Part shown: positions 1 through 64,000 of the stretch, piece by piece | Layout: every line of letters begins with the position of its first letter | How positions within the stretch are numbered: position 1 is the first letter of the stretch | Assembly: GCF_004342265.1 (NCBI RefSeq) | Contig: NZ_SMCS01000011.1 | Coordinates: forward strand, 1 to 64,000 | Direction of reading: 5' to 3' | Length of the DNA stretch: 64,000 bases | DNA from: Luteibacter rhizovicinus | GTDB lineage: Bacteria > Pseudomonadota > Gammaproteobacteria > Xanthomonadales > Rhodanobacteraceae | Program-made: the position numbers and the translations under genes | Notes under the pieces: model-generated | Databases searched by the model: none | What the model was told of the DNA's origin: nothing | Seen by the model: the letters and a program-made list of their open reading frames with translations, nothing else

Positions 1-1
1 G

Positions 2-139
2 GTGAGCAACGGGGAGGAAGCCAAGCAGGTGACGGACGAGTACCAGCGCAAGTTCGAATCGCTGCGGCCGCTGTTGCCGGCGGCGGTGCCGCGTGTTGGG
101 GGATCGACGCCCGTGCAGACGCTGCCGGCGCGGCCGTAA
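2..139 (+). CDS. C-terminal fragment of an unrecognised protein
   Basis: An open frame enters from the left edge and ends at a TAA. It encodes about 45 residues: a charged helical stretch (EEAKQVTDEYQRKFESLRPLL) followed by a Pro/Ala-rich tail. No domain can be assigned from so short a piece. GC-rich third codon positions and an adjacent REP pair downstream fit a real 3' gene end, but frame and identity rest on little evidence. Confidence 0.4.
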   Translation: MSNGEEAKQVTDEYQRKFESLRPLLPAAVPRVGGSTPVQTLPARP

Positions 140-148
140 GTCGCGCTT

Positions 149-240
149 CGTCGGCTATCGCGCGCAGGCGCGCTCCCCCCAGAGATCAACCGCGCGCACA
201 CTGCTCTCTGTGGGAGCGCGCCTGCGCGCGATAGCCGACG
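149..240. repeat. REP-like inverted pair
   Basis: Two 29-base arms (149-177 and 212-240) are perfect reverse complements around a 34-base spacer. Each arm contains the core GGGAGCGCGCCTGCGCGCGA, itself a short palindrome. The same core recurs near 5.1, 18.3 and 29.9 kb. A second, unrelated small hairpin (GCCCGC-AA-GCGGGC, 327-340) follows. The remainder of the 358-base gap before the amidase gene shows nothing else recognisable and should hold its promoter. Confidence 0.85.
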
Positions 241-497
241 GAGCGAGGACGACGGAGGCTCCCCGCCGCCAGCCCGATCTACGGACTGCGGATGTCACGC
301 ATGGCATCGCCGCTTCGTGGGCTTTCGCCCGCAAGCGGGCTCCTACATAAAAATCGGGGCGGAAAGCCGAGGGGGGCGGTCGAAGCCCCGTTTGCTGACC
401 GAACCTGTACGAATCTTGACGAAGTCTCCGCAGGTTATGGATTAACAAGGGAAAGTATCTTGCATTCAGCAGGCGATTGCAGTTCAATCCATGACCT

Positions 498-2222
498 ATG
501 AGGGGAATCTCTTTTAAACATGGCCTTCTCGTGCTCGCGACAACCGTCGCGACGACGACCGCGTCGCTTGCCGATGCGGCGGACATGAAGGCTGCCCGCG
601 TCTGGGCGGGCCCCGAATACACGCGTGTCGTCTTCGATCTGTCCGGTCCGGTGGTCTACAAACTCTCGCAGGGCGATACGCCCGGCAGCGTGGTTCTCGA
701 CCTGGACAAGAGCGCCGTCGACGGCGATTTCGCAGTACCGGGCGGGCAGGGACTCTTCAAGTCCATGCGTACGGAACGTCAGGGCGGTCGCGCCCGCGTC
801 GTCGCCACCGTCGATCCGAAAGCCAAGCCAAAGAGCTTCCTTCTGAAACCGGCCGGCGATTACGGCTATCGCCTCGTGCTCGATCTTTATCCCGGCAATG
901 GCAGCGATCCCGGCGACGAAGTCGCTTCGGACGACGGCGCCGCCCCGGCATCGGCGCAGGCGACCGCGACGGTCTCCGTTCCGTCGACGAAGTCCTCGCG
1001 CTCGCGTCGTGGGCAATCCGCCGCGCCGCCGATGCTGCCGGGCGGCGACCGCAAGGTCGTCGTGGCCATCGATGCGGGACACGGCGGCGAAGATCCGGGT
1101 GCGAGAGGTCCTACAGGTCTGCGCGAGAAGGACGTGACCTTGCAGGTCGCGCGTGAGCTGACGGACCAGATCAATCGTCAGCCCGGCATGCAGGCCGTAC
1201 TGACGCGCAACGGCGACTACTTCATTCCGCTCAAACGGCGCTATCAGATCGCCCGCGAGCACAACGCCGACATGTTCGTCTCGATTCATGCGGACGCGTT
1301 CAAGAACAGCGACGCCAAGGGCTCGTCCGTGTGGGTGCTTTCCCCGCGCGGCAAGACGAGCGAGGCCGCGCGCTGGCTGGCCGACCGCGAAAACCGCGCC
1401 GATCTGGTCGGTGGCGTCTCGCTGGACGACAAGGACGATACGCTGGCGGCTGTGCTGCTGGATCTTCAGCAGGGCTATGCCATGCAGGCCAGCGAATCGA
1501 TCGCCGGCAACGTACTCAAGGCACTGGGCGGACTGGGTCCGACGCATCGCGGCTATGTCGAGCGCGCCAACTTCGTCGTGCTGCGTTCGCCCGACGTCCC
1601 GTCGATCCTGGTCGAAACCGCGTTCATCACCAATCCCAACGAAGAGCGCCGTCTGCGCGACGACTCGCATCGCCGCCAGCTCGCCTCCGCGGTACTGGGT
1701 GGCGTGCGTAACTATTTCGAAGCCATGCCGCCGCCCGGTACCTGGTTCGCGGCACAGGCGGCCCGTCGCAACGGCACGTCGGTGGCTTCGGCGCCGGTAA
1801 GCGCACCGGCCGCGCCGGTCGTGGCTTCCAACGATGACGACGCGGCGGATACGGCGAAGACGGTTGCGAAGACCCCGCCGCCGCGACAGGTGGTGGCGAC
1901 TGCCCGATCGCCGTCGCGCGAGACGCCGCCCCGCAAACCGCCGGCTCCTGAAGTTTCGGCCACGAAACCGGATGCGGCGGGCAATAAACGGGCGCCGTCG
2001 AACGAGATTACGGTGGTGGCCAAGGTCGACCCGCCGCCCGCACCGCCCAAAACAGCCCGCGCCGACGAAAACGTCCGCGATCTGCACCGGGTCAACCGCG
2101 GTGAGACGCTGACCGGTATCGCCCAGCAATACGGCGTTTCCATCAACGCCCTGAAGACCGCGAACAATATGAGCGATAACAACGTTCGTATCGGTGCGGT
2201 TCTGGCGATTCCCTCCGGCTGA
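498..2222 (+). CDS. amiC: N-acetylmuramoyl-L-alanine amidase, AmiC type, with LysM
   Basis: Zn-dependent periplasmic amidase that cuts the peptide from MurNAc and splits septal peptidoglycan during daughter-cell separation. The 574 residues read as signal peptide (1-28), AMIN domain (about 30-130), low-complexity linker, Amidase_3 catalytic domain (about 186-410), Pro/Ala-rich linker and C-terminal LysM (about 529-573). Likely Zn ligands are H195 (DAGHGG), E210 and H264 (SIHAD); E373 (VETAF) is the catalytic Glu. E. coli AmiC has no LysM; the AMIN-amidase-LysM order is common in pseudomonads and xanthomonads. mutL follows after 57 bases, a pairing conserved in many gammaproteobacteria. Confidence 0.93.
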   Translation: MRGISFKHGLLVLATTVATTTASLADAADMKAARVWAGPEYTRVVFDLSGPVVYKLSQGDTPGSVVLDLDKSAVDGDFAVPGGQGLFKSMRTERQGGRARVVATVDPKAKPKSFLLKPAGDYGYRLVLDLYPGNGSDPGDEVASDDGAAPASAQATATVSVPSTKSSRSRRGQSAAPPMLPGGDRKVVVAIDAGHGGEDPGARGPTGLREKDVTLQVARELTDQINRQPGMQAVLTRNGDYFIPLKRRYQIAREHNADMFVSIHADAFKNSDAKGSSVWVLSPRGKTSEAARWLADRENRADLVGGVSLDDKDDTLAAVLLDLQQGYAMQASESIAGNVLKALGGLGPTHRGYVERANFVVLRSPDVPSILVETAFITNPNEERRLRDDSHRRQLASAVLGGVRNYFEAMPPPGTWFAAQAARRNGTSVASAPVSAPAAPVVASNDDDAADTAKTVAKTPPPRQVVATARSPSRETPPRKPPAPEVSATKPDAAGNKRAPSNEITVVAKVDPPPAPPKTARADENVRDLHRVNRGETLTGIAQQYGVSINALKTANNMSDNNVRIGAVLAIPSG

Positions 2223-2279
2223 TTCGCGGCCGGGAGCCTTTCCGCTATTCTTGGGCCTTGCGTCTGAAGGCCCGAGAAT

Positions 2280-4103
2280 ATGCCGTCCATCCGTCCTCTT
2301 CCGCCCGAACTGATCAACCAGATCGCAGCCGGCGAAGTCATCGAGCGTCCCGCGTCGGTGGTCAAGGAGCTGGTGGAAAACAGTATCGACGCCGGCGCCC
2401 GGCGTATCGAAGTCGACATCGAGCAGGGCGGTTCGCGTCTGATCCGTGTGCGCGACGACGGCTGCGGTATCGCGCGGGACGAACTGGTTCTCGCCGTCGC
2501 CTCGCATGCCACCAGCAAGATCGGCAGCTTCGACGATCTTGAGCGCGTGGCCAGCATGGGTTTTCGTGGCGAAGCGCTGGCGTCCGTATCGTCCGTGGCG
2601 CGCTTTTCGCTGACATCGCGTCATGAAGGGCAGGATGCCGCTTTCCGCATCGAGGTCGATGGCGGCAAGCTGCAGGAAGCCCGCCCGGCCCAGCATCCGC
2701 CGGGCACGACCATCGAAGTGCGCGACCTCTTTTACAACGTGCCCGCACGCCGGAAATTCCTACGCGCCGAGCGTACCGAGTTCGCGCATATCGACGACCT
2801 GCTGAAGTCCCTTGCGTTGGCGCGCGCAGGCGTCGATATCCGGCTTAGCCATAACGGCCGTCCGGTGCGTCTGCTGAAACCCGCGCGCGACGAAGAGGCG
2901 GCTTTGGGGCGTGTCGCTGAAGTGCTGGGTCCGGACTTTCCCGCGCAGAGTCTGCGCATCGATCACTCGGCGGCGGGACTGCGGCTGTCCGGCTGGGTCG
3001 GTCTGCCGACCGCGTCTCGTTCGCAGGCGGACCAACAATATTTCTACGTGAACGGCCGCATGGTTCGCGATCGCGTCGTTGCGCACGCCGTGCGTCAGGC
3101 GTATGCCGATGTGCTGTTCCATGGTCGGCACCCCGTGTTCGTCCTGTTCCTGGAACTCGATCCGACCGGCGTCGACGTCAACGTCCATCCCGCCAAGAAC
3201 GAAGTGCGTTTCCGCGAGCAGCGGCTGGTCCACGATTTCCTTTTCCGTACGCTGCACGAAGCCCTTGCGCAGACGCGTGCGGGCGCGGGCGTGCCGATGG
3301 CCGAACCTTCGCAGGCGATTCCCGCGGTGGGCGGTTACCCGATGCGTCCCGTGCAGAACGCGTCGGCGGCATGGCCGTTGCCGAGCAGTCAGTCGCGTCT
3401 CAGTCTGGGTGTGCGCGATGAACCGCTTGCCGGCTACGCTACCTTGTTGGGCGATGCATCGGCGTGCCCTGTCGCGTGGACGCCGCCCGCCGGCAACGAG
3501 CCGGAGCAGGGCAGCGACGTACCGCCGCTGGGATATGCCATCGCTCAGCTGAAAAACATCTATGTACTCGCGGAAAACGAACATGGACTCGTGCTTGTGG
3601 ACATGCACGCCGCGCACGAACGCATTACCTACGAAAAACTGAAGAACGGGCGGGCCACCGCCAATCTTCGTTCGCAGATGCTGCTGGTTCCCCTGAGCAT
3701 CGCGGTCAGCGCGAAAGAAGCCGCCGCAGCCGAGGAGTACGCGGACGCACTCGCCGAATGGGGTCTGGAGCTTTCGCGTAGCGGTCCGTCGGGCGTGGTC
3801 GTTCGTCGCATTCCCGCCCTGCTGGAAGGCGCGGACGTCGCGCAACTCACGCGCGACGTACTCAGCGAGCTGGCCCAGCACGGCAGTTCGCGGCGATTGC
3901 AGGAGCTGGAAAACGAACTGCTGTCGACCATGGCCTGTCATGGTTCGGTACGAGCGGGGCGCCGCCTCGGCCTGCCCGAGATGAACGCGTTGTTGCGCGA
4001 AATGGAGGCGACCGAACGTTCCGGTCAGTGCAATCATGGCCGGCCGACCTGGGTGCAGTTGGCGCTTGGCGAACTCGATCGCCTTTTCCTTCGCGGCAGA
4101 TAA
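2280..4103 (+). CDS. mutL: DNA mismatch repair protein MutL (endonuclease type)
   Basis: Couples MutS mismatch recognition to strand incision. The N-terminal GHKL ATPase is plain: [30 protein letters not shown] and GFRGEAL, then the S5-like transducer. After a variable linker (about 340-410) the C-terminal dimerisation domain carries D441-M-H-A-x2-E447-x4-E452, matching the DQHA(X)2E(X)4E metal motif of nicking MutLs. The ACHGSVRAG and CNHGRP motifs that complete that site are also present. This fits organisms lacking MutH. Length (607) is normal. The start is the ATG preceding [19 protein letters not shown], the usual MutL N-terminus. Confidence 0.96.
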
Positions 4104-4156
4104 CCACGCTTTTAGATAACGCATAGCCGTCCATACGGCTTAATCGGGATTTTTAT

Positions 4157-5050
4157 ATGATCCGCAACATCGCATTCGCTTCCGTTCTCGCCGTTGCCGC
4201 CACCGGTGCGGCAGGTACCGACGCCAGCTATGTTCATTCGATCGAGCAGGCTCGCGCGCAGCGTCTGGAAACCCTGAAGAGCCCCACCGGCTGGTTGACG
4301 CTGATCGGGCTGGAATGGCTGAATCCTGGCGTCAATCGTGTGGGTAGTGCGTCCGATAACGACATCGTGCTCAAGGCGGGTCCGGAGCATCTGGGTGTCG
4401 TTACGCTGGGTGCGGACGGCTCCACGAATATCGCGTTCGCCGATGGCGTGGCCGCTACCGTCGACGGAAAGACGGTAGCGAAGGCCACGCTGGTCGACGA
4501 TGCGCATGCGACCGGCGCACCGACGCTGGTGGCGTTCGGCACGGCGAGTTTCTTCGTCATCGAGCGCGATGGACGTAAGGCGTTGCGCGTGAAAGACACC
4601 GCTGCCGAAACGCGTTCCGGGTTCGTCGGTCTCGACTATTTCGCTATCGATCCGTCATGGCGCGTGGTGGCCGACTGGGTACCGTTCGATCCGCCGCACG
4701 AGATCGAGATCGGTTCGGTGCTGGGTACCATCGACAAGGAAAAGGTGCCGGGCAAGGCGGTGTTCGTTCGTGACGGCCACACTTTCGAGCTCTATCCGAT
4801 CCAGGAAGATGCGACGTCTTTGTTCTTCGTTATCGCCGATCGCACCAGTGGCAAGGAAACCTATGGCGCGGCGCGTTTCCTGACCACGCCGTTGGCGGTG
4901 GACGGCAAGCTGGTGCTGGATTTCAACAAGGCGACCAATCCGCCGTGTGCGTTCACGCCGTATGCGACCTGCCCATTGGCGCCGCCCGAGAATCGACTGG
5001 ATGTGCGGGTGACGGCTGGCGAGCAGAAGTATCGGGGTGGGCATCATTGA
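4157..5050 (+). CDS. DUF1684 family secreted protein
   Basis: A 297-residue protein with a short signal peptide (about 1-20). It then matches the DUF1684 pattern: GWLTLIGLEWLNPGVNRVGS near the N-terminus, and at the C-terminus a Phe-Asn-Lys/Asn-Pro-Pro-Cys segment followed by FTPYATCPLAPPENRLDV. The family is widespread and often periplasmic, and its biochemical role is unknown to me. It lies 53 bases after mutL, so read-through is possible but no functional link is implied. Confidence 0.8.
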   Translation: MIRNIAFASVLAVAATGAAGTDASYVHSIEQARAQRLETLKSPTGWLTLIGLEWLNPGVNRVGSASDNDIVLKAGPEHLGVVTLGADGSTNIAFADGVAATVDGKTVAKATLVDDAHATGAPTLVAFGTASFFVIERDGRKALRVKDTAAETRSGFVGLDYFAIDPSWRVVADWVPFDPPHEIEIGSVLGTIDKEKVPGKAVFVRDGHTFELYPIQEDATSLFFVIADRTSGKETYGAARFLTTPLAVDGKLVLDFNKATNPPCAFTPYATCPLAPPENRLDVRVTAGEQKYRGGHH

Positions 5051-5068
5051 TGGCGGTTCCCGCGTCGC

Positions 5069-5166
5069 CGCTCCGTAGTTTTCGCGCGCAGGCGCGCTCC
5101 CACAGAGATCAATAGCGCGCTCCTGCTTTCTGTGGGAGCGCGCCTGCGCGCGAAAACTACGGAGCG
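5069..5166. repeat. REP-like inverted pair, 38-base perfect arms
   Basis: Arms 5069-5106 and 5129-5166 are perfect reverse complements, spaced by 22 bases. They share the GGGAGCGCGCCTGCGCGCGA core of the copy near position 150. The pair lies between two convergent genes, so the RNA hairpin may terminate or protect both 3' ends. Confidence 0.9.
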
Positions 5167-5174
5167 ATGACGCC

Positions 5175-5957
5175 TTATGCTCCCTTGAACGTCGCCTTGC
5201 GCCGCTCAAGAAACGCCCCGGTCCCCTCACGCATATCCTCGGTCGAGAACGCAATCGCAAACCCCTGCGTCTCATACGCCAATCCCTGATCGATTGCGCA
5301 TTCGGCGCCATCCAGCACGGCATCCAGAATGCCCTTCAGCGCCAGCGGAGCGGAAGCGGCCAACTGGTCGGCCATGGCGTCCACGGTCGCGTCGAGTTCC
5401 TCGGCGGCCACGACACGCGTGGCGATACCCAGCCGCTCGGCGCGTGCCGCGTCGATCTGCTGCCCGAGCAGGCACAGTTCCAGCGCCACGCCGCGACCGG
5501 CCAGGCGGGTCAGGCGCTGGGTGCCGCCGAAACCGGGAATCAGGCCCAGGCCGATTTCCGGCTGGCCGAAACGGGCTTTTTCGCTGGCGATGCGCAAATG
5601 ACACGCCATGGCCAGTTCCATGCCGCCACCGAGCGCATAGCCCTGGATCTTCGCGATCACCGGCTTGCCCAACCGCTCGACGGTAAGCATCAGGTCCTGT
5701 CCGGCGCGTGACGCGCCCTGGGCCTGTACCGGCGTCCATGCGGTCATTTCCGAGATATCCGCACCGGCGACGAAGGCCTTTTCGCCCGCGCCGGCCAGCA
5801 CCACCACGCGCACCGCATCGTCCTGCGCGGCCTGGCGGAAGGCCAGTGTCAGCTCGGAGATCGTCTCGCGATTGAGGGCGTTGAGCTTCTCGGGGCGGTT
5901 GATGGTGATGGTGCGAACCGCCGCGCGGTTGGCGAGCGTCAGGGTGCGGAAAGCCAT
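5175..5957 (-). CDS. enoyl-CoA hydratase/isomerase (crotonase family)
   Basis: A 260-residue crotonase that probably hydrates trans-2-enoyl-CoA in fatty-acid or short-chain acyl-CoA breakdown. The oxyanion-hole region (GEKAFVAGADISEM) and both catalytic glutamates of the true hydratases are present: E114 in GGGMEL and E134 in FGQPEI. The GFGGTQRLTRL stretch follows. These residues favour hydratase over isomerase or dehalogenase, but the exact chain length cannot be read. It is a single gene, divergent from the FKBP gene. Confidence 0.88.
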   Translation of the reverse strand: MAFRTLTLANRAAVRTITINRPEKLNALNRETISELTLAFRQAAQDDAVRVVVLAGAGEKAFVAGADISEMTAWTPVQAQGASRAGQDLMLTVERLGKPVIAKIQGYALGGGMELAMACHLRIASEKARFGQPEIGLGLIPGFGGTQRLTRLAGRGVALELCLLGQQIDAARAERLGIATRVVAAEELDATVDAMADQLAASAPLALKGILDAVLDGAECAIDQGLAYETQGFAIAFSTEDMREGTGAFLERRKATFKGA

Positions 5958-6095
5958 GGTGCTGCTCCGGATGGGTCAAAACGCTGGATGGTATCAGGGG
6001 AACCTTTTGCCGTCGGCGGCCTCTTAGCTGCAGGGCGCGGCGGGTCACGATCGACTATCCTGCGGTGTCGCTCTGTCGTGTCCACGGAGAATGGG

Positions 6096-6812
6096 ATGTC
6101 ACCCATGCGTTTCCTGTTACTGGCAAGTGCACTGGTCGCGGGCGTTGCCTTCGCTCAGGCACCTGCTGGCCCCAGCGCTCCGCACGCGGCGGTTATCGAC
6201 AAGACCAAGCTGTCGTACGCCATCGGTTACCAGATAGGTACGCAATTCGCGAGCAGCCCCCAGCCGGACGTCGACATCGCCGTACTGGTGAAAGCGCTGC
6301 AGGACGGCTACGCGAAGCGCCCGCCAGGCGTGCCCGTCGACCAGATGCAGGATCAACTGCTGGGCTTCGATGCGAAGGTCCGGCAGGACGCCGTCTCGGA
6401 GTTCCGCCGGGTGGCCGACGCGAATGCGCGCCGCAGCACCGACTTCCTCCAGAAAAACCGGGGCCGTCCCGGCGTGATCGCGCTGCCGTCGGGCATTCAG
6501 TACTCGATCCTGGCCCATGGCACGGGGCGTCAGCAGCCCGAGGTCACCAGTACGGTCACCGTGAATTATCGTGGCGCGCTGATCGACGGGACCGAATTCG
6601 ACAGTTCCTATGCCCACGGACGCCCGGTGACCTTCACGGTGAACCGCGTTATCCGGGGCTGGCAGGACGTGATTCCGCGCATGCGCGTGGGCGACAAGTG
6701 GAAGGTCATCATTCCGCCCCAGCTTGCCTACGGCGAACGCGGCGAATTGCCGCGTATCGGTCCCAACGAAGCCCTGGTCTTCGAGATCGAGCTGCTCGAC
6801 ATCAAGCAGTGA
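6096..6812 (+). CDS. periplasmic FKBP-type peptidyl-prolyl isomerase (FkpA/Mip-like)
   Basis: Cis-trans prolyl isomerase and chaperone of the periplasm. The 238 residues comprise a signal peptide (about 1-20), an FKBP_N dimerisation domain (LSYAIGYQIGTQF onward, about 30-115) and an FKBP_C domain. Hallmarks of the latter are VNYRGALIDGTEFDSSY, VIRGWQDVIPRMRVGDKW and PPQLAYGERG. I chose the ATG preceding SPMRFLL because GGAGA lies 5 bases upstream; the ATG three codons later would be 14 bases away. Confidence 0.9.
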   Translation: MSPMRFLLLASALVAGVAFAQAPAGPSAPHAAVIDKTKLSYAIGYQIGTQFASSPQPDVDIAVLVKALQDGYAKRPPGVPVDQMQDQLLGFDAKVRQDAVSEFRRVADANARRSTDFLQKNRGRPGVIALPSGIQYSILAHGTGRQQPEVTSTVTVNYRGALIDGTEFDSSYAHGRPVTFTVNRVIRGWQDVIPRMRVGDKWKVIIPPQLAYGERGELPRIGPNEALVFEIELLDIKQ

Positions 6813-6824
6813 TCCCCGGGATGC

Positions 6825-7043
6825 ATGGTGGCCCGGCGCTGTAGAATGGCCGGTCGTATGCTCCCGAACCTATCCAGCGAACTTCCGCTTACCCCCTGCA
6901 CCGGCGTCTGCCGGCTGGATGCGCGTGGCCTGTGCATGGGCTGTCTGCGCACCGGCGACGAAATCGCGCGCTGGGGCGGCATGGACCAGGCCGAACGGCT
7001 GCGCATCATGGACGAGGTGCTACCCCACCGGGAGGGCGCGTGA
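6825..7043 (+). CDS. DUF1289 small Cys-rich protein
   Basis: Its 72 residues hold the DUF1289 signature: PCTGVCRLDARGLCMGCLRT followed by DEIARWGGMDQAERLRIMDEV. Four cysteines (C-x3-C-x6-C-x2-C) suggest a bound metal or Fe-S centre; the family's role is unknown. Internal ATGs at 6846 and 6858 are possible starts and would leave the conserved region intact. The stop overlaps the next start (TGATG), so it is translationally coupled to the Nudix gene. Confidence 0.78.
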   Translation: MVARRCRMAGRMLPNLSSELPLTPCTGVCRLDARGLCMGCLRTGDEIARWGGMDQAERLRIMDEVLPHREGA

Positions 7044-7645
7044 TGGATGCGGTCGAAACCGCGCTACGCGGCGCGCTGTTGCCGCTGGATGCACCGCCCG
7101 GGGCTCGCGGCTGGAACCACGACGATATCGCGACCTTCCTCGGCAATACGCCGCGTCGCGCGGCCGCCGTACTGATCGGCATTCGCGACGATCGCCAGCA
7201 GAACGTACTCCTGACGGTCCGCACGGATACCTTGCAGCAGCATGCGGGGCAGGTGGCTTTTCCCGGCGGTCGCGTCGAACCTTCCGATAAGGACGTCATC
7301 GCTACGGCATTGCGCGAAAGCCACGAGGAAATCGGTCTCGAAGCCGACGCCGTCACGCCGCTTGGATTCCTGGAGTCGTTCGAAACGATCAGCGGCTTCT
7401 GCGTCACGCCTGTCGTGGCGCGCGTGGACGCCGCCGCGAAACTGAAGCCCGATCCGGGCGAAGTGGCGGAAGTGTTCGAAGTGCCGCTGGCGTTCTTCCT
7501 CGATCCGGCGAACATGCGCCGTTACACCATGGAGTACCGTGGGCATCGGCGCGACATGGTCGAGTTCCTGCACACGGGCTACCGTATCTGGGGCGCTACC
7601 GCCGCCATCGTCCAGAATCTCGTTCGAAGGATGGGTCATCCATGA
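7043..7645 (+). CDS. CoA pyrophosphatase (Nudix, NudL/UPF0035 type)
   Basis: Hydrolyses CoA and acyl-CoA species to 3',5'-ADP and phosphopantetheine. Residues 56-76 carry the UPF0035 signature (LLTVR-x3-LQQHAGQVAFPGG), which marks CoA-specific Nudix enzymes. The Nudix box follows at 75-99 and ends RESHEEIGL; as usual in this subfamily its spacing differs from the canonical box. The protein is 200 residues. The ATG overlaps the DUF1289 stop, and GGGAGG sits just upstream. Its own stop overlaps the next start (ATGA). Confidence 0.9.
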   Translation: MDAVETALRGALLPLDAPPGARGWNHDDIATFLGNTPRRAAAVLIGIRDDRQQNVLLTVRTDTLQQHAGQVAFPGGRVEPSDKDVIATALRESHEEIGLEADAVTPLGFLESFETISGFCVTPVVARVDAAAKLKPDPGEVAEVFEVPLAFFLDPANMRRYTMEYRGHRRDMVEFLHTGYRIWGATAAIVQNLVRRMGHP

Positions 7646-8502
7646 ATGTCGTGCGCACCGTCATCGATCCGAAAGCCGCTGCGGCGCTGCCGCCCAGCGC
7701 CGTCCTGTTTGTCGATTGCCGTTTCGATCTTGTCGATCCGGGCAAGGCGGCGCGCGATTTCGCCGAGGGACACATCGCGGGAGCCGTGCGCGCCGATCTC
7801 GACACCGATCTTGCCGATCTGGCGACGCCACCGGCGGGGCGCGGTCGCCATCCTCTGCCCGAGCCGGAAGTTTTCGCCGCGCTGCTTTCCCGCGCGGGCT
7901 GGCGTCCGGACCTTCAGGTCGTCGCTTACGATGCATCCGGCGGCGCGCTGGCCGCCGCACGCTTCTGGTGGCTGGCACGACTGGCCGGTATCGATAACGT
8001 CGCCGTGCTGGATGGCGGTTATCCCGCGTGGCTGGCGGAAGGCCTTCCCGTATCGAACGACGTCCCGGCGCATTCGTCGACCGCGGTCCATGTCGTTTTC
8101 GATCCCGCGCAAACCGTGCCGGTCGACGAACTCACCGAAGGCGTTGCATCGGGCCGCATGCTGCTGCTCGACGCCCGTGCCGCGCCACGTTTTCGCGGCG
8201 ACGTCGAGCCGCTCGATCCCGTCGCCGGTCACGTACCCGGCGCGCGCAACCGGCCGTTCTCCGAAAATCTCGAAACCAGCGGGCGCTTCCGTTCGCCCGG
8301 GGAATTGCGCGAGGTGTTCGGGCAGATCATCGGTCCGCATGCGCCCGACGAAGTCGTGCACATGTGCGGGTCGGGCGTCACCGCCTGCCATAACCTGCTG
8401 GCGATGGAATACGCCGGACTGACGGGGTCGCGGTTGTTCGCGCCTTCGTGGAGCGGGTGGGTCAGCGATCGGGCGCGGGGTGTGGCGACGGGGGATGCCT
8501 GA
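7642..8502 (+). CDS. sseA: 3-mercaptopyruvate sulfurtransferase-like (two rhodanese domains)
   Basis: Transfers a sulfane sulfur to thiol acceptors. Two rhodanese domains span about 5-135 and 160-280. Only the second is catalytic: Cys242 sits in CGSGVTA, the CG[ST]G[VI]TA loop typical of mercaptopyruvate sulfurtransferases rather than thiosulfate rhodaneses. The first domain has Asp-Ala-Ser-Gly in the equivalent loop. Its 286 residues are normal for the family. It shares ATGA with the Nudix gene and is last in that tight unit. Confidence 0.87.
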   Translation: MNVVRTVIDPKAAAALPPSAVLFVDCRFDLVDPGKAARDFAEGHIAGAVRADLDTDLADLATPPAGRGRHPLPEPEVFAALLSRAGWRPDLQVVAYDASGGALAAARFWWLARLAGIDNVAVLDGGYPAWLAEGLPVSNDVPAHSSTAVHVVFDPAQTVPVDELTEGVASGRMLLLDARAAPRFRGDVEPLDPVAGHVPGARNRPFSENLETSGRFRSPGELREVFGQIIGPHAPDEVVHMCGSGVTACHNLLAMEYAGLTGSRLFAPSWSGWVSDRARGVATGDA

Positions 8503-8703
8503 CCGTTCAGGCGGTGGGGCTCGCGATACCGTCTGGAAAGCATGATCGGAGCGTGTTCGCTAAAACTCACCGCATCGCACTGGGCTCCTGCCTGCGCAGG
8601 AGCGACGGTGAGGGTTGCGGGAACTGCGTTATAACTTCACCGTCGCAAGGATCCAGGGTGATCACGTTTGAGGCAGTTTGCAGCGCTCGGGAATGGGTTC
8701 GTG

Positions 8704-9033
8704 ATGCGAGTCCATAGAATCGGCTGGGTGCTCTTGATGCTGCCGGTTGTCTACGTAAGCTCGTGCACCTACACATCGATTACCGGAAACCGCGCTTACG
8801 AGCGTCTGCAGGTCGGCGATTCCAAAGATACGGTTATCCGGTTGTTCGGCGCCCGTTTCGTTCGCGAGACCGACGATCATCCCTTTACCAAGTACGACAA
8901 TCGTCAGTGCCAGTCGCCATGTGTCGAACGGCTATGGTTCGAAAACAAACTCGCGTTCTATGAGGAGGCATGGAGTGTCGATCTCGACAAAGCGGGAGTC
9001 GTGTTGGACAAGGGCAGTTACACCATGCCCTGA
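8704..9033 (+). CDS. small putative lipoprotein with BamE/SmpA-like segment
   Basis: About 109 residues with a basic hydrophobic N-terminus ending in YVSSC, an imperfect lipobox. The downstream stretch YERLQVGDSKDTVIRLFG resembles the start of the small BamE/SmpA/OmlA fold (motif G-x-S/T-x3-V-x-x-L-x-G). A GTG one codon earlier and an ATG at 8668 are alternative starts. The fold call is a pattern impression, and no partner is nearby. Confidence 0.55.
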   Translation: MRVHRIGWVLLMLPVVYVSSCTYTSITGNRAYERLQVGDSKDTVIRLFGARFVRETDDHPFTKYDNRQCQSPCVERLWFENKLAFYEEAWSVDLDKAGVVLDKGSYTMP

Positions 9034-9037
9034 CAAG

Positions 9038-10072
9038 CTACACGAGCCGCATCGTCCTGCCTTCGTGTGAGCTTGCCTGCGCCGCTTCGATCACCCGGAT
9101 CACATCGCGTGCCTCGCGCGCCAGCACCGGTGGCGGAATGCCTTCGTGCAACGCTTTTGCCACGCCGTCGTAGAACGCCGTGTAGCGGCCGGGCAGGGTG
9201 TCGATGGTCTGGCGGGTGCCGTCGATGTCGGTGAACTGGCCGAACTGCGCCGGGTCGTCGAGGCCCCATTGGTCGCCACCGGGGCGGCGTCCTTCGCGCA
9301 ATGCCGCTTCCTGGCCGTCGATGCCGTATTTGCTGAAGCTGCCACCGTCGCCGTGCACCAGAAAGCGGGGACCGGGTTCGCGGACCAGTGTGGATGCGTG
9401 CAGCACCGCGCGTCGATGGCCGTAACGCAGCACGATATGGAAGTAGTCGTCGGTCTGCGCGGCGGCTCGCTGGCGCTGCACATCCGCGGTGACATCGTCG
9501 GGCAGGCCGAACAGTTGCAATGCCTGGTCGATGAGATGCGCGCCAAGGTCGTAGAGCAATCCGGAGCCTGCGGCGGGAGTCTCGCGCCAGCCGTGTTTGA
9601 TCTCGGGACGAAAGCGGTCGAAGTGCGCTTCGTAGTAAACGACTTCGCCCAACCGGCCGTCTTCGACCAATCGCCGCACGGTCAGGAAATCGTTGTCCCA
9701 GCGACGGTTCTGGAACACCGACAAGGTGCACCCCTTGCGTTCCGCCAGCGCGATCAGCGCGTCGGCTTCGGCGGCATCGAGAGTGAAAGGTTTGTCGACC
9801 ACGACGTGCTTTCCGGCCTCCAGCGCTTCGCGGGCCAGCGAGGCATGCGTGTCGTTCGGCGTGGCGATGACTACCAGTCCGATGTCGGGATCGGCGATGA
9901 GGTCCTGAGGTCTCGCGAAGATGCGCGACTCGGGAAATTCCGCGGCGATCTGATCGGTACGGCTGCTCGCGATGCCCGCGAGGCGCAGCCCGATGGCGGC
10001 AGCGATGAGGGGCGCGTGGAAGACGGCGCCGGCCGTTCCATAGCCGATGAGGCCAGTGGCGATGGGGGTCAT
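9038..10072 (-). CDS. Gfo/Idh/MocA family oxidoreductase
   Basis: NAD(P)-dependent dehydrogenase of 344 residues, probably acting on a sugar or inositol derivative. The N-terminal Rossmann fold opens with GLIGYGTAGAVFHAPLI and continues with ATPNDTHASLAREALEAGKH and VVDKPFTLDAAEA, the EKP-like active-site loop. The C-terminal half (from about 125) is the alpha/beta substrate domain, with GSGLLYDLGAHLIDQAL. YdgJ/YhhX-type enzymes look closest. The start is the ATG with GGAG nine bases upstream; the frame stays open beyond it by chance. Confidence 0.87.
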   Translation of the reverse strand: MTPIATGLIGYGTAGAVFHAPLIAAAIGLRLAGIASSRTDQIAAEFPESRIFARPQDLIADPDIGLVVIATPNDTHASLAREALEAGKHVVVDKPFTLDAAEADALIALAERKGCTLSVFQNRRWDNDFLTVRRLVEDGRLGEVVYYEAHFDRFRPEIKHGWRETPAAGSGLLYDLGAHLIDQALQLFGLPDDVTADVQRQRAAAQTDDYFHIVLRYGHRRAVLHASTLVREPGPRFLVHGDGGSFSKYGIDGQEAALREGRRPGGDQWGLDDPAQFGQFTDIDGTRQTIDTLPGRYTAFYDGVAKALHEGIPPPVLAREARDVIRVIEAAQASSHEGRTMRLV

Positions 10073-10171
10073 GATGGCTCCATGGATATCGCGAGAGACG
10101 TAGCGTAGCGCGTCCGGTCTGACGGAATCGTTTACGATCGACCCGATCGAAGTACGAGGAGCGAAGAACTC

Positions 10172-11728
10172 TTGAACGCGATGGACGCCACCGCGCCCGC
10201 CGGGCGCATGCCCCGGCAGATTTCCTACATCATCGGCAACGAAGGCTGCGAACGCTTCAGCTTCTACGGGATGCGCAACATCCTGACCCCGTTCCTGATC
10301 ACGTCGCTGCTTATGTACCTGCCGGAAGCCGACCGTCCTGGCGCGGCAAAGGACATCTTTCACACCTTCGTGATCGGCGTGTACTTTTTTCCGCTGCTGG
10401 GCGGTTGGCTGGCCGATCGCTGGCTCGGCAAGTACCGGACCGTTCTCTGGCTCAGTCTGATCTATTGCGTCGGCCACGCCTGCCTGGCGTTGTTCGAGCA
10501 CAGTGTGCCGGGTTTCTATACGGGACTGGCGCTGATCGCGCTGGGGTCGGGTGGCATCAAGCCCTGCGTGGCGTCGTTCGTTGGCGACCAGTTCGACGCC
10601 AGCAATCGTCATCTGGCGAAGATCGTGTTCGACGCGTTCTACTGGATCATCAACGTCGGCTCGTTCTTCGCGTCGTTGTTGATGCCCTTGTTCCTGCGTC
10701 ACTACGGGGCGGCGGTGGCGTTCGGCATTCCGGGGCTGCTGATGTTCGTGGCGACGGTCGTTTTCTGGCTGGGCCGCAAGCAGTACGTGATGCTGCCGCC
10801 TGTACGCAACGATCCGGACGGCTTCGCCAACGTCGTGCGAACGGCGTTGTTCGCGCGGGCCGACGGCAAGGGCAGGCCAGGGTTGGCGATTGCGGCGGCC
10901 GGTGTCGCGCTTGCCGTGCTTTCGTTCGCACTGGTTCCGGTACTGGGGCTGGTTCCCGCGCTATGTCTGGCGTTTGTCGCGATTCTCGCTGGCGTTGGCG
11001 GTGGGGCGCGCCTTCAGCTGGAGCGGGCACGCGGCTCGCATCCTGACGAAGCCATCGAAGGCGTGCGCGTCGTGTTGCGCGTGCTGCTGGTGTTCGCGCT
11101 CGTTACGCCGTTCTGGTCGCTGTTCGACCAGAAGGCATCGACGTGGATCGTGCAGGCGGGCGAGATGGATGCGCCGGGCTGGTTGCATCCCGCACAGATG
11201 CAGGCGATCAATCCGGCGCTGGTACTGCTGCTGATCCCGTTCAATAACCTCGTGCTGTTTCCGCTGCTGCGTCGTTTCGGTTATGAACCGACGGCGCTAC
11301 GTCGCATGACGGCGGGTATCGCTTTCGCCTCGCTGGCGTGGGTGGCGGTGGGAGCGATCCAGCTGGCGATCGACGGCGGCGATCCCGTATCGATCGTCTG
11401 GCAGCTATTGCCTTATGTACTGCTGACGTTCGGCGAGGTGCTGGTGTCGGCAACGGGACTGGAGTTCGCATACAGCCAGGCGCCCGCGTCGATGAAGGGT
11501 ACGTTGATGAGCTTCTGGACGCTCAGCGTGACGGTGGGCAACCTCTGGGTACTGCTGGCCAATGCCGGAGTAAGGAACGAGTCCGTACTCGGTTATATCG
11601 CGAGCACGGGTATCGGAAGCACGGCGTTCCAGATGTTTTTCTTCGCGGCTTTCGCGGCGCTGGCAGCATTGGTTTTCGGGCTTTATGCGCGGAGCTATCG
11701 CGAAGCGGACTATTACCGGACCGGGTGA
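10172..11728 (+). CDS. proton-dependent oligopeptide transporter (POT/PTR2)
   Basis: Inner-membrane proton symporter for di- and tripeptides, 518 residues with about 12-14 TM helices. The TM1 ExxER motif is present (EGCERFSFYGM), as is the GSGGIKPCVASFVGDQF family signature. A hydrophobic central insertion (about 235-290) separates the two six-helix bundles. A TTG start with AGGAG ten bases upstream is used here; the ATG three codons later is an alternative. Its 3' end overlaps the convergent PAP2 gene by 16 bases. Confidence 0.9.
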   Translation: MNAMDATAPAGRMPRQISYIIGNEGCERFSFYGMRNILTPFLITSLLMYLPEADRPGAAKDIFHTFVIGVYFFPLLGGWLADRWLGKYRTVLWLSLIYCVGHACLALFEHSVPGFYTGLALIALGSGGIKPCVASFVGDQFDASNRHLAKIVFDAFYWIINVGSFFASLLMPLFLRHYGAAVAFGIPGLLMFVATVVFWLGRKQYVMLPPVRNDPDGFANVVRTALFARADGKGRPGLAIAAAGVALAVLSFALVPVLGLVPALCLAFVAILAGVGGGARLQLERARGSHPDEAIEGVRVVLRVLLVFALVTPFWSLFDQKASTWIVQAGEMDAPGWLHPAQMQAINPALVLLLIPFNNLVLFPLLRRFGYEPTALRRMTAGIAFASLAWVAVGAIQLAIDGGDPVSIVWQLLPYVLLTFGEVLVSATGLEFAYSQAPASMKGTLMSFWTLSVTVGNLWVLLANAGVRNESVLGYIASTGIGSTAFQMFFFAAFAALAALVFGLYARSYREADYYRTG

Positions 11729-12501
11729 GGCGTCATGCGGCGAATGCGCAGGTATTCCGCGCTGCCGACGCATAGCGTCAGCCACGCCAGTCCGGTGGCA
11801 TAGCCGGCCAGCACGTCGCTGAAGTAGTGCACTTGCAGCAGGATGCGACTGATACCGATGACGGTAATGAAGGCGGTCGCGATGACGACCACGACGCGGT
11901 GCAGGCGAGGTGGCGTCAGCACCAACAGTACGTAAGCGAGCATGCCGAAGAACACCATCGAGCCGGAGGCATGGCCGCTGGGAAAGCTGAAACTGTGTTC
12001 GACGACGAAACCGTGGTCGTGCAAGGGCCTCTCGCGCTGGAAGATATTCTTCAATAGCTGGTTGATGAGGCCCGTACCGACCAGCGCGACGATCCACGCC
12101 GTGGCCAGATACCAGTAGCGGCGAATAAGCAGGAAGACGAAGACCAGCGCGGATTCCACGGCTACCACGATCGGGTCGCCTACGTGGGTCAGCATGGCGA
12201 CGATACGAAGTACGCCCGGCGGCATGTTGTCGCGGAGGTCGCCGGCGAGGAAGGCGTCGAATACGGTCAGCCCCGCCTCGCGCCGTACCGCCAGCGCTAT
12301 CGCGGTGGAGACGAGGACCGCGGCCATGACGACGGCGATGGCCGTTACCGGTCGCAGGATCGCGCGTGCCGACGGGTCGATGCCCTCGCGGCGCTTGACC
12401 GCGCGGCGCCACAGCAGGTCCGCGCCGAGCAGCGCGATCGCCAGCAGCAGCGCCCATAGGGACAAAGCGTGGGTACTGATCCATTCGGCGTCGGTCTGCA
12501 T
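11713..12501 (-). CDS. PAP2 superfamily membrane phosphatase
   Basis: Integral membrane acid phosphatase of 262 residues. It may act on phosphatidic acid, phosphatidylglycerophosphate or undecaprenyl pyrophosphate. All three PAP2 motifs are visible: K151-x6-R158-P159, PSGH at 174-177, and S218-R219-x5-H225-x3-D. Five to six hydrophobic segments surround them. I chose the ATG at MQTDAEW because the preceding 19 codons lack hydrophobicity or a conserved pattern. The substrate cannot be told from sequence. Confidence 0.85.
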   Translation of the reverse strand: MQTDAEWISTHALSLWALLLAIALLGADLLWRRAVKRREGIDPSARAILRPVTAIAVVMAAVLVSTAIALAVRREAGLTVFDAFLAGDLRDNMPPGVLRIVAMLTHVGDPIVVAVESALVFVFLLIRRYWYLATAWIVALVGTGLINQLLKNIFQRERPLHDHGFVVEHSFSFPSGHASGSMVFFGMLAYVLLVLTPPRLHRVVVVIATAFITVIGISRILLQVHYFSDVLAGYATGLAWLTLCVGSAEYLRIRRMTPHPVR

Positions 12502-12683
12502 GCGGGTCCTGGTTGTCTGGCACGATCCGGCATGTTGCCACGAGGTGGCGGGGGACATCGACTATGGGTGCTCCAGCCAGGTTCTCTGTAGCAGCACCAT
12601 CGCAACAACCTTCGACCTTGGTCGACAGGCGTATTGCTCCTCGCCTGTGTAGGCTTCGGTAAAGACGCAGAGGAGGCGTGAGC

Positions 12684-14588
12684 ATGGGCTACGACGAAAC
12701 CTACCGGCGCTCCATCGACGAGCCGGAGGCGTTCTGGAGAGAGCAGGCGGCGCTTATCCACTGGCATACGCCGCCCGAGCGCATCCTGGATCAGTCGCAT
12801 CCGCCGTTCCGGCGCTGGTTCGTCGGCGGAACGACGAATCTCTGTTACAACGCCGTCGACCGGCATCTTGCGACGCGTCCCGATCAGCTCGCGTTGGTCG
12901 CGATCTCTACCGAGACCAACATCACCCGCGAGATTACTTACACCGAGCTCTATCGCGAAGTGAACACGTTCGCCGCGGTGCTTGGCGAACTGGATGTCGT
13001 GAAGGGCGATCGCGTCGTTATCTATATGCCGAACATGGCGGAGGCGGTGTTCGCGATGCTTGCCTGCGCCCGTATCGGCGCGATCCATTCGGTCGTCTTC
13101 GGCGGATTCGCCGCGCACAATCTGGCCCTGCGCATCGACGATGCGGAGCCGAAGCTGCTGATCTGCGCGGATGCCGGCATGCGTGGCGGCAAGATCATCC
13201 CGTACAAGCCGCTGGTCGATCTGGCCTTGCGCGAGGCGAAGTCGCCGCCGCCGCACGTGCTGATCGTTCGCCGCGACCTCGATCCGGATATGACGCTGGT
13301 CCCTGGGCGTGACGTCGACTATGCCGAACGTCGCGTGGCGCATGAAGATGCGAGTGTGCCGGTGGAGTGGCTCGAATCGAACGAGCCCAGTTATCTGCTT
13401 TACACGTCGGGCACGACCGGAAAGCCGAAGGGTGTCCAGCGCGATGTCGGTGGTTATGCGGTCGCGCTGGCGTTGTCGATGACGACGATTTTCGATGTCG
13501 CGCCGGGGCAGGTGATGTTCTCGACCTCGGACGTGGGCTGGGCGGTGGGTCATTCGTACAACGTCTACGGACCGTTGATCGGTGGCGCTACGTCGCTACT
13601 TTACGAAGGATTGCCTACGGGTCCCGACCCCGGCATCTGGTGGCGATTGTGCGAGCGCTACGGCGTGCGCACGATGTTCTCGTCGCCGACGGGTATCCGC
13701 GTGCTGAAAAAGCAGGACCCATCGTGGCTGAAGAAATACGACCTGTCGGCTCTGCGCTGGCTGTTCCTCGCCGGCGAGCCGCTGGACGAGCCGACGGCAA
13801 CCTGGATCAGCAGCGGCATCGGCAAGTCGGTCATCGACAATTACTGGCAGACGGAAACCGGCTGGCCGGCCATTACGCTGCTGCCGGGGCTCGAACTGAA
13901 ACCGGTGAAGTTCGGTTCGCCGGGGTTTCCCAATCTGGGTTACCGCATGCGCATCATCGACGAGCAGTCGGGTGCCGATGTGGCGCCCAACGAGAAAGGC
14001 GTGCTGGTGATCGAGCCGCCGTTGCCGCCGGGTTGCCTGACGACGATCTGGCGAGACGACGAGCGATACGTGCGCAGTTACTTCGGGCACTTCAGGGAGC
14101 TTCTTTACAGCTCGCTGGATTGGGCCGTGCGCGATACCGATGGTTACACCTTCATTCTTGGTCGTACCGACGATGTCATCAACGTGGCTGGCCATCGGCT
14201 GGGCACGCGCGAGATCGAGGAATCCGTCGCTACGCTGGGCGCCGTGGCGGAAGTCGCGGTGGTCGGTATCCACGACGAGCTCAAGGGCCAGGTGCCGGCT
14301 GTTTTCGCGACACTGAAGCAGGGCGTGACGGACGATCCACGCGACGTGGCGCTGGCGATGCAGCGGCGCGTCGTCGAATTGCTGGGTGGCGTTGCGCGGC
14401 CGGGTTGCGTGTATGTCGTGAATGCCTTGCCGAAGACGCGCTCGGGGAAATTGCTGCGGCGTTCGTTGCAGGCTTTGATGCAAAACACCGATCCCGGCGA
14501 TCTGTCGACGCTGGACGATCCGAATGCGCTGGAAGAGATTCGCGCGGTGATTGCGCGTGGACCACATTGTGGGGCTTCAGCGTCGTAG
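12684..14588 (+). CDS. prpE: propionyl-CoA synthetase
   Basis: Activates propionate with ATP and CoA through an acyl-adenylate, the entry step to the 2-methylcitrate cycle. The 634-residue AMP-forming enzyme has the P-loop-like YTSGTTGKPKGVQRD, a DNYWQTETGW motif, the D-x6-G-x10-H hinge region and the C-terminal catalytic Lys in KTRSGKLLRR. SGTTGKPKGVQRDVGGYAVAL is characteristic of PrpE rather than acetyl-CoA synthetase. AGGAGG lies 7 bases before the chosen ATG; a GTG two codons earlier is too close. prpBC lie 1.6 kb away on the same strand, beyond a divergently oriented symporter gene. Confidence 0.92.
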   Translation: MGYDETYRRSIDEPEAFWREQAALIHWHTPPERILDQSHPPFRRWFVGGTTNLCYNAVDRHLATRPDQLALVAISTETNITREITYTELYREVNTFAAVLGELDVVKGDRVVIYMPNMAEAVFAMLACARIGAIHSVVFGGFAAHNLALRIDDAEPKLLICADAGMRGGKIIPYKPLVDLALREAKSPPPHVLIVRRDLDPDMTLVPGRDVDYAERRVAHEDASVPVEWLESNEPSYLLYTSGTTGKPKGVQRDVGGYAVALALSMTTIFDVAPGQVMFSTSDVGWAVGHSYNVYGPLIGGATSLLYEGLPTGPDPGIWWRLCERYGVRTMFSSPTGIRVLKKQDPSWLKKYDLSALRWLFLAGEPLDEPTATWISSGIGKSVIDNYWQTETGWPAITLLPGLELKPVKFGSPGFPNLGYRMRIIDEQSGADVAPNEKGVLVIEPPLPPGCLTTIWRDDERYVRSYFGHFRELLYSSLDWAVRDTDGYTFILGRTDDVINVAGHRLGTREIEESVATLGAVAEVAVVGIHDELKGQVPAVFATLKQGVTDDPRDVALAMQRRVVELLGGVARPGCVYVVNALPKTRSGKLLRRSLQALMQNTDPGDLSTLDDPNALEEIRAVIARGPHCGASAS

Positions 14589-14611
14589 GCTGTCGCCAGT
14601 CATACGTGGTC

Positions 14612-14713
14612 GCTGCGGATTCCGGCGTGCGCCGGAATGACGAAGAGGTAAATGAAACCCGCGATGTTGATCCCGCCCCCTTCGTCATTCCGGCGCACGC
14701 CGGAATCCGCAGC
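14612..14713. repeat. inverted pair of a second REP family, 34-base perfect arms
   Basis: Arms 14612-14645 and 14680-14713 are perfect reverse complements. Each holds the internal palindrome ATTCCGGCG-YR-CGCCGGAAT flanked by GCTGCGG and GACGAAG. Related copies lie at 36033-36180. The pair occupies most of the gap between convergent prpE and the symporter gene. Confidence 0.9.
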
Positions 14714-14745
14714 GGTGCGGCAGGTTTTCGCGATATCGCGGAAGG

Positions 14746-16047
14746 TCAGCCCCTCCGCACCTGCGCATCCACCACCGTCGCCGTCACCATATCGCTGCCC
14801 ACGTTCGTCGTGGTACGCAACATGTCGAGGATGCGATCGGCACCGAAAATGATCGCGATACCGCCCGGCGGCACGCCGAAAGTAACCAGCAGCCCGGCGA
14901 TCAACGGCAGCGATCCTCCCGGAATACCCGCGACAGCGACGGCGCTGAGTACGGAAAGAAACATCAGCATGCATTGCTGGGTAAGCGAGAGATCGACGCC
15001 GAAGGCCTGCGCGACGAAGAGGACGACGCAGCCTTCGTACAGCGCGGTGCCGCTCATGTTCATCGTGGCGCCAAGCGGCAGGACGAACCCGGAAGTGCTT
15101 GGCGAAAGCTTCAGCTCTTCGTTGGCCGATTGCAGCGAAGCGGGCAGCGAGGCGCTGCTGGAACTGGTGGAGAAGGCCGTGATCAGCACGGGCCGGATCT
15201 GCCGGAAGAAGGTCAGCGGATTGCGGCGCGCGAGGAATCGCAGCCACAGCGACATCGTGCCGAACAGGTGCAGCATCAGGCAGACGCCCACGACCGCGAC
15301 GAAGACCGCAAGCGCGATGAGTACGTCGATGCCCACCTTCACGATGACGCTGTAGATCATCGCGGGAACGGCGTACGGCGCGATCCGCAAGGCGAACCCG
15401 ACGATCCGGGTCATGATCTCGGTCACCATGTCCAGGCCGCCAAGCAGTTTCGCGCGACGTTCTTCGCCGAGCTGCGTTCCCGCGGCGCCGACCAGAATGG
15501 CGAACAGGATCAGCGGAAGCACCTCGCCCAGCGAATCGCGGCTGAAGCCGACGAAGGCGCCGAACAGGTTTTTCGGCATGAACATGTCGACCAGCATGCC
15601 GAGCCCGGGCGTTGGCTGAGCCTGTTCGCGCGCGATGGCCTTGTCGGCATTGCCGCCGAACTCGGTCATCAGCTGGGCTTTTGCTTCCGGGTCGAGATGA
15701 TGGCCCGGCTGGATCGTATTCATCGCGACCAGGCCGATGGCCGTCGCGATCGCCATATTGAGGAAGAAGAGCAGGAAGGTCCGGCCGGCCAGCGGTCCAA
15801 GGCGATCCAGGCGGCCGAGCTGCGCCACGCCCGACGCCAGCGAGGTGAACACCAGCGGGATCACCACGAAGAACAGCATGCGCAGGAACACCTGTCCGAC
15901 CGGGTCGAATACCGCCGTGGACACGCGGCGCATCACCGTGAGTACGTCTGGCCACCATGCTCCGGCGATCAGGGTAGCGACGGCGGCCACAATGCCGACG
16001 GCCAGGCCAATGAGAATTTTCGTAGCCAAGTGATTGTTATTCTTCAT
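14746..16047 (-). CDS. dicarboxylate/amino acid:cation symporter (DAACS family)
   Basis: Inner-membrane sodium- or proton-coupled uptake carrier for C4-dicarboxylates or acidic amino acids, 433 residues. It has the serine-rich re-entrant loop TAFSTSSSSASLPASL, the MNMSGTALYEG motif of TM7 and a C-terminal re-entrant segment near GIPGGSLPLIAG. Residues deciding glutamate versus C4-dicarboxylate are not clear to me. A GTG 24 bases upstream is an alternative start. It is divergent from prpB with a 117-base gap. Placement next to prp genes fits uptake of succinate-type products, but this is inference. Confidence 0.87.
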   Translation of the reverse strand: MKNNNHLATKILIGLAVGIVAAVATLIAGAWWPDVLTVMRRVSTAVFDPVGQVFLRMLFFVVIPLVFTSLASGVAQLGRLDRLGPLAGRTFLLFFLNMAIATAIGLVAMNTIQPGHHLDPEAKAQLMTEFGGNADKAIAREQAQPTPGLGMLVDMFMPKNLFGAFVGFSRDSLGEVLPLILFAILVGAAGTQLGEERRAKLLGGLDMVTEIMTRIVGFALRIAPYAVPAMIYSVIVKVGIDVLIALAVFVAVVGVCLMLHLFGTMSLWLRFLARRNPLTFFRQIRPVLITAFSTSSSSASLPASLQSANEELKLSPSTSGFVLPLGATMNMSGTALYEGCVVLFVAQAFGVDLSLTQQCMLMFLSVLSAVAVAGIPGGSLPLIAGLLVTFGVPPGGIAIIFGADRILDMLRTTTNVGSDMVTATVVDAQVRRG

Positions 16048-16131
16048 GGTTCGACTGTAGTGGGCGTTCACGCATCCGTCACGTGTGGTTGCCGCATGAC
16101 GCGGCGCAGCGAGTGGGATGGTTGGCTACTG

Positions 16132-16150
16132 CGCTAAAATGCCCGCTTTT
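16132..16150 (+). promoter_or_regulatory. candidate prpB promoter -10 region
   Basis: CGCTAAAATGCCCGCTTTT ends 14 bases before prpB. Nearly the same string lies before prpD. TAAAAT would serve as a -10 box with a 5' UTR of roughly 17 bases. No convincing -35 is present at 16-18 bases, so an activator may be needed. Confidence 0.35.
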
Positions 16151-16164
16151 ACGCGGAGTCTTTC

Positions 16165-17052
16165 ATGGCACAGCTTGCATCTCCGGGTGCGCGGTTCCGG
16201 GCGGCGCTTGCGGCGGAACATCCGCTTCAGGTCATCGGCGCGATCAATGCGAACCATGCGCTGCTCGCGAAGCGTGCGGGCTATCGGGCTATTTATCTCT
16301 CCGGCGGTGGCGTGGCGGCCGGTTCGCTCGGCCTTCCCGACCTGGGCATCAATACGCTCGACGACGTGCTTACCGACGTGCGCCGCATCACCGATGTCTG
16401 CGACCTGCCGCTGATGGTCGACATCGATACCGGTTTCGGTCCCAGCGCGTTCAACATCGCGCGCACGGTGAAGAGTCTGATCAAGTTCGGCGCGGCCGCG
16501 TGCCACATCGAGGACCAGGTCGGCGCGAAGCGCTGCGGTCATCGTCCGGGCAAGGAAATCGTCACGACGGAAGAAATGGCCGATCGGGTCAAGGCCGCGG
16601 CCGATGCGAAGACCGACGCGGACTTTTTCCTTATCGCGCGTACCGATGCCATCGCGGCGCAGGGTGTCGACGCCGCCATCGAACGCGCCATCGCGTGCGT
16701 CGAAGCGGGTGCGGACGGGATCTTCGCCGAAGCGGCATACGACCTGGAAACCTATCGTCGCTTCGTCGATGCGGTGAAGGTCCCCGTACTCGCCAACATC
16801 ACCGAATTCGGCCAGACGCCGCTGTTCAGCGTCGACGAACTGGCCAGTGCCGGCGTCGGCATTGTGCTTTATCCGCTATCGGCTTTTCGCGCCATGAACA
16901 AGGCCGCGGAGAACGTCTACACGGCCATCCGTCGCGACGGTCACCAGCGCAACGTCATCGATACGATGCAGACGCGCGAGGAACTGTATGACCGCATCGG
17001 TTACCACGAATACGAGCGTCGCCTCGACGAGTTGTTCTCGAAGAAGGCCTGA
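16165..17052 (+). CDS. prpB: 2-methylisocitrate lyase
   Basis: Splits 2-methylisocitrate into pyruvate and succinate, the last step of the methylcitrate cycle, in the cytoplasm. The 295-residue PEP-mutase/isocitrate-lyase barrel carries K122-R-C124-G-H126 with the catalytic Cys, Mg-binding acids in VDIDTGFG and HIEDQ, and the [16 protein letters not shown] segment typical of PrpB. prpC begins 44 bases downstream, so the two form an operon. Confidence 0.95.
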
Positions 17053-17096
17053 ACGCTTCCCGCAAGTAAAGATCACGCGTCAAGGAGATTCCCAAG

Positions 17097-18245
17097 ATGA
17101 GCGATACAACCACGCTGCCCAAGGCGAAGAAGTCCGTCGCCCTTTCCGGCGTCGCGGCGGGCAATACCGCGCTTTGCACGGTGGGCCGCAGCGGCAACGA
17201 TCTGCATTACCGCGGTTACGACATCCACGATCTCGCGGCCAAGGGCTGCTTCGAGGAAGTCGCTTACCTGCTCGTGCACGGCGTGCTGCCGAACTGGGTC
17301 GAACTGAATGCGTACCGCGCCAAGCTGAAGCGCCTGCGCGGCTTGCCCGCACCGGTGAAGAGCGCGCTCGAACTCCTGCCCGCCGCCACGCATCCGATGG
17401 ACGTCATGCGTACGGGTGCCTCGGTGCTCGGCACCGTGCTTCCCGAAAAGGACGATCACAACATTACCGGCGCGCGCGACATCGCCGATCGCCTGATGGC
17501 GAGCTTTGGTTCGATGCTGCTGTACTGGTATCACTTCAGCCACAACGGCAAGCGCGTCGAAACCGAAACGGACGACGAGTCGATCGCCGGGCATTTCCTG
17601 CATGTGCTGCACGGCCGCAAGCCCAGCGAGCTGCACGCCCACGCTCTCGATCGTTCGCTGGTGCTGTACGCGGAGCATGAATTCAACGCCAGCACGTTCG
17701 CCGCGCGCGTCATCGCCGGTACCGGTTCGGATATTTATTCGGCCATCACCGGCGCCGTCGGTGCCCTGCGCGGTCCGAAACATGGCGGCGCGAACGAAGT
17801 GGCGATGGAAATCATCGCGCGCTATCGCGATGCGAACGAAGCGGACGCCGATATCCGCGCTCGCGTCGAGCGTAAGGAAATCATCATCGGCTTCGGCCAT
17901 CCGGTCTATACGGTTTCCGATCCGCGCAACGAGATCATCAAGGAAATCTCGCGCAAGCTCTGCACGGAAGGTGGCAATCCGCGCCTGTTCGAAGTGTCCG
18001 AGCGCATCGAGAAGCTGATGTGGGACCTGAAGAAGATGTTCCCGAACCTCGACTGGTACTCGGCATCGGCGTACCACATGATGGGCGTGCCGACGGCGAT
18101 GTTCACACCGCTGTTCGTCATCGCGCGCACGTCGGGCTGGAGCGCCCACGTCATCGAGCAGCGCCAGGACGGCAAGATCATCCGCCCGAGCGCGAACTAC
18201 ACGGGGCCGGAAGATCAGGCGTACGTGCCGATCGAGAAGCGTTGA
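17097..18245 (+). CDS. prpC: 2-methylcitrate synthase
   Basis: Condenses propionyl-CoA with oxaloacetate to 2-methylcitrate. The 382-residue length and the N-terminus ([17 protein letters not shown]) are those of the PrpC/type-II-like citrate synthases. Catalytic residues are visible as H229 (GPKHGGAN), H268 (GFGHPVY) and D319 (NLDWYSA); H194 ([10 protein letters not shown]) contacts oxaloacetate. It is the second gene of prpBC and ends at a strong intrinsic terminator. prpD is not downstream but 8.8 kb away. Confidence 0.95.
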
Positions 18246-18249
18246 TTGA

Positions 18250-18292
18250 AGAGCCGCGCGGCTATCGTGCTCGCGCGGCTCTGAGGTTTTTT
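18250..18292 (+). terminator. intrinsic terminator of prpBC
   Basis: A perfect 11-bp stem (AGAGCCGCGCG / CGCGCGGCTCT) with an 11-base loop is followed after four bases by TTTTTT. It begins 4 bases after the prpC stop. Confidence 0.88.
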
Positions 18293-18302
18293 CTTCAGCT
18301 TT

Positions 18303-18443
18303 CTGTGGGAGCGCGCCTGCGCGCGAAAGCCTATGGAGCGACGATGCCGTACGCGGTATTCGCAGCCAGTAGATTGGGCTTGCGGATGTGAGTATCCAGC
18401 TTCCTCGCCCTGTTGGCTTTCGCGCGCAGGCGCGCTCCCACAG
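18303..18443. repeat. REP-like inverted pair
   Basis: Arms 18303-18331 and 18415-18443 are perfect 29-base reverse complements with the GGGAGCGCGCCTGCGCGCGA core, here with an 83-base spacer. The pair lies between convergent prpC and fadH. Confidence 0.88.
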
Positions 18444-18485
18444 TATTCGTGCTGCCGAACCTTTTACCGAGGAGCATGGTGAGGG

Positions 18486-20603
<2,118 letters not shown>

Positions 20604-20735
20604 TCAAACCGTTGTGCGGCGGCGCTTCCGGGGGTGTCGCGACGGGCTGGTGAGGGCAAGGTGTAGCAGCGGTGAAACGCTTCGTATTCGCTGGCCTATC
20701 CGTAAATCGCCCCGAATCGCGCTACAGGCCGCCTC

Positions 20736-20751
20736 TGGCTGACGTTTTGCC
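20736..20751 (+). promoter_or_regulatory. candidate sigma54 (-24/-12) promoter
   Basis: TGGCTGACGTTTTGCC has GG and GC exactly 10 bases apart, as in the RpoN consensus TGGCACG-N4-TTGCW. It points at the Fap-like operon with a leader of about 100 bases. The final W is C and the TGGC block is followed by TGA rather than ACG, so the match is partial. Confidence 0.4.
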
Positions 20752-20865
20752 TCCCGCCGTCGCAGAGGCACGGTTATTGCTCCAATTCTGTGCTTAACGA
20801 GCGTTGGCAGGACGTTCACTTTCCCGAGAAAACAGGGGTTCCGCGTCGCTTCCCAGGAGATTGTT

Positions 20866-21819
20866 ATGCGCAAGACTCTGCTCGCTACCGCGATTTGCAT
20901 CGGCATCGGTTTCGCCCTCCCGGCGATGGCCGACGATACGATTACCGGAGGTGCCGGCCCAACGGCATCGCGTCATTCGACAGTTACACAAAGCTCATCG
21001 GCCGATAATTACTCCAACCAGAACAACGGCAACATGCGTGGCAACAGCGGCGACGCTTATGCCAACGGCCAGGGCAGTGCTTCGGCCAATAATGGCGGTA
21101 CCGCAAGCGCCTCCCTTTCCAATTCGTTCAACACCAGCAACGCGATTGCCGAAAGCAACCTCAGCGGCACCGTGAGCGGCATCACGACCATGGGCAACGG
21201 CAATATCGCCACCAATACGGGTAGCGCCGCCGGTGGCCACGGCGGATATGGCGGCGATGGCTATGGCGGCGACGGCTACGCCGGTAACGGCGGTAGCGGC
21301 GGCAATGGCGGCAACGCTCATTCGCGCTCCGGCGCGGGCGGCTCCGGCAACGGTTCCGGCGGCGATGCGGGTGCCGGTAGCGCGGCGGCTGGCGGCGATG
21401 GCTATGGCGACGGCGGTCTGGCACGCGTACGCGGCCGCAACGGCAATACCGGTTCGGCCACGGGCGGCGCAAGCGCCAGCACCGGCGGCGCGAGCACATC
21501 GGGCGCGGCGTCCGCTGCCGGCGGCGCTGGCATGGGTGCGGGCGGTTCCAGCGGTTCCTCGACTGCTTCGGCAGGATCGGGTGCATCCGGTGGCAGCGGC
21601 GGTGCCGGAACGGGCGGCAACGGTAGCGGTGCATCCGGCGGCGCGGGCGGTGCGGGTGGTTCGAACTCCGTCAACGCGGGCAGTTTTGACATGTCCAACC
21701 ACATGGAAGGTGCCGGCTCCGCGGCGGCGGGTGTACTCGTAATCGCACAGAACAGCGGCGCTGCTTCTCTCGTGCAGCAAAGCGTGAACGTGCAGGCAAA
21801 TCTGAACGTCGGTCACTGA
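20866..21819 (+). CDS. Gly/Ser-rich secreted protein, probable amyloid subunit
   Basis: A 317-residue protein with a clear signal peptide (cleavage near ALPAMA-DD, residue 22). Residues 23-111 are Asn/Ser-rich (SLSNSFNTSNAIAESNLSG). Residues 112-282 are almost entirely Gly, Ala and Ser with short GG-x repeats. The last 30 residues are different, with VLVIAQNSGAASLVQQ. Gln/Asn-rich, low-complexity secreted cargo next to FapD- and FapF-like genes fits the fibre-forming subunit role of FapB/FapC. The canonical FapC repeats are not recognisable, so the role rests on context. AGGAGA lies 5 bases before the ATG. Confidence 0.65.
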   Translation: MRKTLLATAICIGIGFALPAMADDTITGGAGPTASRHSTVTQSSSADNYSNQNNGNMRGNSGDAYANGQGSASANNGGTASASLSNSFNTSNAIAESNLSGTVSGITTMGNGNIATNTGSAAGGHGGYGGDGYGGDGYAGNGGSGGNGGNAHSRSGAGGSGNGSGGDAGAGSAAAGGDGYGDGGLARVRGRNGNTGSATGGASASTGGASTSGAASAAGGAGMGAGGSSGSSTASAGSGASGGSGGAGTGGNGSGASGGAGGAGGSNSVNAGSFDMSNHMEGAGSAAAGVLVIAQNSGAASLVQQSVNVQANLNVGH

Positions 21820-21827
21820 TGTAGCAG

Positions 21828-21866
21828 CGAAGCCTGCGGAACGAATCATCGTTCCGCAGGCCTTCG
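21828..21866 (+). other. perfect RNA hairpin between subunit and accessory genes
   Basis: GCCTGCGGAACGA and TCGTTCCGCAGGC (21832-21844, 21849-21861) form a perfect 13-bp stem with an ATCA loop. It extends another 5 bp (CGAAG/CTTCG) past one bulged C. No T-run follows, so it resembles an mRNA-stabilising or partial-attenuation structure rather than a full terminator. It starts 9 bases after the subunit stop. Confidence 0.75.
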
Positions 21867-21887
21867 TCCATCCGCCGGGAGAAAGCC

Positions 21888-22250
21888 ATGTTCACGTTCT
21901 TCGTTTCGCGGCATCGCGCCGCGACGGTCGCTGTCGGTCTGATGGTGCTTGCATGTGGAGTCGCACAGGCCACGCCGCCGCCTTCCGCCGACGATGCGCC
22001 GGGCCTGGGGCCACCCGTATCGAGCAGTGCGCTCGGCGAGATGTCCGGCGGAACGGATACCACCACCAACGGCATGACCATCGATGGCACGGTCAGCAAT
22101 ACGCAGACCAGTCATGTCTCCACGGGCATGAACGCCATCGATTCGAATTCCTTCCAGGGTGCGGCCGGCTTGCCGACCGTGATCCAGAACACCGGTAACA
22201 ACGTACTTATCCAGAACGCGACCATCGTCAACGTACGGCTCATACCGTAA
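21888..22250 (+). CDS. small secreted protein of the Fap-like operon
   Basis: A 120-residue protein with a signal peptide ending near VAQA-TPPP (residue 29). The middle is Ser/Thr/Asn-rich (GGTDTTTNGMTIDGTVSNTQ). The C-terminus (94-120) holds PTVIQNTGNNVLIQNATIV, which echoes the C-terminal motif of the Gly-rich protein upstream. It may be a minor fibre component or nucleator, like FapB; size also allows a FapA-like helper, though no sequence match supports either. GGGAGAAAG precedes the ATG. Its stop overlaps the next start (TAATG). Confidence 0.62.
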   Translation: MFTFFVSRHRAATVAVGLMVLACGVAQATPPPSADDAPGLGPPVSSSALGEMSGGTDTTTNGMTIDGTVSNTQTSHVSTGMNAIDSNSFQGAAGLPTVIQNTGNNVLIQNATIVNVRLIP

Positions 22251-22930
22251 TGCGATCCGGCCTGCTCCTGCTTGCACTTTTCGTCGCCGCGCCGGCTGCG
22301 CAGACCGCGAATGTGGAAGTGCAGAGCAGCCAGGGCACGTCGTACCACCTGCGCGTGACCAGCCTGAAGGAGGCGCGCTTCAGGAATACGATCCGGCAGA
22401 AGTACGACTTCAGTTGCGGTTCGGCAGCCGTCGCGACCCTTCTCACTTATCAGTACGGCGATCCCGTCGACGAACAGTCGGCATTCGATGTCATGTACGC
22501 GCATGGAGACCGCGCCAAGATCGCCAAAGAAGGCTTTTCGCTGCTCGATATCAAGCGCTTCCTCGCGTCGCGCGGCTTCGAGGCCGATGGCTTCGAGCTG
22601 CCGCTGGACAAACTGGGCGAGCAGGGTCTTCCCGCGATCGTACTGATCGACGAACGCGGCTATCACCACTTCGTCGTGGTGAAGGGCATGAAAGGCGGGC
22701 GCGTGCTGGTCGGCGACCCCGCTACCGGTACGCATTCGATGTCGCGCGGACGGTTCGAAGCTATGTGGAAGAGCCGCCTCGTCTTCGTCATTCATAACGA
22801 GCGCGAGCGCGCGATCTTCAACAGTCCCCGGGACTGGGCGGTCGCGCCGGCCGCGCCACTCAGCGATGGCATCGAACGCAACGGACTGGCTCCGATCGTC
22901 ATGCCCAAGCGCGGACCTGGTGACATATGA
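22250..22930 (+). CDS. fapD: periplasmic C39 cysteine protease, FapD-like
   Basis: A 226-residue protein with a signal peptide (about 1-19) and a single peptidase C39 domain. Catalytic residues are visible: C56 in YDFSCGSAAVATLLTYQYG, H140 in YHHFVVVKG and D156 in GDPATG. The flanking sequence FRNTIRQKYDFSCGSAA is typical of FapD, the protease needed for Fap amyloid export, and unlike the C39 domains of bacteriocin ABC exporters, which carry membrane and ATPase domains. It overlaps both neighbours (TAATG before, ATGA after), so it is strictly co-translated with them. Confidence 0.82.
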   Translation: MRSGLLLLALFVAAPAAQTANVEVQSSQGTSYHLRVTSLKEARFRNTIRQKYDFSCGSAAVATLLTYQYGDPVDEQSAFDVMYAHGDRAKIAKEGFSLLDIKRFLASRGFEADGFELPLDKLGEQGLPAIVLIDERGYHHFVVVKGMKGGRVLVGDPATGTHSMSRGRFEAMWKSRLVFVIHNERERAIFNSPRDWAVAPAAPLSDGIERNGLAPIVMPKRGPGDI

Positions 22931-23610
22931 ATCTTCAGCGCACCTCACTTCTCTTTGTCGCCGGCTGTGGCGCATACGCGCTTGCACCGCATGCGCATGC
23001 GGACGACTGGACTCCCGTTTCGGACGCACGCCTCGAAAGCGAACGCGGTGGTTTCGATCTTGGCGACGGACTCAAAGTCTCGTTCGGACTCGAACGCACG
23101 GTCATCGTCAACGGCATGACCCAGGTCAGGAATAGCGTAAGCATTCCCGACATATCGAAGATAACCACGGATGAGGCAAAGGCGCTTTCGCAGGCTTTCG
23201 GTCCGATCGTGATCGCCAACGGCAGCGGTAACAGCGTCAATGCCGCGCTTACGCCGGCCGCGAATAACGCGTCCGCGGCGCAGTCGGCCGCCGCCGCGAC
23301 CACGGCGGTGACGCAAGCAGCCTCTGCGGTGGCATCGGCTGCGCAGACCGCGGCGAGTGTCGCGCCTGCGAGTCATTCGGCTGCCGCAGCGCCGACGCCC
23401 GCGAGTCTGACGATTCCGACGACGACACTCCCTGCGCTGACCGCGCAGTCGCTCAACGTACCCGCTTTCGTCGTGCAGAACACGCTCGACAACCAGGCCA
23501 TCCAGGCCACAACCACGATCGACGCGTCGGTCAACAGCGTGCAGTTGCTCAGCGGCATGCAATTCCAGAGCAGTCTGCAGGACGCAATCGTTCGCTTCAG
23601 GGGAAACTGA
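22927..23610 (+). CDS. FapE-like secreted protein
   Basis: A 227-residue protein with a signal peptide (about 1-24). A conserved N-terminal block, GGFDLGDGLKVSFGLERTVI then VNGMTQVRNSVSIPDI, looks like the GL-x-VSFG-x-ER-x-V-x-ING pattern I associate with proteins next to fapF. A long Ala/Ser/Thr tract (about 100-160) precedes a C-terminal VVQNTLDNQAIQ segment related to motifs in the two upstream secreted proteins. FapE is a fibre-associated component in Pseudomonas. Assignment here is by position, export and motif. The start overlaps the protease stop by ATGA. Confidence 0.6.
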   Translation: MNLQRTSLLFVAGCGAYALAPHAHADDWTPVSDARLESERGGFDLGDGLKVSFGLERTVIVNGMTQVRNSVSIPDISKITTDEAKALSQAFGPIVIANGSGNSVNAALTPAANNASAAQSAAAATTAVTQAASAVASAAQTAASVAPASHSAAAAPTPASLTIPTTTLPALTAQSLNVPAFVVQNTLDNQAIQATTTIDASVNSVQLLSGMQFQSSLQDAIVRFRGN

Positions 23611-23613
23611 CGT

Positions 23614-24975
23614 ATGCACCGGACCGGCAGGTATCCGCACGCAACGATAGCGCTCGGTACGTTTGCTCTGGCCTGTCTTCCGATGTGTATCGGAGCAGCC
23701 TGGGCTACGGACGCACCGGTCGACCCGGCTTTGCGCGACCGCGTCGCGGCGCAGTCGCAGAAGCTCGACGCCATGCGTAGCCGCGTGGCGGAACAATCCG
23801 CCGAACTGGAGGAAATGAAGCGCGCGCTGGCGCGACAGGAAGCGGAGTTCAGCGATCTGCGCAAGGCGGTCGGACTCGACTCGCTGGACGCAAGTCGCGG
23901 CGGCTCGCTTGCCGCATCCGGACAGCAGGGCGGAGCGGCGCCGTCCGCGCCGCAGGACGCGACGACAACGGTTGCGCAATCGACCCGTCCTGTCGGCAAA
24001 CCCCCGGAGCAGGCCGACAGGCCGCCGGAGGTCGCACCGATCTTCGATCAGCCCGGCGTGCTCACGCCCAAGGGCAAGGTGATCATCGAGCCTTCGTATC
24101 AGTTCGGCTATTCGTCGAGCGATCGTGTCGCGCTTGTCGGCTACACCGTTATTCCCGCGATCCTGATCGGCCTGATCGATGTGCGCCAGGTGAAAACCAC
24201 GACGCAGACCGGCGCGATGGCATTCCGTTATGGTCTGACGAATCGCCTGGAGCTCGAAGTACGCGTGCCGTACGTGGACAGCCATACGGATACGATCAGT
24301 CGCGAAATATTCACCGGTGCCGCGCAGGACAATCTGTTCTCGTCCAGCGGAAAAGGTCTGGGCGATATCGAAGCGACGGCGCGCTACCAGATCAATAAGG
24401 GCGGTCCCGATTCGCCGTACTACGTCGGCTGGTTCCGCGTGAAGTCGCGCACGGGCAAAGACCCCTTCGAAGTCACCACCGACTGCGTTACCCGCTGCGT
24501 GCAGAATGCGACGGGTACGGGCTTGCCGCTGGAGCTGCCGACCGGCACGGGGTTTTATTCCGCACAGGCGGGCGTGACATGGCTGTATCCGTCGGACCCG
24601 GTCGTGTTCTTCGGCAATCTGAGCTATCTGCATAACTTCACGCGCAACAACGTCAGTCGCACCGTATTGCTTGCCGGCAAGCAATTCCTCGGGAATGTGA
24701 AAGCGGGCGACATCGCCGATGTCAGTGTCGGCATGGGCCTGGCGTTGAACGAAAAGGCGTCGATCAGCATCGGTTACGACCAGAGTTTCGTCGGTCGCAC
24801 GACCCAGAATGGCCAGGCGTTGTCGGCATCCGCGCGCACGGTACTGGGCTCGCTTCTCATCGGTGGCTCGTATCGATTCAGCGACAAGCGGACATTGAAC
24901 GTGACGCTTGGTGTCGGCGTGACGCGCGATACGCCGGACACCACCGTGACGGTGCGTTTGCCTATGAGTTACTAG
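23614..24975 (+). CDS. fapF: FapF-like outer-membrane amyloid exporter
   Basis: A 453-residue outer-membrane channel. After the signal peptide (to about 32) comes a periplasmic coiled coil (about 38-90, heptads rich in Leu/Ala/Glu). A Gly/Pro linker (91-145) leads to a beta-barrel beginning QPGVLTPKGKVIIEPSYQFG and ending with an aromatic residue (LPMSY). FapF of Pseudomonas has this layout: a trimeric coiled coil gating a 12-strand barrel that secretes Fap subunits. ALVGYTVIPAILIGLIDVR is a family hallmark. It begins 3 bases after the FapE-like stop and ends the operon. Confidence 0.82.
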   Translation: MHRTGRYPHATIALGTFALACLPMCIGAAWATDAPVDPALRDRVAAQSQKLDAMRSRVAEQSAELEEMKRALARQEAEFSDLRKAVGLDSLDASRGGSLAASGQQGGAAPSAPQDATTTVAQSTRPVGKPPEQADRPPEVAPIFDQPGVLTPKGKVIIEPSYQFGYSSSDRVALVGYTVIPAILIGLIDVRQVKTTTQTGAMAFRYGLTNRLELEVRVPYVDSHTDTISREIFTGAAQDNLFSSSGKGLGDIEATARYQINKGGPDSPYYVGWFRVKSRTGKDPFEVTTDCVTRCVQNATGTGLPLELPTGTGFYSAQAGVTWLYPSDPVVFFGNLSYLHNFTRNNVSRTVLLAGKQFLGNVKAGDIADVSVGMGLALNEKASISIGYDQSFVGRTTQNGQALSASARTVLGSLLIGGSYRFSDKRTLNVTLGVGVTRDTPDTTVTVRLPMSY

Positions 24976-25141
24976 ACATTCTTCGACGTTACTCGTCGAA
25001 CGAAGCGATGCACGAACCTGTCGCGTCTTCACGCGATGGGTTCTTTGCGTGCACGAAGCAAACACATGATGCCTCGTTAGTATCCAGGCCCTTGGAGGGA
25101 GAATTCTTCAAAAACATCATGAATGCAGGGAGAAATGCAGT

Positions 25142-26005
25142 ATGCGAAGCCGTATCCGTCATCTGGGCAAGGCCACGGCCAGCCTCACGATTCTGTCGCT
25201 GGCCATGATTGCTACGGCCGCACATGCACAGGATAAGAAGTCGCAGTCGCCGGCACTCGATAACGTCAGTATCTGGTTGGGCGGTTACTACGCCAATAAC
25301 GATACGACCCTCGGAGCGGCAACGCCCGATCGCACGACGAAGGGCGACGTCAATCTCGAGAAAGACCTCGGGTTCGATAAGCACAAGACGGTGCCACGTG
25401 CGCGTCTGGACTTTCTGATCGGCGAGCATCAGGGCTTCAGCTTCGATTACTACCGGATCGATCGCAGTCACGGCAGATCGATCAACGAGGACATTACGTT
25501 CCTCGGCCAACCATTCGACGCCAGCGCAAGCGTGAAGGCCAACGTCAAGTTCAACTTCGGTAGCGCGGCGTACAAGTGGTGGTTCGGTACCGGCAACGAT
25601 GTCTTCGGTGTGGGGCTGGGTGCGGCTTACTACAGGGTCAGCGGTAAAGTCAGCGGTACGGCCAGCGTCAACGTCGGCGATCAGTTCAACCAGTCGGGGA
25701 CGGCCAGTGCCAGCGCCAGCGCGAGTGCATGGGCTCCGAACCTGCAGTTGGGCTGGCGCCATGCGTTCAACGATCAGTGGCGCATGTACGTCAACGCATC
25801 GGGTGTGAAGAAGAGTGGCGGCAAACTCAACGGCCACATCTGGGATGCGGCGCTGGGTGTCGAGTGGTTCCCGTGGAAGAACGTGGGCTTCGGCGCCGAG
25901 TACGCGTACACGCAGGTCAAGCTGCATCAGGACAAGAAGAACTACGACCTGGACCTTGATATGAAACTCAACGGCCCGGCGGCGTACGTGCGCGTGCGCT
26001 TCTGA
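25142..26005 (+). CDS. outer-membrane beta-barrel protein of unknown function
   Basis: A 287-residue protein with a signal peptide ending AAHAQ-DKK (about 29). Alternating aromatic strands run throughout (GGYYANNDTT, FDYYRIDRSHG, YKWWFGTGNDVFGVGLGAAYY) and it ends VRVRF, the C-terminal Phe of barrels. About ten strands are likely. No specific family is recognised. It lies 166 bases after fapF, so it may be an independent gene or a distal member of that unit. Confidence 0.72.
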   Translation: MRSRIRHLGKATASLTILSLAMIATAAHAQDKKSQSPALDNVSIWLGGYYANNDTTLGAATPDRTTKGDVNLEKDLGFDKHKTVPRARLDFLIGEHQGFSFDYYRIDRSHGRSINEDITFLGQPFDASASVKANVKFNFGSAAYKWWFGTGNDVFGVGLGAAYYRVSGKVSGTASVNVGDQFNQSGTASASASASAWAPNLQLGWRHAFNDQWRMYVNASGVKKSGGKLNGHIWDAALGVEWFPWKNVGFGAEYAYTQVKLHQDKKNYDLDLDMKLNGPAAYVRVRF

Positions 26006-26009
26006 TTTT

Positions 26010-26035
26010 GCAGGAGCCCGCTTGCGGGCTCCTGC
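26010..26035. terminator. palindromic hairpin between convergent genes
   Basis: GCAGGAGCCCGC-TT-GCGGGCTCCTGC is a perfect 12-bp stem with a 2-base loop, lying 4 bases after one stop and 10 bases from the convergent terC-like stop. It has no T-run on the + side. It resembles the short REP-like hairpins elsewhere in the window. Confidence 0.5.
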
Positions 26036-26045
26036 AGGCGCTACG

Positions 26046-26729
26046 TCAGGTGGCTTCGTTTGCCGGGGCCTTGCGGCGCGACATCAGCCAACCGCCTCCG
26101 CAGATGCCGATGACCAGCAGCGCATCCAGTGTCCATGGCGCCCAGACGCGGGCGTCGAACCACTGATCGATCAGGTGGTCGTGCGCGATCATCCGGGCCG
26201 CGGTCCATGCGATCGCGGCTGCGCCGATATACACGACGACGGGGAAGCGCTCGATCAGTTTAAGGATCAGCGTCGATCCCCACACGACAAGCGGCACGCT
26301 GATCGCCAGCCCCAGCACCACCAGCCCCATATGGCCTTTGGCCGCGCCGGCGATGGCAAGTACGTTGTCCAGGCCCATCAGGGCATCGGCGATGACGATG
26401 GTGCGGATCGCCGCCCAGAAGCCCGCGGCGGGCGTGATGTCCGGATCGTGCTCGTCGCTGCGCAACAGCTTCCACGCAATGGGCAGGAGCAGCAGGCCGC
26501 CGACCAGCATCAGTCCGGGCAGCTTCAACAGCCAGATCACGGCGAAGGTAAGCAGTATGCGCAAAGCGATAGCGCCGAAGGTGCCCCAGAAAATGGCTTT
26601 CCTTTGCAGGGCAGGCGGCAGTCTGCGCGCGGCAAGCGCGATGACGATGGCATTGTCGCCGGCCAGGACCAGGTCCAGAAGCACGATCGCGGCAAGGCCC
26701 GAGAAGAACTCGGCGGTAAGAAAATCCAT
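26046..26729 (-). CDS. TerC family integral membrane protein
   Basis: A 227-residue inner-membrane protein with about seven TM helices. TerC hallmarks are LDLVLAGDNAIVIALA near the N-terminus and IVIADALMGLDNVLAIAGA in the second half, with paired Asp-Asn motifs thought to bind metal. YjbE-like short TerC proteins are linked to manganese export or metal loading of secreted enzymes. The chosen ATG precedes the conserved DFLTAEFF; the upstream open frame is Arg/Cys-rich and unlikely to be coding. Confidence 0.87.
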   Translation of the reverse strand: MDFLTAEFFSGLAAIVLLDLVLAGDNAIVIALAARRLPPALQRKAIFWGTFGAIALRILLTFAVIWLLKLPGLMLVGGLLLLPIAWKLLRSDEHDPDITPAAGFWAAIRTIVIADALMGLDNVLAIAGAAKGHMGLVVLGLAISVPLVVWGSTLILKLIERFPVVVYIGAAAIAWTAARMIAHDHLIDQWFDARVWAPWTLDALLVIGICGGGWLMSRRKAPANEAT

Positions 26730-26974
26730 GGTGCGGTATCCCGTATGCGCTGGACAAATGCAGCGACAACGGGCAGCGCACGCCCCGTCGTCGCCACAAA
26801 AGTCTCGTTCCCGGGATGGACCGGCGCGGCGACCGGGACGCATGTGGCGTCCGTGATGACGATCGGCGCACGGACGGCGGAGGATTGCCGTCCGGAACTA
26901 CTCCCCTTTGGGCTGTAGTAGGCCGCATTGTCACGGTTCGCATCGCAGTGCACAAGGACGGAATGGCGCCGACA

Positions 26975-26992
26975 CGCTAAAATGGCGGTTTT
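26975..26992 (+). promoter_or_regulatory. candidate prpD promoter -10 region
   Basis: CGCTAAAATGGCGGTTTT matches the sequence before prpB over most of its length. TAAAAT lies 29 bases before the prpD ATG. No good -35 hexamer is visible. Confidence 0.35.
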
Positions 26993-27012
26993 CCCCGTCG
27001 CGAGAAAGCCCC

Positions 27013-28464
27013 ATGAGTGCACACGACATCCGTTCCGCCACGCGTCCGGATCCGGACCAGCCGATGGTCGACATCGCCAACTACGTCGCCGATTACAAGA
27101 TCGAGTCGACGGAAGCGTATGACACCGCGCGCTATATGCTGCTCGATTCGCTGGCGTGTTCGGCCCTCGCGATGAAGTTCCCCGACTGCGTGAAGCACCT
27201 GGGACCCTTGGTTCCGGGCGCGACGATGCCGGGCGGCGCGCGCGTGCCGTTCACCTCGCACGAGCTCGATCCGGTACAGGCCGCCTTCGCGATCGGCACC
27301 CAGATCCGCTATCTCGATTTCAACGACACCTGGCTGGCCGCCGAATGGGGCCATCCGTCGGACAACCTCGGCTCGATCCTGGCCGTGGCCGATTACCTCA
27401 GCCGCAAGGCCGTGAAGGAAGGCGGCAAGGCGCTGACCGTCCGCGACGTGCTGACCTATGCCATCAAGGCCCACGAAATCCAGGGTTGCTACGCGCTGAA
27501 GAACAGCTTCAACCGCGTCGGCCAGGACCACGTGATCCTCGTCCGCCTCGCTTCCTCGGCCGTGACCACGGCCATGCTCGGCGGCGGCAAGGAGGAGATC
27601 ACCACGGCCGTGTCGCACAGCTGGATCGACAACGGCGCCCTGCGCACCTATCGCCACGCCCCGAACACCGGTCCGCGGAAGAGCTGGGCGGCCGGCGACG
27701 CCTGCCGCCGCGCGGTCACCCACGCCATCAACGCCGTTTACCGGAACGTGGTGGGCTACCCGTCGGCGCTTTCGGCCAAGACCTGGGGCTATTACGACGT
27801 GGCCTTCAAGGGCAACGCGTTCGAGTTCGAGCGTCCCTTCGGCAGCTACGTGATGGAGAACGTGCTCTTCAAGATCAGCTTCCCGGCCGAATTCCATGCC
27901 CAGACGGCGGTGGAATGCGCCATGCAGCTGCACGGCCAGGTTGCCGGCCGTATCGACGAGATCGAGAAGATCGTCATCGAAACCCAGGAAGCGGGCGTCC
28001 GCATCATCGACAAGACAGGCCCGCTGGCCAATTACGCCGATCGCGACCACTGCATCCAGTACATGGTCGCCGTTCCGCTGATCTTCGGCCGCCTCACCGC
28101 CGACGACTACAACGACGCCGTGGCGGCCGATCCGCGTATCGACGCGCTGCGAGACAAAATGACGGTTCAGGAGAATCCTCAGTTCACAAAGGATTACTTC
28201 GACCCCGAAAAACGCTATATCGGCAATTCGGTCCAGGTGTTTTTCAAGGACGGCAGCAAAACCGAGAAAGTTTCGATTGATTTCCCGATCGGACATCGCA
28301 AGCGTCGTGCCGAAGGCATCCCCGTCCTGTTGAAGAAATTCGAAGCCGCGCTACGTGCGGAGTGGCCTTCGGAGCGGGTCGAGAAGGTTCTTGCGGTCAC
28401 CAATTCGCCTGAAACCCTCGACGCGATGGCCATTCACGATTTCATGACACTCTTCACGGCCTGA
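27013..28464 (+). CDS. prpD: 2-methylcitrate dehydratase
   Basis: Dehydrates 2-methylcitrate to 2-methyl-cis-aconitate. The 483 residues equal the length of E. coli PrpD. Conserved MmgE/PrpD-fold segments include IRYLDFNDTWLAAEWGHPSD, KAHEIQGCYALKNSFNRVG and SHSWIDNGALRTYRHAPNTG. It stands alone: prpBC end at a terminator 8.8 kb upstream and no acnD or prpF adjoins, so the hydration step presumably uses an aconitase encoded elsewhere. GAGAAAG lies just before the ATG. Confidence 0.94.
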   Translation: MSAHDIRSATRPDPDQPMVDIANYVADYKIESTEAYDTARYMLLDSLACSALAMKFPDCVKHLGPLVPGATMPGGARVPFTSHELDPVQAAFAIGTQIRYLDFNDTWLAAEWGHPSDNLGSILAVADYLSRKAVKEGGKALTVRDVLTYAIKAHEIQGCYALKNSFNRVGQDHVILVRLASSAVTTAMLGGGKEEITTAVSHSWIDNGALRTYRHAPNTGPRKSWAAGDACRRAVTHAINAVYRNVVGYPSALSAKTWGYYDVAFKGNAFEFERPFGSYVMENVLFKISFPAEFHAQTAVECAMQLHGQVAGRIDEIEKIVIETQEAGVRIIDKTGPLANYADRDHCIQYMVAVPLIFGRLTADDYNDAVAADPRIDALRDKMTVQENPQFTKDYFDPEKRYIGNSVQVFFKDGSKTEKVSIDFPIGHRKRRAEGIPVLLKKFEAALRAEWPSERVEKVLAVTNSPETLDAMAIHDFMTLFTA

Positions 28465-28524
28465 TAATCCCTGTGACTCGAATATGAACGGCGGTTTTTA
28501 GCACGTGTTCAATTGTTTGATTTT

Positions 28525-28533
28525 TGCTAAACT
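28525..28533 (+). promoter_or_regulatory. candidate extended -10 of the ompA-like gene
   Basis: TGCTAAACT fits TGnTATAAT-type extended -10 elements, consistent with the weak -35 region upstream. The predicted leader is about 120 bases. The following bases (GCCGCCG) resemble those after the prpD element. Confidence 0.4.
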
Positions 28534-28661
28534 GCCGCCGCCCGTTGAAGGGGTATCAAAGCGAGGGACGGCAGAAGTCCCCGGATTCGAATAAGAGTTC
28601 TACGCGCGATTTCCGTATGGGGTGGAGCGCGGACGCGAATACCAATAATGAGGAGACACCG

Positions 28662-29771
28662 ATGAAACGTAAGGGCTTGTTTTTGCTGATCGGCTTGGCC
28701 CTGGGCGGCGTGGGTGCCGTTCACGCGCAGGACACTGCCGGTGACACGGCTAGCAGCACGTCGTCGAGCTACGACGGCCGCTGGTACATCGCACCGACCG
28801 TTGGCGGTTACTACAACGACACGGACCGCAACACCAACAGCCGTCAGGTTTACTACGGCCTGGGTTTCGGTAAGTTCATTTCGAACAACGCGTCGATCGA
28901 CATCTTTGCCGACCGCACCAAGCGCGACAACGATGGCGTTGGCCATTGGTCGAACAACAGCTACGGCGTTGCCGCCCGTTTCTACGCCGGTGCGTGGGAC
29001 GCATGGCGCCCGTACCTGCTGGCCGGTGTGATGGGCAGCTACCACCACAACCCGTCGGATAACGGCTGGTCCCCGGCCGCCGAGCTCGGCGTCGGCGTGT
29101 CCAAGACCATCACCGACAGCTCCGACGTCCGCGTCGAAGCCGGCTACCGTTACGATTGGGACGACAAGACCGTCTCCAAGAACAACGGCTACGGCGACTG
29201 GTTCCTCGGCTTCTCGATCGTTTCCCGCTTCGGTGCTCCTCCGGCCGCTCCGGCTGCGCCCGTTGCCGTTGCTCCGGCCGCTCCGGATTGCTCCACCCTC
29301 GACAGCGATGGCGACGGTGTGAACGATTGCGACGACAAGTGCCCGAACACGCCGGCTGGCACGATCGTCGGTCCGGACGGTTGCCCGCAGAAGGTCGTCA
29401 TCGACCTCCGTGGCGTCAACTTCAAGTTCGATCGTCCGAAGAAGGGCGAGAAGAACATCGGTCCGAGCCTGCAGGAGCCGACCAGCGAATCGCTGGGCGT
29501 CCTCGACCAGGCTGTCGACACCCTGCAGCGTTACCCGCAGGTCAAGGTCATGGTTGCCGGTTACACGGATAGCGTTGGTAAGGACGCGTACAACCAGGGT
29601 CTCTCCGAGCGTCGCTCGAAGATCGTGTACGACTACCTGACGGCCCACGGCATTGGTGCCGACCGTCTGGAAGGCCCGGTTGGCCACGGTAAGAACAACC
29701 CGATCGACACGAACGACACGGCCGAAGGCCGCGCTCGCAACCGTCGCACCGAGCTGCAGGTTCAGCAGTAA
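28662..29771 (+). CDS. OmpA family outer-membrane porin/anchor
   Basis: A 369-residue protein with a signal peptide (1-22, ending VHAQD), an N-terminal eight-strand OmpA-type barrel (about 30-190) and an Ala/Pro hinge. A type-3 thrombospondin calcium repeat follows (DSDGDGVNDCDDKCPNTPAG). The C-terminal OmpA peptidoglycan-binding domain shows VAGYTDSVGKDAYNQGLSER and GHGKNNP, with Asp and Arg residues for diaminopimelate contact. It anchors the outer membrane to the wall. GAGGAGA lies 6 bases before the ATG. Codon use is strongly biased, as for an abundant protein, and it has its own promoter and terminator. Confidence 0.93.
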   Translation: MKRKGLFLLIGLALGGVGAVHAQDTAGDTASSTSSSYDGRWYIAPTVGGYYNDTDRNTNSRQVYYGLGFGKFISNNASIDIFADRTKRDNDGVGHWSNNSYGVAARFYAGAWDAWRPYLLAGVMGSYHHNPSDNGWSPAAELGVGVSKTITDSSDVRVEAGYRYDWDDKTVSKNNGYGDWFLGFSIVSRFGAPPAAPAAPVAVAPAAPDCSTLDSDGDGVNDCDDKCPNTPAGTIVGPDGCPQKVVIDLRGVNFKFDRPKKGEKNIGPSLQEPTSESLGVLDQAVDTLQRYPQVKVMVAGYTDSVGKDAYNQGLSERRSKIVYDYLTAHGIGADRLEGPVGHGKNNPIDTNDTAEGRARNRRTELQVQQ

Positions 29772-29790
29772 GGTTTCATCGGTAGTAACG

Positions 29791-29820
29791 AAAAAGCCCG
29801 GCGAAAGCCGGGCTTTTTTT
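29791..29820 (+). terminator. intrinsic terminator of the ompA-like gene
   Basis: AAGCCCGGC-GAAA-GCCGGGCTT followed by TTTTT: a strong GC stem with a GAAA tetraloop, 20 bases after the stop. The A-run on the left also makes it usable from the other strand. Confidence 0.95.
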
Positions 29821-29854
29821 ATGCCTCGTCCACTGTGCGGACCTGGGCTTGCCG

Positions 29855-29892
29855 CTTTCTGTGGGAGCGCGCAGGCGCGCTCCCACAGAAAG
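29855..29892. repeat. fused REP palindrome
   Basis: An 18-bp perfect palindrome with a 2-base centre (arms 29855-29872 and 29875-29892). It appears to be two inverted copies of the CTGTGGGAGCGCGC arm joined with the usual internal CCTGCGCGCGA part lost. It lies between convergent genes. Confidence 0.85.
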
Positions 29893-29911
29893 GGGTATGG
29901 CGTTTGGCCGA

Positions 29912-32371
29912 TCAGAACGTATAGCGAACCCGCCCATACCAATACGCCCCGTTGACCCCGATCGGCGAGATCACGTCATACGGGAAATTTCCCGCGTATG
30001 CGATGTCGGCGATGGAGCGGGTGGGGTATTGATCCGTGATGTTCTGGCCACCAATGGCCAGCGAAAGGCGTTCGGTCGCATGCCACTCGACTTCGGCATC
30101 CAGTTGCCAGCGGGCAGCATAGGTCTGGGTCGGTACGAAGCCGCCGCCGAAGTCGAAGACGCGGGTCGTCGCGCCCTGGCGGGTCAACCGGCCAAGCAGG
30201 GACCAGCGCGGCGCATCCCATTTCGCGGTAAGCGCGCCACGTTGACGCGGGGCCGCGTCGGTCAGCGTATTGCGTTCCTCCAGTCCGAACAGCACGGCGT
30301 CGGCGCCCAACGCGGCGAGCTGGGGTGGCGTGTCACGCACCTTGCGTATCGAGGTCCGGTTATAACTGTACGTGCCGGTCAGCGTGAGGTTGCCGCCATA
30401 GGCGGGATGCCGGTAGTTGGCGACCAGTTCCGCGCCGCGCGTGCGCGTATCCACGGCATTGGTGAAGAACGCGACGCTCTGCACGCCGGGCACACCGTAA
30501 TTCGCGAGGATGTACGACTCCAGGCCGTCGGTCGCGATGGTCTCCGAAAGCGTCACCCGATGGTCCACATCGATGCGATACACGTCCAGCGACGCATCGA
30601 AGTGTTCGCCCAGGCGCGCTGTAAAACCAAGACTGATATTGCGCGACTTCTCGGGTTGCAGCGGTGTCGCGCCAAGGCCGCGAGCAATAGGGTTATTCAC
30701 CGAAAGCACGCGACCCTGCACCAGTTCGCCATTCGCACCGTAGCCGGTGGACGTCGACTCGAAACCCACCTGGCTCAGGGACGGGGCGCGAATATTGTTG
30801 GAGATGGCGCCACGCAGCGCGTAGTTCGGCGTAAAGGCATAGCGACCGCTGAGCTTGCCGGTCCATGCGCTGCCGAAATCGTTGTAATGCTCGTAGCGCG
30901 CGGCGGCGTCCGCGAATAGACGTTCGGTCAGATCCGCGGAAATATCCAGGTACGCGGCACCGACATGGCGGCTGAGATTGGCCGTGTCCTGCGGTGTCAG
31001 GCCACCGCCCGCCTGCGCGCCGATGGGGGCGCCGGCAACAGGACCCACTTCATAGGACGCCGGGTCGCCCGCATAGGTGCGGAATGTCTCGCGACGGTAT
31101 TCCGCACCGGTGGCCACGGTATAAAGCGTCGTTCCCCATTCGACCGAGCGGCTCAGGTCGAGATTGGCGGTGCTTTGCGTGCCTTCGTACTTGCCGATGC
31201 GAAAACTCGTCGGACTATCCGGCCCCAGCGACACGTTGACCGAGTTGCGCAGATCGTAGGCGAAGCTGTTCCCGCCCCAGGTCAGGCTGCCGTCGTAATC
31301 CCATTCGCCGATCCGTCCGCGTGCACCTGCCGTGAGGTTCACGTCGCGGTTGTAGCCCTGCGATTCGGGACGATAGCCGTCCGGATAGATCGCCGGCACG
31401 TTGGCATCGCTGTCCGGATAACGGAAATAGTTGTCGCCGATGGTCCGGCGTTGCGTATAGATGCCGAATGCGTAAGCCCTGACGTTATCGGCCAGCGGCA
31501 GTTCGGCGTTTACCCAGCCGCTGTAGTTCTCGCTTTGCGGATCGCCCGCGGCGTAGTTGCGCTTGCCCTGCAGTGCCAGATTGGCGGGAGATTGATTCTC
31601 CCACGAGGGGATCTGGTCGAAGCCCGCGCGATTGGTGGGTTCGTGCTGGTTGCTTTCGATACCCGCGCGAACGAAGCCGCCGTCGCCGCCCAGGCGCGCA
31701 CCGAACTTGGCGCTGGCGAATCCGCTCTGACCGTCGGTAATCGTGCGGCCCGTCGGTTTGAAATCGGTATGGAATGCGCCGTAGCTCGCGGTCACTTCGC
31801 CGCCCTCGGGCGCATCGTCGAGGATGATGTTCACGACACCGGCGATAGCGTCCGAACCGTATTGCGCACCGGCGCCGTCGCGCAGCACTTCGATGCGCTT
31901 GATCGAGCTGATCGGTATCGCATTGAAGTCCACCGGCGTCGTGCCCCGGCCGATCTTGGTATCGGCGTTGACGAGGGCGGAGGTATGGAAGCGTTTGCCA
32001 TTGACCAGCACCAGCACCTGGTCGGGGCTCATGCCGCGCAACTGCGCCGCGCGCACATGATCCGACCCGCCGGAATTGGACTGCCGAGGAAAATTGAACG
32101 ACGGCAGCAGCGCGGCCAGTGCCTGGCCCAGCTCGCCATTCACGGCGCCGGCGGCGCGCAGGTCTTCGGGCGTCAGCACATCGATGGGCACGGGCGAGTC
32201 GAGTACCGTGCGATCCTTCGAGCGGGTACCGGTCACCACGATCTGGTCCAGCGTCGACGCGGACGCGGGCTGCGCGTCCTGGGCCGTTGCCTCGGAAACA
32301 GATGCATCGAAAACGGACAGGGCGATGGCGATCGCCATCGGAAGTGCGTGCTTACGGTATTGCGACATCAT
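29912..32371 (-). CDS. TonB-dependent outer-membrane receptor
   Basis: An 819-residue active-transport gate for an unidentified ligand. It has a signal peptide (about 1-30) and a TonB box-like DQIVVTGTRS. The plug domain (about 50-170) shows RGMSPDQVLVLVNGKRFH and IKRIEVLRDGAGAQYGSDAIAGVVNII, and a 22-strand barrel ends in YTF. No N-terminal signalling domain is present, so it is not a FecA-type transducer. It resembles the many nutrient receptors of xanthomonads rather than siderophore receptors. AGGGG is 6-7 bases from the first of two adjacent ATGs. No Fur-type site was seen upstream. Confidence 0.88.
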   Translation of the reverse strand: MMSQYRKHALPMAIAIALSVFDASVSEATAQDAQPASASTLDQIVVTGTRSKDRTVLDSPVPIDVLTPEDLRAAGAVNGELGQALAALLPSFNFPRQSNSGGSDHVRAAQLRGMSPDQVLVLVNGKRFHTSALVNADTKIGRGTTPVDFNAIPISSIKRIEVLRDGAGAQYGSDAIAGVVNIILDDAPEGGEVTASYGAFHTDFKPTGRTITDGQSGFASAKFGARLGGDGGFVRAGIESNQHEPTNRAGFDQIPSWENQSPANLALQGKRNYAAGDPQSENYSGWVNAELPLADNVRAYAFGIYTQRRTIGDNYFRYPDSDANVPAIYPDGYRPESQGYNRDVNLTAGARGRIGEWDYDGSLTWGGNSFAYDLRNSVNVSLGPDSPTSFRIGKYEGTQSTANLDLSRSVEWGTTLYTVATGAEYRRETFRTYAGDPASYEVGPVAGAPIGAQAGGGLTPQDTANLSRHVGAAYLDISADLTERLFADAAARYEHYNDFGSAWTGKLSGRYAFTPNYALRGAISNNIRAPSLSQVGFESTSTGYGANGELVQGRVLSVNNPIARGLGATPLQPEKSRNISLGFTARLGEHFDASLDVYRIDVDHRVTLSETIATDGLESYILANYGVPGVQSVAFFTNAVDTRTRGAELVANYRHPAYGGNLTLTGTYSYNRTSIRKVRDTPPQLAALGADAVLFGLEERNTLTDAAPRQRGALTAKWDAPRWSLLGRLTRQGATTRVFDFGGGFVPTQTYAARWQLDAEVEWHATERLSLAIGGQNITDQYPTRSIADIAYAGNFPYDVISPIGVNGAYWYGRVRYTF

Positions 32372-32668
32372 GTAAAACCCCTGGTAAAAGCGTGCGCGAC
32401 GCTACGCCGCGCCCCTGGGCGCGGTCGGATAAAGCGGGAAGCGCGTCGTCAGGCCCGACGCGCGGGCATACATCGGCCCATCGCCACGCAAACGCGGCTG
32501 GCAGGGGCAATGCGATGTATGCGAATGTTCAAAGGGTGCGGTGGGCCATGAGTGGTAGATGCGCTTTGCCCATTTGTTGCATTGCAGTGTAGGCTGTGTC
32601 AATACATCTGGACCGATAGGCGTATGGACGTCCGTACGCCTCACGATATTCGCGTAGGGGTAGAAAGC

Positions 32669-33121
32669 ATGAAATCATGGGCTGGAATCGTCCTGTCGCT
32701 GGCGCTTCTCGCAACGGCGGGCTGTGCCACGGCGCCGCACGCGAGCGAAGGCACGGCAACGCTTACCGGCGATGCCGCGCATCCCGATCGCACCGCGGGA
32801 TGGGTGTCCACCAGCCTGTACTTCGGCCTGGGGCTCGCCGACGGCGGAGCCGGCGTCAGCGAAGCGCAGTGGCGGGCCTTCCTGGACAAGGAAGTGACGC
32901 CACGCTTTCCCGACGGTCTGAGTGTCCGCGACGTCTACGGACAATGGCGAGGCAAGGGCCAGTCCGGCACCGAACGCCTGCGTTCGAAAGAGCTGCTGCT
33001 CCTGTATCCGGACGGTCCGCGTCAGCGTGCGGACGTCGAGGCGATTCGCGCGGCGTGGAAGCGAGACACCGGCGACCAGTCGGTCCTGCGGGTCACCCAG
33101 CCCGCGGACGTGTCGTTCTGA
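32669..33121 (+). CDS. DUF3574 family lipoprotein
   Basis: A 150-residue protein with a lipoprotein signal: LLATAGC places the modified Cys at about residue 19. The mature part has FLDKEVTPRFPDGLSVRDVYGQW, the core of DUF3574, and SKELLLLYPDG nearer the C-terminus. Function is unknown; the small alpha/beta domain resembles a stress-response or binding fold. The ATG has AGGGG 8 bases upstream. Its stop overlaps the next start (TGATG). The 297-base gap upstream, shared with the divergent receptor gene, shows no clear site. Confidence 0.78.
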   Translation: MKSWAGIVLSLALLATAGCATAPHASEGTATLTGDAAHPDRTAGWVSTSLYFGLGLADGGAGVSEAQWRAFLDKEVTPRFPDGLSVRDVYGQWRGKGQSGTERLRSKELLLLYPDGPRQRADVEAIRAAWKRDTGDQSVLRVTQPADVSF

Positions 33122-34704
33122 TGGCCGCTGTGCAGACACGCCGTCGCTTCGGCGGCGGCGACCTCAATGGCTTTCTCGGCCTCGTCGTCGACAACCTGTC
33201 GATCCTGGCCTTCCTGGCGACCGCGCTGATCGGCATCTTCGGATTCCCCGCCGATATCGTCTACCGGCGGATGTTTCCGGGTACCGCGCTTGGCGTGCTG
33301 CTCGGCAATCTCGCCTATACGTGGATGGCGCGGCGACTGGCCCGGCGCACGGGACGCGACGACGTCACGGCCATGCCGCTGGGACTCGACGCGCCCACCA
33401 GCATCGGCATGGCGCTGCTCGTACTCGGCCCGGCCTTCCTCGCCTTTCGCCAGGGCGGCATGGACGCCGACCACGCCGCCGAAGCCACCTGGCAGCTCGG
33501 CATGGCCTCGCTGGTCGTCATGGGCATCCTGAAATTCGTACTGTCGTTCGCCGGCGCATGGGTGCAGCGATCCGTGCCGCGCGCGGGCCTGCTCGGTTCC
33601 ATCGCCGGCATCGCGCTCGTGCTGATGGGTTTCCTGCCGCTGATTGAAATCATGCGCGTGCCCGTCGTCGGTTTCGCCGGGCTGGGCATCGTGCTCTACG
33701 CGCTGGTCGCCCGCCGGCGCCTGCCGTTCGGCGTGCCCGGCGTACTCGCCGCGTTCCTCGTCGGCGTAGCGCTCTATTACGGACTGGGTCCCATGGGCCT
33801 GCTCGGCACCGGTTATCACGCGCCCGCGGCGTGGCAATGGCGCATCGGCCTGCCATGGCCGTCGCTGGGCTTCGTAACCGGCCTTCCCTATACCGTGGCC
33901 TATCTCCCGCTGATCCTGCCCTTCGGCCTGCTGATGGTCGTCGGTGGCATCAACGTCACCGAGAGCGCCCGCGCGGCCGGCGACGACTACCCGACCCGCG
34001 ACATCCTGCTCGTCGAGGCACTGGCGACGCTGGTAGCCGGCGTTTGCGGCGGCGTCGCGCAAACCACGCCCTACATCGGCCAGCCGTCCTACAAAGCGAT
34101 GGGCGCGCGCAGCGGCTACACCTTGCTGACCGGACTCGTCATCGGACTCGGTGGCGTATTCGGCTATCTCTCGAACCTGGTCGAGCTGCTGCCGATCGCG
34201 GTACTCGCGCCGATCCTGGTCTTCGTCGCCATCGGCATCACCACCCAGGCCTTCGAAGCCACGCCGCTCCGCTACGCGGCGGCCGTGGTCTTCAGCTTCT
34301 TTCCGGCCATTTCGCGCATGCTGGCGATCAAACTCGGCGACCCGTCGATTGTCGATCCGGCCCACTATGCGGCGCTCTACGGCGCGAACGACCACGGCAT
34401 TTCCGCCCTGGCCGTGGTCACCATCCTGGGCAACGGCTTCATCATCACCTCGATGGTCTGGGCGAGTTTCGTCGTCGCGATGATCGACGGACAGATACGA
34501 AAAGCCGCAGGCATCGTGCTGCTCGGCGCCGTGCTGACCCTGTTCGGCGTGATCCATTCGGTCGACCCCACCGGCAGCGTCTACCTCCCGTGGCAGCTTG
34601 CCGACGGCGCGCGCGCCATGGTCTGGCAGTTCACCGCCGCGTACGCGGCGCTGGCGGCGGTACTGGCCCTGCTGTCCCTGCAGAGGGAGTCGCGGTTGAA
34701 TTGA
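33121..34704 (+). CDS. NCS2-like permease of unknown substrate
   Basis: A 527-residue protein with about 12-14 TM helices. It resembles xanthine/uracil (NCS2) carriers in overall layout, with a TM1 block DNLSILAFLATALIGIFGFP and a conserved TTPYIGQPSYKAMGARSGYT loop at the expected position of the substrate-site helices. It belongs to a diverged clade usually annotated only as permease, so purine or pyrimidine specificity should not be assumed. It is co-translated with the DUF3574 lipoprotein. Confidence 0.72.
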   Translation: MAAVQTRRRFGGGDLNGFLGLVVDNLSILAFLATALIGIFGFPADIVYRRMFPGTALGVLLGNLAYTWMARRLARRTGRDDVTAMPLGLDAPTSIGMALLVLGPAFLAFRQGGMDADHAAEATWQLGMASLVVMGILKFVLSFAGAWVQRSVPRAGLLGSIAGIALVLMGFLPLIEIMRVPVVGFAGLGIVLYALVARRRLPFGVPGVLAAFLVGVALYYGLGPMGLLGTGYHAPAAWQWRIGLPWPSLGFVTGLPYTVAYLPLILPFGLLMVVGGINVTESARAAGDDYPTRDILLVEALATLVAGVCGGVAQTTPYIGQPSYKAMGARSGYTLLTGLVIGLGGVFGYLSNLVELLPIAVLAPILVFVAIGITTQAFEATPLRYAAAVVFSFFPAISRMLAIKLGDPSIVDPAHYAALYGANDHGISALAVVTILGNGFIITSMVWASFVVAMIDGQIRKAAGIVLLGAVLTLFGVIHSVDPTGSVYLPWQLADGARAMVWQFTAAYAALAAVLALLSLQRESRLN

Positions 34705-34754
34705 GCGGAGCAGGGCGCCACATCGTTCCATTGACTCCTTAAGGAACGTTGCCG

Positions 34755-35285
34755 ATGTCGCTCGCCGACCTTACGAAACTCCCCGGCGTCACCGCCGAGC
34801 CCGTGGCCGTGACCCAGGGCTATGTCTTCAATCACACGATGATCCGTGTGAAAGACCTGGCGGTTTCGCTCGACTTCTACACGCGCGTACTCGGCTTCGT
34901 GCCGGTTCACCGCCAGGATTTCGCCGAGGCCGCGTTCACCATCGTCTACCTCGTCCTGCGCGGGGACCGCTCGGTCATCCCCGACGACGACACCGAACGC
35001 CTGGCCTGGGCGCTGGCCCAGCCGGGCGTGCTGGAACTCACCCACAACCACGGCACCGAGAACGACGCGAACTTCGCGTACCACAACGGCAACAGCGAGC
35101 CGCGCGGTTTCGGTCATCTGTGCGTTTCCGTCCCCGACGTAAAAGCCGCCTGCGCACGCTTCGACTCCCTGGGCGTGCCGTTCCAGAAGCGCCTGGAAGA
35201 CGGGCGCATGAAGCACATCGCATTTATTCGCGATCCGGACGGCTACTGGATCGAAATCCTCCAGCCCGGCCGCATCGACGGCTGA
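34755..35285 (+). CDS. gloA: lactoylglutathione lyase (glyoxalase I)
   Basis: Converts the methylglyoxal-glutathione hemithioacetal to S-lactoylglutathione. The 176-residue single VOC domain is of the long type, with ELTHNHGTEND and GFGHLCVSV. Metal ligands are H27, E94, H121 and E167; the human enzyme has Gln at the first position and E. coli His. AAGGAA sits 8 bases before the chosen ATG. A TTG two codons earlier is too close to it. It follows the permease after 50 bases. Confidence 0.93.
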   Translation: MSLADLTKLPGVTAEPVAVTQGYVFNHTMIRVKDLAVSLDFYTRVLGFVPVHRQDFAEAAFTIVYLVLRGDRSVIPDDDTERLAWALAQPGVLELTHNHGTENDANFAYHNGNSEPRGFGHLCVSVPDVKAACARFDSLGVPFQKRLEDGRMKHIAFIRDPDGYWIEILQPGRIDG

Positions 35286-35356
35286 TACTCAAGCTGTGTG
35301 ATGATCCATGGAGCGCATCGCCCGACCGATGCGCTTCCGACAGCAAAGAGAAACCC

Positions 35357-36007
35357 ATGCACCAGACGCTCGCACCGGTTACCCGCAATCTTCTGATTGC
35401 GAACATTCTGATCTTCGGGCTGCAATTACTGCTGAAAGACGACACCACCGCAGCGCTCACGCGCCTGTTCGCGTTGTGGCCGCTCGGGCCGGACATCGCG
35501 TTACGTCTGGACGACGGCTCGGTCGTCTCGGCGGGATTCCGTCTTTGGCAGATCGTGACATACGCCTTCATGCATGGCGGCATGGCACACATCGTATTCA
35601 ACATGTTCGGTCTGTACATGTTCGGCAGCATGGTCGAGCGCGAACTAGGCGCGCGCCGTTTCGCGATCTACTACTTCACGTGCCTGATTGCCGCCGGTGT
35701 GGCGCAACTGGCCGTGGTCTACTTCTTCGAGCCGGATCGCATGTTTCCGACGGTAGGCGCATCCGGAGCCATCTTCGGTTTGCTCGGCGCCTTCGCGATG
35801 CGATTCCCTCGCGAAAAGCTCATGCTCATTCCGATTCCCATCGGCATTCCCGCGTGGCTGTTCGTGACCGGCTATGGCGTTGCCGAGCTGGCGTTCGGCG
35901 TCACCGGAACCATGGCCGGCGTGGCGCACTTCGCGCATCTTGGTGGGTTGCTGGGTGGCATCGTGTTGATGCGTATCTGGCGCGATCAATTGCCGCGTCG
36001 TTATTGA
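35357..36007 (+). CDS. rhomboid family intramembrane serine protease
   Basis: A 216-residue six-TM protease that cleaves transmembrane segments. The catalytic dyad is S136 in GASGAIFG and H194 in AHFAHLGG, with the oxyanion Asn82 in HIVFNMFGLYMFG. It lacks the cytoplasmic N-terminal domain of E. coli GlpG. Substrates cannot be inferred. It stands alone, followed by a long repeat-filled gap. Confidence 0.9.
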   Translation: MHQTLAPVTRNLLIANILIFGLQLLLKDDTTAALTRLFALWPLGPDIALRLDDGSVVSAGFRLWQIVTYAFMHGGMAHIVFNMFGLYMFGSMVERELGARRFAIYYFTCLIAAGVAQLAVVYFFEPDRMFPTVGASGAIFGLLGAFAMRFPREKLMLIPIPIGIPAWLFVTGYGVAELAFGVTGTMAGVAHFAHLGGLLGGIVLMRIWRDQLPRRY

Positions 36008-36032
36008 GCCAACGCAGGAAAAATCCCGACCC

Positions 36033-36180
36033 CTCACCGTCATTCCGGCGCACGCCGGAATCCGAGGCGAGATAGTCGGTTGTCGCGAGGGTGATGACCG
36101 CTTTCAAGCGAAAACCTCAGCGCTGGATCTTGCCCAACGTGGTCGCTGCGGACCCCGGCGTACGCCGGGGTGACGGTGAG
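36033..36180. repeat. inverted pair of the second REP family (imperfect)
   Basis: CTCACCGTCATTCCGGCG-CA-CGCCGGAATCCG (36033-36064) is mirrored by 36148-36180, where the inner stem reads CCCCGGCG-TA-CGCCGGGG. Compensating changes keep both stems fully paired. The family is shared with the pair at 14612-14713. Confidence 0.8.
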
Positions 36181-36254
36181 GAAGAGGGCGTCGCGAGGCG
36201 ATCGTCGGCATCACGCGCGCATACGGCTCATGCCCCCGGGATTTCCCCACCAGC

Positions 36255-36460
36255 CGGAAGGAAGCCGGGACCACCCAGGTCGCGGCCGGTAGGAGGGCGA
36301 GGGTGGCCGGGCGGAAAAGGCCCCGCAGGGGGAAGGGGCAGGACGCCCCTTCCTTCGTGTGCGGGCAGGAAGCCCGCTCACGAAGCCCCGCCCGGCCACC
36401 CGGGTCGCGAAGCGACCGCCCGACGTGGCCGCGACCTGGGTGGTCCCGGCTTCCTCTGCC
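36255..36460 (+). repeat. structured intergenic element A (full copy)
   Basis: Outer arms 36260-36287 and 36427-36454 are perfect 28-base reverse complements. Inside, 36302-36315 and 36388-36401 form a second perfect 14-bp stem. Three small hairpins are nested or adjacent: GGAAGGGGC/GCCCCTTCC, GCGGGC/GCCCGC and GGTCGC/GCGACC. A diverged copy (other strand) and a truncated copy occur near 43.1 and 49.1 kb. No gene is supported in the 539-base gap between the rhomboid and rapA genes; the open frames here come from its high GC. Confidence 0.8.
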
Positions 36461-36546
36461 TCACCGCCCACGTTGCGACGCTTTACGTCACCACATAAGC
36501 GAGGGAGCGCTCAAACCGCACTCCTACAAAAAGCGATCCGGCGTAC

Positions 36547-39387
36547 TTAGCGTAGTGCCAGGAAATCCGGGCTGACGACGAAGCGCACCGCGTCCAGACG
36601 CATGCGTGCTTCCGGCAACGCCGCGAGCAGTGCCGTGCGTTCGGCGGCCACGCGGGAGATTTCCGTTTCGGAGATCGACGGATTCACCGCGCGCAGCGCC
36701 ACCAGACGCGCATATTCCGCATCCAGCTCCTGCTGAGCCCGCTCGATCGCCTCGTACTTCAGTACATCGCCGCGTGCGTCGGCCAGGTCCGCCGCGCGTT
36801 CGAGCATCGGCGGCACCAGCTTGGACAGGAACTTCCGGTAGCGGACGACTTCGATATTCCGATCCGGCGCCTTGCGCATCGCGACTTCGCTGGGCACGAA
36901 GTTCGCGCGCTCGGTAAGACGGGTATCCACGCAGACAACCAGCGGTGTCGGCGGAATGAAACGTTCCGCATCGAGGGTGCGCTCCGCGACGCATTCGAGC
37001 ACGAAAACCGCCTGCAACAGCGCCGTACGAACAGGCAGCACATCGTCGACCATGAACGCCGCATTGCCCTGCTCGCCAGAGACCAGCAGATCGACGGCGG
37101 AATTCACCATCGGATGATCCATGCGCAGCAGCGGCAATTCCTCGCGGGAAAGCGCGGTCTCGCGTGAGAACGTCACAGCGATGGGACCATCGCCAAAACC
37201 TTGCAGACCATCCGTGGACAGGTACTGCGGATCGAGCAGCACGACATCGGGCGCGAGTTCCTCGGCGTGCACGCCGTAGTTCTCGAACAGGCGCTGCAGG
37301 AACGCATCGCGACCCGGATCCACATCGTCGATAGCGAACGCGCGGCTGAGATCGTCCGCATGCGGATCGCGCGTGGCGGCCAGTTCCAGCAGGTGATCGC
37401 GACCGGCGTGGATCAGTGCGGAAAGCTCCTCGTGCGCCGCCCGCGTTTCCGCGACCAGCGCGTCGAGTTCCTGATCGCGGTCGTCGTCGCCGCGTGCGTG
37501 TTCGTCCGCGAGATTCGAAAGCAGCGGACCAAAGCGACGAAGCAGTTCGCGACCGTCGGCCGGGCTGTGACGGAACGCGTCCAGGCCCTCGTCGTACCAG
37601 CGCGCAAGCACGTGCTGCGCGCTTTCCTCTACGACGGGAATGTGGATGACGATATCGTGGCGCTGGCCGATGCGGTCCAGTCGGCCGATGCGCTGTTCCA
37701 GCAGATCGGGATCGAGCGGAATGTCCCACAGCACCAGACGATGCGCGAACTGGAAGTTACGGCCTTCCGATCCGATCTCCGAGCACAGCAGGAGTCGGGC
37801 GCCATCGGTTTGCGCGAAGAACGCAGCGTTGCGATCGCGCTGCACGATACCAAGACCTTCGTGGAAGCGCGCGACGCCGACGCCGCTGCGTGTGCGCAGG
37901 GCTTCCTCGATGGCGAGCACCTTGGCCTGCGTGCGGCAGATCAACAGGAACTTGTCGGCCGGATACTTATCGAGCAGATCGATAAGCGCCTGCAAACGGG
38001 GATCGTCGGCGTAATCGGGTTCGACAGGCGCCGGCGGCTGCTGGCAGTCGGCCCGGAATTCGGCGAGCAGCGCATCGCGACGGCCCGGGTCGAGCGTTTC
38101 GTGATCGAGCAGGATCAGGTCAGGCAAGCGCCGCGGAAAACCGCCGATGCCGGCACGGCGATTTCGGAACATGGCCCGGCCCGTGCCGTGACGGTCGATC
38201 AGCGCGGCAAGCAGCTCGCGCGCGATTTTTGCGTCGTCGGCGCGGGCAAGCAGAGCGGTCAGTTCGCGGTCGCCCGCGAAGCGCTTCGTCAGTGCCTCGC
38301 GTTGCGCGGCGTCCAGCGTGCCGCCTTCGGTAAGCACATTCGCGACATCGGACAACGTCCCGAATGCATCGGCCTCGGCCAGATACGTGTCCAGATCGCT
38401 GTAACGCTGCGGATCGAGCAGACGCAGACGCGCGAAATGACCCGCGCGACCCAACTGTTCGGGAGTAGCGGTCAGCAGCACGACGCCGGGCGTCGTCGCG
38501 GCCAGTTCCTCGACCAGCGTATAGCGCGGACTGGCGCCTTCGGGCGTCCATTCCAGATGGTGCGCCTCGTCGACGACCAGGAGATCCCAGCCGGCGTCGA
38601 CAAGCTGGCGCGCACGCCTGGGCGATTGCTCCAGGAAAGCGAAATCGGCGATGACGAGCTGTTCGTCCTCGAATGGGTTGCGGCCGTCGGACGACTGTTC
38701 GATGGCCTCGCAGCGCTCTTCGTCGAAGATCGAGAAACTCAGGTTGAAGCGACGTAGTAATTCGACGAACCACTGGTAAACCAGCGTTTCGGGCAATAGC
38801 AGCAGCACGCGACCGGCACGCCCGGTGGCGAGCTGGCGGGACAGGATCATGCCTGCCTCGATCGTCTTGCCGAGACCGACCTCGTCCGCCAGCAGCACGC
38901 GCGGCGGGCGGCGCGCGGCCGCAATACCCGCGACGCGCAACTGATGCGGAACCAGACCGATGCGTGCGGACTCAAGGCCCCAGGCGGGCGAGCGACGGGC
39001 TTCGGCGTGGCGTTGCAACGCTTCCAGACGCAGGTCGAACCGGTCCGTGGGGTCGGTTCGGCCGCCGACAAGGCGATCGTCGGCTTGCGAAACGCTTTGC
39101 TCGTCGTCGAGCTGGCCTTCTTCCAGTTCGCGGCCTTCGCCGCGATACACCAGCAGACCTTCGCGTTCTTCGACCCGCTCGACCAGAAAAGCGATGCCCT
39201 TGCCGGCAACACGCTGGCCGGCGCGGAACTCGGCACGCACCAGCGGCGCGCTTTCGGTGGCATAGGGGCGAAGGACGCCCGCCTTGGCGAAAAGTACCTG
39301 TACACCACGTCCTTCGACGCGCAATACGGTGCCGAGACCGAGTTCGGGTTCGGCAGAGGAGATCCAGCGTTGTCCGGGTTGGAACAT
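36547..39387 (-). CDS. rapA: RNA polymerase-associated ATPase RapA
   Basis: Swi2/Snf2 ATPase that recycles RNA polymerase stalled after transcription. The 946 residues (E. coli 968) begin with the N-terminal KOW/Tudor-like domains (FQPGQRWISSAEPELGLGTV). The helicase core follows: Walker A ADEVGLGKTIEAGM, DEAH box VVDEAHHLEW, TATPEQLGR and motif VI DRIGQRHDI. A long C-terminal RapA-specific domain completes it. It lies downstream of fetB on the same strand with a 71-base gap. Confidence 0.95.
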   Translation of the reverse strand: MFQPGQRWISSAEPELGLGTVLRVEGRGVQVLFAKAGVLRPYATESAPLVRAEFRAGQRVAGKGIAFLVERVEEREGLLVYRGEGRELEEGQLDDEQSVSQADDRLVGGRTDPTDRFDLRLEALQRHAEARRSPAWGLESARIGLVPHQLRVAGIAAARRPPRVLLADEVGLGKTIEAGMILSRQLATGRAGRVLLLLPETLVYQWFVELLRRFNLSFSIFDEERCEAIEQSSDGRNPFEDEQLVIADFAFLEQSPRRARQLVDAGWDLLVVDEAHHLEWTPEGASPRYTLVEELAATTPGVVLLTATPEQLGRAGHFARLRLLDPQRYSDLDTYLAEADAFGTLSDVANVLTEGGTLDAAQREALTKRFAGDRELTALLARADDAKIARELLAALIDRHGTGRAMFRNRRAGIGGFPRRLPDLILLDHETLDPGRRDALLAEFRADCQQPPAPVEPDYADDPRLQALIDLLDKYPADKFLLICRTQAKVLAIEEALRTRSGVGVARFHEGLGIVQRDRNAAFFAQTDGARLLLCSEIGSEGRNFQFAHRLVLWDIPLDPDLLEQRIGRLDRIGQRHDIVIHIPVVEESAQHVLARWYDEGLDAFRHSPADGRELLRRFGPLLSNLADEHARGDDDRDQELDALVAETRAAHEELSALIHAGRDHLLELAATRDPHADDLSRAFAIDDVDPGRDAFLQRLFENYGVHAEELAPDVVLLDPQYLSTDGLQGFGDGPIAVTFSRETALSREELPLLRMDHPMVNSAVDLLVSGEQGNAAFMVDDVLPVRTALLQAVFVLECVAERTLDAERFIPPTPLVVCVDTRLTERANFVPSEVAMRKAPDRNIEVVRYRKFLSKLVPPMLERAADLADARGDVLKYEAIERAQQELDAEYARLVALRAVNPSISETEISRVAAERTALLAALPEARMRLDAVRFVVSPDFLALR

Positions 39388-39458
39388 CAGGTAGGGAAGT
39401 CAGGCAGCAGGGGTCGTGAATTATCCGCCCATGGAAGCGCTATGCCTACCTTTTAGAC

Positions 39459-40256
39459 TCACTTCGGCCCAGTCAGGCGATCGAGACGAAGCCGTTCGCG
39501 CCCATCCGTCAGCAACGACGCCGCGCCATACGCGGTGCCGATGGCCGCAAGACAGCTTCCGCCGGAAAGCAGGAACATCAGCAACACCTGGTACTTCACG
39601 GCCTCCACGGGGTCCAGTCCCGCGAGAATCTGTCCCGTCATGATGCCGGGCAACGTAATGATGCCCGCCGCGATCATCTGATTGAGGACAGGCACCATGC
39701 CGCGCCGGATGGACTGGCGAACGAGCGGGCCGATGGCGACGCGCCACCTTTCCCCAAGCATCAGACGTGCCTCGATGGATGCCTGCGCCCCGGTGACGCC
39801 ATCGAGAATTCCGCCGAGGGAAATGCTTCCGGCGTTCAGGACGCTGCCCAGGATGATTCCCACCAGGGGAATCGCGTAATGCGGATCGAACCAGGGCGCT
39901 GGCCGGATCGCCGTGACCAGCGCGAAGACGCTCGTGAGTACGGTGGCGCCTGCGACCGTCGGAATGCTGACGAGGAAATTCCCGCCACGCAGTTTCCGCG
40001 AAGGCCGTGCCGCGACTTCATAGGCGGCGACGAGGATCATCACGAGCACGATGGCGCCCGTGGCGGCGGGGGAATCGAGCGCAAAAACATAGCGCAACAC
40101 ATAGCCGACCGCGGTCAGCTGAAGCACCATCCGGCCGGCGGAAATCAGCAACTGGCGATGAAGCCCGAGACGCAGGAATACCGATAGCAGAATGTCCACG
40201 ACAACGAGCGAGGCCGCGATGGCAAGATCGAGCGGATGCAGCGAGATCGGATTCAT
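39459..40256 (-). CDS. fetB: FetB-like ABC transporter permease (iron export)
   Basis: A 265-residue inner-membrane protein with about seven TM helices. UPF0014/FetB hallmarks are the conserved LILVAAYEVAARPSRKLRG stretch, PLVGIILGSVLNAGSISLGG and LPGIMTGQILAGLDP. With FetA it exports iron and raises peroxide resistance in E. coli. The ATG overlaps the fetA stop (ATGA), which fixes the start; an upstream in-frame extension is fetA antisense to frame and not real. Confidence 0.88.
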   Translation of the reverse strand: MNPISLHPLDLAIAASLVVVDILLSVFLRLGLHRQLLISAGRMVLQLTAVGYVLRYVFALDSPAATGAIVLVMILVAAYEVAARPSRKLRGGNFLVSIPTVAGATVLTSVFALVTAIRPAPWFDPHYAIPLVGIILGSVLNAGSISLGGILDGVTGAQASIEARLMLGERWRVAIGPLVRQSIRRGMVPVLNQMIAAGIITLPGIMTGQILAGLDPVEAVKYQVLLMFLLSGGSCLAAIGTAYGAASLLTDGRERLRLDRLTGPK

Positions 40257-40852
40257 AGCGGCGCGAGCCTCCCCGCTTCCATACGCAGAACCGTGTGGGC
40301 GAGCCGCGCCGCCTGAGCGGTATCGTGGGTAACCACGATCGCAACGACGCCAGCTTCGAGCCTTTCCCGTAACAGTGCTTCCACCGCCAGTGTCGCTTCC
40401 GGATCGAGCGAGCCGGTCGGTTCGTCGAGCAGAAGCACGTCCGGGTCGGCCAGCATGGCGCGGATCAGGCCGAGTCGCTGCCGTTCGCCGGTCGAAAGCT
40501 GAAATATCTGCCGCGCGAAGATATCCGCAGGCAAGCGCAATGCATCGGCCAGCTCCGCGGCGCGCGTTCGCAGGTCCGCATCGAAATGCTCCGCGACCGA
40601 CTCGCCCCACCAGCCCGGCTGCGCGGGAACCAGGCCTACCCGGCGACGCCATGCGGGCGCGGAGATAGCAGCGCGATCATCGCCCGCCAGCGAAACCGCG
40701 CCCTCGTTGACGTCCAGGTCCGCCACCATCCGAAGGAACAGACTCTTGCCCGAACCGGATGCACCGACGATAGCGGTGCATCGACCGGCCTCGACCCGAA
40801 GGTCGAAGGGACCCACCAGGGCATTGCGTAGTCCTTCGATGCTGAGCGTCAT
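40253..40852 (-). CDS. fetA: FetA-like ABC transporter ATPase (iron export)
   Basis: A 199-residue nucleotide-binding subunit: Walker A GASGSGKS (30-37), Q-loop near LVPAQPG, signature LSTGE (119-123), Walker B VLLLDEPT and switch His176. It is slightly shorter than E. coli FetA (225). It partners with the overlapping fetB. It starts 6 bases after the LTA-synthase-like gene, so all three are probably one transcript. Confidence 0.87.
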   Translation of the reverse strand: MTLSIEGLRNALVGPFDLRVEAGRCTAIVGASGSGKSLFLRMVADLDVNEGAVSLAGDDRAAISAPAWRRRVGLVPAQPGWWGESVAEHFDADLRTRAAELADALRLPADIFARQIFQLSTGERQRLGLIRAMLADPDVLLLDEPTGSLDPEATLAVEALLRERLEAGVVAIVVTHDTAQAARLAHTVLRMEAGRLAPL

Positions 40853-40858
40853 GAGGTC

Positions 40859-42997
40859 CTAGGGTGAGCTGCTGGCAGGGGCGGGCCCGATGGGTGTTGC
40901 ATCGTCGGGCCTCCAGCGCATATTGCCCGACTCGAACATCGAAGCGGCAACCTGATACGACGCGATCGCTTCTTCGACGGACCGGTCGTTCCGGGCCGTG
41001 GCATCGGCCGTGTCGTTCGACGTCCCGACGGCGTTCTGCGACAGGCGCTTCCCCGGCGACAGAATGGTAAGGCGGTTGTCGTGAAGATATCCGAGTTGCT
41101 GATAAGTGGCAGGGAACGCCCGCTCCTTGTCCGCGGGCACATTCAGAATGTCGTAACCGAAGAACCGGCTCCGGTAGCTCATATGGAGCATTCCCAGTAG
41201 CGTCGGTGGGATATCGATCTGCGCCATCAGTTTGTCGATACGTACCGGCTTGACGAGCGCGGGTGCGTAGATAATCAGCGGGATGTGATAGCCGTCGAGC
41301 GGGATCGCCGTCTTGCCGGCACTGCTCGCGCAGTGATCGGCCGTGATGACGAACAGCGTATTGGCGAAGTACGGTTTGTCCTTTACACGATCGATGAAGT
41401 CGCCGATGGCCCAGTCGGTATACATCACCGCCGCATCGCGCTTGCCCTGTCCGCCATTCACGCGACCGGTCGGGAACGTATACGGGCGATGGTTCGACGT
41501 CGTCATGACGTGCAGGAAAAACGGTTTGCCCTCGGCATAGTTCGCATCCATGCGTCGCATCGTCATCGTGTACAGATCTTCGTCGGCGATGCCCCAGACG
41601 TTCTCCGCGTGGATCGTCGCGTCCTTGGGATAGGAGCCGCGGTCCACGACGTCGTAGCCGTTATGCGAGAAGAAATAGGACATGTTGTCGAAGTAGCCAT
41701 AGCCGCCATAGACGAACGCCGAGCGGTATCCGTGTGCGTTGAGCACACTACCCAGGGAGAAAAGGTTTTCGTTACCCGCCTGGCGAACGATCGAGTCGCC
41801 CGGTGTCGGCGGCGTGGACAGCGACAATGCTTCGAGTCCCCGGACCGTGCGCGTGCCATTGGCATACAGCTGGGTAAACAGAGCCGACTGATCGGCAAGT
41901 GCATCGAGACGTGGCGTGAGGTTCTGCTGGTTTCCGAAGTGCGCCATATAACTCGCGGAAAGGCTCTCCACGCTGATGAGTACGATATTCAACCGGCGCT
42001 CGGGACCTGGGGCGCGGATCTCGCGGGTGAAATCCGTGCCCTCGTTATGAATGAATCGCGCGTCCGGCGTATCGAGCATGCCGCGCACAACAGCCGTCGC
42101 GCGATCGCGCGGCAGCGTGCGATAAAACGACGCATAGTCAAGTTTGTTCGCACGGAATGCGGCGAAGAATTCGTAGATGCCGTTGCCGGCCAGCGCGTTG
42201 AGCGCAGGATTCGGAGACCGTTCCTTATCGCCCGACGACACGGCCACGGTGACGAGGCAGGTCAGCGCGAACCAGACGATCGCGACCATCGTGCGCTCGC
42301 GGGCGCGGGACTGGTTCTCGGCCGCACCGCGAAAACGGTGGAAGACGTACACGACGATAGCGGAGACGACCGCCAGTTCGGCAATCCATCGGCCGATCGG
42401 ATACGACTCCCGTATGTTTCCGATGACCTCGGACGTATAGACCAGATAGTCGACCGCGATGAAGTTGAACCGCGTCTGGAATTCGTCCCAGAAAATCAGC
42501 TCCGACGTGCCGACGAATAGCAGTCCGAAGATCGATATCGCGAACAGGGCGAGCAGAAGGAACTGGCCGACGCGGGAAGAGAAGGGGATGCCGCCAAGAG
42601 GGAGCAGGAGCAAGTAGAGAATCAGCAACGGCCAGATCTGGCCGAAGGACGCGATGAATGCGATGCGCAGGGCGATGAGTATCGCGACGAAAATGAGCGT
42701 AAGGCAGAGTGCGTAGATGCCCCAGCGACGAAGGCCCGGCGAGCCGTCGTTTGTTGGCGTCAGCCACAGGAACAATACGAGTGGCCACGCAACGTAAATA
42801 AACGTGACTACGTCGTAGAAAAATCCGATACCGAATGCAAAGAGCATGCTCCCAGCGTCGTGCGGGATATTCGAGCCGCCTTTCCACAGGAGGAGGCAGC
42901 GGGTCGCGAAGGAGATGACCAGGAAGAAGATGGCCGCCGATATGACGGGGCTGAATCGGCGTGCCGCCGGTGCTAGTGAGGACTTGAGGTTTGTCAC
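40859..42997 (-). CDS. LTA synthase/OpgB-like membrane phosphotransferase (sulfatase fold)
   Basis: A 712-residue protein with five N-terminal TM helices (to about 250) and an extracytoplasmic alkaline-phosphatase/sulfatase domain (about 335-660). The metal site includes E344 (ISVESLSASY), a nucleophile Thr in GTRTVRG (T382 or T384) and ITADHCAS. The family transfers phosphoglycerol or phosphoethanolamine groups to cell-envelope polymers: LtaS in Gram-positives, OpgB and EptA types in Gram-negatives. The acceptor here is unknown; periplasmic glucans are a reasonable guess. It leads a tight unit with fetA and fetB. Confidence 0.82.
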   Translation of the reverse strand: MTNLKSSLAPAARRFSPVISAAIFFLVISFATRCLLLWKGGSNIPHDAGSMLFAFGIGFFYDVVTFIYVAWPLVLFLWLTPTNDGSPGLRRWGIYALCLTLIFVAILIALRIAFIASFGQIWPLLILYLLLLPLGGIPFSSRVGQFLLLALFAISIFGLLFVGTSELIFWDEFQTRFNFIAVDYLVYTSEVIGNIRESYPIGRWIAELAVVSAIVVYVFHRFRGAAENQSRARERTMVAIVWFALTCLVTVAVSSGDKERSPNPALNALAGNGIYEFFAAFRANKLDYASFYRTLPRDRATAVVRGMLDTPDARFIHNEGTDFTREIRAPGPERRLNIVLISVESLSASYMAHFGNQQNLTPRLDALADQSALFTQLYANGTRTVRGLEALSLSTPPTPGDSIVRQAGNENLFSLGSVLNAHGYRSAFVYGGYGYFDNMSYFFSHNGYDVVDRGSYPKDATIHAENVWGIADEDLYTMTMRRMDANYAEGKPFFLHVMTTSNHRPYTFPTGRVNGGQGKRDAAVMYTDWAIGDFIDRVKDKPYFANTLFVITADHCASSAGKTAIPLDGYHIPLIIYAPALVKPVRIDKLMAQIDIPPTLLGMLHMSYRSRFFGYDILNVPADKERAFPATYQQLGYLHDNRLTILSPGKRLSQNAVGTSNDTADATARNDRSVEEAIASYQVAASMFESGNMRWRPDDATPIGPAPASSSP

Positions 42998-43104
42998 GAC
43001 ATCACCCTTGGACGGATTCTTTGGAAGGGTGCTTTGTGTCGCTTAGGGGGGCCTTATATTTGGTTTCGCCTTATAAGAGTGCTGTGATTCGAGGGGATGT
43101 CGCA

Positions 43105-43265
43105 AGGGCCACCTGCCTCCTCGCCGGCCCCACGTCGGGCGGCCGCGGCACGGCGCGGGTGGACCGGCAGGGCTGCGTGAACGGGCTTCCTGCCATTTTC
43201 CCTTCGAGGCCAGATCCGCCAGCCCACCTTCGCCCTGTGCGTGGGCACGGCGAGGGATAGGGTCG
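43105..43265 (-). repeat. structured intergenic element B (diverged copy)
   Basis: Read on the minus strand this aligns with element A. AGGGCGA-GGTGG, GGCAGGAAGCCCG-TCACG, GCCC-GCC-G-CCACCC and GCCGCCCGACGTGG all occur in the same order and spacing. Its own closing arms (about 43118-43133 with 43240-43255) still pair, with substitutions. It lies in the 433-base gap upstream of the LTA-synthase-like gene, in which no gene is supported. Confidence 0.68.
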
Positions 43266-43368
43266 GTGACCCCGTGCTGTGAAATCGACATTGCATCGAA
43301 GCCGGAATGCGCGGGGAGGGAGGCGTTGCTTATGGTCATTGCCAGCAGCGCCGCTGTCATGGATTTCG

Positions 43369-43395
43369 AAAAGCGGACACCTTTCGGTGCCCGCT
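43369..43395 (-). terminator. probable terminator of the RND operon
   Basis: On the minus strand AGCGGGCACC-GAAA-GGTGTCCGCT (one G-U pair) is followed by TTT. It starts 36 bases after the RND permease stop. Confidence 0.6.
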
Positions 43396-43430
43396 ATGGC
43401 GACACATGGTGCTGTCGCGTGAGGCTTGTC

Positions 43431-46400
43431 TTACGTAGCCTTCCGAGACTTGCGATTCGTCAAGCCGATCACGACCGGCATCACCAGCAGCACCGTCGGA
43501 TACTGCACCAGCAGACCGGCGACAATCGCGATAGCCAGCGGTTGCTGGATGCCCGAGCCACGGCCTATCGCCAGCGCCAACGGAAGCAGGGTAAGGATGG
43601 CGGCCAGCGTGGTCATCGTGATCGGGCGCAGACGATCCTGGCTTGCCGCGCGCAATGCCTCGTGTTCCGGCATCGTGCGGCACAGGGAGACGTATTCGGA
43701 GATCGAGAAGATCGCCATCTCCGTCCCGATACCGACGATCATCGTCAGGCCCATCATGGCGGTGATGTTCAGGTCGACACCCGAAAGCCACAGGGCGATG
43801 AAAACGCCCGTCGCCGAAAAGAGCGACCCACCGATCGCTATCAGCGACAGACGTACCCGTCCGTAAAGCACCATCAGCAGAATGAACTCCGCCACAAGCG
43901 CGGCGGCGAATACTTTGCTCAGGCCCGCGAAAGCCACTTGCTGCTGTTGGTACAGCCCACCCAGTTCGTAGCGGACGCCGGCATCGAGCAAGCCGGGTTT
44001 GGCGAGCGCCGCCTGCACCTTCGCCACGGCGGCGCCGATACCGCCGCTGTCGATGCGCGCCGTGACGGCCACCATGGGCTGAAGGTCTTCGCGTGTGATC
44101 TGCGGCTGGCCCGCCACGGGCACGACGGTTGCCACGCGGCTCAGAGGAAACAGGTGGCCATCGGGAGCACGTATCGGGAGTTCTTCCAGCTGCGGTACGC
44201 GCCATTGCCTTGCGCCGGGCATGGATACGCGCACGCCGACGCTTTTCGTTATCTGCGGCAAGGTGGTTGCGATCACGCCGTTGAGTGCGGCGTCGACGGC
44301 CTGACTGACCGCGGCGGCGGTAACGCCTTCCAGCGCGGTCTTTTCCGTATCGATACGCACATCGAGTGCATCGCCGGCCAGACGGACGCCGCTCTTTATC
44401 TCGACGACATTGGGTATGGACGACAAAGCCTGCGCGACGCGTTCGGCCTGACTGTCCAGAACGGTGGGGTCGACGCCGTAGAGTTTTACTTCGATCGGCT
44501 GAGGCACGGCCGTCAGGTCGCCGATCAGGTCTTCCATCAGCTGTGCGAGTTCGATCTGCACGCCGGGGACATCGCTTTCGATGCGATCGCGCACATCGTT
44601 CATGACATCGGCGGTGGGGCGCTTATGGTCCGCCTTGAGCTTCACGAAGAAGTCGCCGTGATAGGACTGGCCGAGATCGCCGCCGAGGCCGGTGCCCAGG
44701 CGGCGCGAGAACGTGTCTACCTCGGGAGTTTTCCGAAGGATCGATTCGACTTCCGAAATCTGCCGTGCCGATTCCGGTAGCGACGTACCGGGTGCGGTGT
44801 AGTAGTCCATCACGAAGCCGCTTTCGTCGACTTCAGGCATGAAACCCGTAGGCACCTTTTGATAGGCCAAATACCCAGCGCCGAGCAAAGGCAGCATAAA
44901 CAGGGCGAGAAGGTACGGCCGTTTCGACAGGCCGTCGTAAAGCCACCCATGGACTTGCTTCAGTCGGCCGCCCTCGCGTTCGCCCGGGTCCTGCCATTTG
45001 GTGAAGTCGATGAAACGTCTCGCCAGCACGGGGACGAGAAGCGCGGTCATCAGCCACGACACGATGAGTGCGCATGCCATGGTGATGGAAAGCGCCTTGG
45101 AGAAAGCACCCGTCACGCCATCGAGAAAACCGAGCGGGACGAACACGATAAGCGTCGCCATGCTGGAGCCCGACAGCGGGGCAAAGAATTCGCGCGCGGC
45201 CGGAAAAATGCCGGATGCACCGACGACCTCGTTGCTACCTTCGCGTGTCGCACCGGCGCGTCTCGCGATGTGTTCGATCATCACGATGACATCGTCGATC
45301 ACGAGTCCGACCGCCGCCGCGATACCGCCGAGCGTCATGATGTTGAAGCTCATGCCCATCGCGCGGAGCAGGAGGACGGTGATGGCGAGTGTGGCGGGAA
45401 CGACCACCAGTGCCACCAGCATGACCCGCATGCTGCGCAGGAACAGCCAGAGCACCACGCCGGCCAGCAACAGTCCGATGATGACGGCGTCGCGCACGCT
45501 GGCTGCCGATTCGAGGACCAGTTCGCTCTGGTCGTACCAGTTCTTCAGCGTCACGCCTGGCGGCAACGCCAGGCCCGCAAGGCGCTGGCGTACCTGCGCG
45601 GCGACATCGACCGCATTGCCGTCCGGTTGCTCGTAGACGTTGAACAGGACCGCGGGTCGTCCGTCTTCGGCGACCTTGACCCACTGCGGCACATAGCCGT
45701 CGTGCACGCTGGCGACATCGTCGAGCTTCGCCCAGCCGCCACCGTCGTTCCTGACGATGGTCTTGCGCAGCGTATCGACGCCATGGAGGGAATGGTCGGT
45801 CACGACCAGATAGAGCTTGCTCTTGTCCTGTACGTGTCCTACTGCCTGCAGCGTGTTCGCGCCCGATATGGCGGCGACTACGTCGTCGAGCGTCACGCCG
45901 TGCGCGGCAAGCCGCCGAGGGTCGACTTCCACCTGGACTTCCGCCGTTTCGCCGCCTTGCACGTCTACGCGTGCCAGTCCGGGTACCGACGCCAGTAACG
46001 GCACGACCCGGTACGCGGCAAAGTCCCTGAGTTCCACGGGCGAGAGGCGATCGGAATGCAGTGCATAGGAGACGATGGGGAAGACCGTCGGATCCATGCG
46101 CCGTACGTTATAGGTCGTTCCGGCGGGAAGCGTCGTCAGCGCTCGCGCGATGGCGGAGTCGACCAGCAGCGTCGCGGCAGTCATGTCGCGTCCCCAACCG
46201 AAATCGATCGAGACCTGCGACGAGCCGCGCGTGCTTTCGGAGCGAAGGGCGATCACGCCGGGTACGGTCCGGATCGCTTCTTCCACCGGACGCGTAACCA
46301 GTAGCGCCGTCTGGTCCGCGGGACGATCGCCCGCATCCAGGTCCACCACGATGCGAGGGAAAGATACCTGCGGGAACAGGCCGACCGGCAGGGACGTCGC

Positions 46401-46484
46401 GCTGAAAAGGCCCGCGGTCGCGAGTGCGATCGCGAACAGAACGAGCGTGCGCGCGTGGCGTTCGAAGAAGGACGGGCTATTCAT
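43431..46484 (-). CDS. RND family efflux permease
   Basis: A 1017-residue proton-driven inner-membrane pump with 12 TM helices and two large periplasmic loops. The TM4 proton-relay pair is intact: D397-D398 in AVGLVIDDVIVMIEHI. The related GIGTEMAIFSISEYV lies in TM10. The Asp-Asp pair fits drug-type (HAE) pumps, and the heavy-metal CzcA pattern is absent, but overall it belongs to a diverged clade whose substrate I cannot name. Its start overlaps the fusion-protein stop (ATGA); it is the last gene of the three-gene pump operon. Confidence 0.88.
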   Translation of the reverse strand: MNSPSFFERHARTLVLFAIALATAGLFSATSLPVGLFPQVSFPRIVVDLDAGDRPADQTALLVTRPVEEAIRTVPGVIALRSESTRGSSQVSIDFGWGRDMTAATLLVDSAIARALTTLPAGTTYNVRRMDPTVFPIVSYALHSDRLSPVELRDFAAYRVVPLLASVPGLARVDVQGGETAEVQVEVDPRRLAAHGVTLDDVVAAISGANTLQAVGHVQDKSKLYLVVTDHSLHGVDTLRKTIVRNDGGGWAKLDDVASVHDGYVPQWVKVAEDGRPAVLFNVYEQPDGNAVDVAAQVRQRLAGLALPPGVTLKNWYDQSELVLESAASVRDAVIIGLLLAGVVLWLFLRSMRVMLVALVVVPATLAITVLLLRAMGMSFNIMTLGGIAAAVGLVIDDVIVMIEHIARRAGATREGSNEVVGASGIFPAAREFFAPLSGSSMATLIVFVPLGFLDGVTGAFSKALSITMACALIVSWLMTALLVPVLARRFIDFTKWQDPGEREGGRLKQVHGWLYDGLSKRPYLLALFMLPLLGAGYLAYQKVPTGFMPEVDESGFVMDYYTAPGTSLPESARQISEVESILRKTPEVDTFSRRLGTGLGGDLGQSYHGDFFVKLKADHKRPTADVMNDVRDRIESDVPGVQIELAQLMEDLIGDLTAVPQPIEVKLYGVDPTVLDSQAERVAQALSSIPNVVEIKSGVRLAGDALDVRIDTEKTALEGVTAAAVSQAVDAALNGVIATTLPQITKSVGVRVSMPGARQWRVPQLEELPIRAPDGHLFPLSRVATVVPVAGQPQITREDLQPMVAVTARIDSGGIGAAVAKVQAALAKPGLLDAGVRYELGGLYQQQQVAFAGLSKVFAAALVAEFILLMVLYGRVRLSLIAIGGSLFSATGVFIALWLSGVDLNITAMMGLTMIVGIGTEMAIFSISEYVSLCRTMPEHEALRAASQDRLRPITMTTLAAILTLLPLALAIGRGSGIQQPLAIAIVAGLLVQYPTVLLVMPVVIGLTNRKSRKAT

Positions 46485-47533
46485 CGGGCCGCCGGGGCGT
46501 TACCGGAACGAACCTGCATGTCGTTTTCCAGCTGCGCCGCACCGACCGTGACGACCGGTCGATCCGGCTGGACCGGGCCCGATACGGCCGTCATATCGTC
46601 ATGCTCGCCCAGCACCGTAACGGGCACGCTCACCGCTTTACCTTTGTCGGTCTGGAAAATATGCGTATCGGCTCCCTCGCCGATGACCGCCTCACGTGGC
46701 AGCAACCAGCCGTGCCACAGCCCGACCGTGATGGCCGCGCGATACGTCATGCCGGCGACAGGCTGTCCTTCCGGCACGATTTCCGCTGCGGCCTGATGCG
46801 TCTTCGGGTCGAGCGACGAGGCAACGCGACGCACCGCCCCGGACACGTCTTTCCCGTCGTCCAGCGGCGACATCGTGACCGTGTTCCCTGCCTTCACCCG
46901 ATTCATGGCATTCGCTTCGATACCCGCGATGACGCTGAGACGATCGCTTCGACCCAGCGATACGAGTGCCGCGCCCGGCTGCACGGTATCGCCCGCCGTC
47001 GCACCGAAGGCCGTCACCACGCCATCGAAAGGCGCAACGATGTTTATCGTTCCGTCCGGCGCCGAGGCGGCCGGCAGTGCATCGAGTGCGGAACGCGCGT
47101 CGTCGGCGGCCTTGACGGCTTGCGCGAGCTGATCCTTCGTTGCCAGCTGCTGCGCGAACAACTGGGCGGTATGCTGTCGCTGTGCGTTCGCGACGTCGAG
47201 CGCGGTTCGCGCCTGCCGCAACGTCGCCATCGATGGCGCGGCGAGGGTGAAGACGAGCAGACGCTGTCCCCGTTTGACCGCCTGACCGGGTATCGCATCG
47301 ATACGGGTAAGCGAGCCCTGCGCCTGCACGTTCAGGGTAATGACGGCGTCCGCCGCCGCCGTCGCGACGCCATACGCGGTCACGACATCGGGCAAATCGC
47401 CTTGTACCGCTGGCTTAACCTGCACGAGCGCACTTGGCTCCGCCGTGGCGCCGGAGTCGGCGTTACCGGCGCTGCATGCGCCAAGGGCGCCGACGGCTAC
47501 GCAGCATGCCGCTGACTTGAGAAACGCATTCAT
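46481..47533 (-). CDS. RND periplasmic adaptor (membrane fusion) lipoprotein
   Basis: A 350-residue adaptor bridging the RND permease and outer-membrane factor. The lipobox VGALGAC puts the lipid-anchored Cys at about residue 20. The biotinyl-lipoyl half-motifs (LNVQAQGSLTRI...GQAVKRGQRLL and IVAPFDGVVTAFGATAGDTV) flank a helical hairpin (about 105-150), followed by a beta-barrel. The hairpin is short compared with AcrA. It overlaps both neighbours by ATGA. Confidence 0.88.
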   Translation of the reverse strand: MNAFLKSAACCVAVGALGACSAGNADSGATAEPSALVQVKPAVQGDLPDVVTAYGVATAAADAVITLNVQAQGSLTRIDAIPGQAVKRGQRLLVFTLAAPSMATLRQARTALDVANAQRQHTAQLFAQQLATKDQLAQAVKAADDARSALDALPAASAPDGTINIVAPFDGVVTAFGATAGDTVQPGAALVSLGRSDRLSVIAGIEANAMNRVKAGNTVTMSPLDDGKDVSGAVRRVASSLDPKTHQAAAEIVPEGQPVAGMTYRAAITVGLWHGWLLPREAVIGEGADTHIFQTDKGKAVSVPVTVLGEHDDMTAVSGPVQPDRPVVTVGAAQLENDMQVRSGNAPAAR

Positions 47534-48891
47534 GGTTGGGTTACATCCCGTGGCAAGGTCGCCGGCATGCCGGTACCGATCAGGGTGTCGAGCGCGACGC
47601 GCTGTTCGAGCATCGCCTGTTCGAGCGTAATGACAGCGGTGCGACGCGCGAGCGAAGCCACCGCAAGGTCTACATAAGCACGCATATCCATAAGCCCTGC
47701 GTCGAAAGCCTGTCTGGCGCGTTCGTCCGTCCGGTCCGCCTCGGGCAACGCGGCGACACCTGCGGCGAGTTGACCGGAAAAGGTCTGTTGCGCATCGAGC
47801 AGCGCATCGACCTCGTCGGTGGACGTCGCCAGCCTGGCGGTGTACTCGTCGTGCAACTGCTGGCGCGTCGCCGACTCGACCGCGATGACATGCTGGTTGC
47901 GATCGAATACAGGCAGATCGAATGTCACCGTCGGGCCGCCGTTGCGTACGCGGCTATTGTCCTGCGAAGCGCTGTAACCGATGGACAGCACGGGGAACTG
48001 CGCGAGGACGGCCGCGCGCAATGTCGCTTCCTGCGCGGTATATCCCAGCCTGAGCGCCACGAGATCCGGACGCCGTTGCGCCAGGGTCGACAGGTCGGCG
48101 CGTACCTTGCCGGCATCGAGCGTGGTCATGGAGGGGAGAGGCGCGAGCGGAAGGACGGTTTTCGAACTGATACCGAGCAAGGTATTCAGATCGCGTCTTT
48201 GTGCCTTCAGCTTGCGATCGAGTTCGTCGTGCGCCACGCGCGCATCCGCTGCGGCGGCGAGTGCGGGTGTCGCCGCAGCGAGCTCCGCGTTCCCATCGGT
48301 AACGGCCTGGCGTACGCGCGCACTGCGTTTATCGAGGAGCGTGAGAGTGGTGGTCTGCACATCGAGAAGCCGTTCGCCTTCGACGATGTCGACGACGAGC
48401 AGTCGCGCTTTCGCGACCGTCTGCCATTCCTGCCAGAGCAGACTGGCGTCGACCTTCGCGGCGTTCGCTCGGGCGGCTTCGCGGCGCGGTGCCAATGTAA
48501 TGAGCGATTTGATGTCCTGGCTGATTCCCGCCGTCCATGCCGTCGAGTCGCCGACGCCGGAGAGGAGATAACCGATACCCGCATTGACGGATGGATTGGG
48601 TAGCAATCCGTCCTGAAGCATCTGCGCCTGAGCGATGCCGCGTTGCGAACGTGCGGAGACGAGCTCGGGGCTATTCAGCAGAACGAGGCGTTCCACGTCC
48701 GCGATCGTAAGAGGTTCGGACGTTTGCGCAGCGCCGTGCAACGCGGCCGGGTCGGACGGCAGTGTCGCCGTGGTCGGCAGCGGCAGGGGTTTGTATGTGG
48801 CGCAGCCGCCCAGGCTCGCGATGCACGCGGCAAGCGTCAGGGAAATTCTGCAAGCATGTATGTGACGGTTCGGAGACACAGGAGGCGCCAC
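47530..48891 (-). CDS. TolC/CusC-like outer-membrane factor lipoprotein
   Basis: A 453-residue outer-membrane channel of the tripartite pump. The N-terminal lipobox SLGGC is followed by two OEP repeats with long amphipathic helices, including ERLVLLNSPELVSARSQRGIA and RRPDLVALRLGYTAQEATL. It begins at a GTG preceded by GAGGGG; a second GTG four codons later is possible. It leads the OMF-MFP-RND operon, each joint being a 4-base overlap, and follows the response-regulator gene. Confidence 0.85.
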   Translation of the reverse strand: MAPPVSPNRHIHACRISLTLAACIASLGGCATYKPLPLPTTATLPSDPAALHGAAQTSEPLTIADVERLVLLNSPELVSARSQRGIAQAQMLQDGLLPNPSVNAGIGYLLSGVGDSTAWTAGISQDIKSLITLAPRREAARANAAKVDASLLWQEWQTVAKARLLVVDIVEGERLLDVQTTTLTLLDKRSARVRQAVTDGNAELAAATPALAAAADARVAHDELDRKLKAQRRDLNTLLGISSKTVLPLAPLPSMTTLDAGKVRADLSTLAQRRPDLVALRLGYTAQEATLRAAVLAQFPVLSIGYSASQDNSRVRNGGPTVTFDLPVFDRNQHVIAVESATRQQLHDEYTARLATSTDEVDALLDAQQTFSGQLAAGVAALPEADRTDERARQAFDAGLMDMRAYVDLAVASLARRTAVITLEQAMLEQRVALDTLIGTGMPATLPRDVTQP

Positions 48892-49090
48892 GCGCCCCTC
48901 CTTGCAGTGGCAGAGGTTACCGACCTTAATGGCGTTTGCTTAGGACTCTCTTTGGATCGATGCGGATTTGGCAGCGCCGTGCGCAATGCCCTCAGTCTCA
49001 CATCTCCGCAGGGATCGCGCTCAAGCGCGCTCCTGCACAAGACCTGCGACGTGCTTGCGGCGTCGCCCTCAATGAAACTTTCTTCATCAT

Positions 49091-49151
49091 CGGGAAGGGG
49101 GCCGGCGCCACCCACGCGGCGGCCGGCAGGAGGGCAAAGGCGGTCGGGTGG
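49091..49151 (+). repeat. structured intergenic element C (truncated copy)
   Basis: The stretch matches the left half of element A: GGAAG-x3-GCCGG-x2-CCACCCA, then GCGGCCGG-AGGAGGGC-A-GG-GG-CGGG-GG. It stops where A's inner region begins, so the right-hand arms are missing. It lies in the gap between the response regulator and pump operon. Confidence 0.68.
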
Positions 49152-49160
49152 ACGTTGTGT

Positions 49161-49826
49161 TTATCGTGGATCGCGGGGAACCATGTAGCCGAAGCCGCGC
49201 ACCGTCTGGATCGCTTCATGGCTGAGCTTTCGCCTGAGCGCGTGCACGAGGACCTCGAGCGCATTGGGACTGAGCGTGTTGTCGATGCCGTAGAGCGACC
49301 GTTCCAGCGTTTCCCTGCGGACGATCCTGCCGGTCCGTTCCATCAGAATCTGGAGCAGCGAAAATTCGCGACGCGTCAGCTCCACCCGCTCTTGACGGTA
49401 ACTGACCTCGAACGTACTCAGATTGAGTTCGAGCGCGCCCGCCTCCAGGCAATTGTCGGCAAGGCCGTGCGCGCGGCGGGTGAGGGAACGTATTCTTGCC
49501 GCCAGCTCATCCAGATGAAACGGTTTGACGAGATAGTCGTCCGCACCGGCATCGAGACCGCGAATGCGTGCCTCGACGGACTCCCGCGCGGTCATGACAA
49601 TGATGGGCGTCGTGACGCGGAGTCGACGTGCTTCGATCAGGACCTCCAGGCCGTCTTTTCCGGGCAGTCCGAAATCCAGCAATACCAGATCGGCGGTTTC
49701 GCCCTTCAGGGCTTCGAGGCCCTCGGGTCCGGTACGCAGCCAGGTGACCGCGTACGAAAGCTGCTCGAGGGCACGTTTTATCGCCGCACCCAGCTGAGCA
49801 TCGTCTTCGATGACGATGATATGCAC
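49161..49826 (-). CDS. OmpR/PhoB-type response regulator
   Basis: A 221-residue two-component regulator. The receiver domain has acidic pair D8-D9, phospho-acceptor D51, T79 and K101. The C-terminal winged helix (about 130-221) includes ELTRREFSLLQILMER and VHALRRKLSHEAIQTVRGFGY. A GTG start (VHIIVIEDD) with AGGAG 7 bases upstream gives the family's usual length. No histidine kinase is encoded next to it. It precedes the RND pump genes on the same strand after 269 bases, so control of the pump is plausible. Confidence 0.9.
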   Translation of the reverse strand: MHIIVIEDDAQLGAAIKRALEQLSYAVTWLRTGPEGLEALKGETADLVLLDFGLPGKDGLEVLIEARRLRVTTPIIVMTARESVEARIRGLDAGADDYLVKPFHLDELAARIRSLTRRAHGLADNCLEAGALELNLSTFEVSYRQERVELTRREFSLLQILMERTGRIVRRETLERSLYGIDNTLSPNALEVLVHALRRKLSHEAIQTVRGFGYMVPRDPR

Positions 49827-49952
49827 GGTCAGCTCCTCGACCTCTTTGCCCACGTCGCACCATGGAAGGTAAGCCACCGCGTGGCATCGTTCGGGCAACG
49901 CCAATACGCGCACGTTGCGCAAGTATTGTTCGGTACGAGGCTTAGGGGCGCC

Positions 49953-50660
49953 TTAAGGACGAGGGCTGGTCAGAAGCGATCGCAGTTGGGGATACGGGGA
50001 CCGGGCCAGCGCATCGGCGAGTGCGTCCAGGAAATAGGACGGCGCTTTGGGGATCGCGCTACGCAGGAAGGTTTCCGCCTCGTCGACGCGACCTTGCGTG
50101 GCAAGCACCGAGGCCCAGCTGCATTCGCCGCGATAGTCGCCCGCTTCGGCCGAGCGCCGGAAGAGCGCCATGGCCTTGTCGGGATCGTGCGGCGTTTCCC
50201 AGCCGTTTTCGTAGTACTGGGCAAGGAAGTTCATGGACCGCGCATGGCCCATATCAACGGCACGGCTGAACCATACGAACGCCGCGGCACGGTCCTTCGT
50301 CACGCCGCGACCATTCGCCAGCAGGTGCGCGTAGTTGTAAACCGCCCAGTCCAGGCCGGTGTCGGCGGCGCGGCGGAACCAGACCGCCGCCAGATCGTAG
50401 TCGACCGCGTTACCCCAACCGTTCTCGTAACAGCGACCGAGCATGTTCATCGCCATCGGCGAGTGCCGATGGGCGGCCTGCTGAAACCAGTACAGCGCCT
50501 CGGAGGGCGCTTTTTCGCAGCCGTTGCCGTCGAGATACATCTGGCCAGCGATGGTCTGCGCCGCAGCGTCGCCTGCGCGTGCCAGTTCCGCGACGTAAGC
50601 GAAAGCGGCTTCCGGCGATTCGTCGAAGCGGCTGGCCAGTTCGGACGGATCGAAGGGCAT
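49953..50660 (-). CDS. Sel1-repeat protein of the piuC operon
   Basis: About 235 residues with at least four Sel1/TPR-like repeats (AQTIAGQMYLDGNGCEK, MNMLGRCYENGWGNAVD, and two more ending EALYWFQQAA or AAVWFRRAAD). These alpha-alpha superhelices mediate protein contacts; the role beside PiuC is not established. No signal peptide is seen. The ATG at 50660 overlaps the piuC stop (TGATG) and is preferred over one five codons earlier. Confidence 0.82.
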   Translation of the reverse strand: MPFDPSELASRFDESPEAAFAYVAELARAGDAAAQTIAGQMYLDGNGCEKAPSEALYWFQQAAHRHSPMAMNMLGRCYENGWGNAVDYDLAAVWFRRAADTGLDWAVYNYAHLLANGRGVTKDRAAAFVWFSRAVDMGHARSMNFLAQYYENGWETPHDPDKAMALFRRSAEAGDYRGECSWASVLATQGRVDEAETFLRSAIPKAPSYFLDALADALARSPYPQLRSLLTSPRP

Positions 50661-51346
50661 CAGGTCTCGGCCCATTGACGCAGAAGGTTGTGATACACGC
50701 CGGTCAGCTGAAGCAGGGCGGATGCATCGGCGCCCGACGCCGTAAGGGTCTGGATCGACACGTCTAGATCGAACAGCAGGCGTCGATGGCCGTCGTCGCG
50801 CACCAGGCTCTGTATCCAGAAGAACGAGGCTACGCGCTCTCCGCGCGTGACGGGCAAAACCTTGTGCAGGCTGCTGCCGGGATAAAGCACCAGGTGACCG
50901 GCCGGCAGTTTTACCGAATGCGTGCCGAAAGTGTCTTCGATGACGAGTTCGCCACCGTCGTAAGTATCCGGATCGGCCAGGAATAACGTGGCCGAAAGAT
51001 CCGTGCGCACGGCTTCCGGCGGAGATGTCCGGCGATCGTAGCGAACGGCGTTGTCCACGTGGAAGCCGAACGACTGGCCGCCATCGTAGCGATTGAACAG
51101 GGGAGGGTAGATGCGTTTCGGCAACGCCGCAGCGAAGAACGTCGTATTGGCCGAAAGTGCCTGGAGCACCGCGTCGCCGAGCTCGATGGCGAGCGGATCG
51201 TTCTCGGGAAGCTGGGCGTTGTCCTTGGCGGTGGCGGACTGATAGCCCGCCGTGATGCGGCCATCCGCCCAGTGCGCTTCGGAAAGTCGCCGGCGTACCG
51301 TCGCGACTTCGACTGCGGTCAGGACTTCGGGGATGTGCAGAAGCAT
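50660..51346 (-). CDS. piuC: PiuC-type PKHD Fe(II)/2-oxoglutarate hydroxylase
   Basis: A 228-residue dioxygenase often encoded beside catecholate-type siderophore receptors. The Fe(II) triad is H96-x-D98 (FGFHVDN) and H161 (GSSLHKV), with R171 (GERVASFFW) for 2-oxoglutarate. [18 protein letters not shown] is the PiuC/YbiX signature. The ATG before LLHIPEVL is the family start. It follows the receptor after 52 bases and overlaps the Sel1 gene. Confidence 0.92.
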
Positions 51347-51398
51347 GCGAGCTGGCCTGTAAGTACCTCCCCGACAGCGCGGGGAGGTACGTTGTGCA

Positions 51399-53681
51399 TC
51401 AGAACTTGAAGTTGGCGCTGAGGATGCCAACCCGACCCGGTGCTACGTTCGCGTAGTGCGCGGCGTAGGCCTTGTCGAAATAGTACTTGTTCGTGAGGTT
51501 CTGGACGTTCAGCTGCAGCGTTACGTTGCGATTGACGACGTACGAGGCCATCAGGTCGAAACGCGTATAGCCGGGAACCCATTTGGTGTTCGCGGTGTTG
51601 CCATAGACCTTGTCCATGGCATACGCGCCGCCGCCGACGGTGAGCCGCGGCGTGATGGCGTAGCTGGTCCACAGCGTGAAGCTGTTCTTGGGCGTATTCG
51701 GGAACTGGTTGCCCTTGCTGGCGATATCGGCCGGTGCCGGCTGGATCAGCTTGCTGTTGAGATAGGTGTAGCCGGCGAAGACATTCCATTGTTCGGTGAT
51801 ATTGCCGCTTGCACCGATTTCGATACCGTCGACGCGCTGCTTGCCCGCGTTGATCTGCGTGCTGCCGCGGCCGCCGGTGGCGACGCGCGCATTCGTCTTT
51901 TCGGTGCGGAAGATGGCACCGGTCAGCGACACGCGCTGCTCGAGAACGTCCCACTTCGTACCGACTTCGAGGTTGCGGCTGCTTTCCGGCTTCAACGCGC
52001 TGTTCGTGACGGCGATGCCATCGGCACCGTCGCCGGCATCCACGCCGGGCGGATTCGACGACGTGCCGTACGACGCGTAGATGCTGCCGTTGGCGGCGGG
52101 CTTGAATACGACGCCAGCCTGGTAGTTCCAGAAGTTCGAATCGTTCTTGGCGACCGTGGTGACGTTCGTCGTGGTGGTCAGTGCGGTCGACTTCGTTTCG
52201 AAGCTGTCGAAACGCGTGCCGAGATTCAGCGACCACATTTCGTTGAGTTCCATCGTGTCGAACGCCCACGCGGAGCGCGTATTCGTCGTGATGCGCGCGG
52301 GGTTCTGTCCGCCGACGATCGCACCGGTCCACGGATCGTGCGGATTGGGATTGATGACGGGAGCGCACCAGTAGTTCGAGGGCGCACCGATGCCGTACTT
52401 GCTGGTGCAGGCGCCGTTGACGATCGAGCCGCTGTTGTGGGTGTCGGCGGCGTTCTTTGCCGGATCGACCAGGTAGCTGGTGCGGTTGGTCTTCTCGTTG
52501 CTGATTTCCACGCCTACCGCGAGCGTGTGCTTGACCGAGCCGGTCTCGAACGTACCCGTGAGGTCCGTCTGGTTCGTCACGTTGGTCGTGTCGCTGATGC
52601 GGTTGTTGTTACGGCGCCAGATACCGCCGTTGACCAGGAAGTTGCCCTGGCTGTCGTCGGGCTGCGTCCAGATGTAATCGTTCGTGGAGCGGGCATACAC
52701 CGTGGTATTGCGCAGCTGCCAACCATCGCCGAAGTCGTGCTTGACCAGTATCTGGCCGATATCGTTTTTCTGCTTCTGGAAATCGCGATCGAGCAGGCCG
52801 TAGTACGTACCGCGCGGCACGTGGATCGGGCTGCCGCTGCGGTTGGGTGCGTTGTTCGGGTTGTTGTACGGAATGCCGCTGTCCGGCGTGTCGTCGGACT
52901 GCAGGTGGTAATAGCTCAGCGTGACGCTGGTATCGGCGTGCAGGCCGAAGGTGATCGAGGGAGCGATGCCCCAGCGGCTCTGGTCCGGACCGTTACGCCC
53001 CGGCACATCGGCGTCGTGGGCCATGACGTTCAGGCGGAAGGCGGAGTCCGAACCGATCAGCTGGTTCCAGTCGGCGGTGCCGCGTTTGTAGCTGTCCGTG
53101 CCCAGGCCGACCGTGCCGCTGACGAAGTTTTCGGCCTTCGGCGCTTTCGACACCAGATTGATGCTGCCACCCACGGAGCCACGACCCGTATAGGCGGAGC
53201 TGGGTCCCTTGATGACTTCGACCTGCTCGATGTCGAAGATTTCGCGCTGCTGCGAGCCGGAGCTGCGCACGCCGTCGACGAAGATCGAACTCTCGGAATC
53301 GAAGCCGCGAATGATCGGACGGTCGCCGTTCGGATTGCCGCCTTCGCCCGCGCCAAAGGTGATGCCGGGAACGGTGCGCAGCACATCCTGGAGCGACATC
53401 GATGCGCTCTGCTGGATGATTTCCTGCGGAATCACGGTGACCGAGCGGGGGGTATCCAGCAGTGGGGCGGTGAACTTCGGCGAGCTCGAATTGACGACGG
53501 TGGACTGGACCCTGACGCTTTCCAGCGTTTCCGCGCTCTTGGCGTCTTTGTCGCCCTTCGGCGGCGGTACCGTGACATCGGCGGCATGCGCGGCGGATGT
53601 GGCGAGGACGAGGCCGAGAGCGCTGGCGACGAGGCGCCGGGGGGAGGTCGCCGTCGACGTGACGAACGCGTTGGAAGACAT
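51399..53681 (-). CDS. Fiu/PiuA-type catecholate siderophore TonB receptor
   Basis: A 760-residue outer-membrane receptor for ferric catecholate-type siderophores. It has a signal peptide (about 1-34, ending AAHAAD), a TonB-box region ([12 protein letters not shown]) and a plug with [13 protein letters not shown] and [19 protein letters not shown]. The Tyr/Asn-rich 22-strand barrel ends ANFKF. Direct linkage with piuC makes the Fiu/PiuA assignment likely. AAGGAA lies 7 bases before the chosen ATG; a second ATG six codons upstream is in frame. A Fur-like site lies 135 bases upstream. Confidence 0.9.
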
Positions 53682-53815
53682 CGGGCTTTCCTTGTGCATT
53701 TACGAATAGGTTTTTCAGGCCGCGCGGAACCGTCCCGGTGGGTGGCCGGGGGCGGTTATTGCGCTGGTGTTCCCTGGTGCCCCGGCAGGGCCGGGCATAA
53801 CGGTAAAGTTACAGT

Positions 53816-53836
53816 AAGTGAGAATGATTCGCAATC
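53816..53836 (-). promoter_or_regulatory. candidate Fur box
   Basis: AAGTGAGAATGATTCGCAATC resembles the classical Fur site (TGAGAATGATTCTCATT-like), with a well kept left half (GAGAATGATT) and a degenerate right half. It lies upstream of the siderophore-receptor operon. Confidence 0.65.
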
Positions 53837-53905
53837 TGTTACGGAGAGTAAGAGGGCCGTGCAATGGATTCGGAGCCGGCCTGTAGGTGGGGTGGATGAC
53901 GGACC

Positions 53906-53938
53906 AAAAAAAACGCCACGCTTTTGCGTGGCGTTTTT
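53906..53938 (-). terminator. terminator of the M13 peptidase gene (bidirectional form)
   Basis: AAAAACGCCACGC-TTTT-GCGTGGCGTTTTT: a perfect 13-bp stem including the A/T ends, preceded by further A residues. On the minus strand this gives an 8-base T-run, 22 bases past the peptidase stop. Confidence 0.93.
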
Positions 53939-53960
53939 CATTCCCGTTACGGGAAAGGCA

Positions 53961-56099
53961 TTACCAGATCTTTACCTGCTTCTCGCCAGCACGGACCATG
54001 TTGGCGCCGGGCTTGCACTGGAACGCCGTAGCGAACGATTCCATGTTCGACGGGGCGCCGATGGCGCGCAGCGAGGCCGGTGCGTGCGGATCGGTGTTGA
54101 GGTACAGCATCGCCTGCTTTTCGCGGACGCTGCCGCGCCACACGCGTGCCCAGTTCAGGAAGAAGCGCTGGTCCTGCGTGTAACCGTCGATCTTTGCCTG
54201 CGCTTCGGTCGGGTTCTTCTTCAGCGCTTCCTGCAGGGCGTCGTAAGCAACGTTCAGGCCGCCCAGATCGGCGATGTTCTCACCCAGGGTGAGCTTGCCG
54301 TTGACGTGCAGGTCCGGCTTGTCCTTGATCGGCGCGTATTCGTTGAACTGGTTGACGAGGCGCGCGGTGCGCTCCTCGAACTTCTTGGCATCGTCCTTGG
54401 TCCACCAGTCCTTGTTATTGCCTTCGCCGTCGAACTTGCTGCCTTCGTCGTCGAAGCCGTGGCTGGCTTCGTGACCGATGACGGCACCGATGCCGCCGTA
54501 GTTAATGGCGTCGTCGCCATTGGCATCGAAGAACGGCGGCTGCAGGATGGCGGCCGGGAAGTTGATCGTGTTGTCGGTCGGGTTGTAGTACGCGTTGACC
54601 GTCTGCGGTGTCATGCCCCAGTCGAGGCGGTCGGTCGGCTTGCCGATCTTGGCGATGTCGTAGTGATAGTTGAACTTCGACGCCGCCTGGACGTTGGCGT
54701 AGTAGTTGTCACCCTTCACGTCGAGGCCGGACCAGTCGCGCCACTTGTCGGGATAGCCGATCTTGGGCAGGAAGGTATTCCACTTGGCGACGGCCTTTTC
54801 CTTCGTCTCGGGGCTCATCCAATCGAGGTTTTCGATGCGCGCCTTGAGGGCGTTGCGCACGTTGTCGACCAGTTCGTTCGCACGCTGCTTGGCTTCCGGC
54901 TTGAAGACCTTGGCCACGTAGAGCTGGCCGAGCGCTTCGCCCATGCTGCCGTTGACCGAACCGAGCACGCGCTTCCAGCGCGGCTTCTGCTGCGGCTGGC
55001 CGGCGAGGGTCTTGCCGTAGAAGTCGAACTTGTTGTCCTGGAAAGTCTTGGACAGGTACGGCGACGAGCTGTCGATCGCGTGGAAGCGCAGGTAGGCCTG
55101 CCACTGCGAAACCGGCGTGGAGGCCAGCATCTTGTCGACCTGCGCGAAGAACTTCGGCTGCGAGAGCGAGAAACCCTTGTCGACCGTGACGCCCTGGGTC
55201 TCGAAGAATTTTTCCCACTTGAAGTGCGGCATGACCTTGTCGGCCTGGGCCACGGTCACGAAGTGGTACTGGTTTTCCGGCGTACGCAGCTCGACCGGCG
55301 CGAGCGATGCCGCGGCCAGCGTGGTTTCGAACTTCATGACGTCGTCGGCCTGCTTCTTCGCATCGGCTTCGGGTACGCCGCCGAGGGTCAGGGTCTTGGC
55401 GACGTATTCGACGTAGGACTTGCGGATTTCCGCGTTCTTCGGGTCCGTGTAGTAATCCTTGGTCGGGAGGCCGAGGCCGTCCTGCTGCGCGTAGCCGATC
55501 TGGATCTTCGCGTTCTGGTAGTCGGCACCGGAGCTGAAGCTGAAGACATAGCCATTGCCGTCGGCGAAGCTCGAGTCAAGGAAATCGACGACGTCGGCGC
55601 TGGTCTTGAGCGCGGCGATCTTGTCGAGTTCGGGCTTCAGCGGCGCGGCGCCCGCGGTTTCGATGGCGGCGTCGTCCATGCCCGAGCGATACAGCAGGCC
55701 GATCTTCTGTTCGATCGAGCCGGCCTTGGCGCCGTCGGCGCCCTTGTTCATCTCGTCGACGATGTCGTGCTGGGTGTTGAGGCTGTTTTCGGCCAGCTTG
55801 TCGAAGGCGCCCCAACGGGTGCGATCTTCGGGAATCGGATTGGCGGCAACCCACTTGGCGTTGACGAAGCCGTTGAAGTCGCCGCAGGCGTCGACGTTGG
55901 TGTCGATATCGGCAACATCGAACGAGGGCGCCTTGGCGGCAGCGGCCGTCGTCGAGGCCGGAGCCGGAGCGGTAGCGCTCGGGGCAGGCTGGTTGCCGCC
56001 CGGGACGGCGGTGTCCGCGTCGCTATGCTTGCTGCAAGCGCTGGCGGTGAGCGCAAGGCCGACCGCAAACGCGAGCGGCTTCAGAAACTGCTTGGTCAT
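53961..56099 (-). CDS. M13 family zinc metalloendopeptidase (PepO/neprilysin-like)
   Basis: A 712-residue envelope-associated oligopeptidase. The lipoprotein-like N-terminus (ALTASAC, Cys at 22) is followed by an Ala/Pro/Thr linker and the two-domain M13 fold. The zinc site is H543-E544-x2-H547 (VIGHEASHGFDDEG), the third ligand lies in GENIADLGG, and NAYYNP binds substrate. The C-terminus ends EKQVKIW. It presumably degrades peptides up to about 30-40 residues. It has its own terminator and stands apart from the receptor operon. Confidence 0.92.
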   Translation of the reverse strand: MTKQFLKPLAFAVGLALTASACSKHSDADTAVPGGNQPAPSATAPAPASTTAAAAKAPSFDVADIDTNVDACGDFNGFVNAKWVAANPIPEDRTRWGAFDKLAENSLNTQHDIVDEMNKGADGAKAGSIEQKIGLLYRSGMDDAAIETAGAAPLKPELDKIAALKTSADVVDFLDSSFADGNGYVFSFSSGADYQNAKIQIGYAQQDGLGLPTKDYYTDPKNAEIRKSYVEYVAKTLTLGGVPEADAKKQADDVMKFETTLAAASLAPVELRTPENQYHFVTVAQADKVMPHFKWEKFFETQGVTVDKGFSLSQPKFFAQVDKMLASTPVSQWQAYLRFHAIDSSSPYLSKTFQDNKFDFYGKTLAGQPQQKPRWKRVLGSVNGSMGEALGQLYVAKVFKPEAKQRANELVDNVRNALKARIENLDWMSPETKEKAVAKWNTFLPKIGYPDKWRDWSGLDVKGDNYYANVQAASKFNYHYDIAKIGKPTDRLDWGMTPQTVNAYYNPTDNTINFPAAILQPPFFDANGDDAINYGGIGAVIGHEASHGFDDEGSKFDGEGNNKDWWTKDDAKKFEERTARLVNQFNEYAPIKDKPDLHVNGKLTLGENIADLGGLNVAYDALQEALKKNPTEAQAKIDGYTQDQRFFLNWARVWRGSVREKQAMLYLNTDPHAPASLRAIGAPSNMESFATAFQCKPGANMVRAGEKQVKIW

Positions 56100-56278
56100 G
56101 GATGTCCCTCTGTTGGTGGCATCGCCCGCAGGCGAGATCGGTAACTTCCCGAGGATAACGTGTGTTGGCGCCGTGGAGGGGTGGGGGTGACGAAAGTCAT
56201 GGGTGGGGGCGGGCTATCGTTGCGCTGCTCCATCCACCCCCTTCCTCACCGTCGCCCCAGCGCAGGCAGGGCCCCAGG

Positions 56279-56306
56279 GCGATATCGCTGGAATGAGCGA
56301 TATCGC
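56279..56306. repeat. isolated 11-bp palindrome
   Basis: GCGATATCGCT and AGCGATATCGC flank a 6-base centre (GGAATG), each arm being itself nearly palindromic. It lies in the 269-base gap between the M14 and M13 peptidase genes. No T-run follows on either strand. Confidence 0.55.
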
Positions 56307-56368
56307 GGACGGCCGCATTCTTTAACAGTGAGTAGGCAGTGTTCGGCGTTCCTGGTCGTCAGCGAGGT

Positions 56369-58135
56369 TTAGCGCAGGTCTTTCAGCGCCCCGACTGCCA
56401 CTTTCAGTACCGGATACGCCCCAACCCCCTGCGCCGAATACCACGGCGAACGCTGGAAGAAGAACATCAACCGTGCCGAAGCGCTTGCGGCGAACGCGGG
56501 ATCGTTCTTCACGCGTTCGTCGAACTCGCGCCGCAGGCCCGGGTCCTTCGCCAGCATGTCGCGTGCGAGTGCTTCCACCACGCGCGGTTCGCCATATTCC
56601 TTCGGCTCGAACACCGCGTTGAAATAGCCCCAGCGCAGCAGCGAATCGGGCGCCTGCGGTTCGAGCAGATTGACCGCGACGTTGGCCGCGCGCTGGTCCA
56701 TCGGCACGACGACGCTGCCGACGGGAACGGTCACGGTGTCATGGACCTCGCGCTGCTTCACGTCGCGCAACATCAGATGCCGCTCGAACGATTTCGATGC
56801 CCACACGGGGTCGTCCAGCTGATAACGCGTGACCTCGATCTTCGCCGGCGCGGTCGTGCGCGTATAACGAACGCCGTGCGCATCCAGGCGTTCGATGGCG
56901 TCGGTCCACTGCGCGGGAATGACATAAGCACCCGGCACGTTCACCGACTGATCCGGCTCGAGCGCATTCCAGTTCTGGACCGGATAATCCTTCCGGACTT
57001 TCGGGTCGTAGCGAACCCAGGTGTCGCCGGAGATATCGCTGTGTTCCTGCGTGAAAGCCACACCCTTGAGTACGAAGGGCGTGGACTCGGGCGACGCTTT
57101 ATACGTTACGGGCAATCGGGCCTGCTTCACGATCCAGGCATCGGCTTCGCGCGACGCATCGCGCAGGGCGGCCGGTTGCGAGCTGACATAGTCGAGGACG
57201 GTTCGCACCACGTCGTACGTGGCGCGAACGCGCACGTCGTACGGTTTCAGCATATGGGTTTCGATCAGCAGGCCCGCGCGGTTCTGGATGGCTGCATAGC
57301 CGGTCGAGAAGCGGGGGCCCGAGCCGAAATTCTGGATGCCTTTCGTCATGTCGCGGCCATCCTTGAATTCAAGGTATATCGCGGCGAGGTGTCCGAGCTT
57401 TTCGTAGTGCGGCATGACGTAACCGTCATACGCGGCTTTCTGCCATGCCGCGATCGATGGCGGTAGTTTGTGCGCATCTTCCGCGTACCAGGTGAGGTCG
57501 TACTGGTAGTCGGCGCCGTCGGTGGTGTGGATATCGACGAGCAGGTCGGGTGTCCACGTGTTCCACAGCTTCAGCCACGCGCGCATTTCGGGGGCGTCGG
57601 CTTTGACGTAATCGCGATTGAGGTTGAGGTATTGCGACTGCCCGCGGAAGCCCATGCTTTCCGGGCCATTCTGGTTGATGCGGTGATAGGGGCTGCTGTT
57701 CTCGTGGCCGTCGACGCTGAAGACGGGAATGAATACCAGTATCGCGCGATCGAGCAGGTGCGGCAGCTTGCCCGTGACCGCGTAATCGCGCAGCAGCATC
57801 AAGCCCGCGTCCTTGCCTTCGATCTCGCCGGGATGGATACCCGCCTGCAGAAGTACGACCGGTTTCCCGGCGGCGCGCGCACGTTCCGGGGTCAGGTCGC
57901 CGTTCTCGCCGGCGACCACGATCATCATCGGCCGTCCTTCCGGTGTCGTGCCGAACTGTTCGAGACGAAGACGATCCGGTGCCGCCTGCACCAGGCGATG
58001 CAGATAAGCGAGCGTTTCGTCGTAACTGGGTGTCGTGCGGAACGCGGACGCTTCGGCGGGCGTGGTCCAGCTGTCCTTTGCATCGAGAGTCATCGAAGTC
58101 ACCGCAAGCAGAGAGAGTAGGAAGAGACGGCGCAT
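56369..58135 (-). CDS. secreted M14 zinc carboxypeptidase-like protein
   Basis: A 588-residue protein with a signal peptide (about 1-19) and an M14 domain (about 38-320). Zinc ligands are H101-P-G-E104 and H202 (VDIHTTDG); catalytic E291 lies in LLIETHML. Substrate-carboxylate-binding Asn/Arg occur in YLNLNRDYVKADAPEM. A long C-terminal extension (320-588) is typical of xanthomonad M14 proteins annotated as peptidase M14 and is of unknown role. It starts 12 bases after the DUF502 gene. Confidence 0.88.
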   Translation of the reverse strand: MRRLFLLSLLAVTSMTLDAKDSWTTPAEASAFRTTPSYDETLAYLHRLVQAAPDRLRLEQFGTTPEGRPMMIVVAGENGDLTPERARAAGKPVVLLQAGIHPGEIEGKDAGLMLLRDYAVTGKLPHLLDRAILVFIPVFSVDGHENSSPYHRINQNGPESMGFRGQSQYLNLNRDYVKADAPEMRAWLKLWNTWTPDLLVDIHTTDGADYQYDLTWYAEDAHKLPPSIAAWQKAAYDGYVMPHYEKLGHLAAIYLEFKDGRDMTKGIQNFGSGPRFSTGYAAIQNRAGLLIETHMLKPYDVRVRATYDVVRTVLDYVSSQPAALRDASREADAWIVKQARLPVTYKASPESTPFVLKGVAFTQEHSDISGDTWVRYDPKVRKDYPVQNWNALEPDQSVNVPGAYVIPAQWTDAIERLDAHGVRYTRTTAPAKIEVTRYQLDDPVWASKSFERHLMLRDVKQREVHDTVTVPVGSVVVPMDQRAANVAVNLLEPQAPDSLLRWGYFNAVFEPKEYGEPRVVEALARDMLAKDPGLRREFDERVKNDPAFAASASARLMFFFQRSPWYSAQGVGAYPVLKVAVGALKDLR

Positions 58136-58147
58136 GGATCGATCCGG

Positions 58148-58783
58148 TCAGTGGGCGATGCGTGAAGCGGGCAGGGTATCCGGAGCGACGGCACCACCGG
58201 AAATGATGAAAGCCATGGCCTGGTCCATCGTCCAGTCCGTTGGCGTGAGTTCGTCCAGCGGCACGATTTCGAGATAACCACCCGTGGGGTTCGGTGTGGT
58301 CGGAATAAAAACGGCGGCCATTTCCCGTCCCGTCCCGTCTTCGAGCATGGTCCGGGTGACGAATCCCACCACTTTCATGCCTGCGCGCGGGAATTCGACC
58401 AGCACGACACGCTGCACGCCCGAGGGCTTGTTCTGCAGCACGGCCATCAGTTTCTTGGTGCCGCCGTAAATCGTCTGCACCAGCGGGATACGCGCCAGTA
58501 CGGCGTCGAATCCCGACAGCAGCCGCGCGCCGAGTACGCGGTGGGCCAGGAAGCCGACGAAATAGAGCACGCCCAGGGTCAGGGCCAGCGCAAGGATAAA
58601 GACCAGCCACGAAGGGCTGCGCTCGGCGGTGGGGCCCGCGGTTTGCAGGAACAGGCCGACCAGCGGCGCGCCGATCCCGGCCAGCAGGCTGAGGACGAAA
58701 CTGAAGACCAGCCAGGTCACCCAAAGCGGGAGCACCGTCAGCAGACCGGTGAAGAGATAACGTTTGATGCGCAGCGAGGCCAT
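58148..58783 (-). CDS. DUF502 family membrane protein
   Basis: A 211-residue protein with two N-terminal TM helices (about 10-35 and 58-80) and a soluble C-terminal domain holding DUF502 landmarks: IPLVQTIYGGTKKLM, VVLVEFPRAGMKVVGFVT and FIPTTPNPTGGYLEIVP. The family's function is not known. It probably shares a transcript with the downstream M14 gene (12-base gap). Confidence 0.87.
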   Translation of the reverse strand: MASLRIKRYLFTGLLTVLPLWVTWLVFSFVLSLLAGIGAPLVGLFLQTAGPTAERSPSWLVFILALALTLGVLYFVGFLAHRVLGARLLSGFDAVLARIPLVQTIYGGTKKLMAVLQNKPSGVQRVVLVEFPRAGMKVVGFVTRTMLEDGTGREMAAVFIPTTPNPTGGYLEIVPLDELTPTDWTMDQAMAFIISGGAVAPDTLPASRIAH

Positions 58784-58970
58784 GATGCCGTCCGGGGAGG
58801 GAGCCGGGGACCATTGTAGGGAACGGTGCGATTTTTTTTCACGGTGCCTGGATGGGGGTGGCCCGCTTTACGCGACGGTGACATGCGTCGCGCGAAGCTG
58901 TTTTCGACAAGCACGCGGTACCCCTCCGGGTGCATGCTAGGCAGACCCTCAGCCCGTCAAAGGATCGAAT

Positions 58971-59546
58971 GTGAAAACGAAAGTCAAAGATAAGCCAAAG
59001 GCCAAAGCGAAAGCCGTGCAGGCGAAAGCGGCACTGAGTCCCGATATCAAGAGCCGTCGCAAGGCCGACCTGCGTACGCCCAGCGGCCTGGGCGCGGATG
59101 CTACCCGCGATATCTCCGCCGGGCTCAACGCGTTGCTCGCGGATGTGTTCGCGCTTTATTTCAAGACCAAGAATTTTCATTGGCACATGTCCGGTCCGAA
59201 CTTCCGCGACCTGCACCTGCTGCTGGACGACCAGTCCGACCAGATCTACGCCATCGTCGACGACGTGGCCGAGCGTGTACGCAAGATCGGTGGCACCACG
59301 TTGCGTTCGGTTGGCCATGCCAGCCGCCTGCAGCGCCTGTCCGACAACGATGCGGATTTCGTGACGCCGGGCGACATGCTGGCCGAACTGCGCGAAGACA
59401 ATATGCGTCTGGCGGCTTTCATGCGCGAAACGCATGGCTTGTGTGACGAATACGGCGATGTAGCCACCGCGAGCCTGCTGGAGAACTGGATCGACGAGGC
59501 CGAACGCCGCGTGTGGTTCCTGTTCGAAACGGGCCGTAATTCCTAA
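58971..59546 (+). CDS. dps: Dps family DNA-binding ferritin-like protein
   Basis: Forms dodecamers that oxidise and store iron and coat DNA in stress or starvation. The 191 residues include a Lys-rich N-terminal tail (1-31), a likely DNA-binding arm, then the four-helix core. Ferroxidase ligands are H70 (FHWHMSG), H82, D86 (DLHLLLDD), D97 and E101 (VDDVAERV). The start is a GTG with AGGAT 6 bases upstream. No OxyR-type site could be read with confidence. Confidence 0.93.
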   Translation: MKTKVKDKPKAKAKAVQAKAALSPDIKSRRKADLRTPSGLGADATRDISAGLNALLADVFALYFKTKNFHWHMSGPNFRDLHLLLDDQSDQIYAIVDDVAERVRKIGGTTLRSVGHASRLQRLSDNDADFVTPGDMLAELREDNMRLAAFMRETHGLCDEYGDVATASLLENWIDEAERRVWFLFETGRNS

Positions 59547-59558
59547 GGCTTTTATGTG

Positions 59559-59586
59559 GGAGCGGGCTTGCGGTCAAGCCCGCTCC
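59559..59586. terminator. hairpin between dps and the convergent beta-propeller gene
   Basis: GGAGCGGGCTTG-CGGT-CAAGCCCGCTCC is a perfect 12-bp stem 12 bases after the dps stop. Sequence and position resemble other short REP-like hairpins here (26010, 327); there is no T-run, so termination is only possible. Confidence 0.5.
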
Positions 59587-59608
59587 TGCAACAGAGGTAA
59601 GGCGGCGG

Positions 59609-60640
59609 TCAGGGCTTGCCGACTGTCAGGAGCGTAAAGCTCCCCGGTACCCAGGTCGGCCTTTTACCGGCGACGCTCGCCGGGTCGCGTGTCGCGGCCG
59701 ACAGGTATAGCCGGTGAAGTTTCGGATCCAGTGCAAGCGTACGCGCGCCCGGCTGGGTGGGGACTGTGGCTACGGCGGAATAGTGGTCCGGATCGTCCTC
59801 GTGCACGACGGAGATATCGCCGCTGCCGCCGTTCGACGTGTAGATGTTGCCTTCGGCGGGATCGAACGCAACGGCATCCGGTCCGTCACCGATCGGCACG
59901 CTGGCTACAACGCGTCCGCTGGTCGAATCAACGACTGTCATCATCCGGTTCTCGCATACGGAAAACAGCCGGTGATGCGCTTTGTCGATCGCCAGGCCAC
60001 TGGGCGATTCGCAATTTCCAAGCGCCCACGTGTGCGACACCGTCCGTTTGGCGATATCGATGTCCACGAGTTGCGCGGTGTCTTCGATGTTCACGTAAAG
60101 ATGGCCACCCTCCGTTACGGCGAACTCGGGTTTCCCGGGAAGAGCGATGGTGGCGGTGACGCGTCGTTGCTTTGCGTCGATCACGGTGGCGTTGCGGCTC
60201 TTGCCGTTCAGGGTGAATACCTGGTGCGTGGCCGGGTCGTAGGCGATGGCGTCGGGATTGTCGCCCGTGCCGGCGATCGTGGCGAGCGTCTTGAGGGTGC
60301 GAAGGTCGAACACGGTGACCGAATTGGCTTTGCCGTTGCTGCTGAAGCCCTGTCCGAGATCGTTCGCGACAGCGATGCCGTGCACGCCCGTCGTATCCGG
60401 AATGACGCCGGCCTGGGTCTGTCCATCGACATCGACCGCGACGACGCGATCGCCCCGGCTGATGTAAAGGCGTCGCGCGGCGCCATCGAACGCCAGGTAA
60501 TCCCAGCCGCCTTCGCCGCCGATCTGCATGCGCGACAGCACGGCGTAGCCGGTCGTGGTTCCCGCTGCGGCGGCGGGTAATGGCGCGAGACCCGCCAACA
60601 ACAGGCAGGCGGGAACGAAATGCTGACGAAGTGTGCGCAT
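59609..60640 (-). CDS. secreted YncE-like beta-propeller protein
   Basis: A 343-residue protein with a signal peptide (about 1-25, ending PAAAAG). Repeated YVTN/NHL-type blades follow: GVHGIAVANDLGQGFSSNGK, NPDAIAYDPATHQVFTLNGK, SPSGLAIDKAHHRLFSVCE and GPDAVAFDPAEGNIYTSNGG. Six to seven blades are likely. Such periplasmic propellers bind ligands or DNA; no catalytic residues can be named. It lies 61 bases downstream of the DUF4442 gene on the same strand. Confidence 0.8.
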   Translation of the reverse strand: MRTLRQHFVPACLLLAGLAPLPAAAAGTTTGYAVLSRMQIGGEGGWDYLAFDGAARRLYISRGDRVVAVDVDGQTQAGVIPDTTGVHGIAVANDLGQGFSSNGKANSVTVFDLRTLKTLATIAGTGDNPDAIAYDPATHQVFTLNGKSRNATVIDAKQRRVTATIALPGKPEFAVTEGGHLYVNIEDTAQLVDIDIAKRTVSHTWALGNCESPSGLAIDKAHHRLFSVCENRMMTVVDSTSGRVVASVPIGDGPDAVAFDPAEGNIYTSNGGSGDISVVHEDDPDHYSAVATVPTQPGARTLALDPKLHRLYLSAATRDPASVAGKRPTWVPGSFTLLTVGKP

Positions 60641-60701
60641 GAGCTACCGCCTGAACGTCGTTGAGGAACGACGAGCATGGGATCGGTGCCTTATCTGGCG
60701 C

Positions 60702-61214
60702 TTAGGGAGCCGGCTGGCGCCGCGAAGGCTTCAGGCGTACGTAAAGCTGCTTGCGGACCTTCGCGATCACCTCGCCCGACTTCGTCGTCACGTCCACGTC
60801 GAACCAGCGCAGCACCTTCTCGCCGCCCGCCGCCTCCGCGCGCAGTTCGTCCACGGTGGCATGCGAGAGCACGAAGTGCGCGTAAACGTCCTCGCGACCT
60901 GGTGCCACGAATTCGATGGCGCCCGCCTTATCCCAGACGAAGTAATCGTTGCCGAGCTGGTGCATGGCCAGCAGCATCCAGAACGGATCGGTCATCGCGA
61001 ACAGATTGCCGCCGAACTGGCTGCGTACGTAATTGCGATTCCAGGGCCGGAGACGCAGCACGACGCGCAGGTCGCTCCAGTCGTCGGAAATCGACTGGAC
61101 GCGGATCGCGTTGAAGAAGAAGGGAGGCCACAGATTCAGCAGGCGCCGGAAGGTGTTTGGTTTCAACGGGGTCCCTTTGCTGGCGGTCCGCGCGACATCC
61201 GCACGCGGGTTCAT
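60702..61214 (-). CDS. DUF4442 hot-dog-fold protein
   Basis: A 170-residue cytoplasmic protein with the DUF4442 pattern RPWNRNYVRSQFGGNLFAMT followed by DPFWMLLAMHQLGNDYFVWDKA, matching acyl-CoA thioesterase-like hot-dog proteins. The equivalent of the catalytic acid is not certain. A tetrameric thioesterase role is possible, and the substrate is unknown. Confidence 0.8.
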   Translation of the reverse strand: MNPRADVARTASKGTPLKPNTFRRLLNLWPPFFFNAIRVQSISDDWSDLRVVLRLRPWNRNYVRSQFGGNLFAMTDPFWMLLAMHQLGNDYFVWDKAGAIEFVAPGREDVYAHFVLSHATVDELRAEAAGGEKVLRWFDVDVTTKSGEVIAKVRKQLYVRLKPSRRQPAP

Positions 61215-61354
61215 GGCCCGGAAGTATAGATGCGCCTACGTCCAAAGCTCTATTGACGCCCATGTAGTGGGCGGAGGAATGTCTGTCGCAACGACGATAC
61301 AGCGGCGAACGAACCGGGTCTCGTCGACGACTTCGGCCGCGCGGGGAGCTGTCA

Positions 61355-61795
61355 TTGAACCTATTTTCTGCATTGGCCTTCGTGAGTTACACAGCAGGCT
61401 TTCTGATCGTGACGAGGTTTGCGGTGCTTTACCTGGGCAGGTCCGAATTCTTGCCCTGGCACAGCAGCGCCACAGGTCGCTCGTGGCGCGATATCGACGA
61501 ACGCATGCGCACGCTGCTTCTTGCATTGATCCGACTCCTGGGCTGGGCATATCTGGCCGCCGCATTCGCGGGATTCTGTGGGATTTACGTCACGTTCTTC
61601 GCTGCGGGCGGGTTACCGTCACTGCTTGTTCTTCAATGTCTGGGCCTGCTCGTGGCCATCCCGCCGCTCATGGTAACTATGCGTATTCGAGCCAGTACAG
61701 GGGCTTCCACGCCGGTATGGCCGGTCGCCGCGGTCGTCGCGCTATTCACGATGGGCATTGTGCTGATGCTGGTTTCGACTCTTTGCCGTGCCTGA
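61355..61795 (+). CDS. small four-helix membrane protein, unrecognised
   Basis: A 146-residue protein with four hydrophobic segments (about 4-27, 57-80, 82-105 and 118-142) and a Trp/Arg-rich loop (HSSATGRSWRDIDERMR). No family is recognised. It starts at a TTG with GGGGAG 6 bases upstream. The next gene begins 15 bases after its stop, so the two are likely cotranscribed. Confidence 0.6.
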   Translation: MNLFSALAFVSYTAGFLIVTRFAVLYLGRSEFLPWHSSATGRSWRDIDERMRTLLLALIRLLGWAYLAAAFAGFCGIYVTFFAAGGLPSLLVLQCLGLLVAIPPLMVTMRIRASTGASTPVWPVAAVVALFTMGIVLMLVSTLCRA

Positions 61796-61810
61796 TAGGA
61801 GGGCGCAACC

Positions 61811-62269
61811 GTGAACGAGAATGCGCTGATCTGGAAAGTGATCCGTGGCGAACTAGATGTGCCAAGGGCGGCCGCCGCACTTGGATGGACGTTCGTCGGT
61901 TACTTCGATGAAACGAAGGAAGCGCATGTGCTGTTCGCCAATGGCGGGGACTTCACCAACGCCATGGGCTACGTGCAAGGCGGTATCCTTTCGGCGATGC
62001 TCGACGACGCGATGGGGCCTGCGCTCTACTTGCAGATAGCACCCGACACGGTTGCGGTAACGATCGAATCGAAGACCAGCTACCTGAGGCCTGCCCGACC
62101 CGGAAAGATCGCAGGGGTCGGCAAGGTCGAACACATGACCGCATCGGTCGCTTTTACTTCCGGGGTCCTGCGCGACAGCGAGGACAACGTCATTGCGACG
62201 GCCACCGCGACCTTCTTTATCAAGAAAGGCGACGTGGCCGTCGGTCCGGTAATACCAGCGACACAATAA
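61811..62269 (+). CDS. PaaI-type hot-dog thioesterase-like protein
   Basis: A 152-residue single hot-dog domain. The family motif N-x2-G-x2-HGG-x5-L-D reads NAMGYVQGGILSAMLDDAM: Asn and the catalytic-region Asp are kept but the His is Gln. C-terminal strands ESKTSYLRPARPGKIAG and VIATATATFFI complete the fold. It would hydrolyse an acyl- or aryl-CoA if active. A GTG start follows AGGAGG by 8 bases. It is convergent with the FNR-like gene, with a 7-base gap. Confidence 0.8.
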   Translation: MNENALIWKVIRGELDVPRAAAALGWTFVGYFDETKEAHVLFANGGDFTNAMGYVQGGILSAMLDDAMGPALYLQIAPDTVAVTIESKTSYLRPARPGKIAGVGKVEHMTASVAFTSGVLRDSEDNVIATATATFFIKKGDVAVGPVIPATQ

Positions 62270-62276
62270 ACGTCTC

Positions 62277-63047
62277 TCAGGCGATGTAGCTGTCGTACCG
62301 GAGGGCGGAAGGTTTGACGGCGTTGCCGCACAGCGTGGCAAGCCGGTCGGGGCGGACGATTCTTATCGACTTGCGGTCCACTTCGAGTATTCCGTCCTGC
62401 TCCATGCGCGCGAACAGACGGCTCACGGTCTCGATGACCAGTCCGAGATAGCTGGCGATGTCCTGACGCGACATGGTCAGCACCAGCGATTCGGTATCGC
62501 GGGAAAGACGTCCGTTTCGTTCGGCGAGGCTACTCAGGAAGATCGCCAGCCGTTCAAGTGCCTGATGCTTGCCCATCATGACCAGGTGGGCCTGGCAGGC
62601 GACGATCTCGCTGCTGACGATGCGCACGAACTGATGTTGCAGCGATGGAATGTCCCGGGCGATCCGCTGCAACCGGGCATAGGGCAGCTCGCATACAAGG
62701 GTGTGTTCGAGTGCTTCGGCTGTGCACTGGTGGCGCTCGTCCGCAAGCGCGTCGATGCCCGCCAGTTCGCCCGCGAAATGGAATCCCAGAACCTGAACGT
62801 CGCCGTCGGCGGCTTCCGCGAAGGTTTTCAGCGAGCCCGCGCGAACGACATACAGTGAATGGAATGCGTCGCCCTGGCGGAACAGCGTCTTGCCGCGTTC
62901 GAGGACACGCTTGTCGCGCACGTTGGCGTCGAGGCGAATGAGATCGCTTGCGTCGAGACCGGCGGGAATGCTGCATATATGGGGCGCGCAGGCGCCGCAG
63001 CTACAACGTAGCTTTCCCCGCTCGGCTGTCGTGGCGGCTTGCTGCAT
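62277..63047 (-). CDS. FNR/Anr-like Crp family regulator
   Basis: A 256-residue transcription factor for oxygen limitation. N-terminal cysteines C15, C17, C20 and C25 plus C119 (LVCELP) can bind a 4Fe-4S cluster, as in FNR. A cNMP-fold core (RVLERGKTLFRQGD; VRAGSLKTF) and dimer helix lead to a winged helix. The recognition helix has E206, S209 and R210, the FNR pattern (E-x2-SR) that reads TTGAT-N4-ATCAA. Cluster spacing is C-x2-C-x4-C where E. coli FNR has x5. Two universal-stress genes with an FNR-like site lie next door. Confidence 0.85.
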   Translation of the reverse strand: MQQAATTAERGKLRCSCGACAPHICSIPAGLDASDLIRLDANVRDKRVLERGKTLFRQGDAFHSLYVVRAGSLKTFAEAADGDVQVLGFHFAGELAGIDALADERHQCTAEALEHTLVCELPYARLQRIARDIPSLQHQFVRIVSSEIVACQAHLVMMGKHQALERLAIFLSSLAERNGRLSRDTESLVLTMSRQDIASYLGLVIETVSRLFARMEQDGILEVDRKSIRIVRPDRLATLCGNAVKPSALRYDSYIA

Positions 63048-63144
63048 GGTCTGATCCCGGATGGGAATCGAAATACCTCAGCTATCGGGCTGCAGCCCGA
63101 CGGTAGCACCGTCGCGGGGACGCGGCGTTAAGGCTTTATTTGCT

Positions 63145-63600
63145 CTATTTGCAGATCAGTACCGGGACACCGGCTGCCCGGAGCACCTTTCTCGAGCAAC
63201 TGGGATGGAACGCCGAATAGCTTTCCGCGAGCATGTGCGAGGCCATGACGATCATGCCGCAGCCGTGCTTCGCGCATGCGCGGAGGATCGCGCAGTCCGG
63301 CCTTCTGTCCACAACCTGATCCGCGGCGGCCGGTACGCCGGATTCGCTCGCCCGGGAGCATGCCGACGCCAGCATCTGCCTGCCGCGTTTCGCCATCGCG
63401 GCAGCGTGGCCGGGCTCGGACCCCTGGATGGTGTCGGCCATCAGTTCCACCGTCGCCAGCGGCGGCAGGACATGGAAGAAGACGACATGCGTGTTCATGA
63501 CGCTGGCGAGCGACAAGCCCATATCGATAGCGCGCGCCGACGCTTCCGTGCCGTCGGTCGGCACCATGATCGGAGCGGCGGGAAGCATCGAGGTCGGCAT
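63145..63600 (-). CDS. universal stress protein (UspA family)
   Basis: A 151-residue single Usp domain: IMVPTDGTEASARAIDMGLS at the start and HGCGMIVMASHMLAESYSAF...VLRAAGVPVLICK at the end. The G-x2-G-x9-G-[ST] ATP loop is not intact (SHMLAESYSAF replaces it), so it is probably a non-ATP-binding type. It is divergent from the next Usp gene, across an FNR-like site. Confidence 0.86.
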   Translation of the reverse strand: MPTSMLPAAPIMVPTDGTEASARAIDMGLSLASVMNTHVVFFHVLPPLATVELMADTIQGSEPGHAAAMAKRGRQMLASACSRASESGVPAAADQVVDRRPDCAILRACAKHGCGMIVMASHMLAESYSAFHPSCSRKVLRAAGVPVLICK

Positions 63601-63653
63601 GGTGGCGGGTCCGGAAGTCGCCCCTACTTTGGCGCGTTCGCGCCAGCCCCGAT

Positions 63654-63667
63654 TTGACTTCGATCAA
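63654..63667. promoter_or_regulatory. candidate FNR/Anr binding site
   Basis: TTGACTTCGATCAA differs from TTGAT-N4-ATCAA at one base. It lies between two divergent universal-stress genes, 54 and 59 bases from their starts, so it could control both. Confidence 0.65.
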
Positions 63668-63725
63668 TAGATTCGCGGCGGTCCGGCGTATACCGGAAGT
63701 GAGCAACCGGGGGAGGGGTTTCACG

Positions 63726-64000
63726 ATGTTCCGACATATCCTGATACCCACCGATGGATCCATCGAAGGTGCGCGCGCCGTCAGGATCGCGGTCGATCTG
63801 GCCCGTGTCTGTGGCGCTACCGTGCTGGCGATGCACGCGACCGTTCCTTTCCGGGGCGGCCGCATGGCGGCGGCCATGGCGATGGCGGAAGTCGCATACG
63901 ATTTCGATCTGATCGCGCAGGCCGAGCATTGCGTCGACGCCGTGCGGCGGCTCGCGAGCGAGGCTGGCGTAGTCTGCGAAACACGTATCGCCTACTCGGG
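63726..64000 (+). CDS. universal stress protein, N-terminal part
   Basis: The frame starts FRHILIPTDGSIEGARAVRI and continues AVDLARVCGATVLAMHATVP, the first strands and helix of a Usp domain, then runs off the right edge after 91 codons. GGGGAGGGG lies just before the ATG. The ATP-loop region is outside the window. Confidence 0.85.
   Translation, partial: MFRHILIPTDGSIEGARAVRIAVDLARVCGATVLAMHATVPFRGGRMAAAMAMAEVAYDFDLIAQAEHCVDAVRRLASEAGVVCETRIAYS

Follow-up and report, generated by a model that had tools for sequence, protein, structure and literature searches.

Introduction

The described system closest to the locus studied here is Fap, encoded by fapABCDEF in Pseudomonas and other Pseudomonadota. 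Fap is described as evolutionarily fixed, with three repeats per subunit (PMC12822426), and a companion paper gives a single fap operon for 99.5% of fap-bearing genomes (PMC12392863); both surveys require a FapB/C repeat HMM. The C39 protease FapD was reported to be needed for FapC secretion, with FapE and FapF apparently processed, in a study that calls the FapD target unclear and states that Pseudomonas Fap proteins are without canonical C39 sites (PMC5557850). A 2025 review names FapE and FapF as the presumed substrates of FapD (PMC12822426). A further system, Fil, is a putative pilus system of Acinetobacter.

Here we describe a five-gene cluster in a stretch of 64,000 nucleotides from Luteibacter rhizovicinus (the window). 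Taking the mechanism set out below as a whole, we consider it rather probable that the five genes constitute a Fap-type system for exporting and assembling a hybrid amyloid/silk-like material, in a lineage apart from fapABCDEF.

A conserved five-gene cluster

The cluster and its genes are as follows.

20866-24975, + strand: five-gene cluster, P1 to P5, all on the same strand
20866-21819, + strand: P1, ORF of 317 codons; secreted Gly/Ala/Ser-rich protein, putative major subunit, in the FapC position; full-length in 38/40 family loci
21888-22250, + strand: P2, ORF of 120 codons; secreted protein carrying a leader motif and a single repeat; putative minor subunit or nucleator
22250-22930, + strand: P3, ORF of 226 codons; C39 cysteine protease, FapD relative, with a signal-peptide-like start
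22927-23610, + strand: P4, ORF of 227 codons; FapE-like secreted protein with an N-terminal leader, a variable Ala/Thr linker and a C-terminal P2-like segment
23614-24975, + strand: P5, ORF of 453 codons; FapF-like outer-membrane barrel with an N-terminal coiled-coil-like region

The sequence-only reading of this DNA had described five genes with junctions of 68, -1, -4 and 3 bases (P1-P2 to P4-P5), which the ORF coordinates on the + strand bear out. All five products open with signal-peptide-like sequences, read by eye. The expectation that the gene set would be conserved together in relatives also held. P1-P5 occur together, with order kept, in 38 of the 40 loci of the window's family, the exceptions (L057 and L070) being interrupted by contig ends; this same-order co-occurrence indicates a grouping beyond chance. 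The five-gene set was found in all 17 window-type loci among the 20 examined from a neighbouring family. Of 80 named loci, ranging from Luteibacter to Cupriavidus, 77 have all five genes, and contig ends interrupt the incomplete ones. Five loci from other families (L190-L194) have P1 or a multi-repeat gene linked to P2, P3 and P4, with P5 convergent. A downstream barrel gene (25142-26005) was rejected as a sixth member because, among the 40 family loci, it had an adjoining match only in the 10 same-genus loci and in L059.

The protease, the barrel and their lineage

P3 matched Pfam PF03412 (E 6.6e-20) and NCBIfam FapD (E 4.4e-40). It had been read as a signal-peptide C39 protease with the triad C56, H140 and D156, and these residues are invariant in 24/24 aligned sequences, the window's included; we prefer the aligned triad to a regular-expression count of 62/79 in the named loci because that pattern is stricter. 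P3 is thus a FapD-type C39 protease by its matches, at 137 bits to FapD, below the NCBIfam equivalog cut-off of 330 and only a small gap above FilB (129 bits). P5 matched FapF in the PDB (E 3e-25 over residues 138-451) and NCBIfam FapF (E 6.3e-43), at 147 bits against 49 for FilC, and is a FapF-type barrel pore by these matches, below the equivalog cut-off of 700. The coiled-coil/beta-barrel architecture proposed for it is upheld, with the N-terminal coiled-coil-like region judged by eye. Among other secretion families, Fil does not fit better: FapD and FapF outscore FilB and FilC, FapD only slightly, and NCBIfam scans of P1, P2 and P4 matched no Fil model beyond the FilB and FilC hits of P3 and P5. 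The FapF trimerisation motif R-h-x-x-h-E, found in 1/41 family and 4/80 named P5 sequences and also in only 3/20 canonical FapF of the family, gives no support in either direction.

P5 could instead belong to the hydrophobic-substrate family (COG4313) and act as an uptake porin, with the linked secreted proteins serving another purpose. The PTG motif, which that family is reported to have in common with FapF (PMC6173800), is present in 39/41 family P5 sequences, and some distant members are without the coiled-coil-like region and lie convergent to P1-P4. But P5 matches FapF specifically, is linked to P1-P4 in either orientation and has in its linker a leader in common with P2 and P4 (see below), and we regard the porin reading as very improbable.

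On an unrooted tree of P3 and FapD, a 100/99 branch divides the 25 window-type sequences from the 16 canonical ones, so that P3 does not group with canonical FapD. Both FapF forms are present in 13 of 233 genomes of the window's family, and both clusters are complete in 5 of those 13 (G068, G069, G085, G100 and G171, the five examined). These findings bear on whether the cluster is what remains of a canonical fap operon, decaying or reduced, after loss of fapA and fapB. Such a reading would accommodate the low scores to the FapD and FapF models, as well as the lack of a FapA HMM match in the window, the 40 family loci and the further window-type loci (neighbouring-family and named). It is hard to reconcile with the separate tree branch, with open frames and gene order maintained across families, and with the coexistence of both forms, and we rejected it as scarcely credible. 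Of the earlier description as a "reduced or diverged Fap system", the part that stands is a Fap-like set of export proteins related to FapD, FapE and FapF, together with an unusual Gly-rich protein that is secreted; "reduced" does not, since the cluster forms a separate lineage and coexists with the canonical form.

P4, described beforehand as FapE-like, resembles FapE through its N-terminus only (hhalign probability 91, 0/60 column permutations). Its C-terminus showed no significant match to the FapE C-terminus (11/60 permutations), the P1 C-terminus (11/60) or the canonical repeats (36/60). A canonical FapE HMM matched 5/39 P4 sequences at E<0.01, the window's own not among them, and the P4 HMM also recovers P2 in the window (E 1.4e-5). 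The structure model of P4 is of modest confidence (pLDDT 66.5).

Diverged repeats in the secreted subunits

Four further features concern the subunits.

20866-20931, + strand: signal peptide of P1 (residues 1-22), assigned by eye; MRKT start conserved in alignments
21220-21678, + strand: Gly-rich middle of P1 (residues 119-271), with 42.5% Gly and no confidently predicted structure
21679-21816, + strand: P1 C-terminal segment, one putative Fap-type repeat, AGxxxxAQNSGxxxLxQQxVxVQAN
22128-22247, + strand: P2 single Fap-type repeat, residues 81-120, from profile-profile comparison

The composition of P1 (27.4% Gly, 17.0% Ala, 15.1% Ser) confirms the Gly/Ala/Ser-rich secreted protein that had been noted. 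AlphaFold gave no usable model (pLDDT 38). Matches of P1 in canonical loci by tblastn (19-38%) were low-complexity and were set aside as compositional. The N-terminal part of P1 matched P2 weakly (hhalign probability 4, 0/60 permutations), and this match was given no weight.

HMMs for FapA, FapB, FapC and the Fap repeat, built from canonical loci of the window's family, had no match at E<=0.01 in the window or the 40 family loci, and the canonical repeat HMM had none at E<0.01 in 39 P1 and 39 P2 sequences. At this level, the sequence-only reading was right that FapA and FapB are not recognisable and that the subunit is without the usual FapC repeats. Profile-profile comparison changes the picture for the repeats. 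P2 carries one diverged Fap-type repeat by this comparison, matching the canonical repeats in 0/60 permutations in a first test and 1/100 in a second; its match to the third repeat of FapB was not significant (44/100). The P1 C-terminus putatively carries another, by a transitive argument: it matched the P2 repeat (0/60 permutations), and both matched the repeats of four-repeat homologues (probability 93 for P1 and 95 for P2, each 0/100), which in turn matched canonical FapB/FapC repeats (probability 92, 0/100). Compared directly with canonical FapB/FapC repeats, the window-lineage P1 C-terminus was not significant (18/60; 30/100 permutations), so its kinship with FapC is transitive only, by way of the four-repeat homologues; distant P1 C-termini did match the canonical repeats directly but weakly (probability 25, 0/100). 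The bridge is narrow, comprising 12 repeats from three genes at two loci (L191 and L193), the only ones at which four copies were seen. P1 and P2 thus each have no more than one diverged repeat, in place of the three imperfect repeats of FapB/FapC. The repeat in P2 makes it a plausible FapB or nucleator counterpart. With one repeat in each subunit, there may not be enough to build a three-layer core of the FapC kind.

This raises the question of whether P1 forms a fibre at all. With the same export apparatus, it might be a disordered adhesive or hydrated coat, its C-terminal repeat tethered to the surface via P4/P2, with no amyloid fibre. The P1 middle is compositionally labile, Gly-rich here and Asn/Asp/Ser-rich in some other lineages, and yields no confident structure; no named P1 exceeded one repeat at the threshold applied. 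Against this, P1 has in its repeat a relative of the Fap repeats and in P2 a partner that also carries one, and the four copies in L191 and L193 suggest stacking. We judge the coat reading unlikely and favour an assembled fibre.

The P1-P2 gap contains one more feature.

21827-21867, + strand: strong stem-loop; folding energy of -34.5 kcal/mol for the whole gap (z -4.7)

Both-side changes were found in 9/13 pairs of the stem among 12 loci. Hairpins 3' of P1 (z<-2) were found in 65/75 gaps, compared with 1/46 P4-P5 gaps, and in 14/19 fapC-fapD gaps. None was found in 15 fapB-fapC gaps, which are an imperfect control because their 27-39 bases are too short for such a stem. The P4-P5 control is imperfect too: shuffles were mononucleotide, folding covered just the initial 110 bases of each gap of 40-260 bases, and P4-P5 gaps of <40 bases were excluded.

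A double-glycine leader common to P2, P4 and P5

The double-glycine consensus of C39 proteases has V/L at -12, S/T at -11, L at -7 and GG at -2/-1 relative to the cut. We found related motifs in three of the proteins.

22014-22052, + strand: P2 double-glycine leader, residues 43-55 (V44, S45, L49, G54, G55); predicted P3 cut after G55
23014-23052, + strand: P4 double-glycine leader, residues 30-42 (V31, S32, L36, R40, G41, G42); predicted P3 cut after G42
23866-23904, + strand: P5 linker motif, residues 85-97 (V86, L91, R95, G96, G97); predicted P3 cut after G97

The pattern has the L at -7 and GG before the cut of a C39 substrate, and the three P3 cleavage sites are predicted from this common leader. 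The leaders matched one another (probability 97 for P2 with P4, 64 for P4 with P5 and 52 for P2 with P5, each 0/100 permutations), and the P4 leader matched that of FapE (96, 0/100). The FapE leader and the canonical FapF linker did not match significantly (7/100). The leader counts vary with the pattern chosen: in the named loci it was found in P2 79/79, P4 76/80 and the P5 linker 74/80 (relaxed) or 54/80 (with L-x3-RG), and in the window and family loci in P2 39/40 (one match, in L060, sits within the signal peptide), P4 37/41, P5 21/41 (strict) and P1 0/40. GG is missing from P2 of the distant homologues L171, L183, L191, L193 and L194. At two single loci, L184 and L187, the FapE leader and FapF linker look similar by eye.

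Proposed mechanism

We infer secretion, cleavage, fibres and a silk-like material from these comparisons. All five products would enter the periplasm by Sec, with P5, by its homology to FapF, forming the outer-membrane pore. Periplasmic P3 would then cut the double-glycine leader in P2, in P4 and in P5, where it lies in the linker that joins coiled coil to barrel. Since FapD is required for FapC secretion in Pseudomonas, this cleavage may license subunit secretion via P5. P4, the FapE counterpart, would remain at the surface as an anchor or initiator, and P2, with its one Fap-type repeat, would nucleate. P1 is the presumed major product because of its gene position and the hairpin that follows it, which recall fapC. 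The one repeat at its C-terminus would dock into a cross-beta core, with the long Gly-rich chain providing the bulk or sheath of a hybrid amyloid/silk-like surface material.

A broader proposal, on which we are evenly divided, is that the cluster represents a second class of C39/FapF-dependent surface fibre, in which a single Fap-type repeat caps a long, lineage-swapped low-complexity chain. A single protease, acting on a leader common to three partners, would mature them and thereby gate the pore. The scope of this proposal takes in Lysobacterales, Burkholderiaceae and other Gammaproteobacteria, with a chain that is Gly-rich/silk-like or Asn/Asp/Ser-rich.

If our reading is correct, a large sister branch of Fap departs from the three-repeat and single-operon rules. 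The repeat HMM built in this analysis, which is not the published FapBC model, misses the window lineage. What is new is that FapE- and FapF-like proteins, together with P2, have a conserved leader motif in common, for which the cut positions are predicted exactly, making the FapD-target question directly testable in the window lineage. Biomaterial research may also take an interest in a secreted, Gly-rich chain that comes with a defined pore.

Comparison with known systems

The cluster resembles an unstudied sister of Pseudomonas Fap, with related clusters in many other bacteria. Like Fap, it has a C39 protease, a FapE-like protein and a FapF-like pore in the order D-E-F, with secreted subunit genes upstream, and the strong hairpin that often follows fapC here follows P1, the presumed main subunit gene. 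Unlike Fap, whose three repeats are described as nearly invariant (PMC12822426), the window lineage has one diverged repeat per subunit. Its main protein is Gly- or Asn/Asp/Ser-rich, it has clear double-glycine leaders and it is separate on the protease tree. No FapA was found in the window lineage; FapA is also absent in some published Fap variants. With Fil, the cluster has in common the pairing of protease and barrel, P3 matching FilB and P5 weakly FilC, but P5 is much nearer FapF. The predicted cuts in P2, P4 and P5 have the same leader spacing (-12, -11, -7, -2/-1) as C39 processing in bacteriocin exporters. In contrast to those exporters, P3 is not built into an ABC transporter but stands alone as a protein whose start is signal-peptide-like, and its substrates are predicted to undergo Sec export first.

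Protein identities and kinship to Fap

On re-reading, the five open reading frames of the cluster (20866-24975, + strand), their lengths and their junctions agreed exactly with those first described. They encode P1, a Gly/Ala/Ser-rich secreted protein of 317 residues and putative main subunit; P2, a 120-residue secreted protein; P3, a C39 protease; P4, a FapE-like protein; and P5, a FapF-like barrel. Pfam assigns P3 to the C39 peptidases (E 6.6e-20); its top NCBIfam model was FapD (137 bits; FilB, 129), and the top model for P5 was FapF (147 bits; FilC, 49). The kinship to FapD and FapF proposed in the sequence-only reading was thus borne out over the Fil system, by a small margin for P3, at scores far below the NCBI equivalog cut-offs (330 for FapD and 700 for FapF). 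Residues 138-451 of P5 matched the crystallised FapF barrel (E 3e-25), and a coiled-coil motif is described in the available text of PMC6173795. Pfam and NCBIfam scans of P1, P2 and P4 yielded no family at E <0.05.

In an unrooted protease tree of a chosen subset, 25 window-type (P1-P5 kind) and 16 canonical sequences fell on opposite sides of a branch with support of 100/99, with a program warning that three long-branched canonical rows were possibly misplaced. Because the tree has no root, “sister lineage” here means a separate one and implies no order of origin. Our findings indicate that the five-gene cluster is genuine and conserved and that it forms a lineage of its own, related to Fap; most likely it functions like a Fap operon. 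Of the earlier proposal of a reduced or diverged Fap system, the relatedness stood, but the lineage is distinct. Neither FapA nor the three repeats of Fap subunits were found in the cluster, and for this reason we do not call it a Fap operon. Among the literature titles and abstracts listed, to which subscription papers and preprints do not belong, none described the five-gene system. Homologues of fapD and fapF co-occur in five additional phyla according to the available text of PMC6173800, so that protease-barrel pairing outside fap is already published, in an account whose available part does not include the subunits.

Distribution of the two forms

The window gene was the single P5 match in its own genome, and matches were found in 125 of the 233 genomes of its family, Rhodanobacteraceae. 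Counting rows by hand, 94 genomes, with that of the window among them, had a close form (59-84% identity in the others) and 43 a distant form (24-30% identity), each set including one fragment; 13 genomes had both, and one more had a weak match only. Among 40 close-form loci fetched, 38 kept the order P1-P2-P3-P4-P5, the other two (L057, L070) being truncated at contig ends. The distant form is canonical fap: judged by gene position and sequence pattern, 19 of the 20 loci fetched contain all of FapA, FapB, FapC and FapE, while L078 yielded FapE alone of these four. Both clusters were fetched and were complete in five of the 13 two-form genomes (G068, G069, G085, G100, G171); for the remaining eight, the assignment is based on P5/FapF matches or on one cluster. 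One contig of G002 (locus L083) carries two FapF-like genes ~8 kb apart.

A further gene lies directly after the operon:
25142-26005 (window), outer-membrane beta-barrel gene
A homologue occupied the same place in 10/10 same-genus loci and in L059, but in none of the other 29 of the 40 family loci.

At wider taxonomic ranks, a P5 profile matched 141/398 genomes at the order level and 40/369 at the class level, and a wider P5 profile 41/398 at the phylum level, counts in which both forms are mixed. Seventeen of 20 loci fetched from the neighbouring family were window-type and had the complete set of five genes (in L163, a contig end cuts P1), and L154, L159 and L166 were fap-like with two FapC genes. 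In these three, the FapC genes are in tandem and FapD is deep-branching. From other families, 20 loci were fetched, eight of them again over a wider stretch. Five were colinear window-type (L171, L173, L174, L176, L177; P1 cut in L174) and five had P2-P3-P4 with a convergent P5, accompanied by a P1 match in L190, L192 and L194 and by multi-repeat subunits in place of P1 in L191 and L193. L184, L186, L187, L188 and L189 were canonical-type (L187 and L189 incomplete within the stretch), L181, L183 and L195 partial or divergent, and L196 and L197 had P5 only. The P5-like barrel at L197:275-1618 (the same as L185) has an unusual N-terminal domain, FecR-like by eye, and no P1-P4 match was found within 12 kb of this locus.

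A contig scan confirmed at least 534 of 594 candidate stretches. All five genes were present in 77 of the best 80, kept as named loci, with P1 shortened in some; L259, L262 and L273 showed contig-end truncation. The best 80 include Luteibacter, Dyella, Rhodanobacter, Lysobacter, Luteimonas, Pseudoxanthomonas, Cupriavidus, Ralstonia, Pandoraea and Burkholderia. The five-gene set is thus kept among relatives in the family, in the neighbouring family and in these best loci. One of them (L220), on a contig labelled Candidatus Eremiobacteraeota, has all five genes at 62% identity and is a typical Lysobacterales-type copy; the contig is perhaps mis-binned.

Subunits and their repeats

P1 is conserved in its signal-peptide-like start, a segment at ~85-117 and its last 45 residues, with a Gly-rich middle between the conserved ends. 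Gly accounted for 20.9-29.9% of family P1 proteins of >200 residues (n=39) and 11.3-36.5% of those of >250 residues from the named loci (n=72). In L171, L173, L176 and L177, P1-type ends flank Asn/Asp/Ser-rich tandem stretches. L183:3475-4569 encodes a 365-residue P4 homologue, its N-terminal part weakly matching coiled-coil families, beside two P1-like Asn/Asp/Ser-rich proteins. The counterpart of P1 in L191 and L193 has four repeats of N-x-I-x-x-x-A-F-x-x-x-x-G-I-x-Q-x-Q-Q-N-x-G, in these window-type loci with convergent P5:
L191:4258-5160, four-repeat Fap-type subunit
L191:7721-8641, four-repeat Fap-type subunit
L193:6093-7001, four-repeat Fap-type subunit
The two L191 genes flank P2-P3-P4.

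These 12 repeats from three genes formed a bridge in hhalign comparisons, matching the P1 C-terminus (probability 93), the P2 repeat (95) and canonical FapB/FapC repeats (92), with 0/100 column permutations as high in each case. Directly against canonical repeats, P2 gave 58 (0/60 permutations) and, in a second comparison, 44 (1/100); distant P1 C-termini (n=9) gave 25 (0/100), and the window-lineage P1 C-terminus about 1 (18/60; 30/100). Together, the direct and bridged comparisons suggest that the P2 repeat is Fap-type on fairly direct grounds, and that the P1 C-terminal repeat would be so transitively. Canonical subunit and repeat HMMs detected 0/39 P1 and 0/39 P2 at E<0.01, and nothing in the 64-kb window or the 40 family loci. 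The claim that FapB and the usual repeats are missing therefore holds at the HMM level, and is qualified for the repeats by the diverged Fap-type repeats seen in profile comparison. The available texts present Fap HMMs with Rhodanobacter and Stenotrophomonas Fap (PMC3792158), and three repeats as nearly universal (PMC12392863, PMC12822426). Since canonical HMMs miss the window lineage, surveys demanding a Fap repeat would likely miss it too.

Double-glycine leaders

Substrates of C39 proteases have a double-glycine leader with consensus positions -12, -11, -7, -2 and -1. A common motif in agreement with these positions, V-S/G-x-x-x-L-D/A-x-x-R/S-G-G, was found in three window proteins:
P2 leader, V44-S45-L49-G54-G55
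P4 leader, V31-S32-L36-G41-G42
P5 linker, V86-G87-L91-G96-G97

Leader profiles matched one another (P2-P4, 97; P4-P5, 64; P2-P5, 52) and P4 matched FapE (96), all with 0/100 permutations; canonical FapE leader and canonical FapF linker did not match (7/100). The P4 and FapE N-termini also matched (91, 0/60), and the P4 HMM alone detected P2 in the window (E 1.4e-5). In the 80 best loci, the motif was present in 79/79 P2, 76/80 P4 and, depending on the pattern, 54/80 or 74/80 P5; it was found in 0/40 P1 sequences, window included. Some distant P4 (L171, L173) have L-T/S-D-x-x-L-x-x-L-R-G-G, and GG is missing from P2 in several distant homologues. AlphaFold placed a helix (33-40) over the P4 leader with modest confidence (pLDDT 66.5). 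In the available text of PMC5557850, secretion of FapC depends on C38 of FapD, the FapD target is called unclear, the FapE N-terminus and FapF linker appear processed, and Fap proteins are without canonical C39 sites; FapD is thought to process FapE and FapF in the available parts of PMC12392863 and PMC12822426.

A stem-loop shared with canonical fap

AlphaFold modelled P1 with low confidence (pLDDT 38), with a weak hairpin (290-297/301-308) in the repeat. At the DNA level, a strong stem-loop was found in the P1-P2 gap, with z<-2 against mononucleotide shuffles in 65/75 gaps, compared to 1/46 P4-P5 gaps. Across 12 sequences picked out of the 80 named loci plus the window, 9/13 stem pairs had two-sided changes in one or more sequences. 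In canonical loci (L071-L090), a strong stem-loop lies between fapC and fapD in 14/19 tested gaps; the fapB-fapC gaps (0/15) are too short for a fair control. Thus, the feature that follows fapC in canonical fap follows P1 in the window lineage. By this analogy, P1 would take the position of fapC and may be made in excess.
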